Source of the DNA: Carnobacterium funditum DSM 5970
GTDB lineage: Bacteria; Bacillota; Bacilli; Lactobacillales; Carnobacteriaceae
Assembly: GCF_000744185.1 (NCBI RefSeq)
Contig: NZ_JQLL01000001.1
Coordinates: 186,001-250,000, forward strand
Direction: 5' to 3'
DNA length: 64,000 bases
The position numbers and the translations under genes are program-made. The stretch's first letter is position 1. Each line of letters opens with the position of its first letter. The notes below the pieces were generated by a model, which had not been told where the DNA came from, searched no databases, and was given only the letters and a program-made list of their open reading frames with translations. Shown piece by piece: positions 1 to 64,000 of this stretch.

Positions 1-922
1 ATTCATTGTTTTTGAAGTGCAATAAGGAAGAACTGCTAGGTCTAGCAGTTCTTTTTATTAGAATAAGGCATAATTAGCTACTATAGTATGGATTGTTCAC
101 CTGTTTTAAACGTTTAATCAGGTTCTACCTATGGCTTACCTGCTAAATCGATGAGTAGAGACAGATTTTACTGCAACTCATTCAAAATCAAATCAAAATG
201 AATGAGTTGAGGGCTTCACTCCGCTAACTGCTCGCTTTCTGTTGGGGAATCGATGAGTTGCTAAGTTTTTACTGCCCACTCGTCGATTTCAAGCTTTTTT
301 GTTAATGATTCATTGTTTTTGGAGTGCAATAAGGAAGAACTGCTAGATCTAGCAGTTCAAACATATTGGAATAAGGCATAATTAGCTACTATAGTATGGA
401 TTGTTCACCTGTTTTAAATGTTTAATCAGGTTCTACCTATGGCTTACCTGCTAAATCGATGAGTAGAGACAGTTTTTACTGCAACTCATTCAAAATCAAA
501 TCAAAATGAATGAGTTGGAGATTTCACTCCGCTAACTGCTCGCTTTCTGTTGGGGAATCGATGAGTTGCTAAGTTTTTACTGCCCACTCGTCGATTTTAA
601 GCTTTTTTGTTAACGATTCATTGTTTTTGAGTGCAATAAGGAAGAACTGCTAGGTCTAGCAGTTCAAACATATTGGAATAAGTCATAATTAGCTACTATA
701 GTATGGATTGTTCACCTGTTTTAAATGTTTAATCAGGTTCTACCTATGGCTTACCTGCTAAATCGATGAGTAGAGACAGTTTTTACTGCAACTCATTCAA
801 AATCAAATCAAAATGAATGAGTTGGAGATTTCACTCCGCTAACTGCTCGCTTTCTGTTGGGGAATCGATGAGTTGCTAAGTTTTTACTGCCCACTCGTCG
901 ATTTTAAGCTTTTTTGTTAATC
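1..922. repeat. Three tandem copies of a ~307-bp palindrome-rich repeat
   Basis: Copies begin near 1, 308 and 616 (spacing 307 and 308) and differ by only a few bases. Each contains a hairpin GAACTGCTAG/CTAGCAGTTC at its start, then alternating arms of the type TCGATGAGT, ACTCATTCA, TGAATGAGT, TCGATGAGT and ACTCGTCGA, which can pair with neighbours in more than one way. In copy 1 the first hairpin is followed by a T-rich run and may terminate a gene left of the window; copies 2 and 3 have lost that T-run. The array ends about 85 bases before the start of a NERD-domain gene. Confidence 0.9.
21..60 (+). terminator. Possible rho-independent terminator in repeat copy 1
   Basis: A near-perfect palindrome GAACTGCTAG/CTAGCAGTTC is followed by TTTTTATTA. 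It could end transcription of a gene lying to the left of the window. The same hairpin in the two later copies is followed by AAACAT instead, so only this copy looks like a terminator. Confidence 0.4.
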
Positions 923-1006
923 GTTTTTTTGGCTAATAAAATAACTAGTTTTTATTTAAATGCGTATTTATCTTATAACGGTATGTTAGTTTATAGGAGG
1001 TATGTC

Positions 1007-1888
1007 ATGATATATAATAAACGATCTAAACCTATTTCGTTGGTGATTATGGAGTCTTTAGCGCGAAGAACAACATTATCCAAAAAAGATACGCATTACC
1101 TGAATAGTTTGCAAAAGGGGTTTGAAGGTGAATTGGCATTCGACCGTATGGCAGCGAAGTTGGGGGCAGGCTGTACGGTCATAAATGATTTGTTGCTGCA
1201 ACCAAAAATGTCAAATGCTTTCCAAATTGATTCACTGGTATTAATAGGACAGACTGTTTATTTGTATGAAATAAAAAATTATAGCGGCGAGTATTGTTAT
1301 GGTCCAGAAATGCTTTTGAAAAAACCTGATTTTGAGGTAAGTAACCCATTGATTCAAATGCAAAGCTCTAAAAATAAGCTCAAAATATTCTTGAGAGAGC
1401 TGGGCTATACTTTAAAAGTTAAGGCATACGTAGTATACGTTCATCCAGAATTCACTTTATTTCATGCGCCAGAAAATGAGGCTATCTTGCTGCCGACACA
1501 GTTAAAAAGTCACTTTGCCAAATTAAATAAAGAGACTGAATTGCTAGCAGAATCAGCTCATCGCTTTGTCGAAACCCTCATGTTGTATAAAATAGAATCA
1601 ACACCCTTTGTCGAGGATATCCCAAAATATGATTTTAATACCCTTAAAAAAGGCGTTCGCTGTGAGTCTTGTGGTTCATTTGATTTAGTCAATTATCGCC
1701 AAAATTACCAATGCTACGACTGTAGTTACAAAAATACATTTCATTCTGCAATTTTAAATACGATCAAAGAGTATCAACAACTTTTTCCGGATAGCAAGCT
1801 TTCAACACGAATAATCTATCGTTGGTGCAACGAAACAGCTTCGAAAAATCGTATTAAGACAGCACTTAATTCACTTTGTAGACAATAA
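1007..1888 (+). CDS. NERD-domain / zinc-ribbon protein (paralogue 1)
   Basis: Predicted 293-residue protein with a NERD (nuclease-related) domain at about residues 39-150. The PD-(D/E)xK-like signature is visible as QID at 73-75 and EIK at 88-90. A zinc ribbon follows, with cysteines at 219, 222, 236 and 239, and the last 45 residues look like a helix-turn-helix (LSTRIIYRWCNE). NERD proteins are thought to be nucleases or nucleic-acid-binding proteins; no activity is shown here. The start at 1007 is chosen because AGGAGG lies 6 bases upstream; the frame is open back to 914 without a comparable ribosome site. It resembles the protein at 7249-8169 throughout (shared MESLA near the N-terminus, LF.AP in the middle, same cysteine spacing). 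It lies directly after the 307-bp repeat array and has no operon partner. Confidence 0.8.
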   Translation: MIYNKRSKPISLVIMESLARRTTLSKKDTHYLNSLQKGFEGELAFDRMAAKLGAGCTVINDLLLQPKMSNAFQIDSLVLIGQTVYLYEIKNYSGEYCYGPEMLLKKPDFEVSNPLIQMQSSKNKLKIFLRELGYTLKVKAYVVYVHPEFTLFHAPENEAILLPTQLKSHFAKLNKETELLAESAHRFVETLMLYKIESTPFVEDIPKYDFNTLKKGVRCESCGSFDLVNYRQNYQCYDCSYKNTFHSAILNTIKEYQQLFPDSKLSTRIIYRWCNETASKNRIKTALNSLCRQ

Positions 1889-1919
1889 AAACGGGAATAA
1901 TCGTAAGATTTCAAGCAAA

Positions 1920-2062
1920 TTTGGATGAGTAGTAAGCTATTTTAGTGGTACTCATCCAAAATTGCACAGAAGTCGATGAGTACAGACTTATAGCTTAGCA
2001 ACTCATTGATTTCTAAGTTAAAATCAATGAGTGAACTAGTTTTTGCCGTATACTCATCGATT
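1920..2062. repeat. Chain of GATGAGT-type hairpins
   Basis: The first hairpin (1920-1960) has a perfect 12-bp stem TTTGGATGAGTA/TACTCATCCAAA. It is followed by arms TCGATGAGT, ACTCATTGATTT, AAATCAATGAGT and ACTCATCGATT, where each arm can pair with the arm on either side. The arms belong to the same sequence family as those in the 1-922 array, so the NERD gene at 1007-1888 is bracketed by this repeat type. None has a convincing T-run. Confidence 0.75.
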
Positions 2063-2133
2063 AAGGCCTTTTTATAATATTAAAAACCACTTTGATTCTC
2101 TAATGGTTTAAAAATACTAAAAGGTAGAAGAGC

Positions 2134-2192
2134 CTTGAGCCGCCCCCCGAAAGTTAGACCTAAAAAATCTAAACTTAGGGGGTCGGCTCAAG
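2134..2192. mobile_element. Two facing IS3-like ends without a transposase (solo palindrome)
   Basis: A 59-bp imperfect palindrome begins CTTGAGCCG plus a C-run and ends with a G-run plus CGGCTCAAG; inner arms read GAAAGTTAGA and TCTAAACTTA. Arms of this kind (TGA..CGACCCC..AAGTTAGA) resemble terminal inverted repeats of IS3/IS150-group elements. There is no room for a transposase, so it may be a minimal MITE-like remnant or a head-to-head junction. It could also fold as an RNA hairpin. Family assignment is from memory of the terminal motif only. Confidence 0.4.
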
Positions 2193-2244
2193 ATAAGGTA
2201 TATTAAATGGACGGTAGGATGTTTTTGTTCATTTTGTCCCAAAA

Positions 2245-2392
2245 TGGATGAGTAGCTAGTTTTTTTAGGTTCACTCATTCAAAATAGTAAAAAACCCAAT
2301 GAGTTGCCGATGAACTTCCAGCAACTCATTGGGTTTTAAGTTAAAATGGATGAGTAGAGTAGTTTTCGCCGTCAACTCGTCCATTACACGCT
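2245..2392. repeat. Second cluster of GATGAGT-type hairpins
   Basis: Arms ATGGATGAGT, ACTCATTCA, ATGGATGAGT and ACTCGTCCAT flank a perfect 17-bp hairpin at 2291-2337 whose arms are AAAACCCAATGAGTTGC and its complement, with a 13-base loop. The organisation matches the units in 1-922 and 1920-2062. The stretch 2393-2660 holds nothing recognisable; a short reverse frame at 2341-2526 has no coding features. Confidence 0.65.
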
Positions 2393-2663
2393 ATTTCTAG
2401 CAATAATCGTGACCCATAGCAGGATAAAAAAGACTTAAACGCTAATAACAGAAATAAAAAAAGAAATAAGGTAAAGACAATCGTGGTTAGAGCAGCAAGT
2501 GCATGTTTTAAGGGATTGCTTAGCACTTAAGTTGTTTAAAACACATAGATTAACCTGTTTTTGACCATTTTGTCCCAAAATGAGTTTCTGATATTCTTTG
2601 ATTTTAAGCGTGCATATCGACCAGTTGAGCCTGTTTTTTTTTTAACTTATCTATAAAAATACT

Positions 2664-2712
2664 GAAACCTCCCAGTCGATGATTTTATTTCATCGACTGG
2701 GAGGTTTTTAGT
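2664..2712 (-). terminator. Strong terminator downstream of the malic enzyme gene
   Basis: A perfect inverted repeat AAACCTCCCAGTCGATGA/TCATCGACTGGGAGGTTT is flanked by A-rich and T-rich runs, so it can work in both directions. It lies about 175 bases past the stop of the reverse-strand malic enzyme gene. Confidence 0.8.
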
Positions 2713-2793
2713 TTGAAACAGACCAGTTGTATGTTGTTTATCAATGACTCGGACGTAATCAGCTTTTTAGGCAATCGATTTACGCAAAAAATA

Positions 2794-2823
2794 GGTGTCA
2801 GTGAATTTTCTATCACTGACACC
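2794..2823. repeat. Hairpin between malic enzyme stop and its terminator
   Basis: GGTGTCAGTGA and its exact complement TCACTGACACC are separated by 8 bases. There is no T-run in either direction. It might be a 3' stability element or a protein site; the function is unknown. Confidence 0.4.
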
Positions 2824-2883
2824 GTCATTAATCCTGTTCTATTGTAATTAGTCTGATGATCATTACGCATTCAAGAAGTAGAG

Positions 2884-4056
2884 CTAGATCCGATTGACTC
2901 CAGTCTTAATAGCAGCTTCTTTTACGGCTTCAGCAACAGCTGGGCAGACTCGTGGGTCTAAGGCGTCAGGAATCACATAGTCGGCCTTCAATTCCTCCGT
3001 AGAGACAAGAGCAGCAATCGCATTAGAGGCAGCGACTTTCATGTCTTCATTGATATCAGAAGCTCTGACACTTAATGCTCCTTTGAAAACGCCAGGAAAC
3101 GCAAGGACGTTATTAACTTGATTAGGGAAATCACTGCGCCCAGTTCCAATGACAGCCACTCCAGCTTTAATAGCTAAGTCTGGCATAATCTCAGGGACGG
3201 GATTAGCCATCGCAAAGACAACCGGATCTGGATTCATCATCTGAATCATTTCACTAGTTAGAATATTGGCTGCAGAGACACCAACAAAAATATCAGCATC
3301 TTTTAAAGCCGCGGTTAAGTCACCCTGTTGATTGGTTAAATTAGTGACCGTTGTCATGTGTTGTTGTTCAGCGCTCAAATTAGGCGTGTCACTGGTTAAA
3401 ATCCCACTTTTATCGGTTAAGATCAGATCCTGCACTCCGAAGTTTAAAAGATGCTTTGCGACAGCAATCCCCGCAGAACCGGCTCCATTGACGACTACTT
3501 TACTCGTTTCAAAGGTTTTATTCACCAATTTTAGTGCGTTGATTAAACCAGCTACAACAACTATGGCCGTTCCGTGTTGATCATCGTGGAAAACCGGAAT
3601 ATCTAGCGAAGCTTTTAAACGGCGTTCAATCTCAAAACATTCAGGAGCGGCAATGTCTTCTAGATTGATGCCACCAAAACTGCCGCTGATCTGTTCGATG
3701 GTCTGAACAATGACATTGCTATCTTTTGATTGAATCGAAATTGGGAAAGCATCTATACCGGCGAATTCTTTAAATAAAATACACTTGCCTTCCATCACCG
3801 GCATCGCAGCTGCTGGCCCAATAGCTCCCAAACCAAGTACGGCGGTTCCATTGGTAATGACCGCCACTAAATTGTTTTTGCGGGTCAATTCATAAGCTTT
3901 ATCCGGTTCTTGTTCAATCACCAAGCAAGCCTCAGCTACCCCGGGAGTATAAGCCAAGGCCAAATCTTCACGAGTGTTGATTGAGACTCGACTGATGACT
4001 TCGATTTTACCGTTCCACTCATAGTGCTTTCTTAGAGCTTCTTTTTTATTATCCAT
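2884..4056 (-). CDS. NAD(P)-dependent malic enzyme
   Basis: Predicted 390-residue malic enzyme, converting malate to pyruvate, CO2 and NAD(P)H in the cytoplasm. Family signatures are [10 protein letters not shown] near residue 36, FHDDQHGTA near 157 and the nucleotide-binding VNGAGSAG near 188. The length fits the short bacterial malic enzymes that lack the C-terminal phosphotransacetylase-like domain. The ATG at 4056 has AAGGGG 8 bases upstream. It is 12 bases downstream of the Ldh2-family dehydrogenase, so the two form an operon read from the 5.2-kb region, possibly under catabolite control. The cofactor cannot be decided from the sequence as read. Confidence 0.88.
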
Positions 4057-4068
4057 GATAAATCCCCT

Positions 4069-5175
4069 TTACTCTTCAAATGAGAAGCGATAATCCGTTA
4101 ATCCAGCATCATCACGAATCGCAATCAGTTCCTTTTGAACAGGTTCATTGACTGGCAGACCCGTTTTTTTGCGTTTTTGCCAAATTAAATATTCTTTTTC
4201 ACCGGCTGTATAGATGCGTTCAGCACCAGGAGCTTTTTCAGCTGCTCTTAGTTCACGCATGATGTCACCAGTCGTTTTCTTAAAGCTTTCTAATCCCATA
4301 AAGGCTTCCGTATCAATTGCAATGAAGAAATGACCTAAATGAAATTTTATTTTTTCACCTTGTTCTCCAATACCGGATAATAAACTTAAAAAATTGCCTT
4401 GCTGTAAAGCAGAAGAAAGAACTTCGACGATTGTGGCGTAGCCGTAACCTTTATACCCAGAAAGCTCTTCTCCAATGCCACCCAGTGGAGCTAAAGCGGC
4501 TTGGCCAGATTGGAGCGCTTTTAAAATTTCTGAAGAATCAGTCATTGCAGAGCCGTCATGGCTGATGACTGTGCCAGCAGGGGTATCTTTTCCTTCGCGT
4601 TCATATAGTTCGATACGTCCTCGTTGAATAATGGAAGTAGCACAGTCTAGTGAGAATGGGAATTCTTCATCTGTTGGGAAACTAACGGTTAAGGGATTCG
4701 TGCCTAGTTTATTTTGTACGCTAAATGTCGGAGCGATAGAGGGGCGAGCATTCGTGCCACTCATGCCGATGCATCCGGCGGCAGCAGCCATATCGGTATA
4801 GTAACCAGCAATGCCATAATGGCTGGAATTTCGTACAGCAACCATGCCCATGCCGTATTGCTTGGCTTTATCAATCGCCATTTGCATGGAACGGTGTGCA
4901 ATGACTTGTCCCATCCCATCGTGTCCATCAACAACAGCAGTCGTAGCTGTTTCCCGTACGATTTCAAATTCCGTTACTGGGCTTTGGATACCCGCTTTAA
5001 TCCGATCAACATAAATTGGTTTAAAGCGATTGACCCCGTGACTCTCGATCCCTTTTTTATCAGATTGCAATAAAACATCTGTACAAATTTTAGCATCTGC
5101 TTCAGGTACCCCATAAGCCATAAAAGCTTTTTCTACAAATTCGGTCAAAAATTCCCATTCTACAAAACTAGTCAT
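4069..5175 (-). CDS. Ldh2-family malate/L-lactate-type dehydrogenase
   Basis: Predicted 368-residue NAD(P)-dependent 2-hydroxyacid dehydrogenase of the Ldh2 family, which includes some malate dehydrogenases, sulfolactate dehydrogenase and ureidoglycolate dehydrogenase (AllD). Seen: ESHGVNRF near residue 40, SHYGIAGYY near 114 and a glycine-rich KGYGYATIVEVL segment. The start at 5175 follows GAGGAGGAAG with 5 bases spacing; the frame is open to 5223 without a ribosome site. It sits first in an operon with malic enzyme, which suggests malate or a related 2-hydroxyacid as substrate. The AllD alternative deserves mention because an oxamate-type carbamoyltransferase cluster is encoded 43 kb away. 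The exact substrate is not decidable here. Confidence 0.75.
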   Translation of the reverse strand: MTSFVEWEFLTEFVEKAFMAYGVPEADAKICTDVLLQSDKKGIESHGVNRFKPIYVDRIKAGIQSPVTEFEIVRETATTAVVDGHDGMGQVIAHRSMQMAIDKAKQYGMGMVAVRNSSHYGIAGYYTDMAAAAGCIGMSGTNARPSIAPTFSVQNKLGTNPLTVSFPTDEEFPFSLDCATSIIQRGRIELYEREGKDTPAGTVISHDGSAMTDSSEILKALQSGQAALAPLGGIGEELSGYKGYGYATIVEVLSSALQQGNFLSLLSGIGEQGEKIKFHLGHFFIAIDTEAFMGLESFKKTTGDIMRELRAAEKAPGAERIYTAGEKEYLIWQKRKKTGLPVNEPVQKELIAIRDDAGLTDYRFSFEE

Positions 5176-5223
5176 CCTAACTTCCTCCTCAAAATAATTT
5201 TGTTGACAAAATAAACCGCTCAA

Positions 5224-5237
5224 AGTAAGCGCTTACT
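5224..5237. promoter_or_regulatory. cre-like palindromic operator
   Basis: AGTAAGCGCTTACT is a perfect 14-bp palindrome that matches the core of the catabolite-responsive element (TGWAANCGNTNWCA) except at the outer bases. It lies about 50 bases upstream of the dehydrogenase start and downstream of a possible -10 (TATGAT on the reverse strand near 5255). That position would suit a roadblock repressor such as CcpA or another LacI-family protein. Confidence 0.55.
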
Positions 5238-5451
5238 CCGTTGCTTGAAGTTTATCATATAACAGTCGTAAACTCAATTATAGTAACGTCTAATGGTAAG
5301 AGGAAAATTGAATTAGACTTTCTTTTAATGTAGCAGAATTGTTTTATTGATTGAGAAAAAACTTTTTTTGCTAAACTAAATTTATAAGCATAAGTAGTAA
5401 AGGACGACTAAATGGATGTCAAAATAAGGTGTCTTAAAAAGGCGTATTAGA

Positions 5452-5688
5452 ATGAACAGAATCATTGCTTATACTAGTGCATCAAACCAATTATATGATG
5501 TAGTCCATTTGGATCAAGTTGGTGAAATTTACAAGCAGCAAGATAAAAAAAGTTGATATCTGAACAAGCTAAAATGACTATCTAGGAAAATGAAGAAGGA
5601 ACACCTAATGAACGATTGCGTAACCAACTAAAACCAATTATTATTCTAGTAAAATACCACAAGATGGCTGTAATTCTAGTAAAGGGTT
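5452..5688 (+). pseudogene. Possible degraded small gene
   Basis: An ATG at 5452 opens a 34-residue frame beginning MNRIIAYTSASNQLYDV and stopping at 5556. Coding-like sequence continues in another frame to 5688 (for example EGTPNERLRNQLKPI) with one internal TAG. The pattern fits a decayed gene, but no family was recognised and chance is possible. The rest of 5238-5756 shows no feature. Confidence 0.25.
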
Positions 5689-5756
5689 AGGTTTTTTCTT
5701 TTATTAAATCAGATTCTACCAATTATTATTTTGGAATTGTATATGAGTAAGGAGAA

Positions 5757-7092
5757 TAGTTTGAATTCTTGAGTAGCGGTGCTCTACTTAACCATTCGAC
5801 AAAGAAACCGGGGCAAACTAAGAGCTAGCAGCGCTCTAGTTCACATTTTCATAGGAATATGAAATAGAATCGTTAGCTAGAACGGCACTAGCTAACGAAT
5901 ACTGAAAGAATCCTCAATCAATTAGTCGCTAGCAGCGCTCTACCTCATAAAAGCCTGAAAAAGCGCGTTTGAATTCTTGAGTAGCGGTGCTCTACTTAAC
6001 CATACGACAAAGAAACCGGAGCGGGATAGGAGCTAGCAGCGCTCTAGTTCACACTTCCATAGGAATACAAAAAAGAATCGTTAGCCAGAGCGGCACTAGC
6101 TAACGAATACTGAAAGAATCCTCAATCAACTAGTCGCTAGCAGCGCTCTAGTTCACACTACCATAAGAATACAAAAAAGAATCGTTAGCTAGAACGGCAC
6201 TAGCTAACGAATACTGAAAGAATCCTCAATCAACTAGTCGCTAGCAGCGCTCTACCTCACATTTCCATAAGAATACAAAAAAGAATCGTTAGCCAGAGCG
6301 GCACTAGCTAACGAATACTGAAAGAATCCTCAATCAACTAGTCGCTAGCAGCGCTCTAGTTCACACTACCATAAGAATACAAAAAAGAATCGTTAGCTAG
6401 AACGGCACTAGCTAACGAATACTGAAAGAATCCTCAATCAACTAGTCGCTAGCAGCGCTCTACCTCACACTTCCATAAGAATACAAAAAAGAATCGTTAG
6501 CTAGAACGGCACTAGCTAACGAATACTGAAAGAGTCCTCAATCAATTAGTCGCTAGCAGCGCTGTACCTCATAAAAGGCTGGAAAAACGCGTTTGAATTC
6601 TTGAGTAGCGGTGCTCTACTTAACCATTCGACAAAGAAACCGGGGCAAACTAAGAGCTAGCAGCGTCATAGTTCACACTTCCATAAGAATACAAAAAAGA
6701 ATCGTTAGCTAGAACGGCACTAGCTAACGAATACTGAACGAGTCCTCAATCAATTAGTCGCTAGCAGCGTTCTACCTCATAAAAGGCTGGAAAAACGCAT
6801 TTGAATGGTGAACTAGCGGCGCTCTACTTAACCATTCGACAAAGAAACCGGGGTGAACTAAGAGCTAGCAGTGCTCTAGTTCACACTTCCATAAGAATAC
6901 AAAATAGAATCGTTAGCTAGAGCGGCACTAGCTAACGAATACTGAAAGAATCCTCAATCAATTAGTCGCTAGCAGCGTTCTAGTTCACACTTCCATAAGA
7001 ATACAAAATAGAATCGTTAGCCAGAACGGCACTAGCTAATGATTATTGAAAGAGTCCTCAACCAATTAGTCGCTAGCAGCGCTCTAACTAGT
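5757..7092. repeat. Array of 104-bp units with a palindrome every 52 bp
   Basis: Units starting GCTAGCAGCG lie at 5824, 5928, 6032, 6136, 6240, 6344, 6448, 6552, 6656, 6760, 6864 and 6968, exactly 104 bp apart, with partial units at both ends. Two versions share the length. Type A carries GTTAGCTAG-7 nt-CTAGCTAAC in its middle. Type B (5928, 6552, 6760 and the leading partial) carries AGTAG-7 nt-CTACT at the same place. Every unit start carries CTAG-CAGCGCT-CTAG. Palindrome centres therefore fall every 52 bp from 5780 to 7080, 26 in all. There are no unique spacers, so this is not a CRISPR array. It ends about 155 bases before the second NERD gene. Confidence 0.95.
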
Positions 7093-7248
7093 ATTGATAC
7101 CTAGGAATGGGTTTGCATTATGAAGTAGTTTGTTAGTTTATTGGATATTTTTCGAATTCGAAAAATTCACTGCTTTTATTTGAATAGAAAAACAATAAGG
7201 ATTGCGTATATTACTGAATAAGAAAGAAAATAAAAAGGGAGTGAGAGA

Positions 7249-8169
7249 ATGGCTTTTAAAGAGAGGGATAAACCTTTTAGGCTGCTGATGATGGAGTCTT
7301 TAGCACATAGAATGGACTTATCGAGAGAAGATCGTAGTAAGTATGCGAGCTGGGTCAAAGGGTATAATGGAGAAGTTGAGTTTGATTCTATAATGGAACA
7401 ATTGAAATGCGAGAATTTAGTTTTAAATGATTTGTATTTGAATGTGAGAGGGAAAAGGTTTCAAATTGACACATTGTTAATTACTGCAAAGAATCTTTAT
7501 ATCTATGAAGTGAAAAATTTTGCAGGTGAATATTATTACGAAAATGAAAAAATGTATTTTGGAAGAACTAAAAAAGAGGTGTTCGATCCACTCTATCAAA
7601 TCAATCATGCGGAGTCGGCATTGCGACAACTATTAGACCAAATGGGATACAATTTGGGCATCAAAAAGTTTATTGTTTTTGTGAACCGCAACTTTACTTT
7701 ATTTCAAGCACCACTAAATAGCGGGATGGTGTTACCAGGAATGTTAACCTCACACTTTTCAATGATTAATGACATCTCTGATAGGCTAAATCAGACCCAT
7801 TTCCGTTTTGCAAAAGAAATTAAACCAATGCATATGGAAGATTTTACTCTGCATAATGTGCCTTTTTATGAAGATAAATTGTTAAAGAAAGGCATCATTT
7901 GTTTTTATTGTGGTTCCTTCATAGACTGTTTTATCAACAATAGAACGTGTTTTTGTAAGTCCTGCAATAAAAAAGAATTGATTTCAAAAACCGTTATCCG
8001 TCATGCGCAAGAATACAAGCGATTATTTCCAGAGCAAAGAATTACGACCTCAGCTATTGCTAAATGGTGTGATCATCAGGTAGCGCCTAGTCGAATTAGG
8101 TATATTTTTAATCAGCAGCTAATAGCTAAAGGGACAGGTAGATGGAGGTATTACGAATTCAGCAGCTAG
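7249..8169 (+). CDS. NERD-domain / zinc-ribbon protein (paralogue 2)
   Basis: Predicted 306-residue paralogue of the protein at 1007-1888. A NERD domain spans about residues 38-150, with QID at 72-74 and EVK at 87-89 as candidate nuclease residues. Zinc-ribbon cysteines are at 218, 221, 236 and 239. The C-terminal ~50 residues (ITTSAIAKWCDHQ, then SRIRYIF) look like a helix-turn-helix. The ATG at 7249 follows AAAGGGAG with 7 bases spacing. It stands alone directly after the 104-bp array, just as its paralogue follows the 307-bp array. A DNA-binding or DNA-cleaving role acting on the palindromes is an inference from position only. Catalytic competence cannot be judged without a structural alignment. 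Confidence 0.82.
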   Translation: MAFKERDKPFRLLMMESLAHRMDLSREDRSKYASWVKGYNGEVEFDSIMEQLKCENLVLNDLYLNVRGKRFQIDTLLITAKNLYIYEVKNFAGEYYYENEKMYFGRTKKEVFDPLYQINHAESALRQLLDQMGYNLGIKKFIVFVNRNFTLFQAPLNSGMVLPGMLTSHFSMINDISDRLNQTHFRFAKEIKPMHMEDFTLHNVPFYEDKLLKKGIICFYCGSFIDCFINNRTCFCKSCNKKELISKTVIRHAQEYKRLFPEQRITTSAIAKWCDHQVAPSRIRYIFNQQLIAKGTGRWRYYEFSS

Positions 8170-8259
8170 TTGTTTTGAACAGTAATCGTAATCTGGGCTA
8201 TCAAAAATTAAAAGCATGAAAATAGAACAGAATAATCTCGTCTTGTCTAAGCTATTTTG

Positions 8260-8288
8260 TTGAATAGAAAAACAACATTTGGTATAGT
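8260..8288 (+). promoter_or_regulatory. Promoter of the sugar dehydrogenase-like gene
   Basis: TTGAAT (8260-8265) and TATAGT (8283-8288) are separated by 17 bp. The first 16 bases, TTGAATAGAAAAACAA, also occur at 7180-7195 upstream of the NERD gene at 7249, which may point to a shared control site or a duplication. Confidence 0.55.
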
Positions 8289-8437
8289 GAATTTAACAGA
8301 AAACAACCCTCAAAGTATATTAGAATGCCATTCTTTTTCAACGATAAGAAGGTCCTTTATGAAAATTCCCTATCCTATTTCCTTAAAAAAGAAAGGAGTG
8401 CATAGAGTTAGTTTGATGAATAGCTCTATGAAAAAAG

Positions 8438-9661
8438 ATGAAGAAATGGTTACTGATTTTTCCATTATTTTTAATGGCTTGTTCTCAGATGGATGAAACA
8501 CAAGACGTTCCTCAAAATGAGTCAATGACATCTCAATCAGAAGCAACCAGTTCAGAAAGCACCTCCTCTCAAAAAGCAATAGAGACAATGAAACTAGCAG
8601 TAGTAGAGGCTTATCCAAATTTAGTATTTGAGAAACCATTAGATTATACGACCTTGAATAGTCAAGGCAACATTGCGTTTGTAGTGGAACAAACTGGGTT
8701 CATTTACTATTTTGAAGATCAAGCAGAGGTGAAAGAAAAGACTCTTTTTATTGATTTAAGTAGTAAAATCAGTGCAGAAGGAAATGAGATGGGACTCTTA
8801 GGATTGGCATTTCATCCCGAATTTGAACAAAATGGTTATTTTTTTGTGAATTACACTTCAGAGGACGGAACCGTCATTGCAAGATTTGAGGCTGATCCAG
8901 AAACGCTTGAAGTAAAAATGGAAACAGAATCGATTGTGCTAACTTTTCCTCAACCGTATGCTAATCATAATGGCGGACAGCTAGTCTTTGGTCCAGATGG
9001 TTATTTGTATATTGGTGTTGGCGATGGTGGAGGAAGCGGAGATCCAGACTTTAATGCACAAGACTTAACCGAACTTTATGGCAAATTGTTGCGCATCGAT
9101 GTTGATCAAGCGAGCAATGGAAAGGCCTATGGAATACCAGCAGATAATCCGTTTGCGGACAATAAAGAAGGCAATCGAGAAGAAATTTATGCCTACGGTT
9201 TGCGTAATCCTTGGCGCTTTAGCTTTGATCCAAAAAATGAGCGACTTTGGTTAGCTGATGTTGGTCAAAATAAAATAGAAGAAATCAATTGGATTGAGAG
9301 CGGTCAGAACTACGGCTGGAACATAAAAGAAGGCACAAGTGAGTTTAATTCAGATAGTTCAGTAGATTCCACTGAACTCATCAATCCCATTTTTGAGTAT
9401 CTGCATTCAGAAGGAGAGTCTATCACCGGTGGGTTTGTCTATTACGGAAATGAAAACCCAGACCTAACAGGCAGCTATATTTATGGTGATTTTATTTCTG
9501 GCAAGATTTGGGCATTAACAAAACCTGATGCAACAACAGCGGCTGAAAATGTTGAACTAGTGGATACTGACTTAATGATTTCATCATTTGGTGTAACTCA
9601 AGATGGAGAATTAGTAATAATTGATTACAGTGGAAAGTTGTACAGATTAGAAGAAAAATAA
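8438..9661 (+). CDS. PQQ-dependent sugar dehydrogenase-like lipoprotein (GSDH/YliI family)
   Basis: Predicted 407-residue secreted lipoprotein. A signal peptide MKKWLLIFPLFLMAC ends in a lipobox (cysteine 15), and a Ser/Thr/Gln-rich linker runs to about residue 48. A six-bladed beta-propeller of the glucose/sorbosone dehydrogenase family follows, seen in LGLAFHPEF, HNGGQLVFGPDGYLYIGVGDGGG, YGLRNPWRF and ADVGQN. Relatives are soluble aldose dehydrogenases using PQQ. No PQQ biosynthesis gene is in the window, so the cofactor would have to be scavenged or the protein may have another role. The start is set by the signal peptide; the ribosome site is weak (A-rich only). An overlapping 45-codon frame from 8359 to 8496 has a better site and could couple translation, but is more likely chance. 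Confidence 0.82.
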   Translation: MKKWLLIFPLFLMACSQMDETQDVPQNESMTSQSEATSSESTSSQKAIETMKLAVVEAYPNLVFEKPLDYTTLNSQGNIAFVVEQTGFIYYFEDQAEVKEKTLFIDLSSKISAEGNEMGLLGLAFHPEFEQNGYFFVNYTSEDGTVIARFEADPETLEVKMETESIVLTFPQPYANHNGGQLVFGPDGYLYIGVGDGGGSGDPDFNAQDLTELYGKLLRIDVDQASNGKAYGIPADNPFADNKEGNREEIYAYGLRNPWRFSFDPKNERLWLADVGQNKIEEINWIESGQNYGWNIKEGTSEFNSDSSVDSTELINPIFEYLHSEGESITGGFVYYGNENPDLTGSYIYGDFISGKIWALTKPDATTAAENVELVDTDLMISSFGVTQDGELVIIDYSGKLYRLEEK

Positions 9662-9677
9662 AATGAAACAAGGTAGG

Positions 9678-9711
9678 AAAGCCTCTTATTTTATAAAAAG
9701 GGGCTTTTTTT
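9678..9711 (+). terminator. Terminator after sugar dehydrogenase gene
   Basis: AAAGCCTCTT pairs with AAGGGGCTTT (with a G-T pair) and is followed by seven T residues. Confidence 0.75.
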
Positions 9712-9715
9712 GATT

Positions 9716-10140
9716 TATCAAAAATCAGCTTCATAGTTTATTCGGTGTAATTTGGATAAATTTGGATTTTTTTCGTCCAGAGAAAGGCAAACCAGAATAT
9801 CGAGCATATCTAAATAGTAATTATCTAAATAGTAATAACGAATAGGAACGAAAATTAGATTAGAAACTATGAGCGCCTATCACGTGGTGTGGGCAATGAG
9901 ATTAACTATTTTTCCCAAGAAAAAGCTTTGAAATAGATAGTATTAGAGAGAACAAACAAAGGGAAAGAAATATAAAAAGCGAGTTAAAATCACCTTAGAG
10001 ATTACCAACAAATGAAATAAATCACTAGTATATTCAGAAAATAAAAGGTATGATAAAATCGATGAAGGTCTGAATTTTTATATAATGTAACCGCTTAAAA
10101 ATGCGTTGGACCTTTATTGCTAACTGAAGGAATAAAAAAG
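9716..10140. other. Intergenic stretch, possible decayed coding sequence
   Basis: About 430 bases without an intact gene. Short coding-like segments occur on the forward strand, such as PEKGKPEYRAYLNS around 9778 and RGVGNEINYFSQEKAL around 9876, each ended by stops. They may be remnants of a lost gene or mobile element; no family was recognised. Confidence 0.25.
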
Positions 10141-10157
10141 TATCAGGAGGGAAATGG

Positions 10158-10418
10158 ATGAAAGCTTTAGAACAATTTTCAGAGTATTTCAGTGGATATA
10201 TAGAAGATCAAGAAGTCGTATTGTATTATGCAGATACTAGAGAATTAGCTCATACTTATGAATTTGAAATGGAAGAAGAAGCAAACACGTTTTACCAACT
10301 TTGTTTAAGAGTTGGCGAAATGGTAGAGGAAGTACCTGAAAACAAACGCGCATCAGCACACCAAGTTTTCATTAATGAAAGCTTAAAGAATGTAAACTAT
10401 AAAGCCACTACTTATTAA
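10158..10418 (+). CDS. Small acidic protein, unknown function
   Basis: Predicted 86-residue soluble protein rich in Glu, with no signal peptide or membrane segment. AGGAGG lies 7 bases before the ATG, so expression is likely. It stands alone and shares a bidirectional terminator with the convergent ComK-like gene. No family was recognised. Confidence 0.7.
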   Translation: MKALEQFSEYFSGYIEDQEVVLYYADTRELAHTYEFEMEEEANTFYQLCLRVGEMVEEVPENKRASAHQVFINESLKNVNYKATTY

Positions 10419-10441
10419 CATTATTTAACGTATTCAGACTG

Positions 10442-10491
10442 AAAAAATCCGAACGACACTTCTTATGAGTGCTGTATTCGGATTTTTTTTG
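10442..10491. terminator. Bidirectional terminator
   Basis: AAAAAATCCGAA and TTCGGATTTTTT flank a second, imperfect inner stem (ACACTTC/GAGTGCT). It lies between the stops of two convergent genes and has A- and T-runs on the outer sides, so it can serve both. Confidence 0.85.
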
Positions 10492-10512
10492 TTGTCTAGA
10501 GGATGAGCAATT

Positions 10513-11442
10513 TCATTTTTGAAATCGGAAGCGAAACGGCGGCTTTTTAAAAGTAGACATAATCTCTTCGATGAAAGGATTTTCTTCACCCAGAACTTTT
10601 GTCAGCAACTCTTGCACTTTAAAATAAAGCAAATAATTTAGAAACCGTTGCAGGGAGTGGGGTTCTAAATAAACAGGTGTAGCAGTCTGCAATCTTTTTT
10701 GGATCACATTTAATTCTTTATCCAGCGGAGCTACTTCTATTAAATTAAAATCAGACATCACTCTTTTTTTGAACAATTGCTGAAGAGAATAAAGATTGAT
10801 CACGCGTTCTAACTGATTCTCATAGCCTTTTTTGCCTAGATCGAAAGATAATTCATCCTGATTGCGAAAATGTAAAAATGTGAGCTTGGATTGGTTGCTT
10901 TTTATCGCAAAGAGAACATGGTGCATCGCGTACCAGCTGACTGCCGCATTAGTCGGTCCTTTTTCAGGGACGTAGACGATATCATTGTAGACATAAGGAC
11001 AACATTTCTTGATACCAATGCTGCGTCCGATTAACTTGATGTATTGGTACGACACGAGATTGGATTCAAAATAACGGTTCATGATCTCAGTTGTCGTTTC
11101 CATTGATTTGATAGGATGTTGGTTCAAATAAAAGATAAGCGTATTAAATGGTGTTGATTTTACCTTACTAATGTCTTTGACATAGATGACTTTATTGGTT
11201 AGGACGATATGGTTGAATTCAAGACAGTTATCAGCGATGTCTTGCAGAGCTGTTTGGGTAAAATGAAGCGATTTTTGCTGACCTTTCTGAGAGTATTCAG
11301 TTGTTGATAGGAGTTCTTCACGCAATAGTGTGGCATCTTGAGTCAATCGTTGATTAACTTGATGATACGATGAGTGATTAAATTCCTTTTCCCACGTCTT
11401 ATAAGTAGTCATCGCTTGAAACTGATCGAAATCCTTTACCAT
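10513..11442 (-). CDS. ComK-like competence regulator with long N- and C-terminal extensions
   Basis: Predicted 309-residue protein. Residues about 118-230 resemble ComK, the competence transcription factor of Bacillus: IGRSIGIKKCCPYVYND, YVPEKGPTNAAVSW, then LTFLHFRNQDELSFDLGKKGYENQLERV match the order and spacing of the ComK core. Ordinary ComK has about 190 residues; here there are ~115 extra residues before and ~80 after. The start at 11442 (ATG with GGGGAA 7 bases upstream) is preferred over a TTG at 11472 without a site. It is divergent from a small sigma factor, and a type IV pilus operon lies 4 kb away, which supports a role in competence or pilus control. The assignment is from motif memory and needs a profile search. 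Confidence 0.6.
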   Translation of the reverse strand: MVKDFDQFQAMTTYKTWEKEFNHSSYHQVNQRLTQDATLLREELLSTTEYSQKGQQKSLHFTQTALQDIADNCLEFNHIVLTNKVIYVKDISKVKSTPFNTLIFYLNQHPIKSMETTTEIMNRYFESNLVSYQYIKLIGRSIGIKKCCPYVYNDIVYVPEKGPTNAAVSWYAMHHVLFAIKSNQSKLTFLHFRNQDELSFDLGKKGYENQLERVINLYSLQQLFKKRVMSDFNLIEVAPLDKELNVIQKRLQTATPVYLEPHSLQRFLNYLLYFKVQELLTKVLGEENPFIEEIMSTFKKPPFRFRFQK

Positions 11443-11472
11443 ATAGCATTCCCCATTCCTAATTAGTGTCAA

Positions 11473-11814
11473 AAAAATATAATTACAGATGCATTGTAAC
11501 CGATTTCACGAGAGAAATCTCGCTTTTTTACATTATGATAAAATTTTTATTGTTTTTTAATCAAATTTTAGTAATGTATCCTCGTAAATATGGCCATAGA
11601 GCTACAATTAGTGGATAAGAAGAACTTTTTCATGAAATAAAGTGCTGAACTTTTCAAACTATTTACCAAGAAATAATCGCATTTTTAGATTATTTGACAC
11701 ATTTAAAGCCATTATTTTTAGTGTGCTTGTGAAAAAATAAATTAAACAGACTCATTTTGCGTATGAACTCTGCATTTTTTCTTTTATTCAGCTGGTTTTG
11801 ATCATTTTAAGACG
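11473..11814. other. Divergent control region between ComK-like and sigma genes
   Basis: About 340 very A+T-rich bases separate the divergent genes. A and T runs suited to ComK boxes (AAAA-N5-TTTT) are frequent but not specific enough to call. No small gene is supported. Confidence 0.3.
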
Positions 11815-11865
11815 TTGTCACAATAGAGTGTAAGAGATTATGCTATCAGTGTACAAGGCCTTGTA
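11815..11865 (+). promoter_or_regulatory. Promoter of sigma factor gene with 14-bp palindromic operator
   Basis: TTGTCA (11815-11820) and TATGCT (11839-11844) are 18 bp apart. Directly downstream, TACAAGGCCTTGTA (11852-11865) is a perfect 14-bp palindrome covering the likely transcription start. A wider pair, AGAGTGT and ACACTCT, brackets it. The arrangement suggests repression of the sigma gene by a dimeric protein. Confidence 0.55.
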
Positions 11866-11889
11866 ACACTCTATGAAGGAATGATCGAG

Positions 11890-12441
11890 ATGATAAGAAA
11901 ATTGTCTATTGAAAAGGAAACGGCTTTTTTTGAACGTCATAGCCGGATTGTATTTGGTGTGTTAAAAAGAGAGGGAATTCAGCGGACGCATCCAGATTAC
12001 GATGATTTTGTGCAACAAGGTTTATTAAAGCTAGTAGAAGCGTATGAAACTTTCCCAGAAGATCCAGAAGAAGAGGCGTTTATCTATCCTTTTGGTGGCT
12101 TTGCATTCAAAAAAATTCAATGGCACGTAAGGGATTTACGCAGGAAAGAACAGCGCATGTCGTTAAACGAATCCGCTTGGCCAGCGTTAATGGAGGAAAA
12201 CTACCCAGATAGACAATCCCACTTTGAAAATGAGTGCTTAGCAATGGACTTGTTCCAAAAGATGTTGGTGGTTTTGACGAAGAAAGAACAACTTTATTTA
12301 ATAGATGCCGTCATTTACCGGCTTACTGTTACAGAGATTGCACAAAATAATCAAGTCAGTCGCAAGACGATTTACCAATGGCGGAAAAGCGTCATCACGA
12401 AATTGCAGCCTTTTCTTGTCCATTTAAAAGCAGTAGGGTAA
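11890..12441 (+). CDS. ECF/ComX-like RNA polymerase sigma factor
   Basis: Predicted 183-residue sigma-70 family protein. A region 2 segment (DYDDFVQQGLLKLVEAY, then FAFKKIQWHVRDLRR) is followed by a region 4 helix-turn-helix near the C-terminus (VTEIAQNNQVSRKTIYQW). Size and layout resemble ComX/SigH-type competence sigma factors and sigma factors seen beside DUF1659/DUF2922 genes. The start at 11890 is chosen because AAGGA lies 9 bases upstream; the ATG at 11881 directly abuts that site. It leads a unit with two small proteins and is divergent from the ComK-like gene. Its target promoters, possibly the pilus operon, are not shown by the sequence. Confidence 0.72.
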   Translation: MIRKLSIEKETAFFERHSRIVFGVLKREGIQRTHPDYDDFVQQGLLKLVEAYETFPEDPEEEAFIYPFGGFAFKKIQWHVRDLRRKEQRMSLNESAWPALMEENYPDRQSHFENECLAMDLFQKMLVVLTKKEQLYLIDAVIYRLTVTEIAQNNQVSRKTIYQWRKSVITKLQPFLVHLKAVG

Positions 12442-12524
12442 CACATAAAAGATTCAAAACGTTATTAGGGGTGTAAGCAGTCATGACAAACCTTACAAAA
12501 ATAAAACACAGGAGGCTACACATT

Positions 12525-12728
12525 ATGGCAAAAGAATGGAATAAAGGGTCAATCGCAGTTCACTTCGAAGATGCAGTGAACGAAAAAATTATCAAACGCA
12601 ACTACGCAGATACGATTCAAGGCGTGACACCAGAACAAGTTGAAGGTTTTACCGCAGCGCTAGAAGCAGTCAGCACATTGCCAGCTTCATACACAGTGGT
12701 TGCTGAAGAATACCGCTACACCCGCTAA
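12525..12728 (+). CDS. DUF1659-type small protein
   Basis: Predicted 67-residue protein beginning MAKEWNKGSIAVHFEDA, like small DUF1659 proteins of Firmicutes whose function is unknown. AGGAGG lies 9 bases before the ATG. It lies between the sigma gene and a DUF2922 gene and is probably co-transcribed with both. DUF1659 and DUF2922 genes commonly occur as a pair. Confidence 0.75.
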   Translation: MAKEWNKGSIAVHFEDAVNEKIIKRNYADTIQGVTPEQVEGFTAALEAVSTLPASYTVVAEEYRYTR

Positions 12729-12783
12729 TCTTAAAAGCAAGACGGTTAATCTAATAACCTAAAAATCAAAGGAGGAAAAAATA

Positions 12784-13008
12784 ATGGCAAAATCACTAGA
12801 ATTAAGATTCAATACAAGTTTAGGGAAAGCAAAAACAATGAGTGTGAAAGACCCAATTCTTAACCTAACACCCGAAAATGCTAAGTTGGCTATGGAAGAC
12901 ATCAGCGCTTTGAAACTGTTCCAAAGTGAAGGAGTCGACTCGTTTGCAACAGTCGTCGGCGCCCGCTACACTGAGCGAGTAGTAGAAGACATCTTTGAAG
13001 TAGAATAA
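12784..13008 (+). CDS. DUF2922-type small protein
   Basis: Predicted 74-residue protein (MAKSLELRFNTSLGKAKT...) of the DUF2922 type, function unknown. It has an AAAGGAGG site 8 bases upstream and is followed by a strong terminator, so it closes the sigma-DUF1659-DUF2922 unit. Both small proteins contain an A(R/E)YxxR-like C-terminal motif (EEYRYTR and GARYTERVVED), suggesting a common origin or fold. Confidence 0.75.
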   Translation: MAKSLELRFNTSLGKAKTMSVKDPILNLTPENAKLAMEDISALKLFQSEGVDSFATVVGARYTERVVEDIFEVE

Positions 13009-13034
13009 TCAAACAGATAAAAAAATAAACTTTT

Positions 13035-13073
13035 CCTTCGACAGGACTCTGGTCCGTGTCGAAGGATTTTTTT
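13035..13073 (+). terminator. Terminator of the sigma-DUF operon
   Basis: CCTTCGACA and TGTCGAAGG form a strong stem around AGGACTCTGGTCC-like inner pairing, followed by seven T residues. Confidence 0.88.
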
Positions 13074-13153
13074 GTGTTTGTTAGTTGAAATAGGTGTTTT
13101 TATAGAACAAATCCTGTAGAATAGGAAGAATATAAAAAAAAGGGTGTGAAACA

Positions 13154-13765
13154 ATGCCGAATAAACCAATCAAACAACTAATTTCGTGGTCAGCCGTTAT
13201 AGTGATGATGGCAACCATCTTTTACCTGTCTTCACAACCAGCTAGCCAGTCTTTTAACTTGAGCCAGGATATGATTTATGTGACCATCCAAGTCGTTAAA
13301 GTTTCTCAACTACTGATGGTTGTCGTATTAGCCTATGCAGCGATAAAACTACTGAAGCACAAACAGATAAAAATTGGTTTAAAAGAGTTGATTCTCCTTA
13401 TAGTGGTCCTCATCTTACTCTACAGTGTATCAGGCATCTTGCTTCGTTATTTCGCTCCGGTTGATTTGCATCATTTTGTTCGAAAAAATGCTCATTTCTT
13501 TATTTACTTGGTTTTAGGATTTTTGAGTAAAACGGCCTTAAAAAGCAACGGATACACGGGTTGGAAATCTTCTATTATGGCTGTTACCGGGTGTGTTTTA
13601 TATGCTCTTTCCGATGAATTGCACCAGACAATTGTTCCTGGTAGAGGTGGGATGTTAAGTGACGTTGTTATTGATAGTGCTGGAGCGAGCATCGGAATTG
13701 TTGCCCAGAGTCTTTGGAACAAAATAAAAAAAGTTGTAGACCATAAAAAACTAGTCCAGACTTAA
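13154..13765 (+). CDS. VanZ-family membrane protein
   Basis: Predicted 203-residue integral membrane protein with about four to five hydrophobic segments and the VanZ-family signatures FYLSSQPA near the N-terminus, VRKNAHFFIYLVLGF in the middle and SDELHQTIVPGRGGMLSDVVIDSAGA near residue 155. VanZ relatives are linked to glycopeptide (teicoplanin) tolerance and phage or wall-related traits, but many have no known role. AAGGGTG precedes the ATG by about 8 bases. It stands between the sigma operon and pepC as a single gene. Confidence 0.82.
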   Translation: MPNKPIKQLISWSAVIVMMATIFYLSSQPASQSFNLSQDMIYVTIQVVKVSQLLMVVVLAYAAIKLLKHKQIKIGLKELILLIVVLILLYSVSGILLRYFAPVDLHHFVRKNAHFFIYLVLGFLSKTALKSNGYTGWKSSIMAVTGCVLYALSDELHQTIVPGRGGMLSDVVIDSAGASIGIVAQSLWNKIKKVVDHKKLVQT

Positions 13766-13852
13766 AAAAATACTCTTACTTGCCAAAACGAATTGTAAAT
13801 CAGATTAAAGAAGAGTAACATAGGGATTAGTAAAAGATGAGGAGGAGATTTT

Positions 13853-15190
13853 TTGACAATCAATACAGACCTATTAACGCAATTTAAAACTCGATTTGAA
13901 GGAAATCGTGAAAACCAAGTAATTAAAGGAGCGATTGCTAAAGTTGGAATCAACATAGCTTCTTTAGACAATGACTTGCTTAGACGCCATCCTTTTTCTT
14001 TTTCACAAGAAACAAAACGTGGTGAGATGACCAACCAACAATCAAGTGGTCGCTGCTGGATGTTTGCAGCCTTAAATACCGCGCGTGTTGGAACAATGGA
14101 ACGCTTAAATATGGAAACCTTTGAGTTTTCGCAAAACTATACCTTATTTTGGGATAAGTTAGAAAAAGCCAATTATTTCTTAGATAGTATTTTAGATACA
14201 GTAGAGGAAGCTCAAAATTCAAGGATTATTGCTCATTTATTGATGGATCCAGTTCAAGATGGCGGACAATGGGATATGTTCTCAGGTATTTTAGAAAAAT
14301 ACGGTGCAGTACCTAAATCAGTGATGCCAGAAACGTTCCATTCTTCTCATACAGCTATTTTAAATAAAATCTTAACCGCAAAATTACGTGAATTTGCGAG
14401 TGTCTTACGTGAAGGCCATAGAAATGGTGAAACAACAGAAGAACTGACAGCTAAAAAAGATGATATGCTGTACTTTATTTACAATGTATTGGTAAAAGCG
14501 CTCGGAGAAGTTCCTGAAAAATTTACTTATGATTACCGCGATAAAGACAATGAATTTCATCGTATCGCGAATAGCACACCACAAGAATTCTTTAAAACAT
14601 ACGTTGGTTGGGACTTAACGAGTTTAGTTAGCCTATTGAATGCTCCAACTGAAGATAAACCTTATGGCAAAGCGTATACGGTTAAATACTTGGGAACCGT
14701 TAAAGAAGGCCAACCGATTCGCTACATCAATACACCGATTGACGTCTTAAAAGATGCAGCAATCGCTTCTATCAAAGCCGGTGAACCCGTCTGGTTTGGT
14801 TGTGATGTTGGACAGATGTCTGAACGCGAAGCAGGCATTATGGACGAAAATACCTACCAGTACGACTTAACTCTTGGCGAAGGCTTGAAGATGACCAAAG
14901 CTCAGCGCTTGGATTATGGTGAAAGCTTATTAACGCATGCGATGGTTCTAGTTGGGGTCAACTTAGACAACGATGGAAAACCATTAACTTGGAAAGTCGA
15001 AAACAGCTGGGGCGATAAGCCTGGTAGAAAAGGCGTTTTCTCTATGAGTGACAAGTGGTTTGATGAGTTTACTTATCAAGTAGCGGTAGACAAGAAATAC
15101 GTTGCAGAAAAATGGTTGAAAGCTTTAGATGAGCCAGTAATTGAATTGGAGCCTTGGGATCCAATGGGCTCATTGGCCATGGTTAAATAA
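13853..15190 (+). CDS. pepC: Aminopeptidase C (bleomycin hydrolase family C1)
   Basis: Predicted 445-residue cytoplasmic cysteine aminopeptidase that releases N-terminal residues from peptides. The papain-like triad is visible: Cys68 in SSGRCWMFAA, His362 in THAMVLVGV and Asn384 in WKVENSWGDK. The length matches lactococcal and lactobacillar PepC. It begins with TTG, preceded by GAGGAGGAGA with good spacing; no ATG alternative fits. A monocistronic unit closed by a terminator. Confidence 0.93.
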   Translation: MTINTDLLTQFKTRFEGNRENQVIKGAIAKVGINIASLDNDLLRRHPFSFSQETKRGEMTNQQSSGRCWMFAALNTARVGTMERLNMETFEFSQNYTLFWDKLEKANYFLDSILDTVEEAQNSRIIAHLLMDPVQDGGQWDMFSGILEKYGAVPKSVMPETFHSSHTAILNKILTAKLREFASVLREGHRNGETTEELTAKKDDMLYFIYNVLVKALGEVPEKFTYDYRDKDNEFHRIANSTPQEFFKTYVGWDLTSLVSLLNAPTEDKPYGKAYTVKYLGTVKEGQPIRYINTPIDVLKDAAIASIKAGEPVWFGCDVGQMSEREAGIMDENTYQYDLTLGEGLKMTKAQRLDYGESLLTHAMVLVGVNLDNDGKPLTWKVENSWGDKPGRKGVFSMSDKWFDEFTYQVAVDKKYVAEKWLKALDEPVIELEPWDPMGSLAMVK

Positions 15191-15204
15191 ACGAAAAAAG
15201 ATTT

Positions 15205-15235
15205 AGAGAGCTAGTGAAAACTAACTCTCTTTTTT
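15205..15235 (+). terminator. pepC terminator
   Basis: AGAGAGCTAGT and ACTAACTCTCT form a stem around GAAA, followed by a T-run. Confidence 0.85.
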
Positions 15236-15670
15236 GTATGAATTTTTTAGGATCCCTCTTTGTTTGTTTCAAGGATCCCTTAGTTAGTATTAACAATCTA
15301 CCAATTCCAGGTAAAATTTTTAGTGTTAGGAACAACATTAATCAAGGCCTTTTTTTGTTTTTTCGTAAGAGTTATTTTTTTTATTATTTAACTGTTTTTT
15401 TTGGCTGAGTACTGTATAGTAGCTATTAAGGGATAACGCCTGTTTTAGGCTATTAATTGTTATAAATAATTGGGAAAAATAGTTGACTCTTTTTTTTATT
15501 TTCCAACAGTTGGTCTATGTATTAAGTGTTGGTGAAAGATAACTAGTGTCATTCTGATTTTAAAACAATGGATAGTCACTCGTTAGCAAACTATCTTTTA
15601 ATGAGAAGATTATCGGAAAACAAAAAATAAATGATACTCATAACTACATTTTAAAAAAAGGAAGAAGACT
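15236..15670. other. Upstream region of the pilus operon
   Basis: About 430 A+T-rich bases. A 64-codon open frame at 15214-15408 lacks coding features and overlaps the terminator. The operon promoter is probably here but no clear -35/-10 pair or competence box was identified. Confidence 0.35.
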
Positions 15671-16096
15671 ATGAAAAGTTGGTATAAAAAACATGTGAAA
15701 GATCTATTATCAGAAGAAAAAGGAATGACTCTCGTGGAGATATTGGCTTCTATTCTAATCCTATCCCTTGTTGTCACAACTTTTTTGTCTTTTTTTATCC
15801 AAGCTGCTAAAACAAATAATCAGACTGATACTGTAAATGAAGCAACGTTTATCGCACAAGAATCTATCGAGTTACTTACCTACTACTCGAAGACAAAGAG
15901 TGTGGAAGAAGCGCTGAAAATGATTGAGACTGAAAACGCTAAAGAGAAATCTGGATTTAAGGTTGAATCAAACATTTTCAAAAAGTCTGATGAAACACTC
16001 TATACGGGAACGGTGAATGTGTCTAAGGAAGGGAAAGCTTATGCTCAAATGGAAACGCGGCTGTCATTTGAAACAGCAAAAGAGATCAAATATTAA
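15671..16096 (+). CDS. Type IV minor pilin (first of operon)
   Basis: Predicted 141-residue prepilin. A basic leader ends in EEKG, then the class III cleavage signal G|MTLVEILASILILSL with Glu at mature position 5 and a hydrophobic helix. This is the N-methylation motif processed by prepilin peptidase. It is the first gene of the type IV pilus operon, with AAGGAAG 6-7 bases before the ATG. It overlaps the next pilin gene by 56 bases. Its role as a priming or minor pilin is inferred from position and size. Confidence 0.82.
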   Translation: MKSWYKKHVKDLLSEEKGMTLVEILASILILSLVVTTFLSFFIQAAKTNNQTDTVNEATFIAQESIELLTYYSKTKSVEEALKMIETENAKEKSGFKVESNIFKKSDETLYTGTVNVSKEGKAYAQMETRLSFETAKEIKY

Positions 16097-16532
16097 TTTA
16101 AAAAGCGAATCAGGGATGACACTCATAGAACTATTGGCTAGTATTGCTTTACTTTCAGTGGTACTTGCATTAGCGGGAGCAGTACATATGTTTGGCCAAA
16201 AACAGTATATGACTCAATCTTATTCTGCTAACCAGTCAAATGATTATGCTTATACACTTTCTGTCATCTCCAGAGAAATTCGCAAAAATTCCTATGATTC
16301 CATAACCGTGTCAGAAAATGATGACGCGCTTTTTATTGACAAGGTGGAAACTTTTAGTAAAAAAGGATCAAAACTTTTAAAAAATAATACGCAGATTCTA
16401 GCAGAAGATGTGGAGAGTTTTATGGTTTCTTCAGATCCTGAAACGGAAAGCATAGAGATAGTATTAAAAAGTATGTCAGAAAAAAATAATCAATCTAAAG
16501 AATACCAAACGACGATTTATTTAAGAGAGTGA
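16041..16532 (+). CDS. Type IV minor pilin (second)
   Basis: Predicted 163-residue prepilin with an unusually long basic leader of about 25 residues (MLKWKRGCHLKQQKR...) before SESG|MTLIELLASIALLSV. The start at 16041 has AAGGAAGGG 6 bases upstream; the frame is open to 16017 without a better site. The gene begins inside the first pilin gene, so translation is likely coupled. The C-terminal part has no recognised domain. Confidence 0.78.
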   Translation: MLKWKRGCHLKQQKRSNINLKSESGMTLIELLASIALLSVVLALAGAVHMFGQKQYMTQSYSANQSNDYAYTLSVISREIRKNSYDSITVSENDDALFIDKVETFSKKGSKLLKNNTQILAEDVESFMVSSDPETESIEIVLKSMSEKNNQSKEYQTTIYLRE

Positions 16533-16541
16533 GTGGATAGG

Positions 16542-18179
16542 ATGGGAATCAAGCAACTCCGAGAGGAAGAAAAAGGCAGTGGTTTAGTTTTAACATTAAT
16601 GGTGCTTTTGGTGTTGTCTGTCTTAGGTATTGCCATTGGAACTCTTACGATCGGTAGTTATCGATTGAGTGATGCTACTCGTGATGATACATCCGCTTAT
16701 TATGTGGCAGAAGCTGGAGCCGTTGCCGCTTATGAACAGATTCAGAGAGAAGTATTAAGTGCTTATAAAAACAATGAAACAGAAGGTGCTTTTTATAATC
16801 AGGTATCAACTATCCTTAGCTCAAAAAATGGTCAGTCGAGTATAAAATTTGATCAGCAATTAGGCAGCGAACCTACTGCAACAATCCGGACTGAAAAGGA
16901 AGACTCACAAAACTATAACATTCAGTCTACCGGAGAAATAGACGGAAAAGAGCGGACCGTTATGAAAAAAGTCACGGTGAATTGGGTTAATAAAAGTACT
17001 GGTGGGGGAGGAATGCCAAAACTTCCTGAAAATGCAGCTTTGTTAACGCAAGGTGGCATGGAATTGAGAAACGGTACTTTGGTAGGGGATTTACATACCA
17101 ATTCAGTATTAAAGGATTCCGTCAAAATTTCAGGAGGTAAGAATTCTAAAGGGGATACTTTGTATTATCCTAGTAGTACGACTGCTGAAAACTTAATCAA
17201 TAGAGAATACGATTGGAAGTGGATTAAAAATTATGTAGCTAGAGAAAAAAATATTGATTTTAAAGTTTATGAAAACTTGTTGAAACAAGTTAAAGTACCC
17301 ACTGATAATACGATAGACTTTAAAAAATTACCGGATAAAATAATTAAAAAAAATGAGAATGAACAGTATAAGGTTCAAGATAATGGGAATTTGTTTCTAA
17401 ACAATTATTTACTTAATACCTATAAGCTTGAGGTTTATGACAATATTTCTTTTAATAAGATAATAGTTGAGTCTGGAAAAAAGTTAACTATTGACCCTAT
17501 GGGAGGAAACCACACGATTTTAGTGAACGATTTATCAATTAGTTCAGGTGATATTGATATTGTTGGAAAAGGGACAATCACATTTTTAGTGAACAATTTA
17601 TCAATTAGTTCAGGGAGTCTTAATGTTGTAGAAGAAGGCAAAATTACATTTTTAGTGAATAATTTAATATTTACTTCAAGTAATCTCGATATTATTGGTG
17701 AAGGAATAATTAGATTGGTTGTAGCAAATACAATCAATTTTAATCAGAATTCATACATCAATGCCTCTGGAATAAGCAAACAATTCTTATTGATATTTAC
17801 AGGTCCTAATCCAAATTTTACGAATATTAACAAGATGAACGCTAATGTGATATCCATCGGAAATGAGAAACCAGTAGATCTCAATAATACCACTATAAAT
17901 GGCGTATTTCTGACGGATAACAAAGAAATTATTTTGTCAGGTGGCAACTGGAATAGACCTTCCAACGTAATACTTATTGCACCAAAATCAGCTGTCACTT
18001 TAACTGGAAGTTATCTTATGAACGGTACGGTTATTGCAGAAAAATTCAAAATGCTTGGTGATGCAAAACTAACTTATACAAAAATTGTCACGACCGGTTT
18101 CCCATTCGGCTCATCAGTTACTGTTACTGCTCCATCATCGGAAGACATTATAACCTCAGGAACAATCATTGAAGATTAG
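16542..18179 (+). CDS. PilX-like pilus protein with beta-solenoid repeats
   Basis: Predicted 545-residue protein. An N-terminal prepilin-like segment (EEEKGSGLVLTLMVLLVLS) and the AYYVAEAGA motif are typical of PilX/GspK-like minor pilins. From about residue 310 there are repeats of about 20-24 residues (VNDLSISSGDIDIVGKG, VNNLSISSGSLNVVEEG, VNNLIFTSSNLDIIGEG), then further short beta strands, as in right-handed beta-helix or polymer-forming domains. This large body suggests a tip or surface-exposed binding role. The start may be ATG 16542 or GTG 16533; neither ribosome site is strong. It directly follows the second pilin stop. Confidence 0.75.
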   Translation: MGIKQLREEEKGSGLVLTLMVLLVLSVLGIAIGTLTIGSYRLSDATRDDTSAYYVAEAGAVAAYEQIQREVLSAYKNNETEGAFYNQVSTILSSKNGQSSIKFDQQLGSEPTATIRTEKEDSQNYNIQSTGEIDGKERTVMKKVTVNWVNKSTGGGGMPKLPENAALLTQGGMELRNGTLVGDLHTNSVLKDSVKISGGKNSKGDTLYYPSSTTAENLINREYDWKWIKNYVAREKNIDFKVYENLLKQVKVPTDNTIDFKKLPDKIIKKNENEQYKVQDNGNLFLNNYLLNTYKLEVYDNISFNKIIVESGKKLTIDPMGGNHTILVNDLSISSGDIDIVGKGTITFLVNNLSISSGSLNVVEEGKITFLVNNLIFTSSNLDIIGEGIIRLVVANTINFNQNSYINASGISKQFLLIFTGPNPNFTNINKMNANVISIGNEKPVDLNNTTINGVFLTDNKEIILSGGNWNRPSNVILIAPKSAVTLTGSYLMNGTVIAEKFKMLGDAKLTYTKIVTTGFPFGSSVTVTAPSSEDIITSGTIIED

Positions 18180-18196
18180 CAGAAAGGTGAGAGAAT

Positions 18197-19822
18197 ATGG
18201 CAGATTTCGAGAAGAAAAAATTAGGAGATTTATTAAAAGAAGCGGGACTTGTAACGGAACTGCAGATTGTAGAAGCACTCAGCTTGAAAAAGCAGGATCA
18301 AAAATTAGGAGATTTATTAGTTGATCAAGGATACATTACCGAGAAGCAATTATTGGATGCGTTAGAGATTAAGTTGAAACTAGAAAGTGTCTCTTTATAT
18401 CAATATCCGATTGATCTTTCTGTATTGGAATTGGTAACAAAAGATTTTGCGCGTTCTAAATTATTGCTTCCAATTAAAAAAGAGAATACGCGTTTAATTG
18501 TAGCGATGAATGACCCATTAGACTTTTATGCGATAGAAGAGATAGAATTTTCTACCGGGTATGTGGTCCAGCCAGTAATAGCAACACAAGATGACTTATT
18601 GCAGACAATCAATCGCTTGTACGACTCAAAAGAAGTGAATATTGACTACATTGAAGGGGAAGATGCTCCTGCAGTAAGAATTTTCAACCAATTATTAGAA
18701 ACGGGTGTATCGTTACGTGCATCAGATATTCATTTGGATCAAACGGAACGTCACGTTTCGGTTCGGTACCGGGTAGATGGTTTACTTCGTAATGAACGTC
18801 CTTTACCGAAAACGCTAATGAACTCTTTAGTTGCTCGGATTAAAATTATAGCCGGACTGGATGTAACAGAGACCCGTCTCCCACAAGATGGCCGAATTAG
18901 CACAAATGTTTTGGGGAAACGAGTGAATTTACGGGTATCAACCTTACCAACTATTTTTGGTGAAAAAATTGTCTTGCGGATTTTAGATATCTCCAATATG
19001 TTCAGAAAAGTAGAAGACATTGGCTTAGAAAAAGATATATTAGCAGCTTATCAGGAACTGATTGCCCAGCCGTCGGGACTGATTTTATTGACCGGTCCGA
19101 CAGGTTCGGGGAAAACGTCGACTCTCTATGGCTCTATCAATGAACTGAACCATCCAGAAAGCAATATCATCACAATTGAAGACCCGGTTGAATACCAAAT
19201 TGAAGGGATTAACCAAGTTCAAGTCAATACACAAATTGGGCTGACCTTTGCAGCAGGCTTGCGTTCCGTCTTGCGTCAAGACCCGAATATTATTATGGTG
19301 GGAGAAATAAGAGATAGAGAAACGGCTGAAAACAGTGTGCGTGCGGCGCTGACCGGTCACTTGGTATTCAGTACGTTGCATACCAACAGTGCCATTGAAA
19401 CTATTCCTCGCTTACTGGATATGGGAATCGAGTCCTATTTAATTGTCTCGGCTATAAGTGGTGTCGTAGCGCAACGTCTCGTTAAAACCATTTGCAAAGA
19501 TTGTGCTGAAACACGAAAGGCAACACCGATTGAGAAAGAAATCTTTGCAAGACGCGATCAAACAATCGACACAATTACGTTCGCCAAGGGCTGTGACGCT
19601 TGCCGTCATACCGGATATCGTGGACGAATGGCTATTCATGAATTGATTGTGATTACAGAAGAAATAAAGCAACTGATGATGAATCAAACGTCCATTCAAG
19701 AAATCAAACAGCACATCAAAGAACAAGGTGTTCGCTTTTTGATTGACGATGGCTTGCTGAAAGTGAAAGCAGGAAAGACAACACTAGAAGAAATTTTACG
19801 AGTTGCTTCTATTAATGAATAA
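18197..19822 (+). CDS. pilB: Type IV pilus assembly ATPase PilB
   Basis: Predicted 541-residue extension ATPase of the GspE/PilB family. An N-terminal MshEN-like region contains LGDLLKEAGLVTELQIVEAL and a second copy LGDLLVDQGYITEKQLLDAL. Walker A (GPTGSGKT) is at residues 300-307, followed by an Asp box, a Walker B region ending LRQDPNIIMVGEIRDRETA, and a His box. Tetracysteine zinc motifs CKDC and CDAC are near residues 435-475, which marks PilB rather than PilT. GAAAGG precedes the ATG. The MshEN domain in other species can bind cyclic di-GMP; whether this one does is unknown. Confidence 0.93.
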   Translation: MADFEKKKLGDLLKEAGLVTELQIVEALSLKKQDQKLGDLLVDQGYITEKQLLDALEIKLKLESVSLYQYPIDLSVLELVTKDFARSKLLLPIKKENTRLIVAMNDPLDFYAIEEIEFSTGYVVQPVIATQDDLLQTINRLYDSKEVNIDYIEGEDAPAVRIFNQLLETGVSLRASDIHLDQTERHVSVRYRVDGLLRNERPLPKTLMNSLVARIKIIAGLDVTETRLPQDGRISTNVLGKRVNLRVSTLPTIFGEKIVLRILDISNMFRKVEDIGLEKDILAAYQELIAQPSGLILLTGPTGSGKTSTLYGSINELNHPESNIITIEDPVEYQIEGINQVQVNTQIGLTFAAGLRSVLRQDPNIIMVGEIRDRETAENSVRAALTGHLVFSTLHTNSAIETIPRLLDMGIESYLIVSAISGVVAQRLVKTICKDCAETRKATPIEKEIFARRDQTIDTITFAKGCDACRHTGYRGRMAIHELIVITEEIKQLMMNQTSIQEIKQHIKEQGVRFLIDDGLLKVKAGKTTLEEILRVASINE

Positions 19823-19834
19823 GGAGGCAAAATA

Positions 19835-20851
19835 ATGGAACCATTGGATACGATCTTAACAGCTGCTTATGAAAAAAAAGCTTCCGATGTACACCTTGTG
19901 GTAGGCTCAGCACCAGTCTTTCGGATTGATGGAAAGTTGATCCCGCAAACACAAACTTCTCTTATGCCACAAGATACAAAACAGTTTGTAAAAACAATTA
20001 TTAACCAAGAGATGTGGGAGACACTAGAACAAAAACGAGACATTGATTTTTCTTATAGCATCGCTGAGATTGTTCGTTTTCGTGTGAATGTGTTCTACCA
20101 ACGTGGCGCACTCTCACTTGCTTTTAGAATCATTTCAAAGGAAATTCCCAGTGTAGCAAGTTTAGGTCTACCGGATATCGCTAAAAAATTAGTGCAACAA
20201 CCGTATGGCTTATTTTTGGTAACGGGTCCTACCGGAAGCGGGAAAACCACCTCGCTAGCGGCGCTAATCGATTATGTAAACCAAACGCTGAATCGACACA
20301 TTATTACCTTAGAAGATCCTATCGAGTACTTGCATGAACATAAACAATCTATCATTGAACAAAGAGAAGTCGGATCCGATACCGTATCCTTCAAGAATGG
20401 TCTCCGTGCAAGTTTGCGCCAAGATCCCGATATCATTTTCGTGGGAGAGTTGCGCGATATGGACACTATCTCTACCGCTATCACAGCATCGGAAACCGGA
20501 CATTTGGTTTTAGGAACGTTGCATACCTCAGATGCGGCAGGTAGTATTGAGCGAATGATTGATGTTTTTCCAGGTGGGCAACGCGATCAGATCCGCTTGA
20601 TGCTAGCGAATGTTCTCTTAGGTATTCTATCGCAACGACTCGTGCCGACTAAGAAAGGCGATGGTCGCGTGGCAGCAACCGAAATGTTGGTCAATAACAC
20701 CGCCATCAAAAATTTAATCCGAGCCGAAAAAATGCATCAAATCTCCAATGTACTACAGACATCCGCTGATCAAGGCATGCATACGATGGAGATGAGCATG
20801 AAGAAACTCGTCGAAGATAAAAAAATTGGAAGGTCTCATTTAGTGTCATAG
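19835..20851 (+). CDS. pilT: Type IV pilus retraction ATPase PilT
   Basis: Predicted 338-residue ATPase with Walker A GPTGSGKT at 131-138, Walker B region LRQDPDIIFVGELRDMDT, and GHLVLGTLHTSDA. It lacks the tetracysteine motif of PilB, has the PilT-like compact length, and ends in an amphipathic basic helix. PilT depolymerises pili and powers twitching motility or DNA uptake. Dedicated PilT is uncommon among Lactobacillales, where Com pseudopili have only ComGA. AAGGAGG lies 7 bases before the ATG, 12 bases after pilB. Confidence 0.92.
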   Translation: MEPLDTILTAAYEKKASDVHLVVGSAPVFRIDGKLIPQTQTSLMPQDTKQFVKTIINQEMWETLEQKRDIDFSYSIAEIVRFRVNVFYQRGALSLAFRIISKEIPSVASLGLPDIAKKLVQQPYGLFLVTGPTGSGKTTSLAALIDYVNQTLNRHIITLEDPIEYLHEHKQSIIEQREVGSDTVSFKNGLRASLRQDPDIIFVGELRDMDTISTAITASETGHLVLGTLHTSDAAGSIERMIDVFPGGQRDQIRLMLANVLLGILSQRLVPTKKGDGRVAATEMLVNNTAIKNLIRAEKMHQISNVLQTSADQGMHTMEMSMKKLVEDKKIGRSHLVS

Positions 20852-20886
20852 ACACCAAATCAAACAATAAGAAAGGGGGGATAATA

Positions 20887-22092
20887 ATGGCCGTTTTTGC
20901 TTATAAAGCCAAAACAAAAGATGGAAAACTCATGAAAGGGAAAATAGAAAGTATCAGTAAAAAAGAAGCACTCAGTAAACTGGGACACATGGATCTGGTT
21001 GTTTTTGAAGTAGATAAGTTGAATGCCGTATTAAATAAGGATATCACCTTGCGCACTTCTTTAAAATCAAAGGATTTCATTATCTTTTTGAGACAGTTTT
21101 CTTCTCTGATGAGTGCAGGAATTTTGTTGGTGGATGCGTTAGACCTTCTCGCTGCTCAATCGACGAGTTTGTCGCTAAAAGAGGCACTGGACGAGTTAGC
21201 GGAAGAAATAAGGGAAGGGGTTGCTTTGTCGGAAGCAATGGCAAAAAAGCCGAGAATGTTTCCTGATTTATTGGTACATATGATTCATTCAGCTGAAGTT
21301 AGCGGACGCTTAGAAGAAGTTCTGCAAGAAATGGCTGACTATTATGAAAAACAGTACCGAATCAAGCAAAAACTCTCAACTGCGATGACTTATCCGCTAG
21401 TTGTAGGAGTGTTAGCATTCTTTATCACCGTTTTCTTGTTGGTATTTATCGTGCCGATATTTGCCGACATGTTTGCTTCTATGGGAAGTGAGTTGCCTAT
21501 GATTACGCAAGTTGTTTTAAAGTTAAGTGGTTTTTTCCAACATTACTGGTGGCTGATCATCTTACTAGTCGGTCTCTTAGCTGGCGTTGTTCTTCAGCTT
21601 TTGAAAAAAGACCAAGTCGCTTACCTATTTGATGTGGTGCAATTAAAGATTCCTATTCTAGGAACCTTTGTACAAAAAACCTTGCTAGCGCGAATGACAC
21701 AAACGCTGAGTTCTTTAATTAGTAGTTCGGTCCCCATTCTCCAAGCCATTGAAATCACGAGCCAAGTTGTGGGCAATCGAGTCGTCGAGAATGTCCTATT
21801 GCAAGCACAAAAAGATGTTGAACAAGGCGAATCATTAGCGAAGCCGATGGTGGGTCATTGGTTTTTTCCACCACTCATTATTCAAATGATTCAAGTTGGA
21901 GAATCAAGTGGTGAGTTGGATGAGATGCTAAAGAAAGTTTCAGAAATCTACGATCAAGAAGTACAAGAATCATCCGATAAACTACAAGTATTGATTGAAC
22001 CGATTATGATCATCTTCCTTTCGGTTATTGTGGGTGTAATCGTTCTCTCGATTGTTGTACCCATGTTTAGTATGTTTGAAACTTTTGGCTAA
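20887..22092 (+). CDS. pilC: Type IV pilus inner-membrane platform protein PilC
   Basis: Predicted 401-residue GspF/PilC protein with two T2SF domains, each with an amphipathic cytoplasmic helix bundle, separated by membrane segments at about residues 170-195 and 215-240, and a last membrane segment at the C-terminus. Motifs seen include FLRQFSSLMSAGILLVDAL and LIQMIQVGESSGELDEML. It links the ATPases to the growing pilus. GGGGGG-rich ribosome site 6-7 bases before the ATG. Confidence 0.92.
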   Translation: MAVFAYKAKTKDGKLMKGKIESISKKEALSKLGHMDLVVFEVDKLNAVLNKDITLRTSLKSKDFIIFLRQFSSLMSAGILLVDALDLLAAQSTSLSLKEALDELAEEIREGVALSEAMAKKPRMFPDLLVHMIHSAEVSGRLEEVLQEMADYYEKQYRIKQKLSTAMTYPLVVGVLAFFITVFLLVFIVPIFADMFASMGSELPMITQVVLKLSGFFQHYWWLIILLVGLLAGVVLQLLKKDQVAYLFDVVQLKIPILGTFVQKTLLARMTQTLSSLISSSVPILQAIEITSQVVGNRVVENVLLQAQKDVEQGESLAKPMVGHWFFPPLIIQMIQVGESSGELDEMLKKVSEIYDQEVQESSDKLQVLIEPIMIIFLSVIVGVIVLSIVVPMFSMFETFG

Positions 22093-22108
22093 TTTCTGAG
22101 AAAACTTA

Positions 22109-22137
22109 TTGCAAAAGTAAAACTATTGTTATATAAT
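22109..22137 (+). promoter_or_regulatory. Promoter of the major pilin gene
   Basis: TTGCAA (22109-22114) and a perfect TATAAT (22132-22137) are 17 bp apart, giving an internal promoter about 85 bases before the pilin start. This would let pilin be made in excess of the assembly machine. Confidence 0.8.
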
Positions 22138-22228
22138 AAATTTGGGCATAAACTTCTGTTAGAAAGTGAAGTGAGTCTTTAGTAAGCAACCATTCAGAAA
22201 CAAAACAAAGAAACTGGAGGGAAAGAAA

Positions 22229-22591
22229 ATGAGAAATAAAATCAAACAAGTGTTGAAAAAAGAAGGCGGCTTTACATTAGTGGAGTTACTAGCAGTTATT
22301 GCCATTTTAGCTTTAATCGTTGCTATCTCGGTTCCTTTGGTTGGGAATGTGGTTGCTGATTCTAAAACTAAAACAGCAAAGGCTCAAGAAGAATTGGTTA
22401 TTGATGCAGCGAAAATGTATGAATTACAAAATACAATAACAGGTACAACAATTACTACAGATCAATTAAAAACAGCAGGCTATCTTGAGTCTGATTTTGA
22501 AGGTAGTTATACTGTAACAAAAACAAAGACTGGTAATAAAGTTGACTATACAGTATCAGTTGGAGCAACTACAGAAGATATACCGGGCTAA
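22229..22591 (+). CDS. pilA: Major type IV pilin (PilA/ComGC-like)
   Basis: Predicted 120-residue prepilin. A short basic leader ending KKEGG is followed by FTLVELLAVIAILALIVAISVP, with Phe at +1 and Glu at +5 as in classical class III pilins. The globular part is small and Thr-rich (ITGTTITTDQLKTAGYLESDF...), without cysteines. Its own promoter, a GGAGGG site and a following terminator or attenuator indicate high, separately tuned expression, so it is taken as the major subunit. Confidence 0.88.
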   Translation: MRNKIKQVLKKEGGFTLVELLAVIAILALIVAISVPLVGNVVADSKTKTAKAQEELVIDAAKMYELQNTITGTTITTDQLKTAGYLESDFEGSYTVTKTKTGNKVDYTVSVGATTEDIPG

Positions 22592-22621
22592 TAGCAAAAT
22601 ATCATATCTACTAAAACACAT

Positions 22622-22655
22622 AGAAAGACTCCTTCAGGGAGTCTTTCTTGTTTAC
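22622..22655 (+). terminator. Attenuating terminator between pilA and pilD
   Basis: AGAAAGACTCC and GGGAGTCTTTCT form a stem with a TTCA loop, followed by TGTTT. The T-run is interrupted, so partial read-through into the peptidase gene 15 bases further on is likely. Confidence 0.75.
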
Positions 22656-22668
22656 TAGGAGTTTTTTT

Positions 22669-23424
22669 ATGAACACAATCGTAACGGTTATCTTTTTCAT
22701 TTATGGTTTAGTATTTGGTTCATTTTTTAATGTAGTAGGGTTACGAGTGCCAAATGGGACGTTGTTTGCTCAAACGCGATCTTATTGTGACACATGCCAG
22801 CGGACTTTGACTTGGAAAGAATTGATTCCAGTCTGGTCTTTTTTGCGCCAAAGAGGTCGATGCCGGCAATGCAAAGAAAAAATTTCTTTGTTGTACCCGA
22901 TTATGGAGCTAACGACGGGACTATTAGCAGCGTTTACTTATTATCGTTATGGTTTTAGTGAACAAACGCTGCTAGGTATCTTATTAATTGCACTCATCAT
23001 TCCACTTACGGTATCCGATATCGCTTATCGAAAAATACCAAATAAGATGCTGTTATTTTTCACTCCTTTGTTTGTAGTGCTACGCTTGTTTAATCCACAG
23101 CCTTCTTTTTGGGCATCTTTATTAGGAACAGTGCTGGCATTTAGTTTGGTATTCGTGATTATTCTCTTATCTAATGGCGGGATGGGCGCTGGGGATTTGA
23201 AATACTTTACTTTATTGGGCTTTATTTTCGGACCCGCTCTTTTTTTGTTGCTCTTTTTTTTAGCGACGCTTTACGGAGCCATTATGGGTATGATTTTAAT
23301 GAGGTTAAAAAAGGGTAATCGAAAAATGACCATTCCATTTGGACCGTACATCGGTCTAGCTGCACTAACTGTTTTTTATTTCGGAGAAACGATCCTACAG
23401 TGGTATTTATCCTTTCTTAGTTAA
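22669..23424 (+). CDS. pilD: Prepilin peptidase PilD (aspartic membrane peptidase)
   Basis: Predicted 251-residue polytopic membrane enzyme that cleaves and N-methylates prepilins. The zinc-site cysteines are at 40/43 and 65/68, and the two catalytic aspartates at 117 (TVSDIAYRKIPN) and 176 (GGMGAGDLKYF). All are present, so both methylase and peptidase domains look intact. The start at 22669 follows TAGGAG; the frame is open back to 22648, inside the terminator. Confidence 0.93.
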   Translation: MNTIVTVIFFIYGLVFGSFFNVVGLRVPNGTLFAQTRSYCDTCQRTLTWKELIPVWSFLRQRGRCRQCKEKISLLYPIMELTTGLLAAFTYYRYGFSEQTLLGILLIALIIPLTVSDIAYRKIPNKMLLFFTPLFVVLRLFNPQPSFWASLLGTVLAFSLVFVIILLSNGGMGAGDLKYFTLLGFIFGPALFLLLFFLATLYGAIMGMILMRLKKGNRKMTIPFGPYIGLAALTVFYFGETILQWYLSFLS

Positions 23425-23464
23425 GGAAGAGCATTGTTTGTGTTTCTGATACATAAGGAGGTAT

Positions 23465-24499
23465 ATGATGTTATTTAATAAAAAGCCCTTACTTTACTTT
23501 GAGTTTACGGAAAGAAGAATCCGTTATTTGGTCATGGATGGGCATTCCGGTGCGGTACTGGAAAAAAGCGAAATCCTGTTTGATATGGAAATTCTTCATG
23601 AAGAGAAAATTATTGATACTTCTTTGCTTGAAAATCGCTTAAGCGCTCTAGTTACTGAAAAAAAATGGAAAAATGTGCAAGCATCCATTCTGTTGCCAGA
23701 TAATTTTGTCATTGTGCGTGAAGAAAAAATACCCGCACAGTTAGCCGCTTCAGAAATAAAAGCCTATCTTGCCTTACATATCGGACAAAAGATTCGTTCT
23801 CCTTTCAAAGAAACGCGTTTTCATTTCGAAATGCTTGAAGAAGGTGATACGGAGCAGACCATCCTTTTAATGCTTTATCCCCAAGATGTTATCTTGCAAT
23901 ATGAATCAATCTTACAAAATGTTTCCTTAAATCCGGTTGTAGCGGATATTTCTTCGCTCTGTCTCTACCGGATTATCCGACAGCAAAAGGCATTTCAACT
24001 AGATCCTGATAAACATGTGATGGTGTTGCAATGGAGTACGGTCAATAATGCCATTATGGTTTTCAACCAGAATCTGCCTAAATTTTCCCGCCAGTCGCGC
24101 TTAGTGCGTTTGGTTGATTTGTGGGATGTTACTCCGGATGGTGAGTGGATCTGGAAAGACGATACCGAATCTTATGAAGAGGCCATTGTAGAAACCTTGA
24201 ATGTTTTGGAAAGGTTATTAGAGTTTTACCGCTATTCTGTGGTAAACGGAGAAGCTGGTGTGACAGATATATTTTTAACAGGTGACTTTCCTGATTTGGA
24301 AACAGTAAGAGAACAGTTGTCCAAACGTTTTCCTCAATCGATTCACATGCTAGCGGTCCCTGAAGAGATTAACACTAAGTTTCTGCCATTATATGGGCTT
24401 GCGTTAAAAGAAAAGCAGACAGCTATTCCGAATAAAATCGCTAAGAAAAAAGTGAAGCACACCAGGGAAAAAGTACAGGAGGAAACTGAACATGTTTGA
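23465..24499 (+). CDS. pilM: PilM-like actin-fold pilus assembly protein
   Basis: Predicted 344-residue cytoplasmic protein placed directly before pilN and pilO, as in PilMNO alignment complexes. The sequence is diverged from model PilM, but the N-terminal LLYFEFTERRIRYLVMDG strand pattern fits the actin-like fold. AAGGAGG is only 3 bases from the ATG at 23465 and 6 from the in-frame ATG at 23468, so the latter may be used. It overlaps pilN by 8 bases. Confidence 0.78.
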   Translation: MMLFNKKPLLYFEFTERRIRYLVMDGHSGAVLEKSEILFDMEILHEEKIIDTSLLENRLSALVTEKKWKNVQASILLPDNFVIVREEKIPAQLAASEIKAYLALHIGQKIRSPFKETRFHFEMLEEGDTEQTILLMLYPQDVILQYESILQNVSLNPVVADISSLCLYRIIRQQKAFQLDPDKHVMVLQWSTVNNAIMVFNQNLPKFSRQSRLVRLVDLWDVTPDGEWIWKDDTESYEEAIVETLNVLERLLEFYRYSVVNGEAGVTDIFLTGDFPDLETVREQLSKRFPQSIHMLAVPEEINTKFLPLYGLALKEKQTAIPNKIAKKKVKHTREKVQEETEHV

Positions 24500-25031
24500 A
24501 GTTAATTTTTTTGAAAAAAAGCAGAAAAACCTTCTTCCTTATTTGCTTAGTGGTGTCTTCCTTTTCTTGCTTATTTTGGTAGGTATCTATCTTTTCTCCA
24601 TGCAAGCATATTACTCAAACACAGAAACAAACAATCAAGATTGGCTTCAAGAAGAACAAGAGCAGCTAATTGTTTCACAGCAAATGCAAGAATATGCTCA
24701 ATTGACAAAACAAGTGGCAGCGGATAAAGCTACTTTTGAAGCAATGCAATATCCAATGGCCTATGTAACAAAAGAAATCCTTGAAAAAGTTCCAAACGGG
24801 GAACAGCAAGTAACCATTTTCAATAAAAATGAGACGAATCAAATCACATTAGTCTTGGAAGGTTTGACAGCTACAGAGGTCTCCGATACGGTCGAAAAAT
24901 TTAAAACGTTAACCTATGTTTCTGATGTTCAGTTTATCCGTATGGAGAATCAACCAGATGGAGTGGACTCGACGGTTGAACTGTGGCTAGATATTGATGA
25001 AGCAGCTTTGAGAGGGGAGATTCCGTTATGA
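24492..25031 (+). CDS. pilN: PilN-like pilus assembly protein
   Basis: Predicted 179-residue bitopic membrane protein: a short cytoplasmic N-terminus (MFEVNFFEKKQKN) with the conserved NFF motif that docks into PilM, a membrane segment at about 17-37, a coiled-coil-like stretch and a ferredoxin-like C-terminal domain. CAGGAGG precedes the ATG. It overlaps pilM by 8 bases and pilO by 4 (ATGA), indicating translational coupling. Confidence 0.82.
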   Translation: MFEVNFFEKKQKNLLPYLLSGVFLFLLILVGIYLFSMQAYYSNTETNNQDWLQEEQEQLIVSQQMQEYAQLTKQVAADKATFEAMQYPMAYVTKEILEKVPNGEQQVTIFNKNETNQITLVLEGLTATEVSDTVEKFKTLTYVSDVQFIRMENQPDGVDSTVELWLDIDEAALRGEIPL

Positions 25032-25576
25032 AGTTAAAATGGAATCGTTTGTCAATCATACTAGTATTGATAATCGTACTGGTCATTCTAGGGGTGCTTA
25101 TTTTTGGACAGGTCTATTATCTCAATCCCATTAAAGAGCGAGCTAATCTTGTAGCTCAACAAGTGGAGGAAGAAATGAACTTGAAGACCGAGTACCCGCC
25201 AGAAGCAACCTTACTGAAAGAGTATAGACAAGGATATGAAGAAACTTGGGGATTTTTACCTGAAGGCGAAAAGGTCAATCAAGAGCTGATTGTGCTGGAA
25301 AGGCTCGCTGCCCAAGAGAAGGTTACTGTGCAGCAAATAGTACGTGTAGAAGAACCTCAGTCGCTTGAAGGACTTGATGAAAGTTACAGAAAAAGCAGCT
25401 ACGAAGTGGAATTGACAAGTGCGACTGCGGGAAGTATGCAGACCCTGGTCAAAAAACTAGAAGCAACGGAGCGCATCTGGAACATCTATTCTTTTGGGTT
25501 TGAAAAGCTTGATGAAGCTTCTTACAGTGGGACATTCACAGTTGAGTTGTTTTATCATGTCGCATCCTCTGAATAA
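25028..25576 (+). CDS. pilO: PilO-like pilus assembly protein
   Basis: Predicted 182-residue bitopic membrane protein with a membrane helix at about residues 8-28, a coiled-coil and a C-terminal ferredoxin-like domain. Position after pilN, size and topology support PilO; the sequence itself is weakly conserved. Last gene of the pilus operon, closed by a strong hairpin. No secretin gene follows, as expected for a Gram-positive. Confidence 0.8.
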   Translation: MKLKWNRLSIILVLIIVLVILGVLIFGQVYYLNPIKERANLVAQQVEEEMNLKTEYPPEATLLKEYRQGYEETWGFLPEGEKVNQELIVLERLAAQEKVTVQQIVRVEEPQSLEGLDESYRKSSYEVELTSATAGSMQTLVKKLEATERIWNIYSFGFEKLDEASYSGTFTVELFYHVASSE

Positions 25577-25636
25577 TCTTAGTAAAGGATAATTATTCTC
25601 CTGAGTGTCAATGAATCAAATATATATTGCAACACG

Positions 25637-25681
25637 AATACCCCTGTTACAATATGGAAATCATATTGTAACAGGGGTATT
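25637..25681. terminator. Strong terminator at the end of the pilus operon
   Basis: AATACCCCTGTTACAATATG and its exact complement are separated by GAAAT, giving a 20-bp stem. The flanking A- and T-rich bases allow use from both sides. Confidence 0.85.
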
Positions 25682-25689
25682 TATAGTTG

Positions 25690-25990
25690 CTAGACAGGAG
25701 GAGCTGATGACTGTTGATCCGGTACTCTTTCACTTTTCACAATTCCCATGCCTGAAGTTGAGACAGTAAGGATATCGTGGTAGATGCCTGTTCGATTAGG
25801 TGTCTCCCCACAGTCAATTATAGTCCTAGAATAAAGTAAGGTCGCTTCCTCTTTATTTATCTCTTTGCTACTACTAACTGCTTGCGAACTTTACTGCGCC
25901 GTATTCAAACAGAAATGCTGCAGCAATAAAAACTGCAATCAATTTTTTCTCCCAGCTGTTCTTTTCTACGCAAGCTGTTAATACTTACCC
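25690..25990 (-). pseudogene. Decayed lipoprotein-like gene
   Basis: The reverse strand encodes VLTACVEKNSW, like a lipobox, then KKLIAVFIAAAFLFEYGAV ended by TAG near 25879. A second frame continues with EEATLLYSRTIIDCGETP, then TGIYHDILTVSTSGMG and a stop at 25690. The pieces look like real coding sequence split by frameshifts and without a start. No family was recognised. Confidence 0.35.
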
Positions 25991-26023
25991 GAACTCTTTT
26001 GGTGCTTGCTGGTTAAGTAATTT

Positions 26024-26326
26024 TTATTGTGAATCAGAGTAGATAGCTTTAATACCGGCTTCCTTTATTAATGACTGGACTTCTTTTAGCTGTTTTTTTG
26101 TATACATAAAGCCATTTTTAGTGATAATGGCGTTTGGTGTGTCTTTGCCATCTGTACTAAAGTAAACCGTGCCGTTTCTACTCAAAGAGGGCGTTACGAT
26201 ATAAGCTACGTGGATGTTTTTTATATTTAAGTCAATTTTATTGGTTATGACCCCTTTGATGGAAAGAATATTTCCATCTAGTGTGACTGTTTTTTTACTA
26301 AGCATTCCAAATTGATAAATGGTCAA
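26024..26326 (-). CDS. Small protein of unknown function
   Basis: Predicted 100-residue protein with alternating beta-strand pattern (TVTLDGNILSIKGVI, then VYFSTDGKD) and a C-terminal helix, perhaps a small PH-like fold. It starts with TTG, preceded by AAAGGAGA with 8 bases spacing. The decayed lipoprotein-like frames lie immediately downstream on the same strand. No family was recognised with confidence. Confidence 0.55.
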   Translation of the reverse strand: MTIYQFGMLSKKTVTLDGNILSIKGVITNKIDLNIKNIHVAYIVTPSLSRNGTVYFSTDGKDTPNAIITKNGFMYTKKQLKEVQSLIKEAGIKAIYSDSQ

Positions 26327-26751
26327 TGCAATCGTCTCCTTTTGTAAAATATTTTACCTTAATTATAGCCCACAAGATGAATGAATAACACTTTATAGTC
26401 TATCTAATGAATCGAATAAGACCAAGAAAGAGTTGCTTTTTTGAGTAATTGACATCCTTTAGAAGCAAAGAAGGATTCTGCAGGCTCAACTATAGTCTTA
26501 ACAGTCAAAAAAACCAGTCACTATAGAATAGTTGAATGAAAAATTTTTGGGATTGATAAATTTGAAACAATTTTTTTTAGGATGATGGTTATTCTTTTAA
26601 ATCTACGCCAGTTCCGATACAATCAATAAAAGACGTTTAATCTTTTTGAAAGAGTAGTGACACAATCTTTTTAGGAATCAATAAACGGCCTTTTTTAGTA
26701 AACGAGTTAACTAGTCTACATAAAATCGATTGATTGAAAGGATTTGGTAGA
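26327..26751. other. Intergenic stretch before the nucleotidase gene
   Basis: About 425 A+T-rich bases between divergent genes. Promoters for both directions should be here, but no clear pair was found and no small gene is supported. Confidence 0.3.
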
Positions 26752-28317
26752 ATGAAATTGACCATCTTAGCAACAAGCGATATACATGGCTACATCGGAC
26801 CAACCAACTTCAGTTCAAAAAGGCAAGATATGCCTTACGGTGCAGTAAAAGCAGCAACCGTTTTAAAAAAAGAAAAAGAGCAAGCAACAGGACCAGTAGT
26901 GACAATTGAAAATGGTGATTTTATCCAAGGATCCCCGTTGAGTTATTACATTGCCAGACGACGAAAAAGTACGAATCCAGAAGATTTAGTAACGGTTTTA
27001 AATATGATGGAGTACGATGTAGGGGTAATTGGCAACCATGAGTTTAACTATGGTGAAGACTATTTGAAACAAGCTATTTCGGCGATGAATTACCCTGTTC
27101 TTGTGGCTAATATACTCAATGAAGCTGGCGAACCAGCATTTGGGCAAGCTTATGAAATAGTTGAAAAAGAAGGCCTTAAAATAGCTGTTTTGGGATTAAC
27201 AACAACGTACATTCCAAATTGGGAACACCCTGACCATATTAAAGGAATGACCTTTAAAGATGGTGTCGAAACAGCAAAAGAGCTCGTTCCTCAACTAAGA
27301 GAATTAGCTGATGTAGTAGTGGTTAGTTACCATGGTGGATTTGAAAGAGACTTAAAGACTGGTGAAATAACAGAACCGTTAACCGGCGAAAATGAAGCCT
27401 ATCAGTTAATGACAGAAGTGCCTGGCATTGACGCACTTATCACGGGACACCAACACCGCTTAATTGCAACAAAAATAAATAATATCCCGGTCATTCAACC
27501 AGGGTATCGCGGCGAAGCGGTTGGAAAAATAACCTTAACCATTGAAAAAAATGACAATGGAGCTTATGTGGTCACACAAAGTGAAGCTAGTTTGATAGAA
27601 ACGGCTACAGCTATCCCTGATGCGGCGATTGCAACAAAACTCGCTGATCTATTTAAAGAAGTTGACGAGTGGCTGGACCAACCGCTTGGAAGAGTAGAGG
27701 GAGATATGCGCATTCAAGATGCGCATCGCGTTCGTGCAGTAGAGCACCCCTATGTGGAACTTATTCATAAAGTTCAAATGGAGGCTACCGGTACAGATAT
27801 TTCGGGTACAGCATTATTTGTAAACGAAGGCAAAGGATTTGGCGAGATAATTACGATGCGAGATGTCGTAACGAATTATGTTTACCCTAATACGTTGGCG
27901 GTATTGCGTGTTTCAGGTGCCGATTTGAAAGCAGCCTTAGAACATTCGGCTACTTATTTCAAAGCTGAAAAAGATGGTTCAGTGGGCATCAATCCAGATT
28001 TCATTCATCCCAAACCACAGTATTATAATTACGATATGTACGAAGGCATTGACTACACCATTAATGCCAAAAAACCTTTCGGTGAACGCATCGTCCAATT
28101 AGAGTACCACGGAAAAACTATTCAACCAGAAGATCAATTGGACATCACGTTAAATCAATACCGTGCAGTAGGTGGAGGGAATTATCCCATGTATTCAGCT
28201 GATAAGATTATTCGTGAAAATCAAAAAGACATGAGCGAGTTGATTGCGGATTATTTAGTTGAACACCCCGTCATCAAAGCTGAAACAAACAACAACTTTA
28301 AAGTGGTAGCTGAATAA
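26752..28317 (+). CDS. Cytoplasmic 5'-nucleotidase / 2',3'-cyclic phosphodiesterase family metallophosphatase
   Basis: Predicted 521-residue two-domain enzyme of the UshA/CpdB/YunD family. The N-terminal metallophosphatase domain shows SDIHG, GDFIQG, GNHEFNYG, SYHGG and TGHQHR, which supply the two-metal ligands. The C-terminal 5'-nucleotidase domain follows from about residue 300 and includes NPDFIHPKPQYYNYD. There is no signal peptide or wall anchor, unlike the secreted relatives. The start at 26752 follows AAAGGA; a TTG at 26734 is less likely. Single gene with a terminator. Confidence 0.85.
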   Translation: MKLTILATSDIHGYIGPTNFSSKRQDMPYGAVKAATVLKKEKEQATGPVVTIENGDFIQGSPLSYYIARRRKSTNPEDLVTVLNMMEYDVGVIGNHEFNYGEDYLKQAISAMNYPVLVANILNEAGEPAFGQAYEIVEKEGLKIAVLGLTTTYIPNWEHPDHIKGMTFKDGVETAKELVPQLRELADVVVVSYHGGFERDLKTGEITEPLTGENEAYQLMTEVPGIDALITGHQHRLIATKINNIPVIQPGYRGEAVGKITLTIEKNDNGAYVVTQSEASLIETATAIPDAAIATKLADLFKEVDEWLDQPLGRVEGDMRIQDAHRVRAVEHPYVELIHKVQMEATGTDISGTALFVNEGKGFGEIITMRDVVTNYVYPNTLAVLRVSGADLKAALEHSATYFKAEKDGSVGINPDFIHPKPQYYNYDMYEGIDYTINAKKPFGERIVQLEYHGKTIQPEDQLDITLNQYRAVGGGNYPMYSADKIIRENQKDMSELIADYLVEHPVIKAETNNNFKVVAE

Positions 28318-28430
28318 AGAAAGACTAGTTCGATAAATGGGTCTTGAAAATAAATGACTAAATAAACGAGCAATACAACGTTAGTAGAAGTAACCAATCA
28401 CTCAATTAGCAGTTATCCAATTCCAATCAA

Positions 28431-28481
28431 AAAAACGATAAGGAACTAAGCATTAGTCTTAGATGTCCTTATCGTTTTTTT
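28431..28481. terminator. Bidirectional terminator
   Basis: AAAAACGATAAGGA pairs with TCCTTATCGTTTTT, with an inner CTAAG/CTTAG pair. It lies between the convergent nucleotidase and ABC permease genes. Confidence 0.88.
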
Positions 28482-28519
28482 CATTAGAGTATTCGTCAAA
28501 GAAAAGAGATTGCTACGAG

Positions 28520-30178
28520 TTAGGTTTGGTTGAATCGGATGTTTTTATAAGGGACAAACAAATAATATAAGGTGCTGATGGCTAAGATAAGTGTCAGCAA
28601 CCAGCTGCCTAAAGGAATAAAAGAATTGATCCAGAAGTTCAGTAAACCCAATAAGCCAATAACAATAAAGACGAGGATAATTGGAATGAATTCTTTGGCA
28701 CTATCAGCTGCTGTAAATTTTTTTGAAAAAGGATAGGTTTTTATCGTTGCTTTTAAATAACCGAAGAAAACAACTGTCGTAGCTAGGAAACCGTTGACAA
28801 TAATCGACAGATCATCCCAACCAAATAAAAATACTAACAGCATGCCCAATACCGCATAAAAAGGTACGACTAGCCTCATCCAAATCGATTTCCCAGCACC
28901 TCTCACAAATAAGCCATCATTAGTGATTGGACTCATCTGGAAAATCCAAGCACCTTTATAAGAAGAAGAGTAATTTAGAGAAGTAACCAGTTGTGGGACC
29001 ATGAACAATGTAATGTAAACGGAGTAAGGAAAACTATTATTTCGAATATCGTTAAGCGTCATGCCGCTACTGAAGCTGTTAAAGATAAAAAACAATGGAA
29101 GGATAAAAGAAACGGCTAATGACGGGTAGATTCTGGTTTTAAATTCGCGTTCATTCTTAATAATTTTCCAGGTAAATTGATAATATGCCCGTTCAACGTT
29201 ATTGAAACATAAAATTCTTTTAGTTTGGTTCATCCAATAGTTGTGCTCTTTAACTGGGTTATTTTGATCAGACAACTTTTGAATGTTTTGTTCTAACTGA
29301 GCGCTGTTCTTTTTATAGTAGAAAAAGAATAGTATTGTGGCACTTATCAGTAACAGCGTGTACAAAATATAATAGCGATTTAAGCCTTCTTGCAGCAGAC
29401 CTAATGGAGCAGCGAACCACAATGGAAACAATGGCAAGTGCCAGATTTTTGGCCGATACGATATAGAAACATCTACCAAATCAAATATCCGACCAACCAT
29501 TTGGTAACCTAGAATGGTAAAGATAGATAAACCAATTTGACTGTAAGCTATGATATTCTTTAACTTCTCACCATTGAAGCGTTTAAGAATAGTGGCATAG
29601 ACAACTAATGTAAACAGCAGTGTCCAGAAACTAAAAATAAAGGTTAGTGTAGTAACCATCAATCCTGTGAGGAGTCCGTGAACAAAATACGTTGCGATGG
29701 TTACTGGACCTCCTAAGGCTAAAGTTAAAGAAAATAAGTAGATAAAAACATGGGTTGCTTTAGCTGCGCTAAGTGTTTGACTAGTTAAAGGCTTTGTACC
29801 GATTAAAATGTGATCTTTTGTATCGAGTAAAATAGAAGAAAAACTGGTAATTGTAGTGGATAGCAACATAACAAATAAATAACTAAAATAGATGGTGTAC
29901 TGCAAAATTAAGCTTTCACCGATAAATAATGTCCCGACTATAAAAATACTAATAATAAAATACCAAATCAGAGAAGCAAAAAACGAATTTTTTTCCTTTT
30001 TGTTTGTACCATTTCGCATCATAGGATTGGGCTCACGACCATCCATTAAGATTTTTGTCTGGACGATTAATCGTAGTTGTCGGTAATCCACTCCATTTTT
30101 TTCATAAAGGGAAGAAAAGAGATCTAGTATTCTTAAATAAATCGGCTCTTTTGAATCAAGCGGAAGTGGTTTAAGCAT
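28520..30178 (-). CDS. ABC transporter permease (ABC-2 exporter type)
   Basis: Predicted 552-residue integral membrane protein with about 12 hydrophobic segments, no solute-binding features. Its start overlaps the end of the ATPase gene by 8 bases, so the two form one exporter. The substrate is unknown; relatives are annotated as multidrug or antimicrobial peptide exporters. The soluble N-terminal ~65 residues precede the first membrane segment. Confidence 0.8.
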   Translation of the reverse strand: MLKPLPLDSKEPIYLRILDLFSSLYEKNGVDYRQLRLIVQTKILMDGREPNPMMRNGTNKKEKNSFFASLIWYFIISIFIVGTLFIGESLILQYTIYFSYLFVMLLSTTITSFSSILLDTKDHILIGTKPLTSQTLSAAKATHVFIYLFSLTLALGGPVTIATYFVHGLLTGLMVTTLTFIFSFWTLLFTLVVYATILKRFNGEKLKNIIAYSQIGLSIFTILGYQMVGRIFDLVDVSISYRPKIWHLPLFPLWFAAPLGLLQEGLNRYYILYTLLLISATILFFFYYKKNSAQLEQNIQKLSDQNNPVKEHNYWMNQTKRILCFNNVERAYYQFTWKIIKNEREFKTRIYPSLAVSFILPLFFIFNSFSSGMTLNDIRNNSFPYSVYITLFMVPQLVTSLNYSSSYKGAWIFQMSPITNDGLFVRGAGKSIWMRLVVPFYAVLGMLLVFLFGWDDLSIIVNGFLATTVVFFGYLKATIKTYPFSKKFTAADSAKEFIPIILVFIVIGLLGLLNFWINSFIPLGSWLLTLILAISTLYYLFVPYKNIRFNQT

Positions 30179-30956
30179 CGCTATCTGCTCCCTTCATAGC
30201 CTGTAAAAAATCTTGAGCTAGTTGTTGTTGTTCATCAAAGCCAGTTAACTCGTTAAATAAATCTTCTAAAGTTCCTTCCGCTTCATGTCGAATCTCATTA
30301 AAAGGACCATCCGCAACGATTTGCCCATGATTGAGAATTAAAATACGATCGCTAATTTTTTCAACCGTATCCATAATATGCGAAGAGTAAAAAATGGTTT
30401 TTCCTTCGGCCTTTAATTGAGCTAAAATTTCTTTGATGATAAGAACACTATTAGCATCTAAACCGTTCAATGGCTCATCCCAAAAAAGAATCGTTGGATT
30501 ATGTAACAAACTAGAGATAATCAGTACTTTTTGACGCATTCCCTTGGAAAATGCTGAGAGTCTAGTCCGAAAAGCGGATTCAATTTTCATAGCCGTCATC
30601 ATAGCAAAGCTTTTTTGACGGATAGTCTTTTCATTCAACCCATATAATTGTCCAACGAATAAGAAATATTCTTCAGCGGTTAAGGTTTCGTATAAATCTG
30701 CATTTTCCGGTACATAGCCAATACGCGTTTTATAAGTTGTTTCATTTTCATTTAGGGCATTTCCAAAAATAGTGATTTCGCCAGCATCAGGTTTCAGTAA
30801 CCCCAATATCATTTTGACAGTTGTACTTTTACCAGCACCGTTAGTCCCGATATAGCCTATAATTTCACCAGGATAAACGGCAAAATCTACCCCTTTTAAG
30901 ACTTCGTTTGAACCAAATGATTTCCTAAGGTTTTTAATTTCTAAAATAGGTACCAT
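30171..30956 (-). CDS. ABC transporter ATP-binding protein
   Basis: Predicted 261-residue ATPase with Walker A GTNGAGKST near residue 38, signature SAFSKGMRQKV near 138, Walker B ILFWDEPLNGLD near 158 and switch histidine in YSSHIMD. The single ATPase with one large permease is the arrangement of ABC-2 exporters. GGAGG lies upstream of the ATG. It is the first gene of the two-gene operon. Confidence 0.92.
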   Translation of the reverse strand: MVPILEIKNLRKSFGSNEVLKGVDFAVYPGEIIGYIGTNGAGKSTTVKMILGLLKPDAGEITIFGNALNENETTYKTRIGYVPENADLYETLTAEEYFLFVGQLYGLNEKTIRQKSFAMMTAMKIESAFRTRLSAFSKGMRQKVLIISSLLHNPTILFWDEPLNGLDANSVLIIKEILAQLKAEGKTIFYSSHIMDTVEKISDRILILNHGQIVADGPFNEIRHEAEGTLEDLFNELTGFDEQQQLAQDFLQAMKGADSDA

Positions 30957-31489
30957 CGTTAGCCTCCTTTATTTTAACTTTATTTTAACATAGACAGAAA
31001 GAAAAAAACGACTCTTATTAAAGAAATGAGGTGTTTGTTAACCTCAAATGAGCTAGACTTCTTAAGCTCATTTGAAGGGTAGCGACTAGCTTATTCACTA
31101 AAAGTGGACAAGCTTTTAAAAATCCCTCTCTAACTTGTCTATCGTAGTGAAAAATAGACGAGTCAAGGATATAGCTCACCCAACTCGTCCGAAAAATCCT
31201 ATGAGTGGACGTGTTAGGGTTTATTAATAGTCAACTGGTCGTATCTGACTTAATAATGGACAAGAGGACTAGCGTTTTGCTATAAGTTGTCTATTTGAAA
31301 GTGAGGAGGACTAAGATAGGCAACTTTTCCTATCAAGGATTAACGAATGAAGGTGGGAAAGATGGACTGCTGCTGGCATCAAGCTGATCATTAGAATGAC
31401 TAGAGAATGTTGTTGAAAAAACGCTAACTTAATCTTATCTGTGGTAAAATTAGTGTATTGAAAAAAATGTAAAGGAATGAGAACTAACT
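30957..31489. repeat. Intergenic cluster of hairpins, GACGAGT type
   Basis: About 530 bases hold a perfect 10-bp hairpin CAAATGAGCT/AGCTCATTTG (31045-31054 and 31065-31074), then arms of the pattern GGACAAG...CTTGTC, AGACGAGT...ACTCGTCC and GGACAAG...GTTGTC between about 31108 and 31300. The arms and spacing of about 20-25 bases resemble the GATGAGT hairpins near the left end of the window. No gene is supported here. Confidence 0.5.
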
Positions 31490-32197
31490 ATGGCAACGAT
31501 TATCTTTGATATAGACGATACACTGTACGATCAATTGATTCCATTTAAACAGGCATTTTACCAAACTATTCGTGAAGTTTCACTCGCTGAGATTAACAGT
31601 CTTTATCGTTTTAACCGTGAAAAAAGTGATGCCTTATTTGAACAAAGTGAATCCGGATTGCTACCTAAGATAGAGATGCAAGTGATGCGTATCCAACATG
31701 CATGCCAACAAGCTAATATCCCCATTAGTCGCGAAAAAGCGCTAGCCTTTCAAAAAGCCTATGAAGAAGAACAGAAAAAAATAGAGTTGTACCCAGAAAT
31801 GAGAGAATTATTGACTAAATTAACGCAAAACGATCATACACTAGGAGTAATGACAAACGGGGCAGCTGCACACCAACAAAAGAAAATAGACCAACTTGGT
31901 TTAGCAAAATGGATTGACCAAGATCATGTATTTATTTCTGGTCAAATGGGTAGGATGAAACCCGATATAGCAGCGTTTAAATTTGTAGAGTCGTCTTTAA
32001 CGATTAAAAATAAGAAACCTATTTTTATTGGAGATTCCTTTCAAAATGACATAGTTGGTGGAAAAAGAGCTGGCTGGACTGTTATTTGGTTGAATACCAG
32101 AAAAAACAACATGAAAAAAGGAAGCATCGAACCAGACGAGACCATTCAGCATCCTGTTGAGTTAATCTCACTATTTGAAGAACAAGGTTATTTTTAA
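31490..32197 (+). CDS. HAD-superfamily phosphatase (YjjG/pyrophosphatase-like)
   Basis: Predicted 235-residue HAD hydrolase. Motif I is DIDDT near residue 6, motif II MTNGA near 121 and motif IV IGDSFQND near 182, with an all-helical type-I cap. Relatives act on nucleotide or sugar phosphates; the substrate is not decidable. AAAGGAATGAG precedes the ATG. Single gene followed by a weak terminator. Confidence 0.82.
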   Translation: MATIIFDIDDTLYDQLIPFKQAFYQTIREVSLAEINSLYRFNREKSDALFEQSESGLLPKIEMQVMRIQHACQQANIPISREKALAFQKAYEEEQKKIELYPEMRELLTKLTQNDHTLGVMTNGAAAHQQKKIDQLGLAKWIDQDHVFISGQMGRMKPDIAAFKFVESSLTIKNKKPIFIGDSFQNDIVGGKRAGWTVIWLNTRKNNMKKGSIEPDETIQHPVELISLFEEQGYF

Positions 32198-32211
32198 ACT
32201 AAGTTTATAAC

Positions 32212-32253
32212 CTAGTGGTGTCGGAATAACTATTCTAGCACTGCTTTTTTTTT
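32212..32253 (+). terminator. Probable terminator after HAD gene
   Basis: AGTGGTGTCGGAATA pairs imperfectly with TATTCTAGCACT and is followed by nine T residues. Confidence 0.6.
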
Positions 32254-32324
32254 CTGCTTTTTTTTCGATAATGGGCATAGCATTCATGTTAAACTATTCT
32301 TAATAGAAAATAGGAGATGCGCAT

Positions 32325-34093
32325 ATGTTGAATTTAGTTATCTTAATGATTGAACGTGTCGGGCTAATTATTATTGTGGCCTATATGTTAATGAATATTC
32401 GCTATTTTAAAGCGATGTTAACCAAACGAGATCAATTATCCACCAAACTACAGTTAATCGTTGTTTTTGGTATTTTTGCTATCATCTCTAATTTTACAGG
32501 TGTAGAAATTGGCGAAAATCAAGTGATTTCCGATCAGTTGTTTACGACATTAGCTGATAATGCTTCTCTAGCAAATACACGTGTGTTAACAATTGGTGTT
32601 TCGGGTTTAATAGGAGGACCTTTTGTCGGGGTTAGTGTCGGGATTATTTCTGGAATTAACCGCTATACTCAAGGAGGAGAGGCAGCTTTTATTTATGTTG
32701 TGTCTTCTATTTTAATCGGGGTGTTCTCTGGGTTATACGGGATGAAAACAATGAAAAAAATCAGTACCCAACTGTTATAGAAGGCATCATCATTGGTGCG
32801 TTAGCAGAAGGGATTCAGATGGTGTGTATCCTCATTTTGAGCAGCAATTTTCAAGATTCAATTGAACTTGTTCGTTTTATCTCGCTGCCAATGGTTTTAA
32901 TCAATAGTTTAGGGACGGCCATTTTCTTGTCTATTATCAGAACGACACTCTACCAAGAAGAACAAACAAAAGCCGTTCAAACGCATGATGTTTTGCAGTT
33001 GGCTAATGAAACGCTGCCTTTCTTTCGGTCAGGGATGCATGAAGAATCATGTACGGCCGCAGCTGAAAGTATCAAACGTTTTATTAAGGTATCGGCCGTT
33101 AGTATCACGAATCAAGAAAGAATCTTGGCGCATGTTGGTGCTGGAAGTGACCATCATGTTCCAGCCAATGCCATTTTGACCGACTTATCAAAAGAAGTAT
33201 TGCGAGAAGGCAAGATAAAAGAAGCATTCACCCATGAAGAAATCGGCTGTCACCACAGTGGTTGTCCATTGGAAGCGGCGATTGTTATCCCTTTAACGTC
33301 TAAAGGCAAAACAGTGGGCGTACTGAAAATGTATTTTACAGATAAAAATCAACTAACCTATGTAGTGAGGCAACTAGCAGAAGGGTTGGGAAATATTATC
33401 TCGAGTCAAATTGAACTAGGGGAAGCCGAATTGCAAGGTAAGTTGTTAAAAGATGCTGAAATCAAGTCACTGCAAGCACAAGTAAATCCGCATTTCTTTT
33501 TTAATGCCATCAATACAATCTCAGCACTGATTCGCGTAGATAGTGAGAAAGCTCGTACCTTATTGATTCAATTAAGTCATTATTTCCGAGCCAATCTCCA
33601 AGGAGCTAGAACCAATCTCATTCCGTTAGCAAAGGAATTGGAACACGTTGAAGCCTACTTATCGATTGAACAAGCTCGTTTCCCTGAACGCTACCAAGTT
33701 GAAATTACGATTGAACCGGGACTAAGTAATGTTTTGCTGCCGCCTTTTATCATTCAATTGTTAGTCGAGAATGCGATTCGGCATGCTTTTGAAGGTCGCA
33801 AAATGGACAATCACGTTTTTGTTTCTGTTCGTACAGTCAAAGAGAGTCTCGTGTTAGAGGTTAGCGACAATGGGGTTGGTATAAAAGCAGATCGCCTAGA
33901 AAAATTAGGCAGAGAAATTGTTCAATCTGAAAAAGGAACAGGTTCTGCTTTAGAAAACTTGAATAAACGCTTATTAAGTTTATTTGGAGAATCGGCTGCC
34001 TTACAAATGGCTACCTCTGATAAAGGCACCGTTGTTTCTTGTACGGTTCCCTTCAAAGAAAGGAAAGAAGAGCATGCACACACTAATTGTTGA
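32325..34093 (+). pseudogene. lytS: LytS-family sensor histidine kinase split by a frameshift
   Basis: Two frames together encode one LytS-like kinase. Frame 1 (32325-32780, 151 residues) has the 5TM-5TMR_LYT membrane sensor and stops after MKKISTQLL. In the -1 frame across the A-run, the sequence reads on as KNQYPTVIEGIIIGALAEGI and joins the second frame, which has a GAF-like domain, a His-kinase box (QVNPHFFFNAINT) and an ATPase domain (VENAIRHAF). The switch is at ATG followed by seven A residues (32752-32761); one extra A would restore the reading frame. It may be a mutation, a sequencing or assembly error, or slippage on the A-run. The downstream part has an ATG at 32819 with no clear ribosome site. 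lytR follows with a 20-base overlap. Confidence 0.85.
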
Positions 34094-34799
34094 CGATGAA
34101 CCTTTATCTAGAAACGAATTGATTTACTTATTAGAACAATGCAATGAAATAACGTCAATCGCTGAAGCTGAATCAATCGAAGAAGCGTTAGAAAATATGC
34201 TGCAACAATCAGTAGATTTAATTTTTTTAGACATTCATCTAACGAATGAAAGTGGGCTAACGTTAGCCAATAAAGTCAATCAATTGAAAAATCCACCACT
34301 CATTATTTTTGCAACGGCTTATGATGAATATGCAGTGAAAGCATTTGAATTAAATGCGCAGGATTATGTCTTAAAGCCGTTTGAATTAGCACGTATCCAA
34401 CAAGCTGTAAGCAAAGCCTCTCAATCGTTTGCTGCTGATAAAGAAAAGCCAAAAGAAATGAGTCTGCCGGTTTCAATGACATTGCCTATTCAAGTAGAAG
34501 AATATATCTACATCTTGAAACAACAAGATATTATAGCCGTAGAAGTTGAAAATGGCATAACCACAATTTATACAGCTCAAAAGAAATACCAGACACGTGA
34601 ACCGCTAAGTGCATTGGAGAAAAAGTTGAGTAGTCCAAATTTTATGCGCGTTCATCGTTCTTATATTGTGCAATTGAGCTATATAAAAGAAATTCAACCC
34701 TGGTTTAACCACACCTTTCAAGTGACAATGGAGAACCAATTGAAAATTCCTGTTAGCCGTTTTTATATGAAAGAATTTAAAGAACAAATAGGACTATAA
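34074..34799 (+). CDS. lytR: LytR-family response regulator (LytTR DNA-binding)
   Basis: Predicted 241-residue regulator. The receiver domain has the acidic pocket DDE at residues 7-9, the phospho-acceptor Asp in LIFLDIHL near 53 and Lys in YVLKPFE near 103. A LytTR DNA-binding domain follows (from about residue 135, with MRVHRSYIVQL). AAAGGAAAG is upstream of the ATG at 34074, inside the lytS 3' end. LytSR usually controls lrgAB; no lrgAB is in the window, and the partner kinase here is frameshifted. Confidence 0.9.
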   Translation: MHTLIVDDEPLSRNELIYLLEQCNEITSIAEAESIEEALENMLQQSVDLIFLDIHLTNESGLTLANKVNQLKNPPLIIFATAYDEYAVKAFELNAQDYVLKPFELARIQQAVSKASQSFAADKEKPKEMSLPVSMTLPIQVEEYIYILKQQDIIAVEVENGITTIYTAQKKYQTREPLSALEKKLSSPNFMRVHRSYIVQLSYIKEIQPWFNHTFQVTMENQLKIPVSRFYMKEFKEQIGL

Positions 34800-35369
34800 A
34801 AAGAGAAAAGCTTCATTAAGAGGAGATCGCGTGTTTAACATTATAAGTGTATAGGACTTGAATTGCTAAGAGCGATAGGTCGTTAAATTCTAAACACGAC
34901 CTGACGAATAAGTTATCAAAGAGGGAGCAATCAAAGTATCTAACGAATGAACTAGAGGATCATTTAACAGCTTAGATTAACAATAAGCGGCCTTACAAAA
35001 CTGTAGGATTGTGTTTCTAGCAAACAAACAGGAACACGAATAAACATAAAATTTTACAGTTGAAAAGAGTGCATTCGTTTCAATCACTGGGAAATCAAGT
35101 TCAGGTATAGCCACATAGAATGAAGAAGACAAGGGAATCCATTTAGTCACTTTTAAAATTATCTTTTTACCTAAAAATTCAGTTGAAGTTTCCGTCTTTC
35201 TACTGTAAAGTGGCCCATGAGAGCAATTCTCAGTTTATTATTTTTATAATGAATTTATTTTTAAATGAGATAAAAATAAACGAACGATAAAACAATAAGA
35301 CAAATAAAAAATAGAAGAATAGAGAGTTTTTTTAAAAGGTAGAAACTCGTTTCAAAAAGGAGAAGACAA
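34800..35369. other. 570-base intergenic stretch
   Basis: A+T-rich sequence without a supported gene, where lrgAB might have been expected after lytR. No clear hairpin or promoter was recognised. Confidence 0.3.
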
Positions 35370-36467
35370 ATGAATTTATTTAAAAGTTCAAAATTATTGT
35401 TTTGGACATTATGGTCATTAGCGGCAGTGCTAACGATTTACATTTCAACCAAAATTAGTTTCGTTTTCCAGCCGCTATATGCATTGTTTTCTACATTATT
35501 TGTTCCTGTGTTGATAGCAGGTTTTTTATATTACTTAATGAATCCTTTTATCAAACTGATTGAAAAGGTAAAAGTGAAAAGAAGTTATGGCATTATTATT
35601 GTTATGATTTTAGCGATTAGTGGAACCATTTCTTTTGGAATAAAAATTGTCCCTATTCTATTAGAGCAATTGAGTGAATTAATTATAAATATTCCAAACA
35701 TTATTGCTAATATTGAAATCCAAGCAGATGATATCAAGAGAATTCCTGGCCTTGAACAAGTAGACTTTGAAGAAGTGTTGACGCGTCTGAATCTATCGCT
35801 AGACACGATTTCAAATACTGTTTTGTCGTCTATTACGACTAGCATCAGTTCAATTATTTCAACAATTACTGGATTAGCGGTCGTTTTAATCACGGTCCCA
35901 ATCATCTTGTTCTACCTATTTCATGATGGGCAAAAATTTACGCCAGCCGTTGCTGGTTTATTCCCAACTAAATACAAAAAACACGTTATCGAGCTGTTAA
36001 GCCAAATGAATGTTGTGGTTTCTGGCTATGTAAGTGGGAAAGGTCTAGCCAGTATAATTGTGGGGATATTGGTTTATATTGGAATGCTCTTCATCGGGTT
36101 GCCCTATAGTTTATTGTTAGCGATTATCTGTGGAGCGACGAATATGATTCCTTATATTGGTCCTTTTATTGGTGCGGCTCCGGCTTTCATTATCGGGCTA
36201 ACCATTTCTCCAGGCAAAGCAATTTTAGTGGTTTTATTGATTGTGATTATTCAACAAGTAGATATAAATTTCTTGACGCCAAAATTTGTTGGTAAGAACT
36301 TAGATATTCATCCATTAACAATTATTGTTGTTCTATTGGTTGCTGGTAAAATGGCAGGAATCGTAGGAATTATTTTTGGCGTACCTGGATTTGCAGTGAT
36401 AAAAACAATCGTTGTTTATATAAAAAATTTAGTTGTTGAAGAAAATAAAAAGGTGAAATTACTCTAA
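35370..36467 (+). CDS. AI-2E family (PerM/YdiK-like) membrane permease
   Basis: Predicted 365-residue membrane protein with about eight hydrophobic segments: two or three near the N-terminus, a soluble amphipathic region at about 115-170, and a C-terminal bundle with the conserved GATNMIPYIGPFIGAAPA motif near residue 255. The family includes TqsA and putative Na+/H+ antiporters; the substrate here is unknown. AAAAAGGAG lies 7 bases before the ATG. Single gene. Confidence 0.85.
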   Translation: MNLFKSSKLLFWTLWSLAAVLTIYISTKISFVFQPLYALFSTLFVPVLIAGFLYYLMNPFIKLIEKVKVKRSYGIIIVMILAISGTISFGIKIVPILLEQLSELIINIPNIIANIEIQADDIKRIPGLEQVDFEEVLTRLNLSLDTISNTVLSSITTSISSIISTITGLAVVLITVPIILFYLFHDGQKFTPAVAGLFPTKYKKHVIELLSQMNVVVSGYVSGKGLASIIVGILVYIGMLFIGLPYSLLLAIICGATNMIPYIGPFIGAAPAFIIGLTISPGKAILVVLLIVIIQQVDINFLTPKFVGKNLDIHPLTIIVVLLVAGKMAGIVGIIFGVPGFAVIKTIVVYIKNLVVEENKKVKLL

Positions 36468-36515
36468 CGATTTAATGAATAAACAGTAGTTCTTTTATAT
36501 AGTCATCTTTATAAG

Positions 36516-36620
36516 AAAAATGTCTGCTGACTTATTAAGTTGGGAGCCATTTTTTTGTTCTTTTTATCATATAAAATAGCACGGAAAATCGTTCTTCATT
36601 TTAGTTGATCAGACATTTTT
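36516..36620 (+). terminator. Possible terminator with long apical loop
   Basis: AAAAATGTCTG (36516-36526) pairs with CAGACATTTTT (36610-36620) around about 80 bases that include an inner T-run. It may stop transcription of the AI-2E family gene or be a structured RNA. Confidence 0.4.
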
Positions 36621-36693
36621 TTATTGATAAGAGTGAATGTGGAAAACTATTAAGTGTTTTCTTATTTTTTGTGAAAAAAAAGACAAAAACGTC

Positions 36694-36737
36694 TTGACAT
36701 AAATTTGCTTTTATTAGATACTATGTAAGCGTTAGTG
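36694..36737 (+). promoter_or_regulatory. Promoter of PTS IIC gene with partial cre site
   Basis: A perfect TTGACA (36694-36699) is followed after 17 bases by GATACT. Overlapping the start region, TGTAAGCGTT (36724-36733) matches the left part of a catabolite-responsive element; the right half is degenerate. Transcription would have a leader of about 210 bases before the PTS gene. Confidence 0.5.
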
Positions 36738-36940
36738 AATAGTTACACAATGCGTTGCACTTATATCTGATCCTAAAAGAAATAACCAACTTTAAAAGAG
36801 CTGAAAAGGGGAATAGGAATAGAATAGATAAAAAGTTGATTGTTATTTATTTGAGGAAATGTACACAAATAGCCATACTTATGATTAAATGATTTAATTT
36901 CTTATTCCAATATGAATAAGAGAACCTAGGAGGAATTAAT

Positions 36941-37999
36941 ATGTCAGCGAATGAAACGAAATTATCAGGAAAAGATTTTTTAAACCGTGTTTTAGCCGGT
37001 ACAGCAGTAGGAATTGTAGTTGGTCTGATTCCAAATGCTATTTTAGGTGAACTATTTAAGTTTTTAGGAACAAAAATGGATATCTTTATTTCACTATTAC
37101 AAGTTGTCCAAGGATTCCAATATTCAGTTCCTATTATTGTTGGTGTTTTAATTGCGATGCAATTTAAATTAAACCCAATGCAAACTGTTATCGTTGGTGC
37201 TGCAGCCTTAGTTGGTTCAGGTGCATATGCAGTTAATGATGGGGCTTTTATGCTCGTTGGGATTGGCGATTTAATTAACACGATGTTAACTGCAGCGTTA
37301 GCTGTTATTATTGTCAGAGCTATTGGAGAAAAACTAGGCTCAATGACGATTCTGTTGTTGCCTATTATTGCTGGAGCCGGAGCCGGTGCAGTTGGTTCAT
37401 TTACACTTCCATATGTAAAAATGATTACCTCAACTATCGGAGCTTTAATCAACAGCTTTACTGAGTTACAACCCATCTTAATGAGTATTTTAATTGCTGT
37501 TTCGTTCTCAATCATTATTATTTCTCCTGTCTCAACAGTTGCGATTGCTACGGCTATTGGTCTTTCAGGCCTTGCATCAGGAGCAGCAAATATTGGAGTT
37601 AGTGCAGCGGCAGCTACCTTAGTTGTTGGATCTTTAAAAGTAAACAGTATTGGCGTAACTTCTTCAGTTGGTTTAGGCGCAATGAAAATGATGATGCCAA
37701 ACTTATTCAAACACCCAATTATTATTTTACCACTTGCATTTAGTGCAACAATCAGTGCTATATTTGCCGCTCTATTCAATATTCAAGGTACACCATTTTC
37801 AGCTGGTTTTGGTTTCTCAGGTTTGGTTGGACCGATTAACGCGATTAAATTTATGGAAGGCAGTGCCGTTTCAAACCTAGGAGTAGCTGTGTTAGTATTC
37901 TTTGTAGTTCCGTTTGCTAGTGCATACCTTGCAGATTTTGTTTTATGTAAAGTATTGAAAGTATACGATAAAGATATCTTTAAGTTTTTCACTGCATAA
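36941..37999 (+). CDS. PTS IIC-type sugar permease (PTS_EIIC_2 family)
   Basis: Predicted 352-residue integral membrane protein, Gly/Ala/Ile-rich, with about 9-10 hydrophobic segments and glycine-rich loops such as GAGAGAVGSF and VSTVAIATAIGLSGLASGAA. It resembles the small stand-alone PTS_EIIC_2 proteins of Firmicutes, whose substrate is unknown and which lack IIA and IIB domains. CTAGGAGG precedes the ATG. It lies 68 bases before a D-lactate dehydrogenase gene and is probably co-transcribed with it. Confidence 0.75.
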   Translation: MSANETKLSGKDFLNRVLAGTAVGIVVGLIPNAILGELFKFLGTKMDIFISLLQVVQGFQYSVPIIVGVLIAMQFKLNPMQTVIVGAAALVGSGAYAVNDGAFMLVGIGDLINTMLTAALAVIIVRAIGEKLGSMTILLLPIIAGAGAGAVGSFTLPYVKMITSTIGALINSFTELQPILMSILIAVSFSIIIISPVSTVAIATAIGLSGLASGAANIGVSAAAATLVVGSLKVNSIGVTSSVGLGAMKMMMPNLFKHPIIILPLAFSATISAIFAALFNIQGTPFSAGFGFSGLVGPINAIKFMEGSAVSNLGVAVLVFFVVPFASAYLADFVLCKVLKVYDKDIFKFFTA

Positions 38000-38067
38000 T
38001 AAGCAACGACTTTTATAAGTAGCACTATTTTTAAAAAAATATGTAAACCATGATGGAGGAATTTTAA

Positions 38068-39060
38068 ATGAACTTAATTATGTTTGGAACACGTGAAGAT
38101 GAAAGAGATGCAGCAATAGTATGGAGCGAAAAAACAGGTGTGAACGTTGAGACAGTAACTGAAATCTTAACAATGGAGACTCTTGATAAAGTAAAAGGTA
38201 AAGATGGCGTATTAATCCAACAAACAGGTAAATTAGACGAAAAAATCTATCCAGCATTAGCTGAAATGGGTATCAAGCAATTAGCTACACGTTCAGCTGG
38301 CTATGATATGTTTGATTTGAATTTGGCTAAAGAAAATGGATTAGCTATTACAAATGTGCCTGCTTATTCTCCCAATGCTATTGCTGAATTCGCTGTAACA
38401 GCATCATTGAGCATGATCCGCCACATGGATTTAATTAGAAGAAATGTTGAAAAACATGATTTCAGTTGGAACAAATCTATTCTTAGCAAAGAAGTTCGTT
38501 CAATGAAAATTGGAATTGTTGGAACTGGCCGTATTGGTCGCATTACTGGTGAATTATTTGCTGGTTTCGGTGCTGAGATTCTTGGTTTTGATTTATATCC
38601 AAATGATGAAGCGCGCAAATTCATGAGATACACAGATACTCTTGAAGAATTAGTGAAAGAAGTAGACTTGATTTCTATTCACATGCCTGCAACAGATGAC
38701 AATTTCCACTTGTTCAACAAAGAATTATTTGCTCAAATGAAAGATGGCGCATTCTTAGTAAACACTGCTAGAGGAACAATTGTTAAAACAGATGATCTAC
38801 TTGAAGCTTTAGAAAGCAACAAATTAGCTGGAGCAGTCTTAGATACGTATGAGAATGAACACACACTGGTTAACAAAAATTTAACAGGTGCAACAATTGA
38901 GGATGATATATTTAATGCTTTAATGGCAAGAGATGATGTATTTTACACACCTCACATTGCATTCTACACAGAGACTGCTGTTGAGAACTTAGTGGAAGGA
39001 TCATTAGGTGCAACTCAAGACATCTTAACAGATGGCAAGAGTGCATTCGAAGTAAAATAA
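38068..39060 (+). CDS. D-lactate dehydrogenase (D-2-hydroxyacid dehydrogenase)
   Basis: Predicted 330-residue NAD-dependent enzyme. Seen: LATRSAGYDMFD, NVPAYSPNAIAEFAV, the Rossmann motif GIVGTGRIGR near residue 150, NTARGTIV with the substrate Arg near 234, Glu in the DTYENEH segment, and PHIAFYTE with the catalytic His near 295. All these are typical of D-lactate dehydrogenases. GGAGG lies 9 bases upstream of the ATG. It converts pyruvate to D-lactate, or acts on a related 2-ketoacid; its pairing with a PTS permease is unusual. Confidence 0.88.
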   Translation: MNLIMFGTREDERDAAIVWSEKTGVNVETVTEILTMETLDKVKGKDGVLIQQTGKLDEKIYPALAEMGIKQLATRSAGYDMFDLNLAKENGLAITNVPAYSPNAIAEFAVTASLSMIRHMDLIRRNVEKHDFSWNKSILSKEVRSMKIGIVGTGRIGRITGELFAGFGAEILGFDLYPNDEARKFMRYTDTLEELVKEVDLISIHMPATDDNFHLFNKELFAQMKDGAFLVNTARGTIVKTDDLLEALESNKLAGAVLDTYENEHTLVNKNLTGATIEDDIFNALMARDDVFYTPHIAFYTETAVENLVEGSLGATQDILTDGKSAFEVK

Positions 39061-39081
39061 TCATTCGTCTAGGTTACAAAG

Positions 39082-39131
39082 AAGAAGTGAGATAGCCCGA
39101 TTTTGTAGTGGGCTGATTGCTTCTTTTTTTG
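39082..39131 (+). terminator. Terminator after D-lactate dehydrogenase
   Basis: AGCCC/GGGCT inner stem inside an outer GAAG/CTTC pair, followed by seven T residues. Confidence 0.65.
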
Positions 39132-39559
39132 TTTTGAATTCTAAAAAACAGTAGTTCAACTAACAATAGAAATAGGGTAGAAAATAAGGTGTCATGCTAG
39201 CATAACTATTAGAGGTAGTATAACGGTTTTACCTAAAGTACATTACTTAGCCGTGTTAAGGATGGAATGAGTAATTTAAAAAAAGGAAAAAAGAAGAGTG
39301 TTACATTAGTTGCTTTTAGGATACAGGATTATCTCGCTATTAATGGCTTGGAATGTTGTTTCTGAAACGAAAAAAGAAACGAAAAAGTTGAATGGAAGAA
39401 AAGGGTGATTGGATAAGTTTGGCTATCAACTTTATCAACTCGTCCACATGCAAGTTAATTTACGTGGAAAAGTATTCCTAAACAAACGAGTATTCAAATT
39501 AGTAACGTGAAAGATTGAAGCGGTCACAAAAAAAAGATTTCATGGAGTGTCATAATAAT

Positions 39560-39601
39560 AAACCGTTCAGCTTCTTCTCCAAAAAAGAAGCTGAACGGTT
39601 T
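39560..39601. repeat. Orphan 17-bp hairpin upstream of arcA
   Basis: AAACCGTTCAGCTTCTT and its exact complement are separated by about 8 bases. No T-run follows in either direction, so it is not a standard terminator. The 39132-39559 stretch holds no supported gene, only a weak GGATAAG/ACTCGTCC hairpin remnant near 39430. Confidence 0.5.
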
Positions 39602-39697
39602 GACTGAAATGCCTTATAGAACAGAGTAAATCTCATCATTTTTTAATTTTATACCAGAAAAACGATTTTTTTAAAAAGTTTTTTTGGTTATAAAAAC

Positions 39698-39791
39698 TGT
39701 ATAAAAAAAATAATTATACAGCATAAACACTCAATATCGATTGTATATACTGTATAAAGAATATATATGGAATAGGAGTGAAGAAATGTGA
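39698..39791 (+). promoter_or_regulatory. arcA control region: palindromes and a start-stop element
   Basis: CTGTATAA (39698) and TTATACAG (39715-39722) form an inverted repeat that could be an ArgR-type or other dimer operator. TTGTAT (39741) and TATATG (39764) are 17 bp apart and may be the promoter. At 39775-39791, AGGAGTG is followed by ATGTGA, a ribosome site with a start codon directly followed by a stop. All three are positional inferences. Confidence 0.4.
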
Positions 39792-39887
39792 CGAAACCGA
39801 CATTATGTATGAGACATAATAGTTTTCTTTTCTGATTGTCAGCGTTATCATAAGAATGTAAATAAGAAATAAGAGGAGGAAATGAAA

Positions 39888-41117
39888 TTGAAAAATCCGA
39901 TTCATGTTAATTCAGAAATTGGTAAACTAGAAAAAGTTATGGTGCACCGTCCAGGCAAAGAGTTAGAAAATTTAATACCTGACTATCTAGACAGATTACT
40001 ATTTGATGATATCCCTTATCTTAAAGGAGCACAAGCAGAACACGATAATTTTGTTAAAGTACTAGAAAACGAAGGAGTCGAAGTTGTTTATTTAGAAAAG
40101 TTAGCTGCAGATGCAATTGATGCAGGAGACGTAAAAGAAGAGTTTATTAATCAGTGGATGTTAGAAACAGGTATGGTTTCAGAAAATGTTAAAAACATTG
40201 TAAAAGAACAGTTGTTGAAATTAGATACTTTCGACATGGTTCTTAAAACAATGGAAGGTTTTAGAAAAACTGAAGTTAAAGCAACAAACTTTGACAGTTC
40301 TTTAGCTGACCTATTAGAAAGTGACTACCCATTTTTGGTTGACCCAATGCCAAACCTATACTTTACACGTGATCCATTTGCAACAATGGCTAATGGCGTA
40401 ACGATTAATAAAATGTTTTCAGAAACACGTAATCGCGAAACGATTTACGGAGACTTTATTTTCAGGTATCACCCAGCATATAAAGAAAACGTAGATAAAT
40501 TCTACTCACGTGATGAAGAAGACCGTATTGAAGGTGGAGATGAGTTAGTCCTTTCTAAAGATATTCTTGCTATCGGTATTTCACAACGGACAGACTCTCG
40601 TGCGATTGAAAAATTAGCAAAACGCATATTCGAAGCTGGTGCTTTTAAAGAAATAGTAGGATTTGATATCGGTCAGCATCGTAAATTCATGCACTTAGAT
40701 ACGGTATTTACTATGGTTGATTACGATAAATTTACCATTCATCCAGAAATTCAAGCAGGATTACGTGTCATATCAATCAAACCAGGTAATGATGGAGAAG
40801 TTATCCTTGAAGAAAAAGAAAGCCATAACTTAGCTGAAGTATTAGCAGAAGCTTTAGGTTTAGAAAAAGTGACATTGCTTCCATGCGGAGGTGGAAATCT
40901 TGTAGACGCAGCGCGTGAACAATGGAATGATGGATCAAACACCTTAGCAATTGCACCAGGTGTCGTTGTCGTGTATGACCGTAACCCAATTACTAATAAT
41001 TTATTAGAAAAAGCAGGGTTACGATTAATTAAAATTCCAGGAAGTGAATTAGTCCGTGGTCGTGGGGGCCCAAGATGTATGACCATGCCTTTTGTTCGTG
41101 AAGATTTGAAGAAATAG
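39888..41117 (+). CDS. arcA: Arginine deiminase
   Basis: Predicted 409-residue enzyme converting arginine to citrulline and ammonia, the first step of the ADI pathway. Seen: [18 protein letters not shown] at the N-terminus, LYFTRDPFA with the substrate-binding Asp, a GGDE segment, [11 protein letters not shown] with the catalytic His, and [13 protein letters not shown] with the catalytic Cys near the C-terminus. AGGAGG is only 2 bases from the ATG at 39882 but 8 from the TTG at 39888, so the TTG start is preferred; the alternative adds two residues. First gene of the arc cluster. Confidence 0.95.
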
Positions 41118-41168
41118 AGGTCACTTTTAATCAAACAAAATAAAACAAAAAAATTGGAGGAACACAAT

Positions 41169-42182
41169 ATGAATAACATTTTTCAAGGTCGTAGCTTACT
41201 AGCTGAAAAGGATTTTACAAAAGAAGAATTAATGTATCTAATTGATTTTTCACTACATTTAAAAGAAATGAAGAAAAAAGGTATTCCACATCATTATCTA
41301 GAAGGTAAAAATATCGCTTTGTTATTTGAAAAATCTTCTACACGTACACGCTCAGCGTTTACAACAGCTTCCATTGATTTAGGTGCTCATCCTGAATTCC
41401 TTGGTAAAGATGACATTCAACTGGGTAAAAAAGAATCAGTTGAAGATACTGCTAAAGTATTGGGCGGCATGTTTGATGGAATCGAGTTTCGTGGATTCAA
41501 ACAATCAAATGTGGAGAAATTAGCTGAGTTTGCAGGCGTTCCAGTTTGGAATGGCTTAACAGACGAATGGCATCCAACACAAATGATAGCTGACTTCTTA
41601 ACAATCAAAGAAAACTTTGGAAAAGTAGAAGGCATTACTCTTGCATATGCTGGAGATGGCCGTAATAATATGGCAAACAGCTTATTGGTTACTGGTGCTA
41701 TCTTAGGTGCAAATATTCATATTGTAACACCTAAAGAATTATTCCCAGAACAAGAAATTGTTGACATGGCTGAAAAATTTGCTAAGAAATCCGGCGGCAA
41801 GATAATGATTACAGATGATGTTAAAAAAGGCGTTAAAGACGCTGATGCTCTTTATACTGACGTTTGGGTATCAATGGGTGAAGAAGACAAGTTCGAAGAA
41901 CGTGTCAACTTATTGAAACCTTACCAAATTAATATGGATATGATTAAAGCAACTGGAAATGATGATGTTATCTTACTACACTGCTTACCAGCTTTCCATG
42001 ATGCTGAAACAGAGTATGGCCAAATGGTTAAAGAAAGATTTGGTATCACTGAAATGGAAGTAACAGATGAGGCTTTCCGTAGTAAACATGCTCGTCAATT
42101 TGATCAAGCTGAAAATAGAATGCATTCAATCAAGGCTATCATGGCAGCAACACTAGGAAACTTGTTTATTCCAAAAGCTTAA
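41169..42182 (+). CDS. arcB: Ornithine carbamoyltransferase, catabolic
   Basis: Predicted 337-residue enzyme that phosphorolyses citrulline to ornithine and carbamoyl phosphate in the ADI pathway. The carbamoyl-phosphate loop is SSTRTR near residue 57, the ornithine loop HCLPAFHD near 270 and DEWHPTQ near 138. TTGGAGG lies 9 bases before the ATG. It follows arcA by 51 bases and is part of the same operon. Confidence 0.95.
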
Positions 42183-42208
42183 AGTTAAAAATGTAAAGTG
42201 AAGACTTC

Positions 42209-42241
42209 AGAGCATAAGGAAGGATATTGTCCTTATGCTCT
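42209..42241 (+). terminator. Hairpin between arcB and arcC
   Basis: AGAGCATAAGGA and its exact complement TCCTTATGCTCT form a 12-bp stem. The following ATCTTTATCTT is only moderately T-rich, so it may be a partial terminator or a processing site. A TATAAT at 42288-42293 may restart transcription for arcC. Confidence 0.6.
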
Positions 42242-42345
42242 ATCTTTATCTTAAAAGATAAAAACTAGTAAATAAGAAAATTTCTCATATAATGAATGAG
42301 AGAAAAAACAATGTGAAAATAATATCAAAGATAGGATGAATAAAT

Positions 42346-43287
42346 ATGACAAAAAGAAAAATTGTAATCGCATTAGGTGGCAATGCAATTTTATCAGACA
42401 AAGCAAGTGCAGCTGCACAACAAGAAGCACTCGCTCATACAGCAGAATATTTGGTTAAATTTATTGAAAACGGTGATGACTTAATTATTTCACACGGAAA
42501 TGGCCCTCAAGTAGGGAACTTATTATTGCAACAAGCTGCGGCAGATAGCGAAAAAAATCCAGCAATGCCTTTAGACACTTGTGTTGCTATGACGCAAGGC
42601 AGTATCGGCTATTGGATGCAAAATGCATTAGGCAATGAGTTAGCAAAAAGAAAGATAGATAAACAAATTGTGTCTATTGTTACCCAAGTAGTTGTAGATG
42701 AAAACGATCAAGCTTTTAAAAATCCAACCAAACCAATTGGTCCTTTCCTAACAAAAGAAGAGGCACAAAAAGAAATGGATAGAACCGGTTCAATATTTAA
42801 AGAAGATGCTGGCAGAGGTTGGCGCAAAGTAGTACCTTCACCAAAACCAGTTAGTATTCAAGAATACCATGTAGTCAATCAACTTGTTGAAAGTGGTGTA
42901 GTAACCATTTCAGTTGGAGGCGGCGGTATTCCAGTAGTTGCTAAAGATGGCCAATTAACGGGTGTTGAAGCCGTTATCGATAAAGATTTTGCTTCTCAAA
43001 AATTGGCAGAACTAGTAAAAGCTGACTTATTAGTTGTTTTGACAGGTGTAGATAATGTTTTTGTAAACTTCAATAAACCCGACCAAAAGAAATTAGAACA
43101 TGTAACGGTTTCTGAGATGAAGCAATATATCAAAGAAGACCAGTTCGCACCGGGCAGTATGTTGCCAAAAGTAGAAGCAGCTATTGCATTTGTTGAAAAC
43201 CATCCAGAAGGCAAAGCAATGATCACATCATTAGAAAATGTAGCAAAGGTTTTAGAAGGAACCGGAGGAACAATCATAACAAAATAA
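42346..43287 (+). CDS. arcC: Carbamate kinase (ADI pathway)
   Basis: Predicted 313-residue kinase making ATP from carbamoyl phosphate and ADP. Seen: ALGGNAIL at the N-terminus, [30 protein letters not shown] and [14 protein letters not shown], all typical of carbamate kinases. It closes the arcABC set. The protein at 51746-52699 is a second carbamate kinase from this window. Confidence 0.95.
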
Positions 43288-43293
43288 TGAATT

Positions 43294-43354
43294 AAAAAAG
43301 CACTTTGAAATGAGCCAGATTGTAAAAAAATGGACCATTTTAAGGTGCGTTTTT
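43294..43354 (+). terminator. arcC terminator
   Basis: A long imperfect stem pairs AAAAAGCACTTTGAAATG with CATTTTAAGGTGCGTTTTT around about 20 bases, ending in a T-run. Confidence 0.65.
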
Positions 43355-43537
43355 AATTAAAAAAGCGCTTCTAAAAAAGAGTCGTATGCATACCACTCTG
43401 CTACAAAAGATAAGAAAGATAACGACTTTTGTGTTATAATACACTTATACGTGTTTAACCAAGTTCAACGGTACACTCATAGCTTAGCTGTTATTATTTA
43501 TTCGTTTATTTCAATCCACACGATAGGAGCGAATCAA

Positions 43538-44242
43538 ATGCCAACCCAACAGATGAAACCCAACCAGATGTATGAATTGCGCTATAAACCGGTATTTGCA
43601 AACTTTACTGAATCAGAATTCAATTGTCTTAAAAAACAGTTGTATCTTAGAAATTATAAAAAAGGACAAGTTTTATTTGATGAAGGCGATAAACGCGAAA
43701 AGTTATTTTATTTAAAAAAAGGCCTTGTTAGGATTGAACGGTATGATAAGAGTGCTTCATTTTTATACATCGATTACAATAACCCCGATACATTGTTCCC
43801 ATATGGAGGTATGTTCTCCGATGATACTTATCATTATTCTGCTTATGCAGCAACAGATGTAGAATTGTATTATTTGCCAGCGGATGTTTTTGAGCAACAA
43901 GCTATTTATAATTCTGAACAGCTATTATATCTTTATAAAAAGGTATCCGTCATTTTGCAACAACAAGAAAAAAGAATTCAATATTTGGCCGTTTCTAGCG
44001 CTACGAGTCGTATTATCAATACATTGTTGTATTTGATGGAAAATCTAGGCAGACATATCTCACCTAAAACAATAGAAATTCCTTTTCCTATTACAATCAA
44101 TGAGATAGCAGATATAAGTGGGTGCTCAAGAGAGACAGTAGGCAGTGTGATAAAACAGTTAAAAGAAGATCAGCAATTAGAGTATAAGCATAAACAGTTT
44201 ATTTTTTTACATCCTTCTTATTTCAAATCCTATTCAGAATAA
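43538..44242 (+). CDS. arcR: Crp/Fnr-family regulator of the ADI pathway (ArcR-like)
   Basis: Predicted 234-residue regulator: an N-terminal cyclic-nucleotide-binding-like beta-roll (KGQVLFDEGDKREKLFYLKKGLVRIERY) and a C-terminal winged helix with ITINEIADISGCSRETVGSVIKQL near residue 190. No Fnr-type cysteine cluster is apparent. The start at 43538 follows TAGGAGC; the frame is open to 43451. Its place after arcC matches ArcR-type activators of lactic acid bacteria. A TATAAT at 43435 may be its promoter. No arcD antiporter follows. Confidence 0.82.
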   Translation: MPTQQMKPNQMYELRYKPVFANFTESEFNCLKKQLYLRNYKKGQVLFDEGDKREKLFYLKKGLVRIERYDKSASFLYIDYNNPDTLFPYGGMFSDDTYHYSAYAATDVELYYLPADVFEQQAIYNSEQLLYLYKKVSVILQQQEKRIQYLAVSSATSRIINTLLYLMENLGRHISPKTIEIPFPITINEIADISGCSRETVGSVIKQLKEDQQLEYKHKQFIFLHPSYFKSYSE

Positions 44243-44251
44243 TCTATCATA

Positions 44252-44293
44252 GAAAAAAGAGCTCACACCGTACATAGGGAGAGTTCTTTTTTT
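44252..44293. terminator. Bidirectional terminator between arcR and pucR-like genes
   Basis: AAAAAAGAGCTC and GAGAGTTCTTTTTTT pair, with A- and T-runs on the outer sides. Confidence 0.75.
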
Positions 44294-44300
44294 GATTTAT

Positions 44301-45929
44301 TTATTTTTTCATCATTTTTAATAAGCGCAAGCCTATATTAATTTGTAACAATTCCTCAGCATTATCAAATTGAATACCCGTCAGTTTTTTAATCTTGTCC
44401 AAGCGGTAACGAACAGTTTTTGGATGAAGAAACAGAGTATCTGCTGTATCTTTATAGTTTTGATTTTTATCTAAAAACGCTTTTAAGGTTTCTACCAAGT
44501 CAGGATGGTTTGTGCTTAAGGTGAGTAATGATTCCGGGATGAATTTTTCAAATTGTTCTAATTGATTCATATCAGCAAACAATTGGTAGATACCAATATC
44601 ATGGTAACTAGAGATAGCATTTTCTTCGCCGAACAAAGTAATAATTTTTTGGGCGTTTTGTGCCTGTTTGTATAAAGAAGGCAAATGAGATAAGTCCCCT
44701 TTGTAACTGAAACTAATCGTCATAGCTAACTCTTCAAGGTTAAGTATTTTTTTGCTCACTTCAGTACTAGAAAGTAGTTTCTTTTTAACGGTTTCCTCTG
44801 CGTCTTCCTGAGTATTCATAATAAAAACAATTTTATGATTGCGAATAAGATAAACTCGTTGTGGCCATTGTTTTTTTATATCTTCGACAAACGTATAAGC
44901 AAATTGACGTTCCTTTTTATGCTGTTCGTCTGGAAGTTCGGCTGTTAATGAGATGTTAGGCAAATGACAAATAAAGATACGGAAGTTTGAATCATCTAGT
45001 AATTTCAGATTATTTATTTTTTCGTTTAATTCTTCTTTATCTTCGATTCGATTGTTCAATAAGTCTGAAATGATGCTATTTTTATAATGCAAAGTAGTTT
45101 GAGAAACAGCGTATTTTTTCAGCAACTCCATTTGGAGAAAACTAATGGTATTTTCAATAGCTAAGAAATCTTCATGTGGAGTAAGGGAATCAATTTCATG
45201 GACGATTAATTCGTAGGAATTAATTTTTAAGTTAGGAATAGGTATGACTAATTGAGTATAGGTCTTTTTTTTTGTTAGCATTGGCGAGGCAACTTTGCGA
45301 CGAGTATAATCATAATTCATATATTTTTGTTTGTTTAATGAAATAGATTGGATAAACAAGACATCGTTATAAAGTGGATCTGTGCTAATGCAGTCATTTT
45401 TTAATGTATTTTTTAAACTAATAGGTTTTTTTATTAAATCTTTTAGAACATTCAAAATGTCGATTAATTCAGGTTCGTTTAGAGCCATTTTTGTGAAATG
45501 ATTTTGTAAAGAGTAATATTTTTCTAATAGGTGAATGTTGTTGTTAATTATTTTTCCGGTTACATCTAATAAGATAGGTTCGTAGAGTGCCTGTTTGGGT
45601 ATCTGAATTAAAGGGATATCATTTTTTTCGCACAATTCAATAATGTAAGTTGGAATGGATACGACTACCCGATCAATTTTAATAATCAATCCACTTATTT
45701 TAAGTTGATGAACCTTAGTGAAAAATTCCTTGAGCTCATCAGAAGAAAGGTCCTTTAGAGCATAATAGCTGCTTAGCAATAATTCACCTTCACGGCCCCA
45801 ATTTTCAATGTCTGGACCTTCAACAACCATAATACCGGTTACGTTATTTTCTAAACTAGCGTGTTTAGTTAAGACAGATGCCTCTTTGAGAGAATCGAAA
45901 TCAAGCAATTCTTTTACTGTTAAATTCAT
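44301..45929 (-). CDS. PucR-family transcriptional regulator
   Basis: Predicted 542-residue regulator. An N-terminal PucR-type domain (LTVKELLDFDSLKEASVLT, later GREGELLLSSYYAL) covers about residues 1-125, and a C-terminal PucR helix-turn-helix domain ends with YKDTADTLFLHPKTVRYRLDKIKKLTG. PucR of Bacillus controls purine and allantoin use. The fdrA operon lies 1.8 kb away and is the obvious candidate target. The gene is transcribed away from that operon. Confidence 0.88.
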   Translation of the reverse strand: MNLTVKELLDFDSLKEASVLTKHASLENNVTGIMVVEGPDIENWGREGELLLSSYYALKDLSSDELKEFFTKVHQLKISGLIIKIDRVVVSIPTYIIELCEKNDIPLIQIPKQALYEPILLDVTGKIINNNIHLLEKYYSLQNHFTKMALNEPELIDILNVLKDLIKKPISLKNTLKNDCISTDPLYNDVLFIQSISLNKQKYMNYDYTRRKVASPMLTKKKTYTQLVIPIPNLKINSYELIVHEIDSLTPHEDFLAIENTISFLQMELLKKYAVSQTTLHYKNSIISDLLNNRIEDKEELNEKINNLKLLDDSNFRIFICHLPNISLTAELPDEQHKKERQFAYTFVEDIKKQWPQRVYLIRNHKIVFIMNTQEDAEETVKKKLLSSTEVSKKILNLEELAMTISFSYKGDLSHLPSLYKQAQNAQKIITLFGEENAISSYHDIGIYQLFADMNQLEQFEKFIPESLLTLSTNHPDLVETLKAFLDKNQNYKDTADTLFLHPKTVRYRLDKIKKLTGIQFDNAEELLQINIGLRLLKMMKK

Positions 45930-46257
45930 ACTTTCACTTCCTTATTTTTCATTATGTAACAAAATACAAAATGTTTAGCTGATTGAAATAGAAAACGCTT
46001 TAATAGGTAATCTAATAAGAAGTCGAATGATAAAATAAACTGGATAAGCTAAAAAGCAGTACACCTACTATAACAGAAAGAAAGAACTCAAACCATTAAT
46101 AATCTATCTGTAAAAGAGCAGGTAAAAAAATGAAATCAAAATAAGGATAGATAAAGTAAAAAAATTCGCTTTTATCACTAATGTAGAAGGAAGGAACAAA
46201 TAAAAAAGAGCGTAAAAAAAGAGGAATGATTTAGTTAGATTTTAAATAAGAGTAACT
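45930..46257. other. Upstream region of the PucR-type gene
   Basis: About 330 A+T-rich bases. It should hold the pucR-like promoter on the reverse strand; no clear motif or gene was found. Confidence 0.3.
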
Positions 46258-46313
46258 AAAAAAAGCCTTATCTAGGCGCTTTGTTTGTACAAAACGGATA
46301 GATAAGGCTTTTT
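46258..46313 (-). terminator. Terminator of the esterase gene
   Basis: AAAAAAGCCTTATCTA and TAGATAAGGCTTTTT form a strong stem with an inner loop, usable on both strands and placed just after the reverse-strand esterase stop. Confidence 0.85.
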
Positions 46314-46333
46314 CTACATACGTGTTGACTCAA

Positions 46334-47182
46334 TTAGTTATTTAACCATTCGATAACTTCTTGGTAGACACTTAGAGCTTTTTCATTCGTCGAGTCACTA
46401 TCAAAGTCGTGAGTGGCTTTTTCAATCACAACAAATTTAGTTGAAGAAATTTTTCCACTTAAGTTTTCACCTTGTTGGAAAGGAACGTCTTGATCGGTTT
46501 TACTTTGAGCAATAAAAACTGGAGGAAGTGCTGCAAGTTGGTTATCTGTTAATGAAAATTGACTTTGCTTTTTTTTATCCGGCAGAAGCAAATCTAACCA
46601 TCGTCCTGTTTGTCTGGCATAAAGATAAATAGCGTAACGAGTTTCTAATGTCCCTTTAGCAAGAGGGTTAGGTTGGATGAGTTGGTTAACTAATGACCTA
46701 GGGATAATTGGATAGGTCTGGTAATGGTTACTTGGTAAGAGATAAAAGGCTTCTTGGATAGACGAATACCCATAAAAACTAATAATCTTATGGGGTTTCT
46801 TCTCTATCTTCAAATCGCTCCCAACTAGTAAAGCCAAGTAAGCTCCAGCGGAACGTCCAAATAAATTATAATCATTAGTTGGTAAGTGTAAGACCGTATC
46901 GGAATGATGGGTAAACCATTCAACAGCCTCAACTGCACAGTTATAAATTTCTGGTAGAGCCGTTTCTGGTGCTAAAGGATAATCGACAGTTAAAAGATGA
47001 TAACCTGCTCTTAAGAATAAGTCAATGTAAGTCTTTGGCAAGTCATCACGGTCTCCCCAGATCAATCCACCACCGTGAAAGTAAATGATGGTTTGATTTT
47101 TTAAGTTGTCCGTTGCTCGATAAAAAGATGCAGATAATGTGAGAGAAGAATGCCTAGCAAAGGAAAAAAATTCTGGTTCCAT
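46334..47182 (-). CDS. Alpha/beta hydrolase (esterase/lipase, HGGG family)
   Basis: Predicted 282-residue hydrolase. The oxyanion motif FHGGGLIWG is near residue 41, the nucleophile serine is in FGRSAGAYLAL near 115, and the Asp and His of the triad lie near the C-terminus (QSKTDQDVPF and THDFDS). The start at 47182 follows AGGAGG with 9 bases spacing; the open frame extends to 47272 without support. No signal peptide. The natural substrate is unknown; it lies between pucR and the fdrA operon, which could mean a linked substrate or chance. Confidence 0.82.
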   Translation of the reverse strand: MEPEFFSFARHSSLTLSASFYRATDNLKNQTIIYFHGGGLIWGDRDDLPKTYIDLFLRAGYHLLTVDYPLAPETALPEIYNCAVEAVEWFTHHSDTVLHLPTNDYNLFGRSAGAYLALLVGSDLKIEKKPHKIISFYGYSSIQEAFYLLPSNHYQTYPIIPRSLVNQLIQPNPLAKGTLETRYAIYLYARQTGRWLDLLLPDKKKQSQFSLTDNQLAALPPVFIAQSKTDQDVPFQQGENLSGKISSTKFVVIEKATHDFDSDSTNEKALSVYQEVIEWLNN

Positions 47183-47340
47183 TTTGTTAAACCTCCTAAA
47201 AAATAATTTAAACGGGTGTATGTAAAGCAAAAGTATAACAAAAGAATCGTAAAAGCAGGTCGCTTTTTTCATTTTTTAGTCCGAATTATACACTAGGGAT
47301 AATAAAAGGGTGTATTTCTTAGCTCTACAGTACAATGTAA

Positions 47341-47370
47341 TTGCAAAAAAAAAAAGTTATACTATATATT
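47341..47370 (+). promoter_or_regulatory. Promoter of the fdrA operon
   Basis: TTGCAA (47341-47346) and TATATT (47365-47370) are 18 bp apart. This would give a leader of about 330 bases before fdrA, long enough for regulatory RNA, although no known riboswitch was recognised in 47371-47706. Confidence 0.5.
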
Positions 47371-47706
47371 GTAAGCCTTTCCTTTATTAGCGAAATAAAT
47401 AAATGTCTTAGCATTACTTTATCAAAAAATGGTTTATTCTCCATTCATTTTGCATTGTTTTGACTAGGTAAACAAATCATTTTTTTGGAAAAGGGGGTTA
47501 ATTTAGTTCATTAGTGGGAGAGAATGAACTGGTTTCATAAAATAATAGCAGATACGTATTGAAAAAAACGAACATCAAAAATTATGAAACTCTATTTATT
47601 ATGAGAGTCAGGAAAACGAACAATGACACTAAATTTTCAACTTATGATGTTCCTAAAGGGAAACGTGGACCGTTCAATTAAACTAAATAGATTGCGAGGA
47701 ATCAAA

Positions 47707-49464
47707 ATGTTGCACACAATAATTAAAGAAAATTCTTATCAAGATTCAATTGTGCTGATGTTGCTAACGAACAAACTAAACACAATTGCAGGTGTTAAAA
47801 AAGTATCCATTATGATGGGAACACCTGCTAACAAAGATTTATTTGAAGGAAGCGGCTTGAAAACACCAGAACTTGCAGAAGCTTCTGCAAATGATATGGC
47901 ACTGGTTGTAGACGCAGAAAACGATGGCGTAATGGATGCTGTTTTAACTGAAGTAGATGATTTCTTGGCTTCTCAAGCTACTACTGATTCAGAAGACACA
48001 AATGAAACTGCACGCACGTGGGAAACAGCTATGAAATTAGGAAAAGATGCAAACATTGCGTTGATCTCAGTTCCTGGTACGTATGCTGCTCTTGAAACGG
48101 AAAAAGCGTTAGATGAAGGATTAAATCCTTTTATCTTTAGTGATAACGTATCAATTGAAGATGAAGCTCGTTTGAAGAAAAAAGCTCACGAAAAAGGCTT
48201 AATCATGATGGGACCTGACTGTGGAACAGGTATTATCAATGGTGTTCCAATGGCCTTTACGAATATTGTTAGACCAGGAAGAATCAGCATTGTTGGTGCT
48301 TCAGGAACTGGGATTCAAGAAGTTTCAACGATTATTGACAAATTAGGTGCTGGTGTGACCAATGCTATTGGTACAGGTGGCCGTGATTTATCAGAAGAAG
48401 TTGGCGGGATTACAATGCTAGATACAATCGTAGCATTAGAAGAAGATCCTGATACAGATGTAATGGTTGTTATTTCTAAACCACCTGCAAAATCTGTTAG
48501 AGATAAAGTACTTGGTTTATTAAGAAAAGGATCTAAACCAGTTGTGACCATTTTCTTAGGTGAAAAACCAGCATACCATGAAAAAGACCTTTACCACGCT
48601 TATACATTAGAAGAAACAGCTAAATTGGCTGTCGCTCTTTTAAACGGTGAAGAAATCAAAGTATTTGATGAAACAGTAGAAATTCCATCCGTTTCATTGA
48701 AACCAGAACAAACCTTGATTAAAGGCTATTATTCAGGTGGAACACTAGCTAATGAAGCAGGGATGTTAATTGCTGATGGCTTAAACCTTGAAGAAGGATT
48801 AACACATGATGATGGATTTATTTTAAATTCTGCAGGACACGAAATCATTGACTTAGGTGATGATATGTACACTCAAGGTAAACCACATCCAATGATTGAC
48901 CCTGAGAAAAGAATTGAAATGATTCAACGTGCTGGCGACAATCCAGAAATAGCAGTCATTTTATTAGATGTTGTTTTAGGCTATGGCGCTCACGATGATA
49001 TGGCTACTGAATTAGCTCCTGCTATTAAAAAAGCTAAAAATAGTGCTAAAGGAGACGGACGAGAACTAGTGGTTTTAGGAACAGTCGTTGGAACAACAGC
49101 TGATCCACAAAACTTAGCTCGTCAACAAGAAATCCTTGAAGAAGCTGGCGTTATTGTTTGTTCAAGCAACAATAAAGCTGTCCGTACTGCTTTAGGCCTT
49201 CTAGGTCATACCGTTAAAGATGAAGAAAAAGGCTTCAAAGAAGTTGAAGAATCAAAAGACATTGAATTACCAAAAGCCTCTCAAGCTGTTTTAGACTTGT
49301 TAAGCACAAAACCTTATGTTATAAACGTTGGTTTGAAAAGCTTTGCAGAAGCAATTGAAGAAAACCAAGGCAAAGCGGTCCAATTTGACTGGAGACCAAG
49401 TGCTGGTGGAGATGTACAACTTCAAAAAATCTTGTACTTCTTAGATCACTACGTAGCTGAATAA
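47707..49464 (+). CDS. fdrA: FdrA/AllF-type subunit of an oxamate carbamoyltransferase-like enzyme
   Basis: Predicted 585-residue protein related to the succinyl-CoA synthetase alpha/beta fold. Seen: KKVSIMMGTPANKDL near the N-terminus, GPDCGTGIINGVP, a GASGTGIQEV loop, GTGGRDLSEEVGG, and a flavodoxin-like C-terminal part (VLLDVVLGYGAH). In E. coli FdrA (AllF) with YlbE (AllG) and YlbF (AllH) is reported to form oxamate carbamoyltransferase, which splits oxalurate into oxamate and carbamoyl phosphate. The start at 47707 follows GAGGA; the frame is open to 47623. First gene of a six-gene operon. Confidence 0.88.
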   Translation: MLHTIIKENSYQDSIVLMLLTNKLNTIAGVKKVSIMMGTPANKDLFEGSGLKTPELAEASANDMALVVDAENDGVMDAVLTEVDDFLASQATTDSEDTNETARTWETAMKLGKDANIALISVPGTYAALETEKALDEGLNPFIFSDNVSIEDEARLKKKAHEKGLIMMGPDCGTGIINGVPMAFTNIVRPGRISIVGASGTGIQEVSTIIDKLGAGVTNAIGTGGRDLSEEVGGITMLDTIVALEEDPDTDVMVVISKPPAKSVRDKVLGLLRKGSKPVVTIFLGEKPAYHEKDLYHAYTLEETAKLAVALLNGEEIKVFDETVEIPSVSLKPEQTLIKGYYSGGTLANEAGMLIADGLNLEEGLTHDDGFILNSAGHEIIDLGDDMYTQGKPHPMIDPEKRIEMIQRAGDNPEIAVILLDVVLGYGAHDDMATELAPAIKKAKNSAKGDGRELVVLGTVVGTTADPQNLARQQEILEEAGVIVCSSNNKAVRTALGLLGHTVKDEEKGFKEVEESKDIELPKASQAVLDLLSTKPYVINVGLKSFAEAIEENQGKAVQFDWRPSAGGDVQLQKILYFLDHYVAE

Positions 49465-49505
49465 AACGAATAAATTGTAGAACAATATAGGAGGGGTTTT
49501 AAAAA

Positions 49506-50768
49506 ATGAATTATAAAACAATTGACGAAGCAAACCAAGCTGTCATTGACAAAATTGTAGCAGGTGCTCCATTTTTATTAGATGTTGTACCGGCAAAAAC
49601 GGTTATCAAAGAATTGAATGGAAAAGTATTATTACATGCTGGACCGCCAATTAAATATGAAAATATGACTGATCCAATGAAGGGCTCATGTGTTGGAGCT
49701 TCACTGTTCGAAGAGTGGGCTACAACTGAAGAAGAAGCTAGAGAAATGCTTGATAGGGGCGAAGTATCCTTTATTCCTTGTCATCACGTAGATGCTGTTG
49801 GACCAATGGGTGGTATCACGTCTGGCAACATGCCTGTTTTAGTTGTAGAAAACAGAACAGATGGCAATCGTGCTTACTGTACGTTAAATGAAGGGATTGG
49901 CGCTGTTTTACGCTTCGGTGCTTATAGCGAAGAAGTTGTTACTCGTCTACGTTGGATGCGTGATATCTTAGGACCTGCATTAAGCAAAGTATTAAACAAA
50001 ATGGACGAAGGTATGAACTTGAACGTTATCATTGCAAAATCAATTGCAATGGGAGATGAGTTCCACCAACGTAATATCGCTGCTTCACTAAACTTCTTAA
50101 AAGAAGTTGTTCCAGTTATGTCTGAGATCGATATGAACGAAAAAGATCGCCAAGATGTTTTAGTCTTCTTAGCAGATACCGATCAATTCTTCTTAAACCC
50201 AATGATGGCAGCTGCTAAAGTTGTTATGGATGGAGCAAGAATGATTGAAGAAGGAACAATCGTAACAGCTATGACAAGAAATGGTGAAAACTTTGGTATC
50301 CGTATCAGTGGTATGGGAGACGAGTGGTTCACTGGACCTGTTAACACACCAAAAGGACTTTACTTCTCTGGTTTCTCTGAAGATGATGCAAATCCAGATA
50401 TTGGGGATAGCTCAATAACAGAAACATTTGGTGTTGGTGGAATGGCAATGGTTGCTGCTCCAGCTGTTACTCGCTTTGTTGGTACTGGTGGTTTTAATGA
50501 TGCATTGAAAACAAGCAATGACATGACTGAAATCACAGTTAGCCACAATACGAACTTCCCAATTCCAACCTGGGACTTTAAAGGAATTGTGTTAGGGATT
50601 GATGCAAGAAAAGTTGTAGCAACAGGTATTTTACCAGTAATCAACACAGGTATTGCTAACAAAGTTGCTGGCAGAGGTCAAATTGGTGCTGGAACAGTTA
50701 ACCCTCCAATTGAAGCTTTTGAAAAAGCAGTTACAGCTTACGCAAGAAAATTAGGTATGAATAGTTAA
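49506..50768 (+). CDS. allG: AllG/YlbE-type (DUF1116) carbamoyltransferase subunit
   Basis: Predicted 420-residue protein of the DUF1116/YlbE family. Seen: LLHAGPPIKYENMTDPMKGS near residue 40, HHVDAVGPMGGITSGNMPV near 97 and FGIRISGMGDEWFTGPV near 260. It is the second subunit of the oxamate carbamoyltransferase type and always sits next to FdrA. GGAGGGG precedes the ATG; 41 bases after fdrA. No catalytic residue assignment is possible by eye. Confidence 0.88.
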   Translation: MNYKTIDEANQAVIDKIVAGAPFLLDVVPAKTVIKELNGKVLLHAGPPIKYENMTDPMKGSCVGASLFEEWATTEEEAREMLDRGEVSFIPCHHVDAVGPMGGITSGNMPVLVVENRTDGNRAYCTLNEGIGAVLRFGAYSEEVVTRLRWMRDILGPALSKVLNKMDEGMNLNVIIAKSIAMGDEFHQRNIAASLNFLKEVVPVMSEIDMNEKDRQDVLVFLADTDQFFLNPMMAAAKVVMDGARMIEEGTIVTAMTRNGENFGIRISGMGDEWFTGPVNTPKGLYFSGFSEDDANPDIGDSSITETFGVGGMAMVAAPAVTRFVGTGGFNDALKTSNDMTEITVSHNTNFPIPTWDFKGIVLGIDARKVVATGILPVINTGIANKVAGRGQIGAGTVNPPIEAFEKAVTAYARKLGMNS

Positions 50769-50876
50769 AACTGAACAAAAATTTGTAAAATGATGACTAG
50801 TGAGTGAATAGAATAAGTAAAATTCTTAGTCGCTCACTGGTTCATTTTTTATCTTGTTTTTTTAAAGAGGGTTACT

Positions 50877-51746
50877 ATGATTTTTATTCAAAAGATGTCA
50901 AAACAATTAAAAGAACAAGTGCAAACAAACCAAGAAACAACTTCTTTTTGGCAAGTTCACAGTATCTTTAAGAATGGTTTTAACTTAATGACTGGTAAGC
51001 AGCTACTTTTTATTGGTACGGATAAAAATGGAGAACTGCCATTTTCTTTACATCTTTCTGCTAAGGATACGAAAACGGTATTAAAAGAGATTAAAGTAGC
51101 AGACCTATTTTATTATGATTCCAAAAAGAAACAATTGAAAACCAATCGTATCGTATTATCATTCGATTACATTCGTTTTTATGATTCAGTTTTACCTTTG
51201 CAGCAAAACATCAGTTTAGATCAAATTGAATTGGTCTTAAATGAAGCGGAAAAGAATAAAGAACAAAATGGGTTCAAACAGCCATTGCCATTATTTTTAA
51301 ATGCATTGGATTATGATGAACTATTTATAAAAAATTGTGCTGGCCTTTTTTCAAATGAAGAAAAGGTCCTAAAAAGTAGTATGCTTTACTTCATAGGACG
51401 TGGCATGGGACTAACACCTTCAGGAGATGATTTATTAGTAGGCTTGTTGAGTATTGATTCAGCTTATCCGCTATTAGATAAACGTTTTCGTAGCATTCTT
51501 CTAGAACTGTTGGAGACAAAAAGCCTAACGACTATTGTTGCAGAAACGTATTTACGTTATGCCGCTCAACACAAATACAGTACAAGGATTGTATCTTTTG
51601 TTGGAGAACTGGGTGAACAGCATAGTGGAAATCAAATTAAAGTAGATTTTAAAAATATCCTGACAAATGGGAGTACGTCAGGTTTGGATACCATGACCGG
51701 AATGCTTTTCGGAATACTAACAAAAAAAAGGGGTTTAAGATTATAA
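50877..51746 (+). CDS. allH: AllH/YlbF-type (DUF2877) carbamoyltransferase subunit
   Basis: Predicted 289-residue protein of the DUF2877/YlbF family, recognisable by GRGMGLTPSGDDLLVGLL near residue 178 and by its place after allG. Third subunit of the oxamate carbamoyltransferase type. A small hairpin lies in the 108-base gap after allG (GAGTGAAT region near 50800), and the stop overlaps the next start (TAATG), showing translational coupling with the carbamate kinase. Confidence 0.87.
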   Translation: MIFIQKMSKQLKEQVQTNQETTSFWQVHSIFKNGFNLMTGKQLLFIGTDKNGELPFSLHLSAKDTKTVLKEIKVADLFYYDSKKKQLKTNRIVLSFDYIRFYDSVLPLQQNISLDQIELVLNEAEKNKEQNGFKQPLPLFLNALDYDELFIKNCAGLFSNEEKVLKSSMLYFIGRGMGLTPSGDDLLVGLLSIDSAYPLLDKRFRSILLELLETKSLTTIVAETYLRYAAQHKYSTRIVSFVGELGEQHSGNQIKVDFKNILTNGSTSGLDTMTGMLFGILTKKRGLRL

Positions 51747-52699
51747 TGGGAAAACGTGTCGTTATCGCTCTTGGTGGAAATGCCATTTTAAGACCGAATC
51801 AAAAAGCAACATTTGAAAACCAAATGGAAAACGTAGACATTAGTACAGATTCTATTTCAGATGTTAAGAAAGCAGGATATCAAGTCATTATTACTCATGG
51901 AAATGGTCCTCAAGTCGGAAATATTTTGAGACAAAATGAGGAAGCAAAAGATGTGGTACCACAATTGCCTTTGCATGTGTTAAGTGCACAATCTCAAGGG
52001 TTTATCGGATACATGATGGAACAATCATTGAAAAATGCGTTGCTTCAAAAAAATATCTCAGGAAAGGTTGTGACTGTCTTAACAGAAACAGAAGTTGATG
52101 CTTCAGATGTGGCTTTCCAAAATCCAACAAAACCAATTGGTGTATTTTATACTGAAGAAGAAGCAAAGCAACTAACCGTTGAAAAAGGATGGGACATGGT
52201 AGAAGATGCAGGCCGCGGTTACCGTAGAGTCGTTGCTTCTCCACAACCTAAAAAAATTCATGGTGTTGAATCGATTAAAACGTTAATCGAGAATAATACC
52301 GTTGTTATTTCTACAGGTGGCGGTGGTATTCCAGTAGTTTCCGATGAAAAAGGCATGCTATCAGGTATAGAAGCTGTTATCGATAAAGATTTATCTGGTT
52401 TAAGATTAGCAGAACAAGTAGCTGCTGATGTATTCATGATCTTGACAGACGTGAACAATGTTTATTTAAATTACGGCAAGCCGAACCAAAAAAAATTAGA
52501 AAGGGTTACTGTAGAAGAAGCCAATCAATACGTCTCAGAAGGACATTTTGCAGCTGGAAGTATGGGACCAAAAATGGAAGCTGCCATTGCATTTGCATCA
52601 AATGGTAAAGAAGCTATTATTTGTTCTTTAGAAAACGCTGTTGATGCTTTAGCTGGTTTTTCAGGAACAAGAATTATATTAGGGAGTGGAAAAATATGA
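51746..52699 (+). CDS. Carbamate kinase (second copy, AllK-like)
   Basis: Predicted 317-residue carbamate kinase with [43 protein letters not shown] and [10 protein letters not shown]. It is related to arcC at 42346-43287 but clearly diverged, so this is not a recent duplication. Coupled by one-base overlap to allH, and by ATGA overlap to the permease gene. In this operon it would turn the carbamoyl phosphate made by the AllFGH-type enzyme into ATP, CO2 and ammonia. Confidence 0.92.
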   Translation: MGKRVVIALGGNAILRPNQKATFENQMENVDISTDSISDVKKAGYQVIITHGNGPQVGNILRQNEEAKDVVPQLPLHVLSAQSQGFIGYMMEQSLKNALLQKNISGKVVTVLTETEVDASDVAFQNPTKPIGVFYTEEEAKQLTVEKGWDMVEDAGRGYRRVVASPQPKKIHGVESIKTLIENNTVVISTGGGGIPVVSDEKGMLSGIEAVIDKDLSGLRLAEQVAADVFMILTDVNNVYLNYGKPNQKKLERVTVEEANQYVSEGHFAAGSMGPKMEAAIAFASNGKEAIICSLENAVDALAGFSGTRIILGSGKI

Positions 52700-54054
52700 A
52701 ACTGACAAAAAAACTCGTTCTTTTAATCATGTACGCAGCAGTAGCTATCATAACACCATTAACCGTGTTTGCTGCAGGAATTGATGCAGTTACAGCACCC
52801 ACTGGATTTATGGCCATTGTTACTCTTGTTCCTTTAATCGTCGTTTTAACGTTATTATTCTTAAAAGTAGATATGATTATCGCTGGTTTAGCAGGTGGAG
52901 CATTGGCCATGGTTATTGGCGGAATTGGTCTAGCAGAAGTCAATGCCCAATTCTTGGCAGCTATTCCTACTATGCTTACCATCACTGTTCCGATTGTTAA
53001 CTCTGCTATTGCGATGGCTGTGTTTAAATCAGGTGGGTATACTGCCGCTTTAACATTAGCTAAAAGAGGTACAAAAGGGAAAGTAGAATACGTTTCAGCC
53101 TTTATTGTTATATTGACAGCTGCTGCAACTTATATGTCCGGTATTGGTGGAGGAAGTGCCATGGTTATCGCACCGTTAGCCTTCGCTGCAGTCGGAGTTG
53201 TTCCAGAATTGATTGCCGCTATGTCATTAGCAGCAGCTGTCTCTTTTACAACATCACCAGCTTCACTAGAGTCTAGTATCGTTTCAAAATTAGGTGATTT
53301 CCCTGTAAGTGAATACGTTGCTACTATGCGTCCTTATTGGTTATTCTTTGTTGCCGTTGCTATCTTATTAGCATTTTTTGGTACAAAACGTCGCAACTTA
53401 GGCTTCAAAGAAGAAGCAAATGATGATTATTCAAGTTTATCAAATGGTCAATTATTTAAACTAACTCTACCAGCAATCTTCTTATTATTTGCTGTTATCT
53501 TAGGACCAGTTGTTAATAACTTAGTCGGCTACCCTATTTTCACACCTCTAGTTTATATGGTTGTCACGCTTGCTTTAATTTTCTTCTTCTCTAAATTCAG
53601 TATGAATGAAACAGTTGAAGCAATGATTGATGGATCTACTTATATCTTAACTCGTTTGTTCCAAGTTGGTATTTTCTTAGGATTTATTAACGTGATTGGT
53701 CAGACAGGAACATTTGCTGTTATCGCGGGTGTAGCTGAATCAGCTCCTGCAGCACTCGTTGTACCTGTTGCCGTTTTAACCGGTATTTTAATCGGTATTC
53801 CAGCTGGTGCGTATGTCGGATCAATTCTAACATTGGTATTACCCGTTGCCGTTTCATTAGGTTTCACACCATTGGCATTAGGTTTCGTTACGATTGGTGT
53901 TGGTTTTGGTAGTCAAATGAGTTTTGTTAACATTACTATGCAAGCTTTATCTTCAGGATTTAGCATTCCAATTCTAGAAGTTGTTAAAGGAAATGTTAAA
54001 TGGATTTCGTTAGCTTCTGTAATGCTATTAATTATCTCATTAGTGTTTGCATAA
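52696..54054 (+). CDS. Ion-transporter-superfamily-like permease of the fdrA operon
   Basis: Predicted 452-residue integral membrane protein with about 11-12 hydrophobic segments and two Gly/Ser-rich re-entrant-like loops: MSGIGGGSAMVIAPLAF near residue 151 and the C-terminal GIPAGAYVGSIL, then GVGFGSQMSF. This layout resembles anion permeases such as GntP, CitMHS or DcuC types, but the exact family was not recognised. Coupled to the carbamate kinase gene and followed at 26 bases by the amidohydrolase gene, so it probably imports the operon's substrate. Confidence 0.7.
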   Translation: MKLTKKLVLLIMYAAVAIITPLTVFAAGIDAVTAPTGFMAIVTLVPLIVVLTLLFLKVDMIIAGLAGGALAMVIGGIGLAEVNAQFLAAIPTMLTITVPIVNSAIAMAVFKSGGYTAALTLAKRGTKGKVEYVSAFIVILTAAATYMSGIGGGSAMVIAPLAFAAVGVVPELIAAMSLAAAVSFTTSPASLESSIVSKLGDFPVSEYVATMRPYWLFFVAVAILLAFFGTKRRNLGFKEEANDDYSSLSNGQLFKLTLPAIFLLFAVILGPVVNNLVGYPIFTPLVYMVVTLALIFFFSKFSMNETVEAMIDGSTYILTRLFQVGIFLGFINVIGQTGTFAVIAGVAESAPAALVVPVAVLTGILIGIPAGAYVGSILTLVLPVAVSLGFTPLALGFVTIGVGFGSQMSFVNITMQALSSGFSIPILEVVKGNVKWISLASVMLLIISLVFA

Positions 54055-54080
54055 TAAAATAATAAAGGAGAGATTTGATT

Positions 54081-55304
54081 ATGGATATTTTATTAAAGAA
54101 CGTACTTTTAAACGATGGTGAAAGTTTGAAAGATGTAGCCATTCAAGATGGAAAGATCACTGCTATTGAAGAAGCAATTACAGAATCAGCCAAGCGTGTT
54201 ATCGATGCAAAAGGAAGAGTTTTATTACCAGGTTTTGTCGAAAGTCATCTTCATCTAGATAAAGCGCTAATTGCTGATCGTAAACCAAATAACTCTGGAA
54301 CATTAAAAGAAGCCATCAGTGTAACTGCAGAACTGAAACCAACTTTTACAAAAAAAGATATCTACGATCGTGCTAAGAGAACGCTAGAAATGATTATCCC
54401 TTATGGTGTAACAACTATTAGAACGCATTCAGAATTCGATCCAGCACAAGGTTTTACAGGATTTGAAACAATTTTGAAATTAAAAGAAGAATACAAAAAT
54501 TTAGTGGATATCCAAGTTGTGGCATTCCCACAAGAAGGGATCATTAAAATGCCAGGTACAGAAGAGATGATGTATGAAGCGATGGAAATGGGAGCAGATG
54601 TTGTAGGGGGAATTCCTTACAACGATGCACCAGCTAAAGAGCACATTGATATCGTCTTTGAAATTGCTAAAAAATACAATAAGCCCATTGACTTACACGC
54701 TGAGTTTAGTGATGAAGCAACTAATATGTCTATTGAATACTTGTGTAAAAAAACAATCGCAGAAGGTTACCAAGGGAGAGTATCTACTGGTCACATGACA
54801 GCCCTTCACGCTTTACCAAAAGCAGAATTAGACCCTATTATTGCGATGATAGCTGAAGCCGGTATTAGCATTATGGCATTGCCTGCAACAGATTTACATT
54901 TAGGTGCTCGTAATGATGAATACAATGTTAGAAGAGCCGTTACCCCTATTCGTAAGTTAAGAGATGGCGGAGTAAACATGTGTATCGCAACAAATAACAT
55001 TCGTAATGCCTTTACACCTTATGGCAATGGCGATATTTTACAAACAGCTATGTTGGCTATTCCAGTAGCTCATTTAGGTGGAGCAAATGATTTGAAAACC
55101 GTCTTACCAATGATCACAGACAACCCTGCAAAAGCAATCGGTTTAACGGATTATGGTATTGCAGTTGGCAACAAAGCAGATGTTGTCTTACTAGATACTA
55201 AAGTTAAAGAGAATGCGATCATTGATATTCCTACAAGACTATTTGTAATTAAAAATGGGAAAGTAACGGTTGAAAACACAAAAGAAACCATTATTCACCG
55301 TTAA
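54081..55304 (+). CDS. Cytosine-deaminase-like amidohydrolase
   Basis: Predicted 407-residue amidohydrolase of the cytosine deaminase / AtzC-like group. Seen: GFVESHLHLDKAL with the HxH metal ligands near residue 58, DLHAEF near 200, STGHMTALH near 235 and MALPATDLHLGARND. In E. coli CodA the next conserved block contains HDD, whose aspartates bind metal and act in catalysis; here the aligned segment reads ATNNIRNAFTPYG, so both Asp are Asn. Either the activity differs or other residues substitute. Last gene of the fdrA operon. AAAGGAGA lies about 9 bases before the ATG at 54081; a TTG at 54075 is less likely. It may open a cyclic ureide to feed the carbamoyltransferase (inference). Confidence 0.78.
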   Translation: MDILLKNVLLNDGESLKDVAIQDGKITAIEEAITESAKRVIDAKGRVLLPGFVESHLHLDKALIADRKPNNSGTLKEAISVTAELKPTFTKKDIYDRAKRTLEMIIPYGVTTIRTHSEFDPAQGFTGFETILKLKEEYKNLVDIQVVAFPQEGIIKMPGTEEMMYEAMEMGADVVGGIPYNDAPAKEHIDIVFEIAKKYNKPIDLHAEFSDEATNMSIEYLCKKTIAEGYQGRVSTGHMTALHALPKAELDPIIAMIAEAGISIMALPATDLHLGARNDEYNVRRAVTPIRKLRDGGVNMCIATNNIRNAFTPYGNGDILQTAMLAIPVAHLGGANDLKTVLPMITDNPAKAIGLTDYGIAVGNKADVVLLDTKVKENAIIDIPTRLFVIKNGKVTVENTKETIIHR

Positions 55305-55834
55305 CCTGAATGATTCATAAATTGTAGCGATAGCTACTACCAATCATTTCTGATGCTCCTTTTCAGCGTATCAATGGAGAAACTTGTCAATCTCTTTACG
55401 GCCATACTAAAATGGATGAACCAGAAAGAAAAATTTGAGAACTTGTCCGGTTTCGTAAATCAGATAGGCTAACCCAACCGGTATGATTAAAGTGAAGTTA
55501 TAGCAAAGAAGAAAAGATAGGGGAACAGCCATTTTATGAGTTTGTATTTTTGAGACACTATTTCTTTAACAGTGATAAAAATGGTTCTATAAAATAATAT
55601 TAGTTCATGAATAAGTCATCCTTGATTTATTCATGAGCTATTTATTTAATACAGCGACCGACGAATTTTTACATAGGAATATTAGGACTATGATTGTTTT
55701 TTCACATCTCACTTTATATAAGCGATTTCCGATAGAACTAGCTGATGTAAATACTAAAAATGTTTGAGGTTTCAACAGGTATGGTTAGCTATAACAAAGC
55801 AAATAAAAATAGCTAGTAGGGCTCAGTTATTCTT
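55305..55834. other. Intergenic stretch after the fdrA operon
   Basis: About 530 bases with no intact gene. Near 55391-55435 an ATGGATGA...ACTTGTCC arm pair resembles the GATGAGT hairpin family but is degenerate. Confidence 0.3.
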
Positions 55835-56142
55835 ATGGTGAGTTCAATTAAACATTCTCTTATAAAGAGTGTGAAGTATGCAGCCGCTAAGACTGAAACA
55901 GATCACAATAAAGAAACAATGAAAAATTCTACTGTATTATCTGAATAGGCTAAAAAGGGAAGCGCTAACCCTATCGTCATTAGAGTAAGTCAAAGCCTAT
56001 GAAAGAACATATCAATGGTGATAGTGGTGATAGTGTCATTATGGAAATAGGAGATGTTGGAGGTTTTTGCGATAGCTACAGAGCTCTGATGAACATGTTT
56101 GAAAAGGTACTTATCGCATTTGCAGAAAAAACTGGTTTATAA
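55835..56142 (+). pseudogene. Decayed gene upstream of the Nramp-like gene
   Basis: From ATG 55835 the sequence reads MVSSIKHSLIKSVKYAAAKT... to a TAG at 55947, continues in frame to 55999, then shifts into a 47-residue frame (55999-56142) reading GDVGGFCDSYRALMNMFEKV and ending AEKTGL. The codon use looks coding and the pieces join plausibly, so this is likely a gene broken by a stop and a frameshift, with much of its middle lost. No family was recognised. Confidence 0.4.
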
Positions 56143-56211
56143 AGTAATAATGAAACAGGTGATGTAAAATAATTAGTTCTAATATGTGGAAATCTAAAAT
56201 GGAGGGATAAT

Positions 56212-57444
56212 ATGACTAAACAATCATTCAGCAATAAATTGAAAAATATGGGTCCTGCAGCAATCATAACAAGTGCTTTTATAGGACCTGGAACCATTAC
56301 AACAACGACCATTGCAGGAGCAAATTACGGGTATCAACTTCTCTGGGCGGTATTATTTTCAATCATTGCTTTAATGGTATTAATGGAGATGAGTTCTCGT
56401 ATCGGTATTATTTCTGGAAGAGATGCTATTCGTGCAGCAGAAGAGATGCATACTGAAAGTAAAGGTTGGGGCATCTTCATTAAAGGATTAGTTTTATTGG
56501 CAGTAGTCATTACTTGTTTTGGTTTCCAGAGTGGCAATGAAATTGGAGCATCATTAGGTCTTGGAGATGCATTTGGTATTTCAAAAAGTAGTGCTGCTCT
56601 AATTGTAGGAGCCATTGTTATGACGACAGCATTGATGGGAACAACTAAAATCTTAGAAAAAATTATGCTATTATTTGTAAGTGCAATGGGCTTTATCTTT
56701 GTGATCACGATGATTTTAGTGAAACCAGACATACCAGCAATGGTGAAAGGATTATTTTTACCGACTATGCCAGATGGTGGTGTAGTAACGACGATGGCAC
56801 TTATCGGAACGAGTTTGATTGCTATCAATTTGGTGCTTCACTCAATTACATCAAAGAATAAATGGAACACACCTGAGGGATTAGTAGAAGCGCGATTTGA
56901 TATTAAAGTGAATATTTTAATCGGTGGATTAATCACCTTTTCAATGTTGACAACAAGTGCGGCTCTTTTATTTGAAACTGGAACTGAAGTAACAAGCCCA
57001 CTTGTATTTTCTACTCAACTTGAACCTATTCTGGGCGATTGGGCAAGAGTTGTCGGAGATTTAGGCATTTTCGCAGCTGGACTATCTTCAGCTATTGCTA
57101 TCCCTTTCATATTAAAAACAATTTTGGCTAGCGTTTTTAACTGGGAAAAAGGAATAGAAGACAACAAAGCTAAAACAATGGGGGCTATTGTTGTTATCTT
57201 TGGTACTGCTTTTGCGATAGCTGATGTCAAACCCACACAAATTATAATTTTTGCTCAAGCAACTAGTGGGTTTTTTTTACCATTCTTTGCAGTATTATTG
57301 TTGGTTGTTTCAAATAGTAAGATCATCATGGGCAAATATACAAATACTCTCTTACAAAATATACTAGGATTAATAGCTGTTGTTGTTACATTGGCTATTG
57401 GAATGTTGGGATTATACGGAACCCTTTCAAATTTACTAGCCTAA
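56212..57444 (+). CDS. Nramp-family-like transporter with altered metal motifs
   Basis: Predicted 410-residue membrane protein with about 11 hydrophobic segments and the Nramp fold pattern (GPAAIITSAFIGPGTITTTT near the N-terminus, ANYGYQLLWAVLF). In classical Nramp/MntH proteins the first segment has DPGN and the sixth has MPH; here these positions read GPGT and LVLHS. The metal-binding Asp and Met are missing, so manganese or iron transport is doubtful. It may carry another cation or an organic substrate. GGAGGG precedes the ATG. Single gene downstream of the ureide-type operon and a decayed gene. Confidence 0.8.
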   Translation: MTKQSFSNKLKNMGPAAIITSAFIGPGTITTTTIAGANYGYQLLWAVLFSIIALMVLMEMSSRIGIISGRDAIRAAEEMHTESKGWGIFIKGLVLLAVVITCFGFQSGNEIGASLGLGDAFGISKSSAALIVGAIVMTTALMGTTKILEKIMLLFVSAMGFIFVITMILVKPDIPAMVKGLFLPTMPDGGVVTTMALIGTSLIAINLVLHSITSKNKWNTPEGLVEARFDIKVNILIGGLITFSMLTTSAALLFETGTEVTSPLVFSTQLEPILGDWARVVGDLGIFAAGLSSAIAIPFILKTILASVFNWEKGIEDNKAKTMGAIVVIFGTAFAIADVKPTQIIIFAQATSGFFLPFFAVLLLVVSNSKIIMGKYTNTLLQNILGLIAVVVTLAIGMLGLYGTLSNLLA

Positions 57445-57533
57445 TATAAAAAAGAGGCTAGTAACAAAAGTCGAAAGCAAATGAGTAAGCACTACAAAAA
57501 ATGGTTGAAACTGATCCAATAGGAGGAAATAGT

Positions 57534-57629
57534 GTGTTGTTAAAAGAAGCTATTGATAGCGAACAAACCACATTTTTATTGAAAAGTATTTCTTTCTTTC
57601 AGATGGATAAGTTGGGAAAAACGGTTTAA
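57534..57629 (+). pseudogene. Short gene fragment next to the IS30 element
   Basis: A GTG with AGGAGGAAATA upstream opens a 31-residue frame (MLLKEAIDSEQTTFLLKSI...) ending TAA. The good ribosome site suggests the start of a once longer gene; the IS30 element begins 76 bases further on. No family was recognised. Confidence 0.3.
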
Positions 57630-57701
57630 AAACTTGTTTATGTTCACAAATAATGAATGATAAGCTAAAAGTACATTATAAGAATTAGTATATCTGATTT
57701 G

Positions 57702-58661
57702 TCAAATTAAGCTATACAAAATATCTTCATCCATGTAACTCATAAAAACTTCCAGCGGTGTTTGGTAATTTAATGACTTTCTTGGAATTATATTCCGTTT
57801 GTGTGCAACAGACGATACGAAAGCCTGATCAACTTCGTTGAAATCCATTTCTTTTGGCAATCCATCTTTTCGAAGAAGCCCATTAGAATTCTCGTTTAAA
57901 GCTCGTTGTAAAGGCGTTCCAGGGTCAGCGAAGTAGATAGCGACATCATGCTGGTTGCACAAAGATTTCCAGTTGGAGAACTCCTTACCGCAATCAAAAG
58001 TAATTGATTTGAATAATTTTTTTGGTATGGATTGGAACCATTGATTCATAGCACTCTCAATGTCGCAGGCTTTACGCCCTTTGGGCTTTAAGGTAATGAT
58101 AGCTTTCGATAAAATCTCTACTAGAGTAATGACCGCACTTTTGTGGCGGACACCTACAATGGTATCTCCTTCGATATGACCAAATTCTTCTTTAAATGTT
58201 GGATAATCTATTATTCTTTCAGAGATATTTCGTTTATAAGCTTGTCTACCTCTACGTTCTTGATGTCCGTTAGGCTTTCTTTTCCCTTTCATTGGAAGGG
58301 TAGCTTCATCGAATGTTTTTTCTTTAAATTGTCTATAAAGTGTTCGTACGGAACAGTCTATTGTCATTTCTTTACGGCCAATAATGACATCAGGCGTCCA
58401 GCCTTCAGCTACTTTTTCCTTGATATAAAGATGTTGTTCTTCTGGTAAAACAACTTTTTCGCGTCCACACTGCTTCTTGTTTTTCTTATACCGTAGGTAA
58501 TACTCGAAAGCTGTATGTCCTGCTCTGAAGAACCTGATAACATTATTAATCGGTGTTCGAGTACGATTCAAGTAAGCAGCTATTTTAGCAACTGGAATAC
58601 CTTGATGGTAATAAGCTTCTATCATCACTAGTTCATCCATGGTAATATGGGTATAGGTCAT
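57702..58661 (-). CDS. IS30-family transposase
   Basis: Predicted 319-residue DDE transposase. An N-terminal helix-turn-helix (TMDELVMIEAYYHQGIPVAKIA) is followed by the catalytic core: GHIEGDTIVG (first Asp), TFDCGKEFSNW (second Asp) and LNENSNGLLR (Glu). It looks intact and of full length, so the element may be active. Confidence 0.93.
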   Translation of the reverse strand: MTYTHITMDELVMIEAYYHQGIPVAKIAAYLNRTRTPINNVIRFFRAGHTAFEYYLRYKKNKKQCGREKVVLPEEQHLYIKEKVAEGWTPDVIIGRKEMTIDCSVRTLYRQFKEKTFDEATLPMKGKRKPNGHQERRGRQAYKRNISERIIDYPTFKEEFGHIEGDTIVGVRHKSAVITLVEILSKAIITLKPKGRKACDIESAMNQWFQSIPKKLFKSITFDCGKEFSNWKSLCNQHDVAIYFADPGTPLQRALNENSNGLLRKDGLPKEMDFNEVDQAFVSSVAHKRNIIPRKSLNYQTPLEVFMSYMDEDILYSLI

Positions 58662-58742
58662 TTGTGATCACTCCTTGTTTTCTATGGTTGGAAATACAAT
58701 TAGAGTGTATCACGAATGGCTTTTTTATTTGTATAGCTTAAT
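57706..58742 (-). mobile_element. IS30-family insertion sequence
   Basis: Terminal inverted repeats ATTAAGCTATACAAA (57706-57720) and TTTGTATAGCTTAAT (58728-58742) bound an element of about 1.04 kb with one transposase gene. The outer bases (GTCAA on the left, CTTAC on the right) do not show an obvious target duplication, so the exact ends may be a few bases further out. The transposase stop codon lies at 57702-57704, at or just outside the left repeat. Confidence 0.85.
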
Positions 58743-58968
58743 CTTACAATCCACGATATTAAAACTATCTTTTTTGGTAGCAATAAAAAAATTCTGTAAA
58801 AATACACTATGAATAATTCAGATTTAAAACGGACGACTAGAGAAAAGAACAAGGAGCATTAACCGCTATTAGCTAACTTCAAGCGCTCTTGACAATGAAC
58901 ACAATTTCATTTAATCTAAGTTAATAAAACTTGTTCCTAAAGACTCTTAGTGATGGGAGAAAAACAAA

Positions 58969-59232
58969 ATGAATCAAGGAAATATTGAAGACTTAACTGA
59001 AGATGAGATCAAAGAATTGCAGACCAGTTCAGATTTAATTTTTGTAGAAACCGATATAAGTGGTTTTTTTGAAATTAAAGTTAAATCCCCAACAGAAATG
59101 TTTCCAACTGATGTTTTTTATACAAAAGAGGCTATTGGAGGATTCATGATGTCTAAGTTCAAACTAAGCATTCTGATCGAATCGAATGATGGGAAATTTA
59201 TCTATCAACCTAACCGTTTAGGAAAAAATTAA
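58969..59232 (+). CDS. Small acidic protein, unknown function
   Basis: Predicted 87-residue soluble protein with an acidic N-terminal helix (IEDLTEDEIKELQ) and beta-rich remainder. GGGAG lies about 8 bases before the ATG and a terminator follows, so it is probably real. No family was recognised. The preceding 225 bases after the IS hold no supported gene. Confidence 0.6.
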   Translation: MNQGNIEDLTEDEIKELQTSSDLIFVETDISGFFEIKVKSPTEMFPTDVFYTKEAIGGFMMSKFKLSILIESNDGKFIYQPNRLGKN

Positions 59233-59250
59233 GTGGTTTGATCAATGAAA

Positions 59251-59276
59251 AGACAACTTTGCAGTTGGCTTTTTTT
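59251..59276 (+). terminator. Terminator after the small acidic gene
   Basis: AGACAACT and AGTTGGCT form a short stem with one mismatch, followed by a run of T residues. Confidence 0.65.
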
Positions 59277-59365
59277 GATTTAACTAAATAAATTTTAGGA
59301 GGGTAATAAATAGAAGTATGGTATATTAAATAAAGATGATTGAGGAAATAAAGGAGTAGATAGAG

Positions 59366-60172
59366 TTGATTAAATTAATTGCCATTGATATGGATGGAAC
59401 TTTACTAAATAATGCCCACCAAATTACAAAGAATGTGCAAAAAGCTATTTTTGATGCTATTGAATCAGGAATAAAAATTGTTTTGTGCACTGGGAGACCA
59501 TCAAAGGCAGTATACCCCTATATTGAACAATTGGATTTACCGGATAAAGAAGATTATGTGATTTCTTTAAATGGGACATTGGTTCAAAAAACCAATACAC
59601 AAGAAATTGTTTACAGTCATATATTGGAACATGCTGAACTAAGTGAAATTGAATGCATCCGCAAAGATTATGCATTAAATTTAACTTTTTTTGATAAATC
59701 ACATTATTTTTATACGGGAGAAAAAACCGACAGATTAATGTTTGATGCAACCATTTTAGGAATGGAACCTATCCATTTAGATGTAAAAGATATTCCTAAA
59801 GACATGGTCATCTATAAGGCAATGTTTGTAGGAGAACCTGCAGAACTTGATCGGTTTGTTCAAGTGGTACCTGATGAACTGTATCAAAAATTCTATCCTA
59901 TTAGAAGTTTACCCTATGTTTTTGAAGTATTGCCTAAAAAAGCCAATAAAGGTGATGCGTTAATTGGATTGGCTGAACTACTAGGTATTCCAATGGAAGA
60001 GGTTATGGCCATTGGCGATGGCGAAAATGATATTGATCTGATGAATGCTGTTGTTGAAAGTGTTGCGATGGGGAATGCCACTAAAACCATTAAAATAGCG
60101 GCCAAATATGAAACTAAGTCTAACGAAGAAGATGGCGTTGCCCATGCTATCTATCAATGGGCATTAAACTAA
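59366..60172 (+). CDS. Cof-type HAD phosphatase
   Basis: Predicted 268-residue HAD-IIB hydrolase. Motif I AIDMDGTLL near residue 7, motif II CTGRPSKAV near 41, motif III Lys in KKANKGDAL near 196 and motif IV IGDGENDIDLM near 217. Cof-type enzymes hydrolyse sugar phosphates, pyridoxal phosphate or similar; the substrate is unknown. The start is TTG with AAAGGAG 9 bases upstream. Single gene. Confidence 0.9.
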   Translation: MIKLIAIDMDGTLLNNAHQITKNVQKAIFDAIESGIKIVLCTGRPSKAVYPYIEQLDLPDKEDYVISLNGTLVQKTNTQEIVYSHILEHAELSEIECIRKDYALNLTFFDKSHYFYTGEKTDRLMFDATILGMEPIHLDVKDIPKDMVIYKAMFVGEPAELDRFVQVVPDELYQKFYPIRSLPYVFEVLPKKANKGDALIGLAELLGIPMEEVMAIGDGENDIDLMNAVVESVAMGNATKTIKIAAKYETKSNEEDGVAHAIYQWALN

Positions 60173-60176
60173 AAAT

Positions 60177-60214
60177 AAGCGTTTCGTCAGTGAATGTTAA
60201 CTGGCGAAACGCTT
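60177..60214. terminator. Bidirectional terminator
   Basis: AAGCGTTTCG and CGAAACGCTT pair perfectly around CAGT/ACTG; it lies between convergent genes. The following sequence is only moderately T-rich. Confidence 0.7.
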
Positions 60215-60237
60215 GTTTATGTTAACCAACTAGTCGT

Positions 60238-61263
60238 TTAAAATAACCAGAAAATTAAAGAAATAGCTAATAGGACTTGTGTCAGCCCGACTAATAATCC
60301 ATAAAGTAGCGTTTTTGGTCCTTCTTTAACAATATCAGAAAACTTAACACGTAACCCAATAGCAGCTAAAGCAGCTATTTCAAATTGATTGCTGATGGTT
60401 TGAGCACTCGTAACCATAAAATCTGGTAGCGATACAAAACTTCTTAATAAGAATAAACAAAAGAATCCAATAATAAACCAAGGAACACCAGCAGAACTTT
60501 TAGTGTTCTTATGTACGTTCGTTGATTTGGAAAATAAAGACTTATCTTTTTCAAAATTCATTTTTCCGAAAAGCAAAGCGACACCAATAAGCAGTAAGAC
60601 ACGCATCAGTTTAAAAACAATCGCTAGATTAGCTACATCGTCACTAACTATTTTTGCTGAAGCAATAACTTGGCCTATGGACTGAACTGTTCCACCAATT
60701 AGCGCAGACGTTTGAACAGTTTCATCTTTGTAGAGGATAGCTGAAAGAATAGGTAAAGTAACCATTAAAAGAGTACCGGTTACATTAACAATGGTAATTG
60801 ATAATCCTTTATCTTTTTCATCAGCATCGATAACAGGCGATATTGTCCCAATAGCAGAAGAACCACAGACCGCATTACCAGCTCCCATTAATAAGGAGAA
60901 TTTCTTGCCGAATTTCAAATACCGTCCAATCCAGTAAGCGGCAATGATAGTAACAACCATTTGAAATAGGATAAAAGTAAATCCTGTAAAACCAACTTGC
61001 TTGATAATCTGAAAATTAAGAATCAGTCCGTTCAAGACAATGGAAAATTCTAATAAACTTTTTTCAGAAAATTTCGTCCCAGTACTTAATAGAGGGTGGT
61101 TTAAAAGAGTATTGCCAAGTAGGATACCTAAAAAAATAGCAATAAGAGCCGCTCCTAATGTGGGTATAAAGAGCGCTAACCCTTGACTAATAATGGATAT
61201 GATGACACTTATCATTAAACCTGGTAAAATAAATTTTGCTTTTTCCATTACTTTTTGAATCAT
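60238..61263 (-). CDS. yeiH: YeiH/UPF0324-family putative exporter
   Basis: Predicted 341-residue membrane protein with about 10 hydrophobic segments. Characteristic pieces are LGILLGNTLLN, SEKSLLEFSIVLNGLILN, LMGAGNAVCGSSAIGTISPVI near residue 127 and IAALAAIGLRVKFSDI near the C-terminus. The family is described as putative sulfate or sulfonate exporters. It is divergent from a LysR-type gene, the usual arrangement for yeiH and its regulator. Confidence 0.88.
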   Translation of the reverse strand: MIQKVMEKAKFILPGLMISVIISIISQGLALFIPTLGAALIAIFLGILLGNTLLNHPLLSTGTKFSEKSLLEFSIVLNGLILNFQIIKQVGFTGFTFILFQMVVTIIAAYWIGRYLKFGKKFSLLMGAGNAVCGSSAIGTISPVIDADEKDKGLSITIVNVTGTLLMVTLPILSAILYKDETVQTSALIGGTVQSIGQVIASAKIVSDDVANLAIVFKLMRVLLLIGVALLFGKMNFEKDKSLFSKSTNVHKNTKSSAGVPWFIIGFFCLFLLRSFVSLPDFMVTSAQTISNQFEIAALAAIGLRVKFSDIVKEGPKTLLYGLLVGLTQVLLAISLIFWLF

Positions 61264-61328
61264 AACCGATCTCCTTTTGTCCCATTTCCTATAGTTATTA
61301 GTTTACACTTAAAATTGCATAAGTTAAA

Positions 61329-61343
61329 ATAATCATATATTAT
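61329..61343. promoter_or_regulatory. LysR-type box between yeiH and its regulator
   Basis: ATAAT-N5-ATTAT is an inverted repeat of the T-N11-A type bound by LysR regulators. It lies in the 117-base space between the divergent genes, 38 bases before the regulator start. Confidence 0.45.
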
Positions 61344-61380
61344 CTATGTATAAGATATATTTATAGAAAGGAAGAGAGTT

Positions 61381-62268
61381 ATGTTAGATTATCGCTACCA
61401 AACATTTCTAACACTTGCAGAAGAAATGAACTACACTCATACTGCAAAAAAATTACATATTACACAACCAGCGGTAACCCAACACATTCAATACTTACAA
61501 AATGAATTGAAAGTCGAATTGGTTCATTATGAAAACAGGCAATTAACCCTAACTAAAAAAGGGCAACAATTACAAAAAGACCTATTACTGCTACAAAAAG
61601 AAATTCTTCAAATTCAAAGTAAATTGGCTCCAAAAGAAGAAGCTCCTTCTTTTACATTTGGTGCTACTCTAACCATTGGTGAATATGTGATGCCTGAATT
61701 GATTGAAAAGTATATACATGCTTATCCAACTCACAACCTTTCGATGTTAGTTGATAATACGACTTCTTTGGTTGAATATCTAGAACACGGGAAAATTGAT
61801 TTTGCTTTTGTAGAAGGAGAATTTAATCAACACTTATTTGGTTTCCGTAAAATTTCAGATGAATCATTTATTGCAGTTTGTGCTAAAAGTAATCCGTTAT
61901 GGAAAAAAAAACAACCCATGAATGAATTGTTTTCACATCAATTATTGATAAGAGAAGTTGGATCTGGATCACGTTTGATTTTAGAAACAGCTCTGAAAAA
62001 TAAAAGTATCCATATAGATAGTTTTATTAAAACAATGATGATCGGCAACATCTCTTCTATTAAGGAGCTAGTAAAAAAGGATTTAGGGATTACTTTTTTA
62101 TACCGGAATGCTGTTGAAGAAGAACTTGGAAATGGGTCATTAAAAGAAATTAAGATAATAGACTTTGTTATTGAACACCCTTTTCATTTGATCTATCTTA
62201 AATCTGCGAATGTAAAAGGAATGGAGATTGCACAAAACTTTAGTCACTTATTCCCTCGAAATAGGTGA
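61381..62268 (+). CDS. LysR-family transcriptional regulator
   Basis: Predicted 295-residue regulator. The N-terminal winged helix-turn-helix (YQTFLTLAEEMNYTHTAKKLHITQPAVTQHIQYL) is typical, followed by a periplasmic-binding-protein-like effector domain from about residue 90. It resembles CysL/YwfK-type regulators that accompany yeiH. AAAGGAAGAG precedes the ATG. It probably controls the divergent exporter gene; the effector is unknown. Confidence 0.9.
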   Translation: MLDYRYQTFLTLAEEMNYTHTAKKLHITQPAVTQHIQYLQNELKVELVHYENRQLTLTKKGQQLQKDLLLLQKEILQIQSKLAPKEEAPSFTFGATLTIGEYVMPELIEKYIHAYPTHNLSMLVDNTTSLVEYLEHGKIDFAFVEGEFNQHLFGFRKISDESFIAVCAKSNPLWKKKQPMNELFSHQLLIREVGSGSRLILETALKNKSIHIDSFIKTMMIGNISSIKELVKKDLGITFLYRNAVEEELGNGSLKEIKIIDFVIEHPFHLIYLKSANVKGMEIAQNFSHLFPRNR

Positions 62269-62538
62269 GCTTTTTTGATCACGTTATATTTTGGCATTTA
62301 ATTTGTGTAGGTAATGTGATGTTTTATTTCTATCTTTTTAGCTGCTAAGCGATTAAAATGACAACGAATGAAAGCGTTCTTAAAAGATAATGATGCAAAG
62401 AAAAAACAATAGGGAATAAATTTACTACGAATTAAATTATAATTCTACTTATTGTTCAAAAGTAATTATACGTAATTATATTTATACCTCATTATTGTAT
62501 AATTAAATAATTTATGTAAATAAAAGGAGCTCATAACA
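62269..62538. other. Upstream region of the sigma-54 activator
   Basis: About 270 A+T-rich bases. A TATAAT at 62498-62503 may be the -10 of the activator gene, but no good -35 is visible. No gene is supported. Confidence 0.3.
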
Positions 62539-64000
62539 ATGATGAATAAATTAAAAAATATTATAGAAAATGAAGATTCTCATCAACCTTATACTGATAT
62601 CGAACTTGCTAAATTATTAAATACTTTTAGAGAAAATATAACAAATTTGAGAACTGAAGAAAATATTCCAGATTCGAGAACTCGACGAAAAGAATTATTA
62701 GAATTTGAAATTATTAGTGTTTTAACAGAACAACCAAAGATATCTGAAAGAAAATTAACCGAAAAACTAAATGCATGCGGTTTCAGTATCACAAGGTCTT
62801 CGGTAAGCAAATACCGAAAAGATGTGCAAAAGAAATTACTTGTTCCTGAAGTACTTAAACCCAAAGTAGAAGTTGATCCATTTGAAGGTCTGATTGGATC
62901 AAATGATAGTTTGAAAACACAAATTAATCAAGCCAAAGCATCTATTCTTTATCCTCCAAGGGGATTGCACACTCTTATTGTTGGACCATCTGGTTCCGGA
63001 AAAAGTTTTGTTGCACAAAAGATGTATGAATATAGTAAAACGACAAAAAATTTCAAAGATACTGTTCGTTTTGAAATATTTAACTGTGCAGATTATGCAG
63101 AAAACCCCCAGTTATTGCTTTCTCAACTTTTTGGATATGTAAAGGGTGCATTTACAGGAGCAATAGAAGATAAAAAAGGCCTTGTAGAAATATGTAATGG
63201 AGGGATTTTATTCTTAGATGAAATTCATCGTTTGCCACCCGAAGGACAAGAAATTCTATTTTACCTTTTAGATCAAAATTTATATAGAAGATTAGGAGAA
63301 ACCGAGTTAACAAGAAAAAGTAAGTTGCTTTTAATAGGAGCAACTACAGAAGATCCTTCAAAAACATTGTTACTAACTTTTAGAAGAAGAATTCCTATAA
63401 ACATAGAAATGCCTAGCTATCATGAAAGAACAATCAGTGAAAAATTTGATTTCATAAAAATGTTTTTTGAAAATGAAAGTAAACGTGTAAATAAATCATT
63501 TAAAATAAAAAGAGATGTAATAAAATCGCTTTTATCATATTCGTGTAAAGGAAACATAGGACAACTAAAAAGTGATATACAGGCAACATCTGCAAAAGGA
63601 TTTCTTCATGCCACAATAAATCAACAAAAAAAAATTAATATAAACTTTCAAGATTTACCCAAGCAGATAATTGAAGAAATAATTGAAAAAAATGATTTTA
63701 ATGAAGAGGTTTATTTATTTAGCCAAAAAGATTTGATTATTAATGAGAGTGACAGTAAAAAAAGCGAAGAAATGAAAGTAATCTCAACGCCTATACAAAC
63801 AGAGACAATTTATGATTTTATTGAAAATACTTATCAGACAATGAAATTGGAGAATTATAAGGAATCTAAAATTAGTTCAATTTTAAGCAAAAGAATTGAA
63901 GGAGAAATGCAACGTCTTTCCACAATGAACTACAAAGAAGAAATAGATTATGAAATTTTAAAAAACATCATCGGTTCTAGACTTTTAGAAACGACGAAAA
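62539..64000 (+). CDS. LevR-type sigma-54-dependent transcriptional activator (cut at window edge)
   Basis: The frame is open from ATG 62539 to the end of the window (at least 487 residues). An N-terminal winged-helix-like region (residues about 45-105) precedes an AAA+ domain with Walker A GPSGSGKS near residue 151, the sigma-54 contact motif GAFTGA in GYVKGAFTGA near 201, Walker B GGILFLDEIHRL near 220 and an R finger region. The remaining C-terminal part should hold PRD and EIIA-like domains as in LevR. Such proteins switch on sugar PTS operons, commonly mannose-type, with RpoN. AAAGGAGC lies 8 bases upstream. The target operon should be just right of the window. Confidence 0.9.
   Translation, partial: MMNKLKNIIENEDSHQPYTDIELAKLLNTFRENITNLRTEENIPDSRTRRKELLEFEIISVLTEQPKISERKLTEKLNACGFSITRSSVSKYRKDVQKKLLVPEVLKPKVEVDPFEGLIGSNDSLKTQINQAKASILYPPRGLHTLIVGPSGSGKSFVAQKMYEYSKTTKNFKDTVRFEIFNCADYAENPQLLLSQLFGYVKGAFTGAIEDKKGLVEICNGGILFLDEIHRLPPEGQEILFYLLDQNLYRRLGETELTRKSKLLLIGATTEDPSKTLLLTFRRRIPINIEMPSYHERTISEKFDFIKMFFENESKRVNKSFKIKRDVIKSLLSYSCKGNIGQLKSDIQATSAKGFLHATINQQKKININFQDLPKQIIEEIIEKNDFNEEVYLFSQKDLIINESDSKKSEEMKVISTPIQTETIYDFIENTYQTMKLENYKESKISSILSKRIEGEMQRLSTMNYKEEIDYEILKNIIGSRLLETTK

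Follow-up and report, generated by a model that had tools for sequence, protein, structure and literature searches.

The window analysed here, a stretch of 64,000 nucleotides from Carnobacterium funditum DSM 5970, contains 26 dyad-symmetric sites, one every 52 bp, upstream of a gene for a NERD-domain protein. Arrays of the same step adjoin relatives of this gene in other genomes, and bases of the sites change together with a residue in the wing of the protein's winged helix. Judged from these sequence correlations, a nuclease-like protein and an evenly spaced row of its own binding sites very probably form a partnership that is widespread in Bacillus-type bacteria.

A row of 26 dyad sites in the window

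A preliminary description of this DNA had reported 26 palindromes spaced 52 bp apart. Reading the sequence at every 52nd position, tandem repeat detection with TRF and self-matching all confirm this: dyad centres fall at 5780 and then each 52 bp up to 7080, with the 26 sites in register (Table 1). The sites mostly have the form (C/G)TAG-N7-CTA(C/G). An exact TAG-N7-CTA is present at 21 of the 26, the remaining five deviating by one core base each, as against eight occurrences in the remainder of the 64 kb. Over offsets 4-13, the mean number of complementary pairs per site is 7.3 out of 10 (range 5-10). Self-match of the array rises from 0.48 at lag 52 through 0.71 at 104 to 0.83 at 208, above a background of 0.25-0.28 at lags 49-51 and 53-55, and TRF returns periods of 208 (5760-6982), 104 (5824-7086) and 52 (6863-7021). 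The 104-bp unit proposed earlier is thus borne out by TRF and self-match as a sub-period; the full unit is 208 bp and holds four sites. Because this unit comprises four site types, adjacent 52-bp units are unlike in sequence yet hold the same step, and the earlier claim that spacing is kept while sequence differs applies within the array. Type C sites recur at 104- or 208-bp steps to 7028, some copies having one change, and type D is the weakest dyad in the array, with 5-7 of 10 pairs. A protein-coding repeat was ruled out as the identity of the array, which has no ORF of at least 50 aa within it.

Table 1. Coordinates of the array, its site types and the neighbouring gene (positions in the window)
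Feature	Position	Strand	Description
Tandem array of 26 dyad sites	5760..7090	.	52-bp step; long unit 208 bp, sub-unit 104 bp
Site type A	centre 5780, 5769..5791	.	TTGAGTAG-N7-CTACTTAA; repeated at 5988, 6612; variant at 6820
Site type B	centre 5832, 5822..5842	.	GAGCTAG-N7-CTAGTTC; repeated at 6040, 6872; variant at 6664
Site type C	centre 5884, 5870..5898	.	TCGTTAGCTAG-N7-CTAGCTAACGA; perfect 11-bp arms
Site type D	centre 5936, 5923..5949	.	TAGTCGCTAG-N7-CTA, then CCTCA or GTTCA; recurs to 7080
Spacer, array edge to NERD start codon	7093..7248	+	
306-aa NERD protein	7249..8169	+	PD-(D/E)XK-type core, Cys4 stretch, winged helix

The window array lies upstream of the NERD gene, and DNA similarity to a 76% identical gene in the congener G002 begins at 7123, approximately 30 bp past the array edge. 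A second array of the same repeat is located about 123 kb away, without a NERD gene (G000:C1:68963-69957; L012 4964-5954); it has 18 exact sites in steps of 52 bp, with one step of 103 bp. When 14 genomes were searched, the window repeat was absent outside the window genome. An empty site for the second array could not be defined: its flanks lie 264 bp apart in G001, but 3.1 kb are missing there, which exceeds the array. By eye, this second array adjoins apparent gene fragments. The window also contains a 66-bp repeat in three copies (17518-17716), apparently unrelated to the phased array.

The adjacent NERD protein

The protein encoded beside the array matches the Pfam NERD family (PF08378) with 60.5 bits, well over the cut-off of 22.1 (E 2.6e-16), and it retains the nuclease-type residues. 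In a Pfam scan up to E 0.01, NERD was the sole family and no Rep family was detected. Conservation was assessed in an alignment of 89 sequences (A2), consisting of the two window proteins, 15 from the 40 relatives and 72 from the 80 loci of the wider search described below, eight of these 80 being omitted for stops within the given range. Within the NERD core (residues ~3-178), G41, D74 and E87 are invariant, and E42 and K89 are conserved at 90% or more. The four cysteines C218, C221, C236 and C239 are likewise invariant. We read this Cys4 stretch as a zinc ribbon, which is a reading only, because the sequence matches of residues 218-239 to RNA polymerase zinc ribbons are non-significant (E 0.13-0.65).

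A structure predicted from the 89 sequences has a mean pLDDT of 94.7 and three parts. In the model, residues 3-178 show structural similarity to nucleases of the PD-(D/E)XK type (Can2, Z 8.4, rmsd 5.0 over 136; a McrBC chain, Z 7.8, rmsd 3.3 over 122), and residues 241-306 to winged helices (PefI, Z 6.5, rmsd 2.6 over 64; DIP2311, Z 5.8, rmsd 2.0 over 58), the Z values being modest and the fold by itself showing no function. The third helix of the winged helix (~241-306) spans 280-290, and R298 is in the wing. A broad Foldseek search with the model gave nothing at E 0.001 or better.

Two NERD genes in the window genome exceed the Pfam cut-off; both are inside the window, and each adjoins tandem arrays. 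The paralogue, NERD1 (1-921 and 914-1888; G000:C1:184795-186921), comes after an array of 6.9 units of 307 bp that has wide palindromes and no 52-bp phasing, and its frame ends before the wing of the winged helix. A relative of NERD1 in G004 (65% identical) has a 251-bp array on the opposite side of the gene; TRF finds no array at a relative in G001 (67% identical).

Arrays of the same step accompany the gene family

The preliminary description named no known element of this kind. The array is not singular and has many relatives. An initial scan with a single protein found none of these, and an alignment query later did. A protein search of 98 genomes, the window genome counted, gave matches in 29 at E<=0.001, with up to 11 per genome, part of them fragments. 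From the fetched matches, the best 40 were used, L020 and L021 at contig ends being passed over. For a wider search, the query was an alignment of 17 members (A1), and the best 80 of 502 loci were taken by the protein criterion only; their names are those of Bacillaceae and relatives.

At 99 of the resulting 121 loci (window included), a tandem repeat of score >= 100 is found within 800 bp of the gene, and at 91 an array with a period of 50-53 bp or a multiple, the loci being partly non-independent (L066 is the window's NERD1, and L053 overlaps L049). Arrays of this class are present at 75 of the 80 wider-search loci, compared to 16 of the 41 loci of the window genome and its relatives from the 98-genome search, where 17 loci have no strong tandem repeat. 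Among the five misses in the 80, the contig offers little or no DNA downstream at L092, L108 and L148, L106 contains an inner stop, and L100 is simply a miss. Four extra loci from the 98-genome search divide evenly into two with 51-52-bp arrays (L036, L037) and two without (L032, L035).

The step is concentrated near the gene. Up to 1.5 kb from it (337 kb of DNA), 94 of 109 arrays are of 51-52 bp or multiples (91 plus three multiples); further off (679 kb), 7 of 19 belong to this class, and two of these seven adjoin another NERD gene. In three complete genomes, a 52-bp array is found at all eight strong family members and at none of eight weaker NERD matches. A phylum sample contained the family in 4 of 398 genomes at E<=1e-60, the window genome among them, and in the other three genomes a 52-bp array is present at 8/8 loci.

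Between loci, the array sequences are largely unrelated. Drifting spacing in relatives had been named beforehand as an outcome that would speak against phasing; across these sequences, the step stays at 52 (51) bp, a result in favour of phasing. Of 391 steps between dyad centres, measured in 63 of 95 arrays, 342 are 52 bp, 44 are 51 bp, four are 53 bp and one is 54 bp, in a count that let each step depart from the TRF period by no more than 2 bp and would miss bigger drifts. The best 10-bp dyad window has 9 or 10 pairs in 38 of 95 arrays, compared to 29 of 1900 shuffled units. In the 44 downstream arrays with clear dyads, the common site is GTCCTTCAT-N7-ATGAAGGAC, with T at +5 in 89% and C at +12 in 80%, or more fully, on the gene's strand, TTTT-GTCCTTCAT-N7-ATGAAGGACA-TTT; site logos used 50 of the 95 arrays. 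The window sites are the CTA variety of this common site. Eight long-unit arrays (226-344 bp) were inspected; a dyad spacing of 52 or 51.5 bp was seen in four of them and not in the other four. At one locus (L075; G084:C21), the NERD gene is flanked by two copies of one series of differing palindromes, with steps of 46-52, 87-88 and 103 bp.

The dyads might also be read as a string of RNA hairpins, as the preliminary description had allowed, with the transcribed array acting as RNA. In type III toxin-antitoxin systems, repeats directly upstream of the toxin gene act as structured RNA. Arrays are downstream only at 78 of 99 loci. In the window, the array is upstream of its gene, the predicted fold of its plus strand forms hairpins with 7-nt loops (a fold made without shuffle control), and some arms covary within arrays, with 45 further pair types compared to 7-15 in slid controls. 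Wobble events in the arms are balanced, however, at 100 G.T and 92 A.C, and therefore give no sign of selection on an RNA strand, tolerance of wobble being apparent on neither. An earlier count of 204 palindromes on the gene's strand gave 9 G.T and 26 A.C, unevenly by array (five with more G.T, nine with more A.C), and would at most indicate the opposite strand. Moreover, the 52-nt step is common to unrelated sequences without evident RNA reason, and Rfam has no match in the window at gathering scores. We rejected RNA hairpins as the main explanation, chiefly on the wobble balance, and consider them very improbable.

Other NERD sub-families have units of two and four helical turns

B-DNA has ~10.4 bp per turn. 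At 20 loci of weaker NERD relatives (L245-L264), units are 40-42 bp in 10, 20-21 bp in four and 51-52 bp in two. Eight of the 20 loci of this sub-family A had already been examined, and five of them had such units, which prompted the test; whole-turn units are found at 10 of the remaining 12. Among 200 genomes of the class, a search at E 1e-20 with one sub-family A protein revealed a further NERD sub-family in 29. Of its 30 loci read (L265-L294), 18 have units of 20-21 bp and three of 40-42 bp, five have others only and four have no repeat. For units of 20-21 bp, the TRF score required was lowered to 60, and this length is also seen in 3 of the 19 arrays far from the gene. The largest excess of flank self-match over shuffles in this sub-family is at 21, 42 and 63. 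In the structure predicted for this sub-family, the parts follow one another as in the window protein, the winged helix spanning ~262-332 (CadC, Z 8.0, rmsd 3.1 over 69). The unit lengths of 20-21, 40-42 and 52 bp are two, four and five turns at ~10.4 bp. Repeats of 41 and 39 bp were also seen past the 52-bp arrays of two loci (L128 6726-6879 and L101 6640-6840, respectively).

Site bases follow a residue of the wing

Among the pairs tested in 53 loci with well-defined sites, the two highest values of mutual information connect residue 298, located in the wing, with site positions +6 (z 19.5) and +4 (z 14.7). Gln298 is found with A at +4 in 29 of 30 loci and Arg298 with C in 15 of 19, counts that leave out the weaker arrays. 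Contacts of Gln with A, and of Arg with G opposite C, are classical. On a tree made from residues 1-240 only, changes of residue 298 and +6 coincide on nine branches (2.0 expected, p 2e-6), and changes of 298 and +4, more weakly, on six (1.6 expected, p 0.001). Scanning 2520 pairs on the tree at p<1e-3 gave 15 of 500 for the winged helix, 7 of 520 for residues 181-244 and 4 of 1500 for residues 1-180, an enrichment that may be partly artefactual because the winged-helix residues were outside the tree. By p value, the top pair is residue 54 (NERD domain) with +7, followed by 298/+6.

At 13 new loci, outside those behind the rule, Gln298 occurs with A at +4 in 4/4, Arg with C in 1/2 and residues other than Gln with A in 1/9, eight of the 13 having dyads below the training threshold and one (L222) being a near copy of a training locus. 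At the training threshold, the new loci give Gln with A in 3/3 and others with A in 0/2. A pairing of Lys281 with +10 is only a hint, because it holds in 23 of 26 training loci and in 5 of 10 new ones. Residue 282 as a determinant of +9 looked good by eye and was dropped at p 0.17.

Since residue 298 tracks a site base, the NERD protein very probably binds the sites of its neighbouring array, and does so through its winged helix; physical binding appears highly likely as far as covariation can indicate it. Together with the step of 52 (51) bp over unrelated arrays and the whole-turn sub-families, this covariation lends strong support to the earlier proposal of helical phasing and protein binding; the centromere, nucleoid or decoy roles suggested with it are hypothetical. 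The covariation also bears on the idea of a passive satellite, in which unequal recombination alone would have amplified a chance unit and the spacing would be without function. Tandem arrays do expand and contract, and those seen here range from 1.9 to 20.9 units (95 arrays). Against this idea, arrays of largely unrelated sequence agree in step, dyad and core bases and are linked to the same gene family, and site bases follow protein residues; we regard it as the least credible of the explanations considered, with hardly any probability left to it.

The array as a probable platform for the NERD protein

We propose that the adjacently encoded NERD protein has in this array its cognate multi-site platform, and that platform and phased assembly together are a probable explanation of the data. 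A symmetric NERD protein, presumably a dimer, would bind each dyad site with one winged helix per half-site. Because the sites are five helical turns apart, successive bound proteins would share one face of the DNA, where they could assemble cooperatively as Rep proteins do on plasmid iterons; for this same-face cooperativity we consider the chances good. The assembly would be expected to hold, position or restrain a DNA-cutting enzyme, because the NERD domain keeps PD-(D/E)XK nuclease residues, and nuclease activity of the protein in vivo seems rather likely. Gene and array would then constitute a self-contained two-part locus.

Excerpts of PMC4980987 describe iterons as rows of sites bound by winged-helix proteins, with a cooperativity that needs the right helix face. 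NERD arrays are similarly regular rows of sites at whole helical turns; that a winged-helix protein binds them is suggested by covariation. They differ from iterons in having no plasmid match, no Rep protein, dyad sites and a nuclease-type domain, and in number, the window having 26 sites where the plasmids named in those excerpts have 2-7 iterons each.

The same iteron data, including the loss of cooperativity upon a half-turn shift (PMC4980987, same excerpts), would suit a function for the host, with the phased array as an architectural, segregation-like or control site of the chromosome (for nucleoid, partition or autoregulation) and the NERD protein as its host-serving binder. The window array, being upstream of the gene, could act on its promoter, and the lack of plasmid or phage matches at E 1e-5 is also in keeping with this. 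Such a host function is nevertheless unlikely in view of the patchy presence of the family (29/98 genomes at E<=0.001; 4/398 phylum genomes at E<=1e-60), of the multiple matches in a genome, as many as 11 including fragments, whose half-sites differ, and of the conserved nuclease residues. In addition, repeats are mainly downstream of the gene (78 downstream, 16 upstream and 5 both, at 99 loci), and autoregulation is ill-suited because of this position.

Gene neighbours and mobile DNA

ParABS and TubRC systems have a partner NTPase gene beside the centromere array, and BREX/Pgl and Mokosh are multi-gene loci with kinase, helicase or methylase partners. No neighbour gene recurs at a fixed place over the 121 NERD loci, in flanks of 5.5 kb upstream plus 1.2 kb downstream at 40 loci and up to 5 kb at 80. 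The largest neighbour cluster, by eye ABC transporter parts, is found at 25 of the 121 loci, its 26 members being scattered in position, with nine on the gene's strand; the second-largest is found at nine. An operon partner for the NERD gene was rejected on account of this small share and scatter.

Compared to 72,556 plasmids and 50,697 phages, the NERD protein gave no match at E 1e-5. Under the same threshold, the window array DNA had no match in the plasmid and phage collections, nor did the array DNA of another locus (L124, ATG class, from Bacillus sp. V3-13) in the phages. Mobile cargo was rejected, since neither the protein nor the array DNA has plasmid or phage relatives at E 1e-5. The window locus sits on a 2.33-Mb chromosomal contig.

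These surveys also bear on defence or addiction, where the array would store or restrain a toxic nuclease that is freed on phage infection, or would be a DNA antidote keeping a DNA-cutting toxin in check. NERD domains are found in defence proteins; PADLOC gave weak matches to MkoA and PglW (E 0.0018-0.049) over 80-113 residues of the NERD part, and a figure legend in PMC10910872 places NERD among putative CRISPR auxiliary genes. Yet neither of the two NERD proteins scanned with PADLOC had a whole-protein match, no neighbour holds a fixed recurring place, and copies on plasmids or phages were not found at E 1e-5, so that we give this alternative little weight.

Dispersed arrays and comparison with known repeat systems

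Arrays are also found away from the gene. Heyndrickxia coagulans 36D1 has one gene of the family, and its array DNA matches many places in the chromosome; all 14 further places picked from these matches carry 52- or 53-bp arrays. According to an ORF map, the 14 lie between larger ORFs, with convergent, co-directional or divergent neighbours. The dispersed arrays fall into at least three site classes, and phase is lost where arrays of differing class abut, with steps of 73 and 44 bp. Arrays of the ATG class are present even though the single gene has Arg298. In Neobacillus SuZ13, 5/5 further places fetched have arrays. The position of the gene varies too: the 76% identical gene of the congener G002 is >1.1 Mb from the relatives of the window locus's flanking genes, and the position of the NERD locus has changed between congeners.

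Because like arrays also occur elsewhere in the chromosome, the gene-array pair may behave as a dispersing, probably selfish repeat system similar to REP/RAYT, with another enzyme. As described in parts of PMC3733652, a REPtron has a gene in the chromosome bordered by its own kind of palindromic repeat, which is also dispersed extragenically, and species with several REP families have repeat-specific REPtrons. Repeats both flanking the gene and dispersed are likewise found here, at the 14 H. coagulans places and in the one further array of the window genome. RAYTs retain a catalytic tyrosine and HUH motif, and the repeats beside their genes are REP monomers, dimers or other inverted repeats (PMC3733652, same parts), whereas the enzyme here is of the NERD/PD-(D/E)XK type with a winged helix, not a Y1/HUH tyrosine transposase, and NERD genes are flanked by whole arrays. 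Unlike REP sequences, NERD arrays have a step of 52 bp (or 20-21, 40-42) across species. We favour the view that they are REP/RAYT-like in behaviour and not in membership, the defining tyrosine transposase being absent. That the function is selfish or dispersing, as opposed to serving the host, we put at slightly under an even chance. With a little more reserve still, we suggest a class of elements in the chromosomes of Bacilli, probably selfish, whose nuclease, made up of NERD domain, zinc ribbon and winged helix, would generate and spread satellite DNA of its own. Each sub-family would have dyad arrays of exactly two, four or five turns, with sites and winged-helix residues changing together and each paralogue in a genome having a private array.

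Regular palindrome arrays as such are not new: in Pseudomonas fluorescens SBW25, REP sequences recur evenly in tandem arrays, at steps of 112 and 72 bp (excerpts of PMC3116915). What appears undescribed is that the partner is a NERD protein, that whole-turn steps are shared by different species and that protein and site covary. Among the matches listed in a search of open-access literature, nothing linked NERD proteins to phased arrays or to a specificity-setting winged helix. According to an excerpt of a 2022 paper (PMC9040797), its authors knew of no earlier study of what NERD does in bacteria; the present data link the family to a concrete DNA partner. The recognition rule from residue 298 to base +4 is directly testable, arrays at two, four and five turns offer a natural series for same-face protein assembly, and the system is a possible bacterial analogue of satellite DNA that evolves along with its binder.

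Like CRISPR arrays, NERD arrays are regular palindromic repeats beside a nuclease-like gene; unlike them, they repeat the entire 52-bp unit and have no unique spacers. Our guess is that phased arrays may explain orphan repeat rows, and possibly false CRISPR calls, in Bacilli. By the same guess, such miscalls could underlie the listing of NERD as CRISPR-auxiliary in the figure legend of PMC10910872.

Turnover of arrays is visible at one H. coagulans place, between menB and menE by eye, where strain 36D1 has 524 bp with an array. With flanks 95% identical, strain DSM 1 has 335 bp there and no TRF array, although other half-sites are visible and self-match has a weak peak at 52 (0.38 vs 0.24-0.31). 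Weizmannia acidilactici has 146 bp and no array at this place. Elsewhere in H. coagulans 36D1 (L206 2921-4143), an element resembling the IS3 type, judged by eye and with two ORFs, is situated between two parts of a 52-bp array.
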